The notes beneath the pieces were generated by a model. The model had not been told where the DNA came from. It was given only the letters and a program-made list of their open reading frames with translations, and did no database searches. From the NCBI GenBank assembly GCA_949287815.1, contig CASEHS010000018.1, forward strand, positions 1-32,526: a DNA stretch of 32,526 nucleotides, given 5' to 3'. Source of the stretch: an uncultured Bacillota bacterium. Lineage in GTDB: Bacteria; Bacillota; Clostridia; Christensenellales; Borkfalkiaceae. Shown here piece by piece: positions 1 to 32,526 of this stretch (positions within the stretch are counted from its first letter, which is position 1; the number at the start of each line of letters is the position of its first letter). Both the position numbers and the translations under genes were made by a program.

Positions 1-1335
1 TACGCAGTAAGGACGATTTCCGATCTTATGCGTACGCAGGGATATTCTTATTCCGATTTTGCGGTTCTTATGCGTATCAACGCGCTGACGCGTTCTTACG
101 AGCAGGAGTTTTCAAAATACGGTATTCCTTTTAAAGTGTTCGGCGGTTTCAGATTCTATGAAAGAAAGGAAATCAAAGACCTTTTGGCTTATTTGCGAAT
201 TGCAAATAACCCGTTTGACAGCGAAGCGGTGGTTCGCGTCATCAACGTTCCTAAGCGCGGTATCGGTGCAAAAACGGTTGAAATTCTCGAAAAATATGCG
301 GCGGAAACGGAGTTATCCGTTTACGATGCGTTGCTCGACGCGGACTCTTTGCCGCTGAGCGGTGCGAGTAAGCAGAGGGTAAAGGAGTTCGGTACGCTGC
401 TGAAAAACTTTGTATTGCGCGGCGCGGAAACGAGCGCGGACGAACTCGTTCGCGACGTGATCAACGACAGCGGTATTCTGACTATGTATCAGGACGATTC
501 GGACGAATCCCTGAACAAAAAAGCGAATATCGACGAATTTGTCAATTCCGTGGACGAGTTTTGCAAAATGAATAAAGACGCTACGCTTGCCGATTTTCTC
601 AATCAGGTGACGTTGAGTTCGGATACGGACGATATGGACGACAGCGATTATGTCACTTTGGCGACCATACACGCCGTCAAAGGGTTGGAATTCAAGACTG
701 TCATTTTGGTCGGATTGGAAGAAAATATAATGCCTTTGTCCCGTGCAGCGCTCGACGATGACGAACTTGAAGAAGAGAGAAGACTGATGTATGTGGCGAT
801 CACGCGTGCGAGAGAAAGAATTTGTTTTACCCGTTCAAAGAGCAGATATCTCTACGGAAAGAGAGAACAGACGTTGCGTTCCCGTTTTATTAAAGAACTT
901 GCACCCGTTTTGGATGTTCCGCCCGAGCGTTCGACGTATGCCGATTATGCGGCAAGGCGTTCTTCCGATTCTTATTCAAGATATACAGGATACGGTTCGG
1001 GAAGTTATTCTAATAACAGATTTTCTTCCAATTCAAGGTTGGATGACGACGATTACGGCTATCACAGCGACGTTCTTTCGCCCTCCGCATCGGGCGGCTT
1101 TTCCGCCGCCGCGGGCGTGCGTTCAGGTTTTGCCGCGCAGGATACGAAAACCGTTTCAAAAGGCAAAGACGTATCTTCGCTCACTTCGGGCGTTAAGGTC
1201 AGACATCCTAAGTTCGGAGACGGCGTGATCGTTTCCGTTCGTGGAGAGGGCGCAAATAAAGTGCTGAACGTAAGTTTTCCCGGATTTGGTATAAAAGCGC
1301 TTTCCGCGCAACTTGCGCCGCTTACAATTTTGTAA
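1..1335 (+). CDS. pcrA: ATP-dependent DNA helicase PcrA/UvrD, C-terminal part (5' end outside window)
   Basis: The frame is already open at base 1, so this is the last 444 residues of a protein usually near 730. PcrA is a superfamily 1A 3'-5' helicase that unwinds DNA in repair and clears recombination intermediates. The helicase motifs of domains 1B-2B are visible: the TIHAVKGLEF segment (motif V, about base 670) and EEERRLMYVAITRAR (motif VI with its arginine finger, about base 770). A low-complexity Ser/Tyr/Gly linker follows (about bases 910-1130). The end is a Tudor-like domain (VRHPKFGDGVI onward) of the kind that binds RNA polymerase in PcrA. It lies directly upstream of ligA, as in many Bacillota. 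Identity is secure; only the start is missing. Confidence 0.95.
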   Translation, partial: YAVRTISDLMRTQGYSYSDFAVLMRINALTRSYEQEFSKYGIPFKVFGGFRFYERKEIKDLLAYLRIANNPFDSEAVVRVINVPKRGIGAKTVEILEKYAAETELSVYDALLDADSLPLSGASKQRVKEFGTLLKNFVLRGAETSADELVRDVINDSGILTMYQDDSDESLNKKANIDEFVNSVDEFCKMNKDATLADFLNQVTLSSDTDDMDDSDYVTLATIHAVKGLEFKTVILVGLEENIMPLSRAALDDDELEEERRLMYVAITRARERICFTRSKSRYLYGKREQTLRSRFIKELAPVLDVPPERSTYADYAARRSSDSYSRYTGYGSGSYSNNRFSSNSRLDDDDYGYHSDVLSPSASGGFSAAAGVRSGFAAQDTKTVSKGKDVSSLTSGVKVRHPKFGDGVIVSVRGEGANKVLNVSFPGFGIKALSAQLAPLTIL

Positions 1336-1347
1336 TGCTTCTTGCGC

Positions 1348-1381
1348 GATTACTGTTTTATAATGATTACTGTTTTATAAA
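1348..1381. repeat. 17-bp tandem direct duplication in the pcrA-ligA gap
   Basis: Two head-to-tail copies of GATTACTGTTTTATAA occupy 1348-1363 and 1365-1380, each followed by one A or T. The first copy includes a TATAAT hexamer (1359-1364), so the repeat duplicates a possible -10 element. No good -35 is seen for either copy. A role in ligA transcription is only inference. Confidence 0.7.
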
Positions 1382-1415
1382 ATTTATATCAGAATTTATT
1401 TCAGAGGCCGTGGGT

Positions 1416-3408
<1,993 letters not shown>

Positions 3409-3450
3409 AAGAGGACTTGGCAGAAACAATGTTTCGGGTTAAAAAAATGC

Positions 3451-3479
3451 TTGAAAAAATTTTGTGTTTCTGCTATAAT
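3451..3479 (+). promoter_or_regulatory. Sigma-A promoter upstream of yicC
   Basis: TTGAAA (3451-3456), a 17-bp spacer and TATAAT (3474-3479), with an extended -10 TGC (3471-3473), form a near-consensus vegetative promoter. Predicted initiation is near 3486, about 58 bases before the yicC ATG. It falls inside a possible longer upstream reading frame beginning at 3451 and so argues against that start. Confidence 0.8.
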
Positions 3480-3543
3480 CTTAATTGTGGAAAATTGGGC
3501 TTTTATTTTTGCGGATTTGCAGGATAAGGGCGGGAGACAGACT

Positions 3544-4419
3544 ATGTTCAGTATGACCGGGTTCGGAAAAGGGGAATATAAACAAAACGGTATCGAGATG
3601 ACGGTGGAGATCAAGACGGTCAATAACCGATATCTGGATATTTCCGTAAAAAGTCCGAAAATTTTTATCGCTTATGAAGAAGTGATCCGTGCGGCGGTGC
3701 GCAAGGTGATCACTCGCGGACATTTAGATATTTTTATCAATTTCGTGGATAAAAGGGAAAAACCTAAGAGTCTGTATGTCGATGTTCCTGCCGCACAGAG
3801 CTGGAACGATGCGGCCGCAAAACTTAAAGGACTGTTTCCCGATTTAGAGAACGACTTTACCCTTTCTTCACTGATGAAGTGTCCTGACGTTGTGAGGCAG
3901 GAAGAAGTGCAGGGCGCGGACGAACAGCTTGTTGCGGCGCTCGAATACGCGCTTGGGCTTGCTCTTGAAAATCTGAACGCTATGCGCTTGAAAGAGGGCG
4001 CAAAACTCAAAGAGGATATGCTTTCCCGTATGTCGGAGATCGAGCGCCTCGTTGAAAAGATAAGGCAGCGCGCTCCGCTCGTTGCGGAAGACTACCGCAA
4101 AAAGATGCAGGAACGCATGAAAGAAATTCTCGAAGGAGTAAATTACGACGAGGGAAGACTTCTCACCGAAGTCGCCGTTTTTGCGGATAAATCCAACATC
4201 GATGAAGAACTTACCCGTTTGAATTCTCATATTTCTCAGTTCCGCTCTATCTGTGAAGAAGAAAGGGTGGGAAGAAAACTTGATTTCCTCGTTCAGGAAT
4301 TCAACAGAGAAGCGAATACCGTCTGTTCCAAAAGTAACGACCTTTCGGTTACCGATTCGGGGCTTGCTTTAAAGAGCGAGATCGAGAAAGTTCGTGAACA
4401 GGTTCAGAACGTAGAATAG
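3544..4419 (+). CDS. yicC: YicC family endoribonuclease-like protein
   Basis: This 291-residue protein matches the YicC/YloC family in length and in its N-terminal signature MFSMTGFGKGEY (family usual: SMTGFGR). The N-terminal YicC-like domain runs to about residue 155. The C-terminal DUF1732 half ends with the conserved LDFLVQEFNREANTVCSKS segment. E. coli YicC and B. subtilis YloC are linked to RNA turnover, including endoribonuclease activity on small RNAs. The ATG at 3544 is chosen because a GGGAGA sequence precedes it, the family starts here, and the longer alternative start at 3451 lies on the promoter's -35 element. In relatives remA and gmk usually follow; here rpoZ follows directly. 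Confidence 0.92.
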   Translation: MFSMTGFGKGEYKQNGIEMTVEIKTVNNRYLDISVKSPKIFIAYEEVIRAAVRKVITRGHLDIFINFVDKREKPKSLYVDVPAAQSWNDAAAKLKGLFPDLENDFTLSSLMKCPDVVRQEEVQGADEQLVAALEYALGLALENLNAMRLKEGAKLKEDMLSRMSEIERLVEKIRQRAPLVAEDYRKKMQERMKEILEGVNYDEGRLLTEVAVFADKSNIDEELTRLNSHISQFRSICEEERVGRKLDFLVQEFNREANTVCSKSNDLSVTDSGLALKSEIEKVREQVQNVE

Positions 4420-4459
4420 TTAAAATTTATATCAAGATATATTATTTCGGAGGTAAAAT

Positions 4460-4681
4460 ATGATCAATCAACCCTCTGTCGACAGTCTGATTGAAAAACT
4501 CGGAACAAAGGAAAATCCCGCATCCCGCTATGCGCTTTGCGTGGTCGTAGCTAAACGTGCGCGCCAGATCATCGATCAGGAGCAGAACCAGGGAATCAGC
4601 GAATTGCCCGGCAATGTAAAGGAAATTGCGCTTGCTTGCCATGAGATCGAGCGTGGAACTCTCACAATGACCAAAGACTGA
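4460..4681 (+). CDS. rpoZ: DNA-directed RNA polymerase omega subunit
   Basis: A 73-residue protein with the omega core SRYALCVVVAKRARQI (about residues 22-37), where the conserved R-Y-x-L-V-x-x-x-A-K-R-A-R helix contacts the beta' subunit, followed by the acidic/Ile segment and an EI-x-x-G-x-L end. Omega helps beta' fold and stabilises the polymerase. The start follows CGGAGGT at ideal spacing. It lies 40 bp after yicC, so co-transcription from the yicC promoter is likely. The usual gmk gene between yicC and rpoZ is absent. Confidence 0.93.
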   Translation: MINQPSVDSLIEKLGTKENPASRYALCVVVAKRARQIIDQEQNQGISELPGNVKEIALACHEIERGTLTMTKD

Positions 4682-4721
4682 AATTTAAGGTTTCAGTCGA
4701 GTTGCGTCTACTCATTTTTTT

Positions 4722-4756
4722 GCTCCGGATTTTTTTCGGGGCATTCTGTTTTTTAT
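4722..4756 (+). terminator. Possible weak terminator after rpoZ
   Basis: GCTCCG (4722-4727) can pair with CGGGGC (4737-4742) with one wobble pair across a 9-base loop. A T-rich tract follows (TTTTTTATT at about 4748-4756). The stem is short, so this is tentative. Confidence 0.35.
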
Positions 4757-4815
4757 TAAGAAGTGATCGGATAGCCTAAAAAGTATTGAAAGAGAAAACG
4801 GCAGGTAAGTACACA

Positions 4816-6999
4816 GTGGAAAAAAGAACGGCGGAAGTGATCGTCGATATCGCGCACAGCGAAGTCGACCGCATATTCGAATACCGTACGATCGACGGCG
4901 TTGAAGAGGGGAGCAGAGTGAAAGTTCCCTTCGGCAACAGAGTCGTAGACGGGTTCGTTATGCGGCTGAAAGAAGAAAGCGATTACGACTTTACAAAACT
5001 GAAAAGCATACTTTCCGTTGTGGATGAAATTCCTGCGCTTTGCGGTGAATGCCTGTCGCTTGTTTTTGAAATTTCAGCGAGGTATCATTGTCCGAAAGCT
5101 TTGGTTTTAAGGCTTTTTCTGCCGGGCGAAATGCGCAAGGGCGCGGTTCGTGAACTTTATAAAACTTATGTCGTACCCGGGCAGAATTGCGATATGCCGA
5201 TTTCCGCGAGGGCAAAATCCCGTGCGGCGGCATTGCAGGAAGTAAAAGAAAAAGGGCGGATCGGCTATACCGAACTTTGCGCCGCGTTCGGAAGAGGTGC
5301 GGTAGCCGCGCTTGTGGAAGCGGATGCCCTGTCATTGGTCAAAGAACGCATAAACCGTTCTCCTTATAAGCAAGTCGGGGGAGCTTCTGCCGTACACGAT
5401 CTTACAGCGGCGCAGCAGTCGGCAGTGGAAAAGATCAAAAGTTCGGATAAAACCGTACAACTTCTGCACGGCGTTACGGGCAGCGGTAAAACGGAAATTT
5501 ATCTTACACTGATTGCCAAAACGCTTTCGGAAGGTAAAAACGCGATCTTTCTCGTTCCCGAAATTTCTCTTACGCCGCAGATGCTTTCACAGCTTCGCGC
5601 GAGGTTCGGTTCGGCTGCTGCAATTATGCACAGCGGGCTTTCCGCAGGCGAAAAGTTTGACGAGTGGTGGCGGCTTCGCACGGGCGAAGCAAAAATTGCG
5701 ATCGGGGCAAGAAGCGCGGTATTTGCGCCGATGGAAAATCTAGGCGTAATTGTAATTGACGAAGAGCACGACGGGAGTTATTTCAGCGAATCAAACCCGA
5801 GGTATTCGGCGGCAGAGGTCGCGAAATTGCGTGCGGAGCGCAACGGCTGTAAACTCGTTCTCGGCAGCGCGACTCCTTCGGTAGAAACTTATCTCAAAGC
5901 GCAGGAAGGGGAATATGAACTTATTTCTCTGCCCGAACGCATAAACCGCAAGCCGATGCCTGAAATTATTATGGCGGATATGCGGCGTGAGGTAAGGCGA
6001 GGAAATAACAGTGCTTTTTCCGCAGTTTTGCGGGACGAGCTTTCTGATTGTCTTGCCGCTGGGAAACAGGCGATCCTGTTTTTAAACCGCAGGGGGTTTG
6101 CGCAGAGCGTCGTCTGCCGAGAATGCGGTTATGTTGCCAAATGCGAATCGTGCGACGTTTCTCTGACTTATCACAGCGAAGAAAATTGCCTTAAATGCCA
6201 TTACTGCGGGGCGCAGTATAAAATGCTTCGGGCTTGTCCCGAATGCGGCGGCGTGCATTTAAGTTATACGGGTACAGGCACGCAAAAAGTTGTCGGAGAA
6301 CTGAAAAAAATATTCCCAGAGGCGCGTATTCTTCGAATGGATAACGATACGACTTCGGGAAAAGACGGGCATTTTAAAATTTTAAAAAAGTTTGCGGACA
6401 GAGAGGCAGATATTCTTGTCGGCACGCAGATGATCGCAAAGGGACACGATTTTCCCGCAGTGACGCTTGTGGGAATTCTCGATGCGGATATGAGCCTGCA
6501 TTTTTCCGATTACAGGAGCAATGAGCGTACCTTTCAGCTTATAACGCAGGTCGCGGGCAGAAGCGGCAGGGCGGACGAGCAGGGCAAAGTGGTTTTGCAG
6601 ACCTATGATCCGGCAAACTATATTCTTCGGTTTGCGACTTCTTATGATTACGAAGGCTTTTTTAAGCACGAAGTGTCGCTCAGAAAATCTACGGCATTTC
6701 CGCCTTTTGCAAAGATCGTTCGGGTAATGGTCACGGGCGGAGAAGACGATAAAACCCTTGAAACGCTCAAAAACGTGTACTTTGCTCTTACGGAACTGTA
6801 CGAGGCAAATAAAAGCGAGTTTTTATTTTTTAATAAAATGAAATCGCCCATCAAGCGTTTGCAGAATAAATTTCGCTATCAGGTTTTGATGCGGATCAAA
6901 AATAATTCTTTATTGCCCGAAATTTACGAGCGCGCGCTTAAGTTTACAACGCGCGATACACTCGTTTATGTGGAAGAAAATCCCGCAAATCTGTCTTGA
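4816..6999 (+). CDS. priA: Primosomal protein N' (replication restart helicase PriA)
   Basis: PriA recognises stalled forks and reloads the replicative helicase. Visible are the N-terminal DNA-binding domain (VIVDIAHSEVDRIFEY), Walker A GVTGSGKT (about residues 219-226), Walker B DEEH (315-318), an eight-cysteine zinc-binding insert (residues 434-477, CRECGYVAKC to CPEC) and helicase motifs V-VI (GTQMIAKGHDFP, QVAGRSGR). The GTG at 4816 is preferred: GGCAGGT lies 10 bases upstream and the protein then begins EKRTAEVIVD as family members do. An in-frame TTG at 4786 would add ten residues but has no ribosome binding site. In relatives coaBC often sits between rpoZ and priA; here it does not. 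Confidence 0.95.
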   Translation: MEKRTAEVIVDIAHSEVDRIFEYRTIDGVEEGSRVKVPFGNRVVDGFVMRLKEESDYDFTKLKSILSVVDEIPALCGECLSLVFEISARYHCPKALVLRLFLPGEMRKGAVRELYKTYVVPGQNCDMPISARAKSRAAALQEVKEKGRIGYTELCAAFGRGAVAALVEADALSLVKERINRSPYKQVGGASAVHDLTAAQQSAVEKIKSSDKTVQLLHGVTGSGKTEIYLTLIAKTLSEGKNAIFLVPEISLTPQMLSQLRARFGSAAAIMHSGLSAGEKFDEWWRLRTGEAKIAIGARSAVFAPMENLGVIVIDEEHDGSYFSESNPRYSAAEVAKLRAERNGCKLVLGSATPSVETYLKAQEGEYELISLPERINRKPMPEIIMADMRREVRRGNNSAFSAVLRDELSDCLAAGKQAILFLNRRGFAQSVVCRECGYVAKCESCDVSLTYHSEENCLKCHYCGAQYKMLRACPECGGVHLSYTGTGTQKVVGELKKIFPEARILRMDNDTTSGKDGHFKILKKFADREADILVGTQMIAKGHDFPAVTLVGILDADMSLHFSDYRSNERTFQLITQVAGRSGRADEQGKVVLQTYDPANYILRFATSYDYEGFFKHEVSLRKSTAFPPFAKIVRVMVTGGEDDKTLETLKNVYFALTELYEANKSEFLFFNKMKSPIKRLQNKFRYQVLMRIKNNSLLPEIYERALKFTTRDTLVYVEENPANLS

Positions 7000-7088
7000 C
7001 GGGAAGTAGGTTTTTTAATTGTAATTTTTCGGCAGAAGATAAGAAATCAGGCGCGCAGGCAGTACTTGCGCGGTACGGAGGTAAAATT

Positions 7089-7547
7089 ATGGCGATCAGA
7101 AACGTGGTACAGGTCGGGGATGACGTATTGAGGAAAAAATGTTTTGAGGTCACGGTATTTGACGAAAAACTTGCCGCCCTTCTGGACGATCTTAAAGATA
7201 CGGTAAGGAAAGAAGAGGGTGCTGGACTTGCCGCACCGCAGGTCGGGATTCTACGCCGCGTCGTCGTTGTGGACGTGGATGAAGGCTTTTTTGAATTTGT
7301 CAATCCCGTCATAGTGGAAGCGAAGGGAGAGCAGACGGGATATGAAGGCTGTCTTTCCGTGCGAGGAAAACGCGGTATCGTCACTCGTCCGAATGTGGTA
7401 AAGGTCGAGTATTCCGATCGCAAAGGTAAGCGTAAAAAACTTGTTGCGCGCGGTTTTTTTGCGCGTGCTGTCTGTCATGAACTCGATCACTTAGACGGGA
7501 TTTTGTATACAGACCGTGCCGAAAAAACGGAAAACGTGAGGGACTGA
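7089..7547 (+). CDS. def: Peptide deformylase
   Basis: Peptide deformylase removes the N-formyl group from nascent proteins and works downstream of Fmt, encoded next. The 152-residue product carries all three metal-site motifs: GAGLAAPQ (44-51), EGCLSV (86-91, Cys88 ligand) and HELDH (130-134, His130 and His134 ligands, Glu131 catalytic). The ATG at 7089 follows GGAGGT at good spacing. A longer frame from a TTG at 6996 overlaps the end of priA, lacks a binding site and adds 31 residues not typical of the family. Only four bases separate it from fmt. Confidence 0.96.
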   Translation: MAIRNVVQVGDDVLRKKCFEVTVFDEKLAALLDDLKDTVRKEEGAGLAAPQVGILRRVVVVDVDEGFFEFVNPVIVEAKGEQTGYEGCLSVRGKRGIVTRPNVVKVEYSDRKGKRKKLVARGFFARAVCHELDHLDGILYTDRAEKTENVRD

Positions 7548-7551
7548 AAGA

Positions 7552-8484
7552 ATGAAAATCGTATACGCGGGCGCACCGGAATTTTCGGTTGCGCCTTTAA
7601 AAAAAATAATAGAGAGCGGCTTTGATGTGATCGCTTTACTTACTCAGCCGGATAAACCTGTGGGAAGAAAGGCGGTACTCACGCCCACGCCGCTGAAAGC
7701 GTTTGCGTTGGAGCAGGGGATACCCGTTTTGGATTATTCCCGTGTTCGCGATCATATTGCAGAACTTTCGGCACTCGGGGCGGACTGTATGGTCACCTGT
7801 GCTTACGGTCAGATTCTGACAAAGGAAGTGCTGGACGTGTTCCCGCTCGGCGTGTATAACGTACACGCCTCGCTTTTGCCGAAGTACCGCGGCGCGTCGC
7901 CTATTCAGCAGTGCATCGCCTGCGGCGATTGCGTTACGGGCGTTACCGTTATGCGTACGGATGTGGGGTTGGACACGGGTGATATGCTCTTGCAGCGCGA
8001 AATTCAGATAGCACCCGAAGATACGGCAGGCACGCTTTCGGAAAAACTTTCCGTGCTAGGCGGAGAGTGTATCGTCGAGGCGTTATGTCTGATTGGAAAG
8101 GGAGAAGCAAAATTTACTCCGCAGGACAATTCCCGTGCCTGCTTATGTAAAAAAATCTGTAAAGAGGGTTGTTTTATTGATTTTTCGGAAAGTGCGCAAA
8201 CGATCGTAAACCGCATCCGTGCTATGAACCCTGCGCCGCTATGTTATTCCTATCTCGGAGAAAAACTTGTCAACTTCTTTACCGCAGCGGTTTGTACGGA
8301 AACGGGAGGAGAAAGAACGGGGGAAGTATTCCGCGCAGATAAAACGGGTATTTACGTTCGGGCAGGAGAGGGCTGCGTAAAGATCCTTGAATTGCAGGCA
8401 GAAGGCGGCAAAAAACTCAGGGCGGCGGATTTTGTCAACGGCAGAAAAATTTCTGTCGGTGACGTATTCGGAGGAAAGAGATGA
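7552..8484 (+). CDS. fmt: Methionyl-tRNA formyltransferase
   Basis: Fmt formylates initiator Met-tRNA with 10-formyl-tetrahydrofolate. The 310-residue length is normal. The N-terminal formyltransferase Rossmann domain carries the catalytic Asn103, His105 (NVHASLLP, 103-110) and Asp144 (LDTGDM), the same triad as in characterised Fmt proteins. A C-terminal OB-like tRNA-binding domain follows (about 205-310). It sits in a def-fmt-rsmB operon and its stop codon overlaps the rsmB start in an ATGA, suggesting translational coupling. Confidence 0.96.
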   Translation: MKIVYAGAPEFSVAPLKKIIESGFDVIALLTQPDKPVGRKAVLTPTPLKAFALEQGIPVLDYSRVRDHIAELSALGADCMVTCAYGQILTKEVLDVFPLGVYNVHASLLPKYRGASPIQQCIACGDCVTGVTVMRTDVGLDTGDMLLQREIQIAPEDTAGTLSEKLSVLGGECIVEALCLIGKGEAKFTPQDNSRACLCKKICKEGCFIDFSESAQTIVNRIRAMNPAPLCYSYLGEKLVNFFTAAVCTETGGERTGEVFRADKTGIYVRAGEGCVKILELQAEGGKKLRAADFVNGRKISVGDVFGGKR

Positions 8485-9719
8485 CCAATCCTTTTTGCGA
8501 TCCGTATGCCATTTTGTTTCAGGTTTACGGCAGCGGAGCTTATTTAAAACAGGCGGTTTCTTCCGTTCCGATCGAGGAGCTGCACCGCGCAAGGACGGTA
8601 AAAATCGTCTACGGCGTAATGGAAAACGATTTGCTTTTCGATCATTATATTCGCGCATACGCCGCGAAAAATCCGAAACTACCCGTGCGCATTATTCTGA
8701 AAATTGGATTGTATATGCTTCTCTTTATGGATAAAAAAAGGTATATGGTCACAGATAATGCGGTTACTTTTGCAAAAAAGTTGGGCAAAGGCGGCGCGGG
8801 CGGATTTATCAACGCATTTTTGCGCGCTTTCGATAAAGATAAAGCGGTTTTACCCAAAGAAGAGATAAAAAACTTTTCCGTTCGGTATTCTTATCCCGAA
8901 TTTGCCGTGAAAAGACTTTTAAAAGAGTACGGTGAGGACGCCGAAAAAATAATGTCGGCAAATCAGCAGGGCGTGTTTGTGCGTTTTGCCTGCGGAGAGG
9001 AAAAAATCAAAGAATATATAAAAGATTCCGCACAGGCTACGCCTTTTGAAAAGACGTATTGTTTTCCGTCTTTTCGCAGGGATGAAGGCTACGATGCGGG
9101 AGAGTATACCTTTCAGTCGGTCGGTTCGGTTGCGATCTGCGAAGGTGTAAAGGCTTGCGAAAATCTTCTGGACGCGTGCGCCGCGCCGGGAGGGAAGAGC
9201 GTGTTGCTTTCGGAAAAATGCAAAAAGGTAACTTCTTTTGAACTTCACGAGCACCGCGCCGCGCTGATACAAAGTTATGCTTCGCGTATGGGCGCAAAAA
9301 ATATTGAAATTGTCTGCCGTGATTCTTCCGTATACGATGAAGCGTATGCGGAAAAATTTGACGCGGTACTCGTAGACGCACCTTGTTCTGGATTCGGCGT
9401 CGTCAATGAAAATCCCGATATCAAATTTTTCCGAAAGGAAGAAGATCTTATAGAAATCAATAAAACGCAGAAGCGCATTCTTGAAACCTGCTGCAAATAC
9501 GTAAAAAAGGGCGGTATGCTCTATTATTCCACCTGTTCGGTGTTTTCAGAGGAGAACGACGGAGTGGTCGGAGGATTTTTGAAGGACCATACGGATTTTG
9601 CCGCGCAAGATGCGCAAAGCCCGTTGCCGTTTGTGCGTAAAAAATACGGTATTCAATTTTTGCCGCATATCTCTATGGGGGCAGGGTTTTATTTTTCGGC
9701 TATGCAGAAAAAGGGCTGA
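8481..9719 (+). CDS. rsmB: 16S rRNA (cytosine(967)-C(5))-methyltransferase RsmB
   Basis: This 412-residue protein has an N-terminal NusB-like RNA-binding domain (about 1-130) and a C-terminal SAM-dependent methyltransferase domain. The SAM motif LLDACAAPGGKS is clear. The two cysteines of the RNA m5C family are present: Cys302 in DAPCSG and Cys352 in YYSTCS, the latter motif containing the nucleophile in this family. It is translationally coupled to fmt by a 4-bp overlap, the standard Bacillota arrangement. RsmB is preferred over other m5C enzymes because of the NusB domain and the fmt neighbour. Confidence 0.93.
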   Translation: MTNPFCDPYAILFQVYGSGAYLKQAVSSVPIEELHRARTVKIVYGVMENDLLFDHYIRAYAAKNPKLPVRIILKIGLYMLLFMDKKRYMVTDNAVTFAKKLGKGGAGGFINAFLRAFDKDKAVLPKEEIKNFSVRYSYPEFAVKRLLKEYGEDAEKIMSANQQGVFVRFACGEEKIKEYIKDSAQATPFEKTYCFPSFRRDEGYDAGEYTFQSVGSVAICEGVKACENLLDACAAPGGKSVLLSEKCKKVTSFELHEHRAALIQSYASRMGAKNIEIVCRDSSVYDEAYAEKFDAVLVDAPCSGFGVVNENPDIKFFRKEEDLIEINKTQKRILETCCKYVKKGGMLYYSTCSVFSEENDGVVGGFLKDHTDFAAQDAQSPLPFVRKKYGIQFLPHISMGAGFYFSAMQKKG

Positions 9720-9770
9720 TCACGGAAAAATCAAACCTGCAAAGATTGGTCAGAGAAGGAGAAAAACGCA

Positions 9771-10823
9771 ATGAAGGAAGTTTTACAGGATCTTTCCTTT
9801 GCGGAGATCACAAAACTTGCGGAAGAGTACGGAGAGAAAAAATTCCGCGCCACACAACTTTATCGCGGGCTTATGCAGGGGCGCGCAATTTCGGAAATTT
9901 CCGATTTATCCAAGGCGTTCAAGGAAAAACTTCTGGAACGGTTTGAAGACAGGCCCGTTGTGATCGAACAGGTATGGAGGGCTTCGGACGGTACGGAAAA
10001 ATATCTTTTCCGCCTTTCGGACGGCAACCTTATAGAGGGAGTGCTGATGTCCTATAAATACGGAAACACGCAGTGCGTTTCCACGCAGGTGGGATGCAGA
10101 ATGAACTGTGCGTTCTGTGCCTCGGGACTTGCAGGACTGATACGAAATCTTACTTCGGGGGAGATCCTTTCGCAGATCCTCGTTGTCAATGCGGCGCACG
10201 GCGGAACACTCGAAAAACGCGCCGTCACCAATATTGTTCTGATGGGCAGCGGCGAGCCGCTAGACAATTACGACAATACACTCGCATTTTTAAGAAACGT
10301 TACCGCGGAAGGCGGGATCGGCGTAAGCGCGAGGAATATCAGCCTTTCCACCTGCGGACTTGTGCCGAATATGTACAGACTGGCAGAGGAAGGCTTGCCT
10401 ATAAATCTTACAGTTTCTCTTCACTCGCCTGACGATGAGGAGAGAAAGCGCATTATGCCCGTTGCAAACGCCTATTCCATAGCGGATATCTTAAAAGCCT
10501 GCGAATATTATTTTGAAAAGACGGGCAGAAGATATATTTTTGAATATTCGCTGATCGCCGGTGAAAATTCCGATCGTGAACACGCGGAAAAACTGATTTC
10601 GATTCTGAAAGGAAAGCCTTGCCACGTAAATCTTATCCGCTTAAACGAAGTCAAGGAAAAGAATTTGCAGGGCATTTCCGAAAAAGAGGCGTATCGCTTT
10701 TTGGGGCTATTGGAACGTGGCGGGCTTTCCGCTACGCTTCGCCGTCAGATCGGTTCGGATATCGGCGGTGCGTGCGGTCAACTGCGCGCAGGATACCTTG
10801 CGGAAACGGAAAAAAAGAATTAA
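9771..10823 (+). CDS. rlmN: Dual-specificity RNA methyltransferase RlmN (radical SAM)
   Basis: RlmN methylates C2 of adenosine 2503 of 23S rRNA and, in several bacteria, A37 of tRNAs. The 350-residue product has the radical SAM cluster motif CRMNCAFC (Cys109, 113, 116), the GSGEPLDN segment and the C-terminal GGACGQL whose Cys335 corresponds to the cysteine forming the mixed disulfide in the family mechanism. The start follows AGAAGGAG. It lies 51 bp after rsmB. In many relatives stp, prkC and rsgA follow; here rpe does, under its own promoter. Confidence 0.95.
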   Translation: MKEVLQDLSFAEITKLAEEYGEKKFRATQLYRGLMQGRAISEISDLSKAFKEKLLERFEDRPVVIEQVWRASDGTEKYLFRLSDGNLIEGVLMSYKYGNTQCVSTQVGCRMNCAFCASGLAGLIRNLTSGEILSQILVVNAAHGGTLEKRAVTNIVLMGSGEPLDNYDNTLAFLRNVTAEGGIGVSARNISLSTCGLVPNMYRLAEEGLPINLTVSLHSPDDEERKRIMPVANAYSIADILKACEYYFEKTGRRYIFEYSLIAGENSDREHAEKLISILKGKPCHVNLIRLNEVKEKNLQGISEKEAYRFLGLLERGGLSATLRRQIGSDIGGACGQLRAGYLAETEKKN

Positions 10824-10870
10824 AAACCGAAAAATGATTTTCGTTCGGGTCTGTCAGCCGTCGGTTTTTA
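10821..10870 (+). terminator. Inverted repeat just after rlmN, possible terminator
   Basis: TAAAAACCGA (10821-10830, including the rlmN stop codon) is perfectly repeated in inverse as TCGGTTTTTA (10861-10870), across 30 bases. The descending arm is T-rich. The long loop makes it a tentative terminator; a new promoter begins 50 bp downstream, which fits a transcription boundary here. Confidence 0.4.
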
Positions 10871-10921
10871 ATCGAGAATCTATAACAAGAATTTTATAGT
10901 AAGGATTTTATAACGGGCGAA

Positions 10922-10950
10922 TTGACAACGCGACATATTTCTGCTATCAT
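10922..10950 (+). promoter_or_regulatory. Sigma-A promoter upstream of rpe
   Basis: A consensus -35 TTGACA (10922-10927), 17-bp spacer and -10 TATCAT (10945-10950) with an extended TGC (10942-10944). Initiation is expected near 10957, leaving a leader of about 38 bases before rpe with a GGAGG-like site. It would drive rpe and thiN. Confidence 0.82.
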
Positions 10951-10994
10951 AAAACCAATTCAAAAGGAGCGGGAAAACGCTTCGGGAGGAACAA

Positions 10995-11651
10995 ATGAAT
11001 AAAATCAAGATTGCGCCGTCAATCCTTTCTGCCGATTTTTCGGCGATGGGTGCGGCAGTGGAAAAACTGGAACTTTGCGGGGCAGACCTCATACATTGCG
11101 ATGTTATGGACGGTACTTTTGTGCCGAAAATTACTTTCGGCGCGGATATGATTGCGGCGGTGCATCGCCATACGGCATTGCCGCTCGATGTGCATCTGAT
11201 GATCGTAAATCCTGAAAAACATATCAAAACTTTTGCGGACGCAGGCGCATCTTATATAACCGTACACAGTGAAGCGTGCGGGGATAATCTTAAAAATGTT
11301 CTGAAAGAGATCCGCCTTGCAGGTGTGAAGGCGGGTGCGGTTATAAATCCCGATACGCCGCTTAAAACCGTTTACGATTGCTTTGAATACTGCGATATGC
11401 TTCTTGTTATGAGCGTTTTTCCCGGGCTTCCCGGTCAGAAATTTATCGAAAGCGTGCTGCCGAAAGTGGAAGAGGCGCGCTGCATTTTTGAAAAGCAGGG
11501 TTTGAACGCGGATATCGAGATAGACGGCGGTATCAATGAACAGAACGTGCGTCGGGTGAAAGACGCGGGCGCAAATGTTTTAGTTGCGGGGAATACCGTT
11601 TTCAGATCGACCGACATGAAAAAGACGATAGAAGAACTGAGAAATTTGTAA
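10995..11651 (+). CDS. rpe: Ribulose-phosphate 3-epimerase
   Basis: Rpe interconverts ribulose 5-phosphate and xylulose 5-phosphate in the pentose phosphate pathway. The 218-residue TIM barrel shows the family motifs: APSILSADFS at the N-terminus, HCDVMDGTFVP with a metal-binding His and catalytic Asp, DVHLMI with a second His, and EIDGGIN with the second catalytic Asp. The phosphate-loop region reads MSVFPGLPGQKF where the family usually has MSVNPGFGGQKF, an unusual variant of an otherwise conserved site. The gene lies between its promoter and thiN, a common Bacillota pairing. Confidence 0.94.
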   Translation: MNKIKIAPSILSADFSAMGAAVEKLELCGADLIHCDVMDGTFVPKITFGADMIAAVHRHTALPLDVHLMIVNPEKHIKTFADAGASYITVHSEACGDNLKNVLKEIRLAGVKAGAVINPDTPLKTVYDCFEYCDMLLVMSVFPGLPGQKFIESVLPKVEEARCIFEKQGLNADIEIDGGINEQNVRRVKDAGANVLVAGNTVFRSTDMKKTIEELRNL

Positions 11652-11664
11652 AGAGGATTTGATT

Positions 11665-12270
11665 TTGAAAGGGATCATACTTCTCAACGGTGAACCCTAT
11701 GAAGGGCAGATAAATAGGGATAAAGAGGATTTCGTAGTCTGTGCCGACGGTGCGCTCAGTTGGGCAAAAGGAAAAGTTCGCATAGATGCCTGCGCGGGGG
11801 ATTTTGATTCGCTCGGTTATATTCCCGAAGCGGCGATCGTTTATCCTTCCGAAAAGGATTATACGGACGGTGAGATCGCACTGTTTATGCTCATCGATAA
11901 AGGTTACAAAGAGATAGAAATTTACGGCGGCGGCGGAAAAAGGGAAGACCATTTTTTCGGAAATCTTCAACTTCTTTATGCCGCTTATTTAAAAGGGGTA
12001 AAAGCCGTTCTTAAAACCGCGTATTCGGATATTACTTGCGAAAGCGGAAAAATTGTTTTTGACGGGGAAAAGGGCAGAACCGTTTCACTTGCACCTGTCG
12101 GACTTTCGGCTCATATAATAAAAAGTGAAGGATTGAAGTACCCTTTGAAAGACCTTACGCTGTCGGCAGGGACTTGCCGAGGTGTAAGCAATATCGTCGT
12201 TTCCGATCACGCGTTTGCGGATTGTGCAGAGGGTGTGCTTTTTGTCTTTCGAATAAATAGTGCGGAGTGA
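11665..12270 (+). CDS. thiN: Thiamine pyrophosphokinase
   Basis: The enzyme makes thiamine diphosphate from thiamine and ATP. The product has 201 residues, near the family norm. Conserved elements are CADGAL, GDFDSLG (Mg/ATP-site aspartates), DYTDGEIAL (D-x-T-D motif), the glycine-rich GGGGKREDHFFGN, and a C-terminal beta domain with SLAPVG and GVSN that binds thiamine. The TTG at 11665 is chosen because AGAGG at 11652-11656 is then 8 bases away; an in-frame TTG at 11659 is only two bases from that site. It is 13 bp after rpe in the same operon. Confidence 0.9.
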   Translation: MKGIILLNGEPYEGQINRDKEDFVVCADGALSWAKGKVRIDACAGDFDSLGYIPEAAIVYPSEKDYTDGEIALFMLIDKGYKEIEIYGGGGKREDHFFGNLQLLYAAYLKGVKAVLKTAYSDITCESGKIVFDGEKGRTVSLAPVGLSAHIIKSEGLKYPLKDLTLSAGTCRGVSNIVVSDHAFADCAEGVLFVFRINSAE

Positions 12271-12395
12271 ATTTTGAAAATTTATTGTTTCAGACCGCCT
12301 GCGGCGGTGCGCTTTGTTCTGCGCCTGTTTGTTCGTACGGGAGATAAGAAGGGTTGATTTGTCTAAAATATTTTAAATGAATGATCGTTATCAGT

Positions 12396-12440
12396 AAAAC
12401 GCGCCGTCTTGCCGAAATGCAAGACGGCGCGTTTTATTTA
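12396..12440. terminator. Strong intrinsic terminator closing the rpe-thiN operon
   Basis: A perfect 17-bp inverted repeat: AAAACGCGCCGTCTTGC (12396-12412), loop CGAAAT, and its complement (12419-12435). It ends in TTTT with a further AT tract. The A-run on the left side means it may act in both directions. Confidence 0.9.
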
Positions 12441-12553
12441 AAAATTAAGCGTAAGAATTGTTTATTTTAAAAAATTATTGATTTTATGATAAAAAGATAA
12501 CCGCTGATTTATTGTAAAAAATACACAAAGATGTAAACGAATGTTTGCAGTAT

Positions 12554-12758
12554 TGTTGATAATTTTTTTTGATTTGTACAAAAATAAAGAAGAAAAATGT
12601 CGAAAAGAGAAAAAACAAGCCAAAATTGTGGATAACTTTTAAGGTTTTATTGGCATACAGGCTTATTTTGTTAATTTATACAAGCCTTTTTGTGGATAAA
12701 CGGGAAAAGAATGTGCATAAGTTTAAGTTATCCACACCTTTTTAAGAATTTGTCCACA
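12554..12758. other. Cluster of DnaA-box sequences
   Basis: Three exact copies of the DnaA box TTATCCACA occur: 12627-12635 and 12691-12699 (both as TGTGGATAA on the plus strand) and 12728-12736 (direct). One-mismatch forms are TGTTGATAA (12554-12562), TGTGCATAA (12712-12720) and TTGTCCACA (12750-12758). The pair at 12712 and 12728 is an inverted repeat with a 7-bp gap, and the boxes at 12728 and 12750 are 22 bp apart, about two helical turns. They lie in AT-rich DNA, as in replication origins and in DnaA-titrating or DnaA-reactivating sites. All upstream genes point toward the cluster, which argues against a main bidirectional origin. Confidence 0.72.
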
Positions 12759-12855
12759 AAGATAAAAAATTTAAAACGGTTGCGCATTTTTTTAAAAGAA
12801 ATGTAATCAGAGATAAAAGCGGCTCGGATTACGCAAAAAAAATAAATAAAACCGA

Positions 12856-12883
12856 TTGAATTTTTAGCAAAATATGATATAAT
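12856..12883 (+). promoter_or_regulatory. Promoter of the SPFH/zinc-ribbon gene
   Basis: TTGAAT (12856-12861), a 16-bp spacer and TATAAT (12878-12883), with TGA (12875-12877) as an extended -10. Initiation near 12890 leaves a short leader before AGAGGGG and the ATG at 12924. Confidence 0.72.
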
Positions 12884-12923
12884 AAATAAAACAGGTTCAA
12901 CTGAAAGTGTGAGAGGGGAAGTT

Positions 12924-13940
12924 ATGGCTATCTTTTTAAAAATAATTGAATGGAAGTCAGATAATTCTGAGAAACTTGTACATAAAGTTCAGATCGACGG
13001 AAGAGATATCAATTCGGGAAGTAAAATAGTGGTAAGACCGTCTCAAAAAGCCGTATTCGTTCATAAAGGTCAAATTGCGGACGTTTTTGATGAAGGTACG
13101 TATTCACTGAAAACCGAAATCTTGCCTATTTTGTCTAAACTCGCGGGAATTGCTTACGGATTTAAAACGCCTATCACCGTAGATTTATATTTTGTGAATA
13201 TGAATCTGCTTACGGATATGAAGTGGGGTACGGCAACGCCTGTTATACTTCGTGATCCTGAATTCGGAATGGTTCGCGTGACAGGCTACGGCGCTTTTGC
13301 GTTTCGGGTAGGCGACTGTGAAGTATTCTTGCGGGAATTGTTCGGAACGAAATCTTCTTTTGAAACTGCCGATATCGTAGGGTATCTTAAAAAGATCGTT
13401 TTGTCGGGACTGAACGATTGTCTTGGACAGAGTGGGCTTTCAGTGCTTGATCTTGCGGCAAACACGCTTGAATTGCAGCAGGAGATCACGAAAGTGGTCA
13501 AAGAGAAATTTGTCGCGCTCGGGCTTGTCCTTTGTGATTTTCTCATTGAAAATCTTTCTGTTCCCGCGGAGGTGCAGAAAGCGATCGATGAGCGTACAAA
13601 ATACGGTATCGTCGGGGATAAGACGGATGTGATGATGAAAGTCGCTGCGGCTCAGGCAATGCAGGATGCGGCAAAAAATCCCGGAAGCGGAGCATCGTTT
13701 GTCGGGGCAGGCATGGGCTTGGGGCTCGGTGCGGAATTCGGTAAAGCCATGAGCGATGCAATGAAACCTGCGCAGAATAAGGAAGGAAAGTTTTGCCCTG
13801 CGTGTGGCGCGTCCGTTCCCGCAAAAGCAAAATTTTGTACGGAGTGCGGTTCTTCGCTTGGCGGTGGGGTGTGCCCCAAATGCGGCGCAAAAGTGGACGG
13901 GAAGGCTAAGTTTTGTCCTGAATGCGGCGGAAAGCTTTGA
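12924..13940 (+). CDS. SPFH-domain protein with C-terminal double zinc ribbon
   Basis: This 338-residue protein has an SPFH/band-7-like N-terminal region (about residues 1-220) of the type often annotated as YdjI or 'virion core protein-like'. A short Ala/Gly-rich linker follows (about 235-280). The C-terminus carries two CxxC...CxxC zinc ribbons (CPACG/CTECG, then CPKCG/CPECG). There is no signal peptide or clear membrane segment, so it is probably cytoplasmic or peripheral. SPFH proteins assemble at membranes; the role of this subfamily is poorly known. The ATG at 12924 is chosen because AGAGGGG ends five bases upstream; a GTG at 12909 lacks such a site. It has its own promoter after the DnaA-box region. 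Confidence 0.8.
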   Translation: MAIFLKIIEWKSDNSEKLVHKVQIDGRDINSGSKIVVRPSQKAVFVHKGQIADVFDEGTYSLKTEILPILSKLAGIAYGFKTPITVDLYFVNMNLLTDMKWGTATPVILRDPEFGMVRVTGYGAFAFRVGDCEVFLRELFGTKSSFETADIVGYLKKIVLSGLNDCLGQSGLSVLDLAANTLELQQEITKVVKEKFVALGLVLCDFLIENLSVPAEVQKAIDERTKYGIVGDKTDVMMKVAAAQAMQDAAKNPGSGASFVGAGMGLGLGAEFGKAMSDAMKPAQNKEGKFCPACGASVPAKAKFCTECGSSLGGGVCPKCGAKVDGKAKFCPECGGKL

Positions 13941-14033
13941 TTCATTTTTATAAAGTTACCATGCAGAGAATATTTTTTTCTGTATAGCAAAAAATTTCAG
14001 TAAAGAGAAAATTTATTTAAGGAGAATAAAAAA

Positions 14034-14234
14034 ATGGCAAAAATTACGGCAGATACTTTGATTGCAGATTGTCTTAAACTCAATCCCGATTCACCGCATA
14101 TCCTGATGTCTTACGGTATGCACTGTCTCGGCTGCGCAATGGCACACGGCGAAACGATCGGAGAAGCTGTGAGCGTGCACGGCAAGGATCTTGACGAGTT
14201 GCTCGAAAAGCTCAACGAAGGTATTGAAGAGTAA
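14034..14234 (+). CDS. DUF1858 / hybrid-cluster-protein-associated redox disulfide domain protein
   Basis: A 66-residue protein starting MAKITADTLIADCLKLNPDS with a central YGMHCLGCAMAHGETI segment. The CLGC pair in this setting is the hallmark of the DUF1858 family (TIGR03980), small proteins proposed to carry a redox disulfide and often found near hybrid cluster proteins. Its function is not established. The start follows AAGGAG. It is preceded by 93 bp in which no clear promoter was seen and is followed by a strong terminator, so it may be read through from the SPFH gene. Confidence 0.85.
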   Translation: MAKITADTLIADCLKLNPDSPHILMSYGMHCLGCAMAHGETIGEAVSVHGKDLDELLEKLNEGIEE

Positions 14235-14247
14235 AAATTTAAAAGAT

Positions 14248-14287
14248 AAAAAACCCGCCGCGGAAATTTTTCCGCGGCGGGTTTTTT
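14248..14287. terminator. Strong bidirectional terminator between convergent genes
   Basis: AAAAAACCCGCCGCGGAAA (14248-14266) is followed almost at once by its complement TTTCCGCGGCGGGTTTTTT (14269-14287). A-run and T-run on opposite sides let it stop transcription of the DUF1858 gene and of the minus-strand AraC gene that ends at 14350. Confidence 0.92.
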
Positions 14288-14349
14288 ATGTTAAGTAAGA
14301 TATTTTCTTGGTATAATACAAGTTACTGATTTTTGTTTAAATTCAGTAA

Positions 14350-15174
14350 TCAGTCCGCTCCCTTGAAAACTTCCGAAGGAGGTGCGTCGTACATCTTGGA
14401 AAAACTGCGGTAAAATGTTGTCATGGAATCAAACCCGTTTGCAAATACAAGTTCGGAAATATTGGGGCTTTCTTCTTTTTTAGCCTGTAAAACAATATTC
14501 TGGATACGGATCATATTTACATAATTATTCAGGCTTTCGCCGATATAGGTATTGAAAAGCCTGGAAAAATAGTATTTATTATATCCGAAAACGTCTGAAA
14601 TGGAATCGAGCGTGATCGGCTCGCTGTAATGATCGTCAATATAGTTGATTACATTTATTACCGTTTCGATTTGGGGCATGGTCGATACCGATACCCGCTT
14701 ATAATGGGATAACAAATTTCCTACTATGACGTTTGTATAACCTTTTTTTATAAGTTCAATGTTGGATCTGTCTGTTTCCTGGGCTATGGAAATATTTTTG
14801 ATTTCGTCCAAAGCGTAGAAGCAGGATAATAGTTTTTTGTTAAATGCGCGATCCGTAAGGTGTGACGGCAAGGTCTTTGTTCTGAAAATGGCTGCAAAGT
14901 CTTCCGAGTATCTCGGTCCTATGACGAGAACGAAGTATCTGTAAGAGGGTGCAGGTTTAAGTGCGTGTATTCCGCATTTATGTACAAAGACGATATCGTC
15001 TTTTTCCGCATGGAAAGAAACACCGTTTACTTCGAAATCGATCCCGCCTTCTTCGACGTACAGGATCTCTATGCAACGGTGAAAATGTGCATCGGTAAGA
15101 ACGTTTCCGCCGTGGCTCAGATAAACCACATCGGCTTTGTCATGAAAGGATTCATAAAAAAAATTTTTTTTCAT
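14350..15174 (-). CDS. AraC family transcriptional regulator
   Basis: A 274-residue regulator with an N-terminal cupin-like sensing domain (DAHFHRCIEILYVEEGG, typical of sugar-binding AraC proteins) and a C-terminal pair of helix-turn-helix motifs (SISDVFGYNKYYFSRLFNTY, then ISELVFANGF followed by YRSFSKMYDAPPSEVF). It is divergent from the sugar-oxidoreductase operon and very likely controls it. The start at 15174 (MKKNFFYESF) is chosen because the minus-strand promoter would begin transcripts near 15230, too close to an upstream ATG at 15225. No strong ribosome binding site is seen for either, so the exact start is uncertain. Confidence 0.85.
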   Translation of the reverse strand: MKKNFFYESFHDKADVVYLSHGGNVLTDAHFHRCIEILYVEEGGIDFEVNGVSFHAEKDDIVFVHKCGIHALKPAPSYRYFVLVIGPRYSEDFAAIFRTKTLPSHLTDRAFNKKLLSCFYALDEIKNISIAQETDRSNIELIKKGYTNVIVGNLLSHYKRVSVSTMPQIETVINVINYIDDHYSEPITLDSISDVFGYNKYYFSRLFNTYIGESLNNYVNMIRIQNIVLQAKKEESPNISELVFANGFDSMTTFYRSFSKMYDAPPSEVFKGAD

Positions 15175-15232
15175 AAATGTCAATATTCGGTAGATAAAAA
15201 TGGAAATTTGAGACGAAATTCGCAATATTCAG

Positions 15233-15241
15233 TGGTATTAT
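15233..15241 (+). promoter_or_regulatory. Extended -10 promoter for the sugar operon
   Basis: TGG followed by TATTAT (15233-15241) forms an extended -10 on the plus strand with only a weak -35. Such promoters often need an activator, which fits an AraC regulator. Initiation would fall at about 15248, inside the palindrome. Confidence 0.5.
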
Positions 15242-15265
15242 ATCATTGACAACGAATGTTGTCAA
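15237..15265 (-). promoter_or_regulatory. Promoter of the AraC regulator gene
   Basis: On the minus strand TTGACA (15265-15260), a 17-bp spacer and TATAAT (15242-15237) with TGA as extended -10 make a full consensus promoter. Its -35 lies inside the palindrome, so a bound protein could block it. Confidence 0.8.
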
Positions 15266-15266
15266 T
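15245..15266. promoter_or_regulatory. Palindromic operator candidate
   Basis: ATTGACAAC (15245-15253), GAAT, and GTTGTCAAT (15258-15266) form a perfect 9-4-9 inverted repeat. It overlaps the -35 of the minus promoter and the predicted start point of the plus promoter. AraC proteins more often bind direct repeats, so the binder could be another repressor. Confidence 0.6.
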
Positions 15267-15286
15267 CTTTTAGGAGATTAACGGAA

Positions 15287-16336
15287 ATGAAAATCGTTAT
15301 TATCGGATTTGGCGGAATGGGTTCCTATCATAGCACATTGCTGAAAGAGTATGCAAAGGACGGAGATCTGGAACTTTGCGGTATTTATGATATCGATCCC
15401 GAACGTGTAAAAGCAGCGAAAGAACAGGGTATCAAAGCGTATGCTTCCCCTGAAGAGATCTGGAATGACAAGAATGTGGACGCGGTACTCATCGCGACTC
15501 CGAACGACGTGCATGAAGAATATGTCGAAGCGGCTGCGGCGGCAAAGAAAAATATTATCTGTGAAAAGCCTATCGCGTGCAATAGCGCTCAGGCTGAAAG
15601 AATGTATAACGCTGCGGAAAAGGCAGGAGTCGTTTTTGAAGTTCATCAGAACCGTCGCTGGGACGATGATTATCTGACGGTCAAAAATATCATCGCGCAG
15701 GGCAAGATCGGGGATACGTATCGCATAGAATCGCGCGTGATGGGCGCAAACGGTATACCCGGAGCTTGGCGTAAAGAAAAGAAACGCGGCGGCGGTATGA
15801 TGCTCGACTGGGGTGTGCACCTCATTGATCAGATCCTGCTTGCCGTACCTTCCAAAGTGGAAAGTCTGTTCTGCGAATACAGCTATATTTACGGAGAGGA
15901 AGTGGATGACGGGTTCGATCTTCTCATCAACTTTGAAAACGGTGTAAAAAGCCGTATCATAGTTGCTACCGATTGCTTCCGTCCTATGGCGCGTTGGCAG
16001 GTTTACGGTACACAAGGTACCGCTACCATTCAGTCTTGGGATCTTTCGGGGGGCATCACTTGCGATGCGGCAACGGAAAATACGCATATCGAGGGAATAC
16101 GCGCAGGTAACGGTTTCACCCGTACAATGGCGCCGCGCACCGGAAATTCCGTGCAGGAATATGAACTTCCCATTGTTCATGCAGAGCCGTTTGCATTCTA
16201 TAAGAATTTCGTCGCGGCGTGCGAAGGCAGAGAAAATGCGCTCATTCGCCGTGAACAGGTGCTTAGGGTATTCCGTCTTATGGAAGCGGCGGAAAGATCT
16301 GCTGCGGAAAACGTGGTCATTAAAGAAAAAATCTGA
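15287..16336 (+). CDS. Gfo/Idh/MocA family NAD(P)-dependent oxidoreductase (first)
   Basis: A 349-residue sugar or polyol dehydrogenase. The N-terminal Rossmann fold shows GFGGMG (residues 7-12). The EKP motif (93-95) provides the catalytic Lys, and RGGGMMLDWGVHLIDQ holds the conserved Asp174 and His178. No signal peptide, so cytoplasmic. It is first in a five-gene operon with a second member of its own family, two TIM-barrel isomerase-like proteins and a ThuA-like protein. Such sets act on inositols, or oxidise glycosides at C3 to keto-glycosides. The substrate cannot be told from sequence. The start follows TAGGAGA. Confidence 0.9.
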   Translation: MKIVIIGFGGMGSYHSTLLKEYAKDGDLELCGIYDIDPERVKAAKEQGIKAYASPEEIWNDKNVDAVLIATPNDVHEEYVEAAAAAKKNIICEKPIACNSAQAERMYNAAEKAGVVFEVHQNRRWDDDYLTVKNIIAQGKIGDTYRIESRVMGANGIPGAWRKEKKRGGGMMLDWGVHLIDQILLAVPSKVESLFCEYSYIYGEEVDDGFDLLINFENGVKSRIIVATDCFRPMARWQVYGTQGTATIQSWDLSGGITCDAATENTHIEGIRAGNGFTRTMAPRTGNSVQEYELPIVHAEPFAFYKNFVAACEGRENALIRREQVLRVFRLMEAAERSAAENVVIKEKI

Positions 16337-16402
16337 TCGCTTTGCGGCAGATTTCTGTCGCAAGCGAGTAAATAAATAATTTGTCAAAAGGGAGAAAAGA
16401 AA

Positions 16403-17368
16403 ATGAAAATAAGCGTAGTCAGCAGTATTCTCGGCGATTACAGCCTCGATGAAAGCCTGAAATATCTTTCGGGTCTCGGCGTCGATCAGTTTGAGTTGGG
16501 CGTAGGGGGATATCCCGGTAAGGCCCACGCCGATGCACTTGTTCTGAGTAAGGATAAGGCTGCGAGAGAAAAATTATTGGAGACATTCAAAAAATACAAT
16601 ATGGGTATCTCCGCTCTTGCCGTACATGGAAACTGCGTACACCCGAACAAGGAAATTGCGGCGTCTTTTGAGGCGGATTTTGAAGCGGCGTGCGTGCTTG
16701 CCGGTCAGATCGGCGTGGACAGGCTGGTTACTTTTTCGGGTTGCCCCGGTTCCGATCCAGACGCTAAGGCTCCGTCCTGGATCACTTGTGCTTGGCCTTC
16801 CGATTATCCTAAGGCTCTCGAATGGCAGTGGAACGAAGTGCTGATCCCGTATTGGGAAAAGGCTGTAAAATTTGCGGCGGATAACGGCGTCAAAAAAATC
16901 GCTTTGGAAATGCACCCCGGGTTTTGCGTCTACAATCCCGCAACTGTGCACAGACTTCGCAATGCAGTAGGAAAACTCATAGGTGCAAACCTGGATCCTT
17001 CACATCTTTTGTGGCAGGGTATGGATATCCTTGAAGTGATCCGCGAACTTGGCGATGCACTCTATTATTTCCATGCCAAAGATACTCAGCTCGTTGAACA
17101 CAATATCCGTAAAAACGGTGTTCTCGATACAAAATCCTTTACAGATATTTCAAACAGATCGTGGGTATTCCGTACTCTCGGCTACGGGCACGATATCGGG
17201 CTTTGGAAACAGATCTTTTCTGCTCTGTTTGTTGCAGGTTATAATGATTCCATTTCTATTGAACATGAAGACGGACTTATGTCCCCTAAGGAAGGCTTGG
17301 AAAAGGCTGTAAAACTTGTGCAAGAGTCCATTATCCGTGAAGGCAATACAAATATGTGGTGGGCGTAA
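16403..17368 (+). CDS. Sugar phosphate isomerase/epimerase-like TIM-barrel protein (first)
   Basis: A 321-residue member of the xylose-isomerase-like TIM-barrel superfamily (AP endonuclease 2 fold). Likely metal ligands are Glu169 (ALEMHPGF), Asp198 (NLDPSH), His224 (YFHAKD) and Glu287 (SIEHED), the usual Glu-Asp-His-Glu set. Members act as epimerases, isomerases, dehydratases or lyases of keto-sugars and inosose. Lying between two Gfo/Idh/MocA enzymes, it probably converts the keto product of one of them. GGGAGA precedes the ATG. The precise reaction is unknown. Confidence 0.87.
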   Translation: MKISVVSSILGDYSLDESLKYLSGLGVDQFELGVGGYPGKAHADALVLSKDKAAREKLLETFKKYNMGISALAVHGNCVHPNKEIAASFEADFEAACVLAGQIGVDRLVTFSGCPGSDPDAKAPSWITCAWPSDYPKALEWQWNEVLIPYWEKAVKFAADNGVKKIALEMHPGFCVYNPATVHRLRNAVGKLIGANLDPSHLLWQGMDILEVIRELGDALYYFHAKDTQLVEHNIRKNGVLDTKSFTDISNRSWVFRTLGYGHDIGLWKQIFSALFVAGYNDSISIEHEDGLMSPKEGLEKAVKLVQESIIREGNTNMWWA

Positions 17369-17387
17369 ATTAAGGAGGTAAATCAGG

Positions 17388-18116
17388 ATGAAATTCGGAG
17401 TTCAGTTATATAGTTTGAGAGAAACAGCGGAAAAAGAAGGCGCGGAAAAAATTCTGCAACTCGTTTCCGAAGCAGGGTATGACGGCGTTGAGTTTGCAGG
17501 TTTTTACGGAAAAACGCCCGAAGAGATGAAAGCTTTGTTGGAAAAATATCATCTGGAACCGATATCAGCGCATATCCGTTCGGAAAAAATAGAAGAAAAT
17601 CTTCCTTATATCGATGCTTTGGGAATTAAGTATGTGTTTATTCCTGGGGTCGGAACGGATGAGTTTGAAACGCCTGAAAAATACGCGGAACTTCTTGCAG
17701 CTACGAAAAAGGCAAAAGAATTACTGGCTGCACGCAATATTGTTTTCGGTTACCACAATCATGCGCATGAATTTGCAAACGGCAACGATTACTTGGCGAA
17801 GATCATGAAAGATGCCGATATAGGCGCTGAACTGGATGTGTTCTGGGCGACTGTGGCGGGTTTGGATGCCGTAGAAAAACTCAAAAGTCTTGGCGATGCT
17901 CTCAAATTTGTACATATCAAGGAAGCAGCAAAGGAAGATCCCGTGGAAAATGCACAACCCATCGTCGGCGAGGGAGCTGTGGATATGGCAGGCGTTTTCA
18001 AAGTCGTTAAAGACAAAAAGATCCCTTGGGCGATTCTGGAAGTAGAGAAATATCCTTGCGACGTAGCGGAATATCTCAAAAAGAGCCTTGAAAACATGAA
18101 AAAATTGGCAAAATAA
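17388..18116 (+). CDS. Sugar phosphate isomerase/epimerase-like TIM-barrel protein (second)
   Basis: A shorter, 242-residue xylose-isomerase-like TIM barrel, only distantly similar to the preceding one. It begins MKFGVQLYSLRE and carries GYHNHAHEF (about 121-129), ELDVFW (148-153), KFVHIKEA (173-180) and ILEVEKYP, the strand ends that carry metal and substrate ligands in this family. It lies 19 bp after the first TIM-barrel gene with AAGGAGGT, so the two are co-translated from one transcript. Two different isomerase-like enzymes in one operon suggest two successive steps on a keto-sugar. Confidence 0.86.
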   Translation: MKFGVQLYSLRETAEKEGAEKILQLVSEAGYDGVEFAGFYGKTPEEMKALLEKYHLEPISAHIRSEKIEENLPYIDALGIKYVFIPGVGTDEFETPEKYAELLAATKKAKELLAARNIVFGYHNHAHEFANGNDYLAKIMKDADIGAELDVFWATVAGLDAVEKLKSLGDALKFVHIKEAAKEDPVENAQPIVGEGAVDMAGVFKVVKDKKIPWAILEVEKYPCDVAEYLKKSLENMKKLAK

Positions 18117-18190
18117 TTGTTTTGTTCTCTGCGGATTTATTCCGTGAAAAATAAAAATTTATCAAAATTAATTTATCGAGGAGAAGGAAA

Positions 18191-19276
18191 ATGGAAAAGA
18201 AAATCAGAATCGGTGTCATCGGTTGCGGCGGTATTGCAAACGGTAAACATATGCCTGCGGAAAAGAGAAACCCGATGGCGGAAATGGTTGCTTTCTGCGA
18301 TATTATTGAGGAAAGAGCGATCAAAGCTCGCGAAGATTTCGGTAAACCCGAAGATAAAGTTTATACCGATTACAAGGAATTGCTTAAAGATAAAAGCATT
18401 GATGCTGTACTCGTATTGACCCCGAACTGCGCTCACTGCGAGATCACGGTTGCGGCTTTGGAAGCAGGCAAACATGTTCTTTGCGAAAAACCTATGGCAA
18501 TGAACTATGAAGAAGCGAAAAAGATGCTCGCGGCAAGAGATAAGTCGGGCAAAATTCTTACGATCGGATATCAGAACAGATTCCGTCCCGATTCTTTATA
18601 TATGAAAGACCGTGCCAAAGAAGGTATGTTCGGAGACATTTATTATGCCGAAGCGATCGCGATTCGTCGCCGTGCAGTTCCTACATGGGGCGTGTTCATC
18701 GATCAGGAAAAACAGGGCGGCGGACCTTTGATCGATATCGGAACGCATGCGCTCGATCTTACTTTGTTTATGATGGATAATTATGAGCCTGCTTACTGCG
18801 TAGGTAAAACCTTCCATAAACTTAATAAACAGAAAAATACAGGTAATGCTTGGGGTGACTGGGATACCGAAAAATTTACGGCAGAAGACAGTGCTTTCGG
18901 TTTTGTAGTAATGAAAAACGGGGCAGTCATTTATCTTAAATCCAGCTGGGCTTTGAATATGGCAAATCCGATTGAAGCGGTTACGACTATCTGCGGCGAT
19001 AAAGCGGGTGCAGATATGCTTGACGGGCTTCGTATCAATACCGTTATCGGCGGCAGACAGACTATGATCCTTCCCGATATGAGAGCAGACAGCGTTGCTT
19101 TCTTCGAAGGAAATTCCGCGAATGAGCCTCAGGATCTGGAAGCGCGTTGCTTTACAAATGCAATTCTCGGCAAAGGCGAATTGTATGTAACTGCTGATCA
19201 GGCAGCGGTTGTAACAAGAATACTGGAAGGTATTTACGAGTCTGATAAAACCGGCAAACCTTATTACTTTGACTGA
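18191..19276 (+). CDS. Gfo/Idh/MocA family NAD(P)-dependent oxidoreductase (second)
   Basis: A 361-residue paralogue of the operon's first enzyme. Its cofactor motif is GCGGIANG (residues 11-18), the catalytic EKP lies at 99-101, and QGGGPLIDIGTHALDL carries Asp182 and His186. In the ThuAB pair of rhizobia a Gfo/Idh/MocA enzyme works beside a ThuA protein on a 3-keto disaccharide, which this gene and the next resemble. Two oxidoreductases in one locus could oxidise the substrate and later re-reduce the freed keto-sugar. The start follows CGAGGAGAAGG. Confidence 0.9.
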   Translation: MEKKIRIGVIGCGGIANGKHMPAEKRNPMAEMVAFCDIIEERAIKAREDFGKPEDKVYTDYKELLKDKSIDAVLVLTPNCAHCEITVAALEAGKHVLCEKPMAMNYEEAKKMLAARDKSGKILTIGYQNRFRPDSLYMKDRAKEGMFGDIYYAEAIAIRRRAVPTWGVFIDQEKQGGGPLIDIGTHALDLTLFMMDNYEPAYCVGKTFHKLNKQKNTGNAWGDWDTEKFTAEDSAFGFVVMKNGAVIYLKSSWALNMANPIEAVTTICGDKAGADMLDGLRINTVIGGRQTMILPDMRADSVAFFEGNSANEPQDLEARCFTNAILGKGELYVTADQAAVVTRILEGIYESDKTGKPYYFD

Positions 19277-19287
19277 GGAGATTAAAA

Positions 19288-20010
19288 ATGAAAGTTACGG
19301 TTGTTTGTGAACATAACAGAGCTATGGATTCTGAGGAGGGTAAAAAAGCCTATCCGGAAGGCATGGAAAATTGTATTGCCGAGTTTTTGAGAAGTGCAGG
19401 CCATGAAGTAAAGACGATCCTACTTGACGATCAGGGCGCGCACGGGCTTGACGATAAATTGCTTTCTGAAACAGAAGTCATGTTCTGGTGGGGACATCTC
19501 TATCATGGTGCTGTTGCGGATGATTTGGTCGAGAAAATTGCCGATAGGGTCCAGTGCGGTATGGGAATGGTTCTTCTCCATTCGGCGCATATGTCTAAAA
19601 TTTTCAGACGCCTTTTGGGAACTTCCTGTACATTAAAATGGAGAGAAGACGGAGAACTGGAAAGACTTTGGTGTGTTTATCCGACACATCCAATCGCCAA
19701 AGGTCTCGGAGAATATATAGATATTCCTCGTGAAGAAATGTACGGTGAGCCTTTTGATATTCCTACGCCCGATGAACTTGTTTATATCGGCTGGTTCCGC
19801 GGCGGAGAAGTGTTCCGCGGCGGTTGTGTGTTCAACCGCGGCAGAGGGAAGATCTTTTATTTTAATCCCGGACATGAAACATATCCCACATACAAAATTC
19901 CCGAAGTTCAGAAACTGTTGAATCAGGCGTGTGCATATGTTGCTCCTGCGGAGCCTATTGTTGAAAAAATGGTTTGTCCGCACATTCCTGAATTCAGTGT
20001 AAAAGACTGA
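19288..20010 (+). CDS. ThuA-like domain protein
   Basis: A 240-residue protein of the ThuA family (class I glutamine-amidotransferase-like fold). Characteristic segments are VMFWWGHLYHGAV (about 64-76), GMGMVLLHSAH (91-101) and GKIFYFNPGHETYPTY near the end. No amidotransferase catalytic Cys is evident at the usual place, as in other ThuA proteins. In rhizobia ThuA takes part in trehalose/sucrose breakdown through 3-keto-sugars. It lies 11 bp after the second oxidoreductase and is the last gene before two terminators. Confidence 0.85.
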   Translation: MKVTVVCEHNRAMDSEEGKKAYPEGMENCIAEFLRSAGHEVKTILLDDQGAHGLDDKLLSETEVMFWWGHLYHGAVADDLVEKIADRVQCGMGMVLLHSAHMSKIFRRLLGTSCTLKWREDGELERLWCVYPTHPIAKGLGEYIDIPREEMYGEPFDIPTPDELVYIGWFRGGEVFRGGCVFNRGRGKIFYFNPGHETYPTYKIPEVQKLLNQACAYVAPAEPIVEKMVCPHIPEFSVKD

Positions 20011-20044
20011 TTCTTGATCGTAAATTTTGATTTAAGAAATATTT

Positions 20045-20084
20045 AAGTGCTCTCCGTAATTTCATGCGGAGAGTGCTTTTTTGT
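20045..20084 (+). terminator. Intrinsic terminator of the sugar operon
   Basis: AAGTGCTCTCCG (20045-20056) pairs with CGGAGAGTGCTT (20067-20078) with two wobble pairs and a 10-base loop, and is followed by TTTTT. It lies 35 bp after the ThuA stop codon. Confidence 0.88.
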
Positions 20085-20092
20085 TAAGCATT

Positions 20093-20136
20093 AAAAGGGA
20101 GAGCTTTTGACTTATGTCAACAGCTCTCCCTTTTTA
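20093..20136. terminator. Second, bidirectional terminator between convergent genes
   Basis: AAAAGGGAGAGCT (20093-20105) is the perfect complement of AGCTCTCCCTTTT (20122-20134). An inner TTGAC/GTCAA stem (20107-20111, 20116-20120) extends it. A-run and T-run on opposite sides let it serve the plus operon and the minus-strand gene whose stop codon is at 20162. Confidence 0.88.
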
Positions 20137-20161
20137 ATTTTATTTGATTTTGAAAGTTAAA

Positions 20162-22684
20162 TCAGCCGACTGTCGGTTGTTTACGAAGCAGTAAGTAACA
20201 TATGCTTACAAGTACCATGGCCGTAACGATGCTGACAACAACAACTACCACTATTACGGAAGGATTAGCGTTATACAGTTTAGAAGTACTGATATAACCT
20301 TCTGCAACGACTTTACCGTCTTTCACGTATTCCGCCCAAACTTTTCCGGATTCGTCTTTTTTGTTATCATAAATTTTCAGCGTTTCTTTGTTTTTCAGGG
20401 TCAAGGTAGTACTTCCGTCGTCAGAGGGTTCCTTCAGTGTGAGCGTAACGCTTTCGCCTTTGTCCAGCCGTGCATAGCGCCAAGATCCGAGAGAAGTATC
20501 TTCTGATGCGCTGCCTTCAAGTATGTAAGAGGCGGGGATAAATCCGTAAACCGTTTGAGAGTCATTTTCTATACTGACAAACAGATAATCAGTATCCAAA
20601 GAATCGTGACTTAAAAGCGACAGAACTTTAACTGTTTTTCCTTTAACAAGAGGTGTACGATAGAGGGGTAAATCTGACAGCATCATAGGGTATCTGTAAA
20701 GACCTACAGTATTTGATGTGTATCCAGTATCAAAAGAACTGTCTTTCAGGTATTCGGCGGTATCTATTAAGGATGATTGCGTCTTGTTGGGTATAAGAAA
20801 ATATTCATATCCCGTTTCACTGCAAAAAGCGGCTATCAAACCGTATTGGCAGTCTGTAAGAACGATTCCTGTTTTTTCCGAAACAGTTTTTTCATAGTTT
20901 TGATAGGGCAGTTTTTGTGTTCCTGCGCTTTCCATATCCAGTCGGATCACCAAAGAACCTTCCGTAAGGGAAACTATTTTAAGATCATTTGCGGAAGTTT
21001 CGGTAAGCGGAGTGTAAAGCATGTCCTCATACACTCCTTCGGCTGAAAGGTTTTTAAGACAGGAAATTTCTGCGCTTTTTGTCTGAATGATAAAGCCGTC
21101 GGAAAGAATAAATACGGTATCGTTTTCAAAGCCGAAAGCAAAATCGAGAACAGGCTTTTCAATATCTGTTTCTGTATAGACAAATTCCTGAGGAGCGATA
21201 GTGATTTTTTTATCGTCTTTGCCTCTGATAATTCCGACATTGGTCAGTACGTACAGATCTCCTGTCCAGTCGATAAGAAGTTTTTGTGCTGTTGAATCAA
21301 AAGAATCTGCAATTTTACCCGTACTTTGATCGGTTAAAAATTCATCCTGCGTTAGTTCGCAGACGTTGCCGTTTTCGTCAAGAATAAAAAGGTTACCGTA
21401 AAGATCTGCGGCAAGATCTTTCGGGGTCAAGCTTACTGAACCGCTTCCCGTAACATTTCCGCTTTCATCAATGCGATAGGTAGTTTGTGCCGCTCCCGTA
21501 TCGGAAATTATAAAATAAGACCCGAAAGAGTAAACAGCGGCGATCGGTGCACCCAAAACATTGGTTATTTTTTTCAGCGATTTTTCTTTGTATTCCGAAA
21601 GATATATCGAATCGTTTGTTGCGATCAGAAAATTATCTTTTCCCGCACAGATAAATTGCGGTGTAACAGGGGTTTCCTTATCAATTAAAGGGAAGGTTGC
21701 GGTTTTGTCTCCGCGAATTGTAGCGGATTTTTTCTCTTTATCCGCGATAACAATGGTTTGGTTATAAACCGAAATATCGCTTGCGCCGCTTTTTCCGATT
21801 TCATAATCAGTAAATTCGTTTAGAGTCAATGAATAGGTAAGAATACTTTTTCCTGCAACAATATACAGAAGATCGTTTTCTCCGTCATTGTAACGCCTTA
21901 TGGATTTTACGTTTTTGACCTCTGCGTTGTTCAGATGCAGGGGATCGTCATTTCCGTATTTATAAAGCTTGCTTGTAGCTGCATCGGCATAATAACAAAT
22001 ACCTTCGGAAGCAAAAAAAGTGGAAACGGATGAGGGTAGCGGAGGAGTGGATACACCCGAGGCGGAAACATTAATAATATTATTATCAATGGAATAATAA
22101 ACAGTATCTCCGTCATTAGAAAAAGCAGGAACGGTGTTACCATCCGATTCATCCAGTTTCTCTGATGTTGAAAGAATGTCATTTCCGTCCATTTTCGTTT
22201 TATAAATTTTTATATCATTCGTGGCTACGCTGGAATAGTAAACATTCTCTCCGTTGATCAGAAAAGAGGCGCATGTTCCGATCTCTGTTTCGGTGATCGG
22301 TGCGGAAGGGTTATTGCAAGGAATATAGGCTATCGGAGATTTTGTGCTGGATTTTGCTACAAAATACAAGTTTTCTCCGTAAAAATTTAAGGAGGAAACC
22401 GTTGTCCCCTCATCCAGTACAGCAGTAGAATATGTTTTTGTCGCTCTATTATAGATGTGTATTTTATTTGAGTCCGATATAGCAAAATAATCTTTGCTGA
22501 GCGCAATGTCAGAAGGGGAATTCAGTTCCAGATATTGTTCATAGGAAGACGGAACAAACAACGATGTTTCCTCGCCCTCTTTTGTTGGCTGAGCTTTTGC
22601 GGAAACAGCAGCAAAATTTACGGCGGTAAATGCCGCCGTAAAAATCATAATCGATATTAATACGGTAATAATTGATTTTTTCAT
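20162..22684 (-). CDS. Secreted, membrane-anchored beta-propeller-like protein with SH3-like segments
   Basis: An 840-residue protein not recognised as a named family. It has an N-terminal signal peptide (about residues 1-31, basic MKK then a hydrophobic core ending near AKA). A long extracellular part follows (about 40-640) made of short repeating beta-strand units with Gly/Asp turns (YFAISDSNKIHIYN, YGNLFILDENGNV and similar), suggesting a beta-propeller. Two SH3-like segments lie at about 650-800 (GFIPASYILEG, AEGYISTSKLY). A C-terminal membrane helix follows (about 810-833) with a short basic tail. It is thus a cell-surface protein anchored at its end. The start follows GGAAAGGA. Composition and orientation differ from the flanking operons. 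Confidence 0.75.
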   Translation of the reverse strand: MKKSIITVLISIMIFTAAFTAVNFAAVSAKAQPTKEGEETSLFVPSSYEQYLELNSPSDIALSKDYFAISDSNKIHIYNRATKTYSTAVLDEGTTVSSLNFYGENLYFVAKSSTKSPIAYIPCNNPSAPITETEIGTCASFLINGENVYYSSVATNDIKIYKTKMDGNDILSTSEKLDESDGNTVPAFSNDGDTVYYSIDNNIINVSASGVSTPPLPSSVSTFFASEGICYYADAATSKLYKYGNDDPLHLNNAEVKNVKSIRRYNDGENDLLYIVAGKSILTYSLTLNEFTDYEIGKSGASDISVYNQTIVIADKEKKSATIRGDKTATFPLIDKETPVTPQFICAGKDNFLIATNDSIYLSEYKEKSLKKITNVLGAPIAAVYSFGSYFIISDTGAAQTTYRIDESGNVTGSGSVSLTPKDLAADLYGNLFILDENGNVCELTQDEFLTDQSTGKIADSFDSTAQKLLIDWTGDLYVLTNVGIIRGKDDKKITIAPQEFVYTETDIEKPVLDFAFGFENDTVFILSDGFIIQTKSAEISCLKNLSAEGVYEDMLYTPLTETSANDLKIVSLTEGSLVIRLDMESAGTQKLPYQNYEKTVSEKTGIVLTDCQYGLIAAFCSETGYEYFLIPNKTQSSLIDTAEYLKDSSFDTGYTSNTVGLYRYPMMLSDLPLYRTPLVKGKTVKVLSLLSHDSLDTDYLFVSIENDSQTVYGFIPASYILEGSASEDTSLGSWRYARLDKGESVTLTLKEPSDDGSTTLTLKNKETLKIYDNKKDESGKVWAEYVKDGKVVAEGYISTSKLYNANPSVIVVVVVVSIVTAMVLVSICYLLLRKQPTVG

Positions 22685-22752
22685 AATCCTTTCCGTTTTA
22701 CCGCCTATAAGAATTTTAAAGGCGTTTTTGACAAATTTGTAAATATAAAACC

Positions 22753-22781
22753 ATTATAGCACAAAATTCGACGTTTGTCGA
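22753..22781 (-). promoter_or_regulatory. Promoter of the 840-residue surface-protein gene
   Basis: On the minus strand TCGACA (22781-22776), a 17-bp spacer and TATAAT (22758-22753) with extended TGC. The -35 is covered by a short palindrome, TCGAC-GTTT-GTCGA (22768-22781), a possible repressor site. Confidence 0.75.
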
Positions 22782-22866
22782 CAGAATTTTAAATTTTCAG
22801 ATAAACCTTTGCGGCTCTTTCTTTTGCGAATTTTTCCAAAAATTACCAAAATTAATTGAATAATTC

Positions 22867-22895
22867 AAAAAAAGAGGCATATGAGTGCCTCTTTT
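22867..22895 (-). terminator. Hairpin with T-run on the minus strand
   Basis: AAAAGAGGCA (22870-22879) and TGCCTCTTTT (22886-22895) form a 10-bp stem with a 6-base loop. Seven A's at 22867-22873 give a T-run on the minus strand. It lies between two divergent genes, so no annotated gene obviously ends here; a short unannotated minus transcript or a mobile-element boundary is possible. Confidence 0.55.
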
Positions 22896-22917
22896 AGGTG
22901 GTAAAATTATTAAAAAA

Positions 22918-22931
22918 CAAACATATGTTCG
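22918..22931. promoter_or_regulatory. LexA (SOS) box
   Basis: CAAACATATGTTCG matches the Gram-positive LexA/DinR palindrome CGAACATATGTTCG at 13 of 14 positions. It lies 88 bp before the GTG of the phage-type regulator gene, so that gene is probably SOS-induced. The core promoter around 22950-22980 is weak: AATAAT with TGT as extended -10 at 22972-22980. Confidence 0.7.
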
Positions 22932-23018
22932 TATTTTTGTGGCAGACAAACTGGTTTTGCCGATATTTGTATGTAATAATAAATTCACGGCAACGGCCAA
23001 AGAGAGGGAGCGATAAAC

Positions 23019-23573
23019 GTGGAAGATTATCAGAAGGTTTTACTTTATTTATACCCGAGGTTGAAGCGCATGGCAAAAAACGTCGGGCAGATTGTGGAAG
23101 CGAGAGCGGTTTCTTCTGTTTTTGACAGAGGATGCGCCGAGCGAAGCGTGGAAAAATTGCTGGGGTATATCAGTCTGAAACAAAATCTGCTTTTCTTGAA
23201 CGAAAAAATGGATGAGTTGCTGGAAACGCTTTCGGCGGAAGAAAAATTTTTGCTCGAATATAAATATTTTCGCAGAAAGCGTGTGCTGGATAAAGCGGTG
23301 TCGGAAATTTCTTTTTCTTTTTCCGAACGGACCTATTTCAGGCGTCAGGCACGGCTCGCCGAGAAAATGGGAAGGCTTATGGCTCGTTCCGGATTGGATA
23401 AAGATTGGTTTTGTTCCGCTTTTGAAAATGTTCCGTATATGGCATGTATTCTTGAACGGATAAGCGAGGGCTGTGAACAGCAGTTTTCCGACAAAAGGAT
23501 ACATGCCACGCCGCATTACCGTAAGTCGGCGCAGAAGGTAGGGGAAAACTGTATCCGCGGAAAGATTATCTGA
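23019..23573 (+). CDS. Putative phage-type HTH regulator (ArpU/sigma region 4-like)
   Basis: A 184-residue basic protein. Its central part, LETLSAEEKFLLEYKYF then SEISFSFSERTYFRRQARLA (about residues 66-115), resembles the sigma region 4-like helix-turn-helix of ArpU/RinA-type phage late regulators: an acidic LS-x-x-E start, then a SERT-Y-F-RR recognition helix. These proteins switch on packaging and head genes in prophages of Bacillota. Being a terminase small subunit is a less likely alternative. It starts with GTG after AGAGAGGGAG. An SOS box lies upstream and the terminase gene downstream, separated by one minus-strand gene. The family assignment is by motif only. Confidence 0.55.
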   Translation: MEDYQKVLLYLYPRLKRMAKNVGQIVEARAVSSVFDRGCAERSVEKLLGYISLKQNLLFLNEKMDELLETLSAEEKFLLEYKYFRRKRVLDKAVSEISFSFSERTYFRRQARLAEKMGRLMARSGLDKDWFCSAFENVPYMACILERISEGCEQQFSDKRIHATPHYRKSAQKVGENCIRGKII

Positions 23574-23600
23574 ACCGATTAAATCAAATCCGGTTTTTTC
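23573..23600 (+). terminator. Probable terminator of the regulator gene
   Basis: AACCGATT (23573-23580) pairs with AATCCGGTT (23587-23595) with one bulged base, and six T's run from 23594 to 23599. It begins at the stop codon and lies between convergent genes. If it works, the regulator is not co-transcribed with the head genes. Confidence 0.45.
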
Positions 23601-23618
23601 TGGTTTTGTTCGCCTGTT

Positions 23619-24305
23619 TTATCGAAAGATGTCCTGCGTATCGTCCGAATAATTTATGTTGGTGTTTTTCTGCGGGCGGAAGAGAAACCATACCGCTAAG
23701 ATCGCCGCGCAAGCGAGTATGCAGGCAAGCACAATGCCGGTGACATCTTTTTTTTGCGGAACTGGTGACGGATCGGGCGGGTCGGTAAATTCGGTGTTTT
23801 CGGGATAGTCAGGCTTTGAACAGGCGGATGCGGGTACATAGCCGAAACTTCCGTTCAGGTATACATAATAGCAAAGCGCCGAGCCGTAATAAAAAGCTCC
23901 GTAATAATCCGCACTCAAAGTGATTTCTTCCAGAAATCCGTCGGGAAAAGAGGGCTCGTCCGTACTGTATGTTACCTGAATCCTATAGACAAGATACGGT
24001 GTTTGCGGTAAATATGAAACGGGTGTTACTTGCGATTTTTTGCAGTATCCCTTTACTGCCTTTACATTTTCCTGTCCGTCAAGATAGGATATCTGATAGT
24101 AATCTCCCGCATCACCGGTGATCTGTACAAAATATGTACGGGGCAGCAGAAAAAGTCCGGCGTCTTCGTCTGCTTCCGAATAAAAATATGTACTGTCATC
24201 CATTATTCGTGCGTATCCGTATGTTTCCGCACGTGCTTGTTCAGGTGAGGACAAGCAGAGCATGATAGCTGTAAGTACCAGTATAAATTCAATCAAACGT
24301 TTCAT
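23619..24305 (-). CDS. Secreted, membrane-anchored SH3-like protein
   Basis: A 228-residue protein of unknown function. It has an N-terminal signal peptide (about 1-26, ending ARA), one or two SH3-like segments (about 28-165; TYFYSEADEDAGLFLLP, then GSFGYVPASACS), a Pro/Asp/Glu-rich linker (about 165-185), a membrane helix (about 189-209) and a short polar tail. The layout (signal, SH3-like domains with a GY/FxPAS end, C-terminal anchor) repeats that of the 840-residue protein 1 kb away. The start follows CGGAGGA. It stands in minus orientation between the phage-type regulator and the terminase, so it may be a cargo gene or part of the host. Confidence 0.7.
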   Translation of the reverse strand: MKRLIEFILVLTAIMLCLSSPEQARAETYGYARIMDDSTYFYSEADEDAGLFLLPRTYFVQITGDAGDYYQISYLDGQENVKAVKGYCKKSQVTPVSYLPQTPYLVYRIQVTYSTDEPSFPDGFLEEITLSADYYGAFYYGSALCYYVYLNGSFGYVPASACSKPDYPENTEFTDPPDPSPVPQKKDVTGIVLACILACAAILAVWFLFRPQKNTNINYSDDTQDIFR

Positions 24306-24458
24306 GGGTTCCTCCGAGCTTTTGTGCAGATTAAAGTATAAAGCTTTTTTATAGTTCGGAAAACGGAAAAAATGAGCGGATTTTAACTGATTTTGTCATA
24401 TGTGGATTTTTCAGTACTTACAGTGAAAAATCGTAAAATTTAAAAATCGGAGGCAAGA

Positions 24459-25904
24459 ATGCAGGACAGGCAGATCGTTAGTCGGATTTTAGAAATTGAG
24501 GCAGAACAGCTTCGCCGCACAAAAAAACCTGCGCTTTTTCTTTATAATTCGGGGCGGAAAAAACATAAAAAACAAATTGCTTTCCATAAATGTAAAAAGC
24601 GAAATCGCTGGGTATTCGGCGGAAACAGAAGCGGTAAAACAGAATGCGGCGCTGTTGAATGCGTATATTTTGCCCGCGGCGTTCATCCTTACAGAAAAAA
24701 CAGGAATTCGGTGTTTGGTTGGGTGGTTTCTCTTTCGCAGCAAGTACAGCGCGACGTGGCTCAGAAAAAAATTTTGCAATACCTTGATTCTGCATGGATC
24801 GAAGATATCGTAATGCTTTCAGGAAGAAAGGATTCTCCCGATTCAGGGGTGATAGATCAGATAAGAATACGCAACGTGTTCGGCGGTACGTCCGTGATCG
24901 GCTTCAAAAGTTGTGATCAGGGCAGGGAAAAGTTTCAGGGCAGTTCCCTTGATTTTGTCTGGTTCGACGAAGAACCCCCGAAAGATATTTACGATGAATG
25001 CCGTATGCGCGTCATGGATAAAAAGGGTGATATTTTCGGGACTATGACGCCGCTCAAAGGTCTGACTTTCGTATTTGATGAGATCTATATGAACAAGCGC
25101 GGCGATCCGGAAATCTGGTATGAGTTCATGGAATGGGCGGATAATCCTTATCTTCCTGCGGGCGAGGCGGAAGCCATGAATGCGGCACTCGGGGAAAAGG
25201 AACTGGAAAGCAGAAGATACGGAAAATTCTGCGTCAATGAAGGACTCGTTTATCCCGAATTTGACGAAAGAGTACACGTGATCGAGCCTTTTCCGATACC
25301 TTTTGAGTGGCAGGATAATATTTCTATCGACCCGGGACTAAACAATCCGCTATCAGCCCACTGGTATTGCGTGGATTATGACGGGAACGTATATGTGGTT
25401 GCGGAACATTACGAAGCAAAAAAAGATATCGATTACCATGCACAAAAAATCAAAGAGATCAGCCGCGCTATCGGTTGGCATACCGATCAGAAAGGACGGA
25501 TATGCGCACTGATCGATTCGGCGGCAAATCAGAGAACGCTCGCAAGTTCAAAAAGCGTGAGCGAATTGTTTTATGAACGGGGGATTTTGGTGAACGCGAA
25601 CGTAAATAAAGACTTGTTTGCTGGGATTGCGCGCGTAAAAAGTTATTTTCGCGGCAATTCCGCTTCGGGTGCGGGAATTTATATTTTTGAAAACTGTGTT
25701 CATCTTATCCGCGAACTCAAAGGATATTTTTGGGGCGAGGGAGATATTCCGAGAAAAAAAGACGATCACGCTTTGGACGAACTGAGGTATTATCTCATGA
25801 CAAAACCGAAAAACGAAGCGCCTGCCTTGCCGCAGACCGCTGTGCAGAAAGATAAAATGCGGCTGATACGCAAACTTTCGGGCAAAAGGAGATCGGGTGA
25901 ATGA
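24459..25904 (+). CDS. terL: Phage terminase large subunit
   Basis: The motor and nuclease that packs phage DNA into proheads. Over 481 residues it shows Walker A GGNRSGKT (about 54-61), Walker B FVWFDEEP (about 168-175), a coupling motif GTMTPLKG, and a C-terminal RNase H-like nuclease with acidic motifs SIDPG, LIDSAA and DDHALDEL. It follows AAAATCGGAGG. It is the first gene of the compact head module, and no clear promoter was seen in the 153 bp upstream. A typical small subunit gene is not found directly before it. Confidence 0.92.
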   Translation: MQDRQIVSRILEIEAEQLRRTKKPALFLYNSGRKKHKKQIAFHKCKKRNRWVFGGNRSGKTECGAVECVYFARGVHPYRKNRNSVFGWVVSLSQQVQRDVAQKKILQYLDSAWIEDIVMLSGRKDSPDSGVIDQIRIRNVFGGTSVIGFKSCDQGREKFQGSSLDFVWFDEEPPKDIYDECRMRVMDKKGDIFGTMTPLKGLTFVFDEIYMNKRGDPEIWYEFMEWADNPYLPAGEAEAMNAALGEKELESRRYGKFCVNEGLVYPEFDERVHVIEPFPIPFEWQDNISIDPGLNNPLSAHWYCVDYDGNVYVVAEHYEAKKDIDYHAQKIKEISRAIGWHTDQKGRICALIDSAANQRTLASSKSVSELFYERGILVNANVNKDLFAGIARVKSYFRGNSASGAGIYIFENCVHLIRELKGYFWGEGDIPRKKDDHALDELRYYLMTKPKNEAPALPQTAVQKDKMRLIRKLSGKRRSGE

Positions 25905-26160
25905 AGAATTAAAGGAGGCGTTGTACCGCCGCGCGCTCGGGTTTGAATCGGACGAGGTGGTGGAAGAGTACAGTTTTTGCGAAGGCGAAGCCGTATTGTT
26001 GAAGAGAAAAGTGACCAAAAAGCACGTTCCGCCCGATATTTCGGCGGCTAAAATGTTGCTGGACGGCGAAAAACCCGTAAAAGAAATGAGCGACGCGGAG
26101 CTGGAAGGGGAAAAAGAGCGGTTGCTCTTGCTTTTAAAAAGCAAGGAGGGAAAAAATTGA
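25897..26160 (+). CDS. Small phage protein between terminase and portal
   Basis: An 87-residue acidic/basic protein starting with GTG, overlapping the terL stop by 8 bases and preceded by AAAGGAGA. The segment KRKVTKKHVPPDISAAKMLL resembles a stretch common near the C-terminus of small terminase subunits and related HTH phage proteins (VPPDTTA-x-x-x-L). No HTH is visible here, so it may be a cut-down relative or a different head-module protein. A Leu-rich helix lies at the end. Function unknown. Confidence 0.6.
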   Translation: MNEELKEALYRRALGFESDEVVEEYSFCEGEAVLLKRKVTKKHVPPDISAAKMLLDGEKPVKEMSDAELEGEKERLLLLLKSKEGKN

Positions 26161-28127
26161 AAATAAAGGAAATCACAAAAATATATGGTGAAAAAGGCGA
26201 ATCGGCGGAATCGATCGTCGGCGCAAAGAACAGCGGGTACGATAAAAAAATGGCCGAACGCATCGTGCGCGAAGTAAAAGAGAATTTTGCCGTGCGTCAA
26301 TCGGAACGGAGAATGCTGGAAAGAAACTGGGAACTCAATATGAATTTTCTGGCAGGAAACCAGTACTGCGATATCGGCGCTTCGGGCGAGATTGTAGAAG
26401 AAGAACCGAGATTTTATTGGCAGTACAGGCGTGTGTTCAATCATATCGCCCCCGCGATCGATACGCGCTGTGCAAAACTTTCAAGAGTAAGACCGCAGCT
26501 TATCGTGCGCGCGGCGAGCGATCAGGAAGGAGATCTTCGTACCGCCAAAATTTCGAGCAATGTTTTAAAATCGGTCTGCGAGGAAAATTCCTTCGAGGAA
26601 GTGATGAGTAAAGCGACCGTTTGGAGCGAAACGTGCGGCACGTCTTTTTACAAGATCGTCTGGGACGGTACTGCGGGAAGATGCTTAGGGCAAAATGAGT
26701 CGGGTTCGGTATACGAGGGCGCAGTACGCATTTCGGCTGTGCCGCCGTTTGAAATTTATCCTGAAAACTTAGGCTGTGAAAATATAGAAGATCAGCCGAG
26801 CATTCTGCACGTGAAGGCTTTGCCTGTATCGGAAATCGAGGAAAAATACGGCGTGAAAATTGCCGGCAGAGATATATCCGAGTTTTCTTTTGCGCCTTGT
26901 TCTTCGTCGCAGAATTTTGTAGGGGCGTTTGGCGTAAGATCGGGCAACACGCTGAAAAACTGTGAGTTGGTCATCGAGCGTTACGAAAAACCGACTTCCG
27001 CTTTTCCGCAGGGCAGATTTATTGTTGTAGCAGGCAATGAACTTGTTTATGTCGGTGATCTTCCTTATCTGAACGGTGCATCGGGTACGCGAACTTATCC
27101 GTTTGTCAAACAATGCGCGATCGAACTTTCCGGTAGTTTTTTCGGAAACAGCATTATAGACAGAATGATCCCCGTTCAGCGCGCTTTCAATGCTCTCAAA
27201 AACAGAACGCATGAATTTATCAACCGCCTCACGATGGGTATTCTTGCAGTGGAGGACGGCTCGGTAGATACGGACGATCTTGCGGAAGAAGGACTTCCGC
27301 CCGGAAAAGTGATCGTTTACCGCCAGGGCGCAAAACCGCCCGAACTTTTGGGGAAAGATTCCATTCCTTCCGAGTTTTTCGAAGAGGAAGAGCGGCTTCT
27401 CAACGAATTTATTCAGGTCAGCGGTGTCAGTGAGATCAGTTCAACGTCGCAGAACCGTACTCAGGTCACGAGTGCAACGGGGTTGCAGCTTCTCATCGAT
27501 CTGGACGATACCAGACTCGCCGTTACGACAGACAGCATCCGTCGCGCTGTAAAAAAAGCAGGTCAGCACATTTTAAGGCTGATGCGCGAATTTGCGGGAG
27601 AAAAACGCTTGATGCGTATGACGGGTGAAGGCGGAAAAGTAGACCTTTATTATTTCGGGGCAAGCGATATTTCTTCGGATGATGTTGTTTTTGTTTCAGA
27701 TACCGAAGACGCTCGTACTCCCTCGGAAAGCCGTTCTCTCATCTACGAAATTTATAAGATGGGATTGCTGTCCGATGAGGAAGGTAAAATTTCGGTGGAA
27801 ACAAAGAGACGGGTACTCAACGCGCTCGGTTACGGTGGGTTGGAAAATGCAAGAGGGCTTGCACAGTTGCACGCCAATAAGGCATCGGAAGAAAATTTGC
27901 GCCTGATGAAAGAATACGTCGGTGCGGATGCTTATGACGATGCCAAAATTCATACCGAATCGCATATTCGGTTCTTGCTGTCAGATGAATTCCGCGACGG
28001 CACGCCTCAGGCAAAAGACAGGTTTATAAAACATCTCGGCGAACATGCAAAATACGCCGAAAAAGGTTTGGCTGTTCAAAACAGGCAATCCGGTTCTGAC
28101 GGAAACAACACTTCCGCACAGAACTGA
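26157..28127 (+). CDS. Phage portal protein (P22-like)
   Basis: A 656-residue protein in the position and size range of P22-type portal proteins (gp1, 725 residues), which form the dodecameric channel through which DNA enters the head. The N-terminal region (VRQSERRMLERNWELNMNFL, WQYRRVFNHIAPAIDT) and the RVRPQLIVRA segment are typical. A central segment IDRMIPVQRAFNALKNRTHE and a later QVTSATGLQLLID fit the stem and wing. The C-terminal end is helical and polar. It starts with TTG after AAGGAGGG and shares four bases with the stop of the preceding gene. Fold assignment is by motif and neighbours. Confidence 0.85.
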   Translation: MKIKEITKIYGEKGESAESIVGAKNSGYDKKMAERIVREVKENFAVRQSERRMLERNWELNMNFLAGNQYCDIGASGEIVEEEPRFYWQYRRVFNHIAPAIDTRCAKLSRVRPQLIVRAASDQEGDLRTAKISSNVLKSVCEENSFEEVMSKATVWSETCGTSFYKIVWDGTAGRCLGQNESGSVYEGAVRISAVPPFEIYPENLGCENIEDQPSILHVKALPVSEIEEKYGVKIAGRDISEFSFAPCSSSQNFVGAFGVRSGNTLKNCELVIERYEKPTSAFPQGRFIVVAGNELVYVGDLPYLNGASGTRTYPFVKQCAIELSGSFFGNSIIDRMIPVQRAFNALKNRTHEFINRLTMGILAVEDGSVDTDDLAEEGLPPGKVIVYRQGAKPPELLGKDSIPSEFFEEEERLLNEFIQVSGVSEISSTSQNRTQVTSATGLQLLIDLDDTRLAVTTDSIRRAVKKAGQHILRLMREFAGEKRLMRMTGEGGKVDLYYFGASDISSDDVVFVSDTEDARTPSESRSLIYEIYKMGLLSDEEGKISVETKRRVLNALGYGGLENARGLAQLHANKASEENLRLMKEYVGADAYDDAKIHTESHIRFLLSDEFRDGTPQAKDRFIKHLGEHAKYAEKGLAVQNRQSGSDGNNTSAQN

Positions 28128-28156
28128 GTTTACTATATATTTTTTGGGAGGTAGTT

Positions 28157-28642
28157 ATGGAGAAGGAGAACATAGACACGACAAAGGCGTCGGCGCAAGG
28201 AACGGAAGTTCAGATGGAAATAGGCGCGGCAGTGCCTGCGGATGGATTGGGAAAATTCAAGAGCGTAGATGCCCTTCTGAACGCGTACAATTCCTTGGAG
28301 GCGGAGTTTACCCGCCGCAGTCAACGCCTTCGGGAGTTGGAGGGTGCTGCAACGAAAAACGGTAATGCGGGTTTGGACGATAACGTTTCGCCGTCCTTGC
28401 CGCAGAGCGAAAGTCCGTCAGCGGCAAGGGAACAAGCCCCTTTTCAGAAAGGGGAAGAAGATACGGGAGTTTCGCAAGAAGTCAGAGACGCAATTATTGC
28501 GGAATATCTCGCTTCGGTAAGAAAGGATGCCCCTTACCTGATGTCGGGCGGCGCATCCTTTGTATCCGCACCCGTAAACAGGGTGAAAACTTTGGAAGAC
28601 GCGGCTGCTGCCGCAGCGGAACTTTTCCGCAAAAAAAGTTGA
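28157..28642 (+). CDS. Probable phage capsid scaffolding protein
   Basis: A 161-residue polar, largely helical protein between portal and capsid genes, the usual place for a scaffold. It has the common scaffold opening LGKFKSVDALLNAYNSLEAE (about 30-49), which leads into a predicted coiled coil, a disordered Ser/Gln/Pro-rich middle, and a C-terminal Ala-rich helix. Scaffolds direct prohead assembly and then leave. The start follows GGGAGGT. No sequence motif proves the function. Confidence 0.7.
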   Translation: MEKENIDTTKASAQGTEVQMEIGAAVPADGLGKFKSVDALLNAYNSLEAEFTRRSQRLRELEGAATKNGNAGLDDNVSPSLPQSESPSAAREQAPFQKGEEDTGVSQEVRDAIIAEYLASVRKDAPYLMSGGASFVSAPVNRVKTLEDAAAAAAELFRKKS

Positions 28643-28643
28643 C

Positions 28644-28716
28644 CGATGTTTTTAAAATTAAGAAAAACATCGTCAGTAGCGGCTATAAATAAAGCTGCTA
28701 TATGCAGAATTTTCTG
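28644..28716 (+). promoter_or_regulatory. Three successive hairpins in the capsid gene leader
   Basis: CGATGTTTTT (28644-28653) pairs with AAAAACATCG (28663-28672). TAGCGGCT (28677-28684) pairs with AGCTGCTA (28693-28700) with one wobble. CAGAA (28705-28709) pairs with TTCTG (28712-28716). Together they fill most of the 111-bp gap. They may stabilise capsid mRNA or set its level. Confidence 0.6.
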
Positions 28717-28753
28717 TAATTAATCAATGAATAAGGAGCGAAACGAATATTTT

Positions 28754-29914
28754 ATGGTTACAATGACAAGTGCTGACAGCGCATTAAAAAGTGTATATCT
28801 CGGAGTGGTGGCAGAACAACTCAATACTGCGGCAAATCCTTTGCTCGCAAAAATCAAACAGTCCACTGCGGATGTTTGGGGTAAAGAAGTCCGTCGCCTC
28901 GCTCAGTATGGCGTGAACGGCGGTGTCGGCGCAGGCACGGAAGAGGGGGATCTCCCTTCGGCAGCGGGCAATAATTACGAACAGTTTGTAACGACCCTTA
29001 AAAACCTTTACGGTACGATTGAGATCAGCGACAAAGCGGTTCGCGCTTCCGAAAACAATATCGGTGCGTTTGTAAATCTTCTCAATGCTGAAATGGACGG
29101 TTTGATCCGTTCTTCTTCTTTCAACTTCGGCAGAATGCTGTTCGGTGACGGCAGCGGTGTGCTTTGTAAAGTATCGAGCGTTACGGGAAATACCGTTACT
29201 GCGGACAGCGTAAAAAATCTGATCGAAGGTATGACTGTTGATTTCTTGGACGGTGAATCTGTATCGGTTGCAGGCAGAAGGATCACAGCCGTCGACAGAG
29301 AGACAAAGACGTTTACTGTATCGGGCGCAGCGCTCGACGGCAGCGTAGATGCCGATGACAAAGTTTGTGTGCAGGGCTCTTATAAACTCGAACTTACGGG
29401 TCTTGGTGCGATCTTCCAGTCGACGGGCAGTCTGTACGGTCTCGACAGAGCAACGCATAAATGGATGATCCCTTATATGAAGAGCGATGTCGGCGAAATC
29501 GATGAGACAGTCATTCAGACGGCGATCGACAGACTTGAAGAGCGTGCGGGAAGCCGTGTCGATTTTATCGTATGCAGCTGGGGTGTCAAGAGAGCGTTGC
29601 AGAAGTACTTTGCTCAGTATAAGCAGATGACGGATGTTACCGAACTTGCGGGCGGTTACCGTGCGATCACTTATAACGGAATTCCCATTGTGGCGGACAG
29701 GTTCTGTCCTGACGGTACGATGTATTTGCTGAATACTTCCGACTTCTGCCTGCATCAGCTTTGCGACTGGAAGTGGTTGGAAGGAGATGACGGAAAAGTC
29801 ATGAAACAGGTTCCCGGTAAACCTTTATATACGGCAACGCTGGTCAAGTATGCCGACCTTATCTGTACCCGTCCTTGCGGACAGGCAATGCTCTCCGGAA
29901 TCACGGAAGCGTAA
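28754..29914 (+). CDS. Phage major capsid protein (HK97 fold, P22-like coat)
   Basis: A product of about 386 residues in the coat position of the module. Visible features are an N-terminal helix (LKSVYLGVVAEQLNTAANPL), a GAGTEEGDLPSA loop, the NLYGTIEISDKAVRASENN segment common to HK97-fold capsids, an Ig-like or insertion domain rich in Thr/Val strands (about 145-215), and a C-terminal P-domain segment (YNGIPIVADRFCPDGTMYLL). The start is uncertain: ATG 28754 has AAGGAG 15 bases upstream, rather far; an upstream ATG at 28727 would add nine residues but has the binding site inside the coding region. The gene is followed at once by a strong terminator, as befits a highly made protein. Confidence 0.85.
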   Translation: MVTMTSADSALKSVYLGVVAEQLNTAANPLLAKIKQSTADVWGKEVRRLAQYGVNGGVGAGTEEGDLPSAAGNNYEQFVTTLKNLYGTIEISDKAVRASENNIGAFVNLLNAEMDGLIRSSSFNFGRMLFGDGSGVLCKVSSVTGNTVTADSVKNLIEGMTVDFLDGESVSVAGRRITAVDRETKTFTVSGAALDGSVDADDKVCVQGSYKLELTGLGAIFQSTGSLYGLDRATHKWMIPYMKSDVGEIDETVIQTAIDRLEERAGSRVDFIVCSWGVKRALQKYFAQYKQMTDVTELAGGYRAITYNGIPIVADRFCPDGTMYLLNTSDFCLHQLCDWKWLEGDDGKVMKQVPGKPLYTATLVKYADLICTRPCGQAMLSGITEA

Positions 29915-29932
29915 GTTCGGGCATAGCTTTTT

Positions 29933-29964
29933 GCACGGAAAGCCGTTTTACGGTTATTTCGTGC
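29933..29964 (+). terminator. Nested hairpin upstream of the post-capsid terminator
   Basis: GCACG (29933-29937) pairs with CGTGC (29960-29964), AAA with TTT inside it, and CCGT (29943-29946) with ACGG (29950-29953). It stacks just before the terminator and may protect or reinforce the 3' end of capsid mRNA. Confidence 0.5.
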
Positions 29965-29965
29965 G

Positions 29966-29999
29966 GCGCGGGGGCGTTTCGCGCCTCCGCGCTTTTTTT
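29966..29999 (+). terminator. Strong intrinsic terminator after the capsid gene
   Basis: GCGCGGGGGCG (29966-29976), loop TTTCG, and CGCCTCCGCGC (29982-29992) with one wobble, followed by seven T's (29993-29999). It lies inside the head module, so partial read-through would set the ratio of capsid to head-completion proteins. Confidence 0.9.
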
Positions 30000-30052
30000 A
30001 GCGGGCATTTCGGAAAATGATCTGAAAATTCGCCCGGAAAAAGGAGGAAAAT

Positions 30053-30601
30053 ATGCTGGTCAAAAAAATTCTGGAAACAGCCGCTGCGCTTGCAGGGCGG
30101 CGCGATCTTGCCGATTATTACGCAGGCAAGGGAGGAACTGATCTTTCCGGGCTGGAAGCCGATGCTGAAATGATGTTAAGATGTTTTAATCTCACGGAAA
30201 ACGAGGTCGCACTCGACTATATTCCCATTGATGCAAGTACTCGCGTTGTAAGTTCGGGGTTGATTCCTTTTTCCGATCTCAACGGGGCAGCGACGGAAAT
30301 TATCGCGGTGAGGGATTTACAAGGAAAAAAACTCGATTTTCGCCTGACGGAAGAGGGGATCGTCTGCAGAGCTGGTGAGGTTTCGGTGGAATATTACCGT
30401 AAACCCGATGTTAAGAAAGAGAGCGATCATACCGATTTTCCGAATGGGGAAAGGTTTCTTTCATTCGGTACGGCGTGTGAGTTTTCTTTGATGGAAGGTC
30501 AGTTCGACCGCGCTTCCGCGCTGGATGTTCGGTATAAGGACGCGCTTACTGCGGCAAGGCGGGATAAGAGCATACTGTTGAAAGAGAGGGGATGGATATG
30601 A
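30053..30601 (+). CDS. Putative phage head completion / head-tail adaptor protein (gp4-like)
   Basis: A 182-residue protein just after the capsid gene, where P22-like phages encode the portal-binding adaptor gp4. The N-terminal part is helical (VKKILETAAALAG, EADAEMMLRCFNLTENEVALDY). The middle is beta-rich. The C-terminal ACEFSLMEGQFDRASALDVR resembles the helix of gp4-like adaptors. The start follows AAAGGAGG. Its stop overlaps the next gene by four bases (ATGA). Position, size and weak motif support the assignment; proof would need profile comparison. Confidence 0.6.
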   Translation: MLVKKILETAAALAGRRDLADYYAGKGGTDLSGLEADAEMMLRCFNLTENEVALDYIPIDASTRVVSSGLIPFSDLNGAATEIIAVRDLQGKKLDFRLTEEGIVCRAGEVSVEYYRKPDVKKESDHTDFPNGERFLSFGTACEFSLMEGQFDRASALDVRYKDALTAARRDKSILLKERGWI

Positions 30602-31953
30602 GATTTATTGATAAATCTCCCGTCAGCTTTCACGTATCCCAAAAAACCGTAACCACAGATGCGCTTTACGGGCTCGGGATAGACCGAAAAAAAGGCGGGG
30701 CGGCAGAATGTATAGGGTTTGACGGGAAGGAAGGTGTTTTGCGCCCCGGCTATTCGGCGACAGAAATCAAAATCGGCGAGCAAACTCTTGTTTTGCCCGA
30801 AAACTGCGAACCTGCGGAGTTTTGGACGGTTGCAGGATGGAATGTAAATATTCTTCTTGCCGATAAGAGCGGGAAAATGTACATCTGTACAGACGGACAT
30901 ACGTTCACGCTTTCCGAAGTTACTTTCAGCAGAAAGCCAGAGGGCGTTTATGCTTATGAAAACGGAGAAGTGATCGTCCTTTCTGATACGGAAAAAACGG
31001 CGGTGTTTTCAGAGGGGACGCTTACTCTTCGTGAGGATATTCCGCCTTTTGAAAAAGCGGTATTTTTCAGGGAAAGATTGTGGATACTTTCTCCGTCCGA
31101 ACAAAACCGCTTGCGTTACTGTGCGCCGCTCAGTATTTCTGATTTTACCGAAGAGATCGGTAAAGGCGGATATATAGATTTTCCCGACAGACGCGGTCGG
31201 ATAATTGCGCTTTTACCCGAAGAAAACGGTATTTATATCGTACGGCGTTTCGGAATACAGAAACTCGCCTGTGAGGGTGATCCTTTAAAGTTCTGTCTCT
31301 ATGATGAAAAATCTGTCAACAGCGAGATCTATGCAAATACCATTTGCGAAGAAAACGGGATACTTTATTTTCTGACGGAAAGCGGTTTGGCTTCGTTTGA
31401 TACAAAAGTAAAAATGCTTTATCCGTCTGTCTTTCCCGAAGGTACAGATTTTTCTGCGGCAACTGCCGATGTTTGCAGAGGAGAATACATTTTCTCTTTA
31501 AAAAACGGCAAAGCAAAAGATGAGCCCGGCTTTTTAGGCGTGTTCAGGACGGACGGAGGCGGCGGTTATTTCCTAAGAAAAAATGTTGAGGGATTAAAAA
31601 CGTCGGATATCGGAACGGGGATGCGCGTTGTGTTTGTTTCGGATGGAAAATTTTGCTCGTTGGTGCCGTTTTCTTCTTCTGACCGCGGCGTGCAGCACAG
31701 GCTATGGAAAAGTGCGCCTAGCCTTCCTTTCGGCGGAATAAAATGTATGCTGACACGTATTTGGGTGCAGGGCAGAGGTATGTTTTTCGTTACGGTAAAA
31801 TCGGAGACGGGAACGAGAAGATTTGTCATGCAGGGCGATGGGGATTGTTATAGACAGGTCAATCTGCCAGGAAATGCTTTTACGTTTATCTTCGAGACGG
31901 ACGGTGTCGCGGAAATATCCGGATTTACGGCACTCTATACATCTTCAGAATGA
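30598..31953 (+). CDS. Putative phage DNA-stabilisation / tail hub protein (P22 gp10-like)
   Basis: A 451-residue beta-rich protein with no signal peptide, starting at the second ATG (30598). That start is chosen because GAGAGGG is then seven bases away and it overlaps the previous stop in an ATGA; the ATG at 30592 is too close. Repeating strand-turn units suggest a beta-propeller. The segment ERLWILSPSEQNRLRYC then SISDFTE is typical of gp10-like tail proteins, which have a phrase meaning roughly 'R-L-W... N-R-L-x-Y/F-S... D-F'. P22 gp10 (472 residues) closes the head and joins the tail. The gene order portal, scaffold, coat, gp4-like, gp10-like agrees. Confidence 0.6.
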   Translation: MRFIDKSPVSFHVSQKTVTTDALYGLGIDRKKGGAAECIGFDGKEGVLRPGYSATEIKIGEQTLVLPENCEPAEFWTVAGWNVNILLADKSGKMYICTDGHTFTLSEVTFSRKPEGVYAYENGEVIVLSDTEKTAVFSEGTLTLREDIPPFEKAVFFRERLWILSPSEQNRLRYCAPLSISDFTEEIGKGGYIDFPDRRGRIIALLPEENGIYIVRRFGIQKLACEGDPLKFCLYDEKSVNSEIYANTICEENGILYFLTESGLASFDTKVKMLYPSVFPEGTDFSAATADVCRGEYIFSLKNGKAKDEPGFLGVFRTDGGGGYFLRKNVEGLKTSDIGTGMRVVFVSDGKFCSLVPFSSSDRGVQHRLWKSAPSLPFGGIKCMLTRIWVQGRGMFFVTVKSETGTRRFVMQGDGDCYRQVNLPGNAFTFIFETDGVAEISGFTALYTSSE

Positions 31954-31965
31954 GGAGGTAAGACA

Positions 31966-32430
31966 ATGACGCCTGAAGAATTGGAAGAAGCTGTTGAAAA
32001 GCTGATCAATGAAGCCAACAAGGAATCGGAGAATGCCAGGCTGGATTATGAAGACAAAGTCCTTGAACAAAAATATTCGGCAATAGCAAAGAGAATTGCA
32101 AGGTCAAGTATTTTACAGGGTGTGTTGGAGCGACTGAAAAAAGAGTTCGACGAAATTACTGCCCGTATACAGCGGGAGCTGGATGAAAGTCTGGAAGCTC
32201 TTTATGCAGAGGGGGAACAGGGCGGAGGAGGTTCCGGCAGTACGGATGCGCCTTATGAAGTAGATTACTCTTTGCCGATGCGGGACAGGTATGTTACGGT
32301 CAAAAATTATTACCTTGCATACGAGGATAAACAGCAGGCTGTCGATGACTATCTTGTAGACGAGGTCGCAAAAAATTATCTGGGACCATATTATCCCTAT
32401 ATTTACGATTTGTTGATGACTTACGTCTGA
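31966..32430 (+). CDS. Small coiled-coil phage protein of unknown function
   Basis: A 154-residue protein with a highly charged N-terminal coiled coil (about residues 1-85: TPEELEEAVEKLINEANKES, later RLKKEFDEITARIQRELDES), a Gly/Ser-rich linker (about 86-95) and a Tyr-rich C-terminal part (KNYYLAYEDKQ, YLGPYYPYIYDLLMTY). The start follows GAGGAGGT, 12 bp after the gp10-like gene. By position it could be a tail needle (gp26-like) or a virion-associated protein; no family was recognised. Confidence 0.6.
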   Translation: MTPEELEEAVEKLINEANKESENARLDYEDKVLEQKYSAIAKRIARSSILQGVLERLKKEFDEITARIQRELDESLEALYAEGEQGGGGSGSTDAPYEVDYSLPMRDRYVTVKNYYLAYEDKQQAVDDYLVDEVAKNYLGPYYPYIYDLLMTYV

Positions 32431-32447
32431 TCAGGGGAATTTAATTG

Positions 32448-32473
32448 CCGCCGCGACTTTGTCGCGGCGGTTT
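32448..32473 (+). terminator. GC-rich hairpin after the last gene, possible terminator
   Basis: CCGCCGCGAC (32448-32457), loop TTT, and GTCGCGGCGG (32461-32470) form a perfect 10-bp stem, followed by only three T's. It may terminate the head-module transcript or be a conserved repeat. The remaining 50 bp to the window end show no gene. Confidence 0.55.
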
Positions 32474-32526
32474 CAGCGTTTGTACGTATTTTAAAATGTT
32501 TGAAACGCTTGCATGCCCGCTTTCAA

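Follow-up and report, generated by a model that had tools for sequence, protein, structure and literature searches.

Bipartite chromosomal origins are known from Firmicutes, with DnaA boxes before and after dnaA and one of the two clusters devoid of an unwinding site. In Bacillus subtilis, DnaA is reported to bind at both of these places (PMC4447404), and deletion of six DnaA-box clusters has been described to cause early initiation, strongly so only with all six gone (PMC5295017). The E. coli locus datA is reported to lie downstream of a tRNA operon (PMC10950094) and to depend on the spacing of its boxes, on essential boxes that all point in one direction, and on IHF, and the cores of the DARS loci are described as opposite-oriented boxes at fixed spacing (PMC5742627). 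According to a 2026 review, B. subtilis has neither datA nor DARS, and whether any regulators balance DnaA-ADP against DnaA-ATP in that organism is unknown (PMC13220808). Our limited literature searches, which cannot prove absence from print, found no work on DnaA in Christensenellales, only work on the C. difficile origin under conserved or regulatory DnaA-box clusters in Clostridia and, judged by titles, nothing on datA or DnaA titration in Clostridium.

The locus described here lies in a window of 32,526 nucleotides (the whole stretch of DNA that was analysed) from a draft genome of the genus Candidatus Borkfalkia (G000; 94 contigs, 89.8% complete). A preliminary description had reported three exact and three one-mismatch TTATCCACA DnaA boxes at 12554-12758 with a 22-bp phased pair, in an AT-rich intergenic setting far from dnaA and dnaN. 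All of this held up: the six boxes are confirmed and fall within a gap of 653 bp with 30% GC (12271-12923) between a thiamine pyrophosphokinase gene (tpk) and an SPFH gene, the phased pair consists of the boxes at 12728 and 12750 (both plus strand), and none of the 29 scanned window ORFs is dnaA or dnaN, which are found on contigs C23 and C12, respectively. Among 2000 dinucleotide-preserving shuffles of the gap (means of 0.008 exact boxes and 0.17 within one mismatch, maxima of 1 and 2), none reached the observed box counts. Genome-wide, exact boxes on both strands number 31, compared to 16 occurrences of the reversed word, and nowhere else in G000 do three exact boxes fall inside 300 bp; the comparable density elsewhere in the genome that would have spoken against the preliminary description was not seen. 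In having several boxes in above-chance number and away from oriC, the locus resembles the DnaA-box clusters outside oriC of B. subtilis. A smaller cluster, with two exact boxes and another two that have one mismatch, sits on the plus strand of contig C21 (L064:13553-13710) between genes for a histidine kinase (minus) and an ABC transporter (plus). The features of the window locus are as follows:

11659-12270, plus strand: thiamine pyrophosphokinase gene (tpk), final gene of the left operon (Pfam TPK_catalytic, 2.6e-16)
12393-12438, plus strand: hairpin 3' of tpk with a 20-bp stem and U-rich tail (-34.1 kcal/mol, z -8.8)
12530-12758, plus strand: whole element (profile match at 12530-12736, then the last plus-strand box to 12758)
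12535-12546, no strand assigned: palindrome AAACGAATGTTT, read directly
12554-12562, minus strand: DnaA box R1, TTATCAACA, then a T8-GA run
12627-12635, minus strand: exact DnaA box in slot R2, 73 bp from R1
12691-12699, minus strand: exact DnaA box 64 bp past the box at 12627, in no usual slot of other copies
12712-12720, minus strand: DnaA box R4, TTATGCACA
12728-12736, plus strand: exact DnaA box R5 on the opposite strand, 16 bp from the R4 start
12750-12758, plus strand: DnaA box R7, TTGTCCACA, 22 bp past R5
12856-12883, plus strand: promoter-like TTGAAT-16-TATAAT, its second hexamer preceded by TG (consensus match only)
12924-13940, plus strand: SPFH/Band 7 protein gene, product with C-terminal zinc ribbons (Pfam Band_7_1, 2.2e-70)

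The hairpin, matched in stability by none of 200 shuffles, is likely a terminator separating the left operon from the element; a consensus scan did not list it and gave two other stem-loops at 12294-12325, and the 15 Rfam matches within 12001-13100, all under the gathering score, fall at or near it. Upstream of the SPFH gene, the promoter-like site follows ca. 100 bp past the last box, as one of 5 consensus matches in the region versus 3.2 expected. A tRNA scan of the window had no hits. At its far end (24459-32526), the window carries a phage-like block with a terminase large subunit, a P22-type portal, and a weak match to an SU10-type capsid that stays under its cut-off, after which the contig ends.

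To find related copies, we searched 40 genomes of the genus with a spaced-box pattern that matched 12 of them (reversed control, 0). As the pattern failed to pick up G000 and G007, we included their copies manually, to give the 14 copies used for profile building; because 12 of these 14 had been chosen by box pattern, the box spacing of the training copies is partly given by construction. The resulting R1 profile scores the window copy, itself among the 14, at 93.8 bits (E 9.8e-27) and detects an element of ca. 210 bp in 34/40 Candidatus Borkfalkia genomes (E<=3.7e-18), 20 of which had not been used in building it. The conservation in relatives on which the preliminary description had made its reading depend is thus found, for boxes and spacing alike. 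A strong match is lacking in six genomes: in G002, the near-full-length match is weak (E 1e-5), and in G004, G053, G021, G047, and G024 there are fragments at most. All six are drafts, but the element may truly have been lost. The preliminary description had also considered the origin of an autonomous element, which is not supported, given the housekeeping neighbours, the genus-wide presence, and the number of strong copies, which is one in 33 out of 34 element-bearing genomes. The remaining genome, G016, has two copies (L069 and L346), one with an SPFH gene and the other with tRNA-Arg and a sirtuin gene, and with its 5% contamination this draft may be a mixed bin.

Beyond the genus, 12 of 396 genomes sampled across the order match at E<=1e-7 under stricter filters, all within the family (two in this genus, six in genus g20, and four in genus g18), and 20 further listed family genomes show no match at 1e-7. 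Copies in the other genera have two minus-strand boxes 73-74 or 84-85 bp apart in nine out of ten cases, with no dnaA, dnaN, rsmG, or sirtuin gene in their 1.5-kb flanks. Scanning for the partial pattern R3-R4-R5 gave 110 stretches from many phyla, and because dnaA, dnaN, or rsmG falls within the retrieved piece for 70 of these, this partial pattern is insufficient to define the element; the R1 profile, run on 56 of the 110, matched 13 strongly (E<=8.1e-25), with the next match partial at E 2e-11. Judged by sequence, the element is thus a non-coding unit of ca. 210 bp conserved across Candidatus Borkfalkia.

Its parts follow one order: a palindrome AACNNNNGTT, R1, a T-run, R2, a weak middle box, R3, a second T-run, a spacer, R4, and plus-strand boxes at distances from R4 of ca. 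16, 26, and 38 bp, some of which individual copies lack. R1, R2, the middle box, and R3 form a left array, all on the minus strand and with spacings of ca. 10-11 and 21 bp; across the spacer, this array faces the right plus-strand array of R5 and its followers. Over 36 copies (one from each of 34 genomes, a second from G016, and the weak match in G002), the palindrome is present in 30, at 17-18 bp before the R1 start where R1 was scored. Conservation sets in sharply 23 bp before R1; between positions -20 and +20 relative to R1 it amounts to 9.8-16.4 bits per 10 bp, versus 0.6-1.3 in the 100 bp leftward (35 copies). The distance from R1 to R3, searched between 80 and 100 bp with G002 dropped and with the G000 value resting on a degenerate R3, is 93-96 bp in 30/35 copies and 83-84 bp in the other five; that from R3 to R5, read by eye, is mostly 79-82 bp with a few at 70 and 92. 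Box order and spacing are rigid, with spacing shifts near one helical turn. Over 16 bases, the sequence after R1 is similar to that after R3 (mean identity 0.53, versus 0.27 at other offsets), which suggests a repeated module. The window copy is atypical in its order, with the degenerate R3 slot and the extra exact box at 12691, and its R1-R5 distance is kept (174 bp versus 175 bp in G011); by its flanks, the box at 12627 may be R3 after a two-turn deletion instead of R2.

Between R1 and R2, part of the copies carry TGTYGA-like motifs that could possibly be Spo0A sites, and Spo0A was found in 33/40 genomes. We also considered the palindrome as a LexA/SOS box and found no support for this reading: GAACRNRYGTTC is not enriched (6 versus 15 for the reversed word in G000, 9 versus 12 in G007), and the ORFs beside the two GAACRNRYGTTC sites that were scanned are a Mob_Pre gene and others encoding proteins without Pfam match.

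The neighbours of the element were counted over the 36 copies, some on contigs that end early. A divergent tRNA-Arg(acg) gene lies 107-347 bp to the left in 20/36 copies, though not in the window copy, and a SIR2 (sirtuin) gene lies to the right in 22; SPFH is the right neighbour in five (window and four related ones) and tpk the left neighbour in two (window and G010). DnaA might mainly regulate transcription of the flanking genes (tRNA-Arg and sirtuin, here SPFH), as at sda and ywlC in B. subtilis, an explanation that we consider unlikely overall but that survives best among the alternatives. The adjoining divergent tRNA-Arg and the promoter-like site after the window copy favor it, as does the reported regulation of sda, ywlC, and further genes by DnaA at clusters of this kind in B. 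subtilis (PMC4447404); a described link of DnaA acetylation to CobB in E. coli (PMC4971506) would lend meaning to the sirtuin neighbour. However, the element is retained without its usual neighbours: no sirtuin was found on the right in 14/36 copies (one of them, that of G013, has only 398 bp there, with the sirtuin on another contig) and no tRNA-Arg on the left in 16/36 (two of them, those of G049 and G048, have <410 bp there). Sirtuin genes elsewhere come without a box cluster, too. Searched in 17 genomes, the sirtuin was present in 12 and not found in G000 or G010, and 12 sirtuin loci apart from the element (leaving out the second G016 copy) were devoid of exact boxes and, within the retrieved flanks, contained two one-mismatch boxes at most. 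The rsmG tree is too unresolved for counting neighbour changes. Regarding SPFH, which the preliminary description had proposed as possibly DnaA-responsive, orthologues in G011, G007, and G016 have 4-6 exact boxes close upstream. As SPFH adjoins only 5/36 copies on the right and 25 other, more distant SPFH-matched loci (L036-L060) have no box cluster, such a response is not supported as the general function; a local DnaA effect on SPFH in the window may exist. On the rsmG contig, ca. 6-11 kb off, SPFH without box cluster occurs in G002, G004, G006, G009, G012, G017, G021, G022, and G023 (within L036-L050). That more than half of the copies share such neighbours still allows for a transcriptional role.

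Alternatively, the element could be a DARS-like site where DnaA-ADP assembles on facing boxes, releases ADP, and fresh DnaA-ATP is made. A DARS core consists of three boxes, with box I opposite to boxes II and III. The opposite orientation of R4 and R5 at fixed spacing is a feature named for DARS cores (PMC5742627), but the left array, with its boxes in one direction at ca. 10-11 and 21 bp, looks more like a head-to-tail array, and we regard this function as improbable.

The preliminary description had noted that the cluster looks like a replication origin and doubted this for good reason. As the sole DnaA domain that we found in G000 is encoded on contig C23 beside mnmG, dnaA lies apart from dnaN, and within the first 20 kb of C23 there is a single exact box, ca. 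5 kb from dnaA. No exact box was found at this dnaA locus or at 17 others of the genus, 17 of these 18 loci reaching only some hundred bases upstream. On C12, by contrast, dnaN and rsmG are arranged back to back around a gap with one exact and several one-mismatch boxes, left of which the GC skew is near zero to negative and right of which it is positive, so that this gap likely is oriC of G000, on a contig separate from the cluster. The dnaN of G000 (L072:8402-9435) appears as two overlapping minus-strand frames, by sequencing error or a real break. In further genomes, the skew of the rsmG region turns from negative to positive in 14/20 (nearly flat in one of them) and does not in the other six. 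An oriC at dnaN/rsmG with dnaA elsewhere matters for dnaA-based origin prediction.

The trio motif of an unwinding site, in which DnaA-trios come after a DnaA box (in most cases at a distance of 12 bp), is present in 21/25 rsmG loci including that of G000, compared to none of 36 elements with 1.7-kb flanks, 21 tpk loci, and 17 SPFH loci of like lengths. These counts come from a looser scan (box with <=2 mismatches, 0-21 bp, three trios) that was designed after a stricter one had given 4/25 rsmG loci and 0/36 elements; its first run, with shorter element stretches, gave 18/21 rsmG loci (without G016, G018, G015, and G001) and again 0/36. The GC skew is positive in every 1-kb segment of the window, with no sign change at the cluster, and flanks in element orientation, some of them short, are positive on both sides in 23/36 copies, negative in six, and mixed in seven, i.e., of one sign in 29. 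With no skew change, no trio motif, and a likely dnaN/rsmG origin on another contig, a reading of the cluster as oriC is not supported.

That the cluster is a chromosomal origin, or the detached half of a bipartite origin working with the dnaN/rsmG oriC, is quite improbable in our view. E. coli oriC has its boxes in a left-minus/right-plus layout, which the element resembles; the R3-R4-R5 stretches with dnaA, dnaN, or rsmG and the box-free dnaA loci apart from dnaN would fit as well. In G054 (L326), the only genome giving a distance, element and oriC are distinct on one contig ca. 3.6 kb apart. Against this stand the trio and skew results and the location of element and rsmG on different contigs in 22 of the 23 genomes with both located, though these contigs are short. 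Finally, chance drift to functionless boxes, for which the gap is AT-rich enough, is practically negligible in light of the shuffles and the genus-wide conservation of order and spacing.

We therefore favor, with reasonable though far from full confidence and by analogy, a stand-alone control locus on which DnaA would oligomerise to be titrated or inactivated, akin to datA or the B. subtilis clusters; the datA/DARS-like titration or reactivation that the preliminary description had listed as an alternative appears to be the best fit. Such an element would probably hold or tune DnaA and help set the timing of chromosome copying. DnaA would form an ordered oligomer along a single face of its double helix and would be drawn, perhaps specifically in its active form, off oriC at dnaN/rsmG, and this withdrawal would delay or time initiation. 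The element would either just hold DnaA or also alter its nucleotide state, and its sequence fits both. DnaA binding, titration, and nucleotide switching are all deduced from the box consensus and from published accounts of datA, of DARS, and of the clusters in B. subtilis. A bolder version, which we find doubtful, would make the element a Gram-positive counterpart of datA/DARS, i.e., a dedicated, helically phased, position-independent machine that would switch DnaA between nucleotide states, with a second protein at the palindrome as its gate, and that would have evolved where dnaA had left oriC. A rigid single DnaA element amid differing neighbours in a genus of gut Clostridia suggests a dedicated control locus, and it offers a defined 210-bp sequence for in vitro study.

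Among known systems, the bipartite oriC of Firmicutes is similar in having a box cluster without unwinding site in a genome that holds another one with it, but the element is not beside dnaA and, except in G054, lies off the oriC contig. Opposite-oriented boxes at constant spacing, as reported for E. coli DARS1 and DARS2 (PMC5742627), occur in the element as well, which differs from these by more boxes and a long left array. Like datA, it is a stand-alone cluster, often beside tRNA-Arg as datA is reported 3' of a tRNA operon; the essential boxes of datA are reported to point one way, and in the element left minus-strand and right plus-strand arrays face each other, with the adjoining tRNA-Arg pointing away. 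Further hallmarks of datA are an IHF site between its boxes and DnaA-ATP hydrolysis. The DnaA-box clusters of B. subtilis, from the same phylum, likewise lie outside oriC. Their neighbours, as given in PMC4447404, differ from those of the element, and it is set apart from them by one strong copy per genome, a rigid inner spacing, a palindrome, and its presence in 34 out of 40 genomes of the genus.
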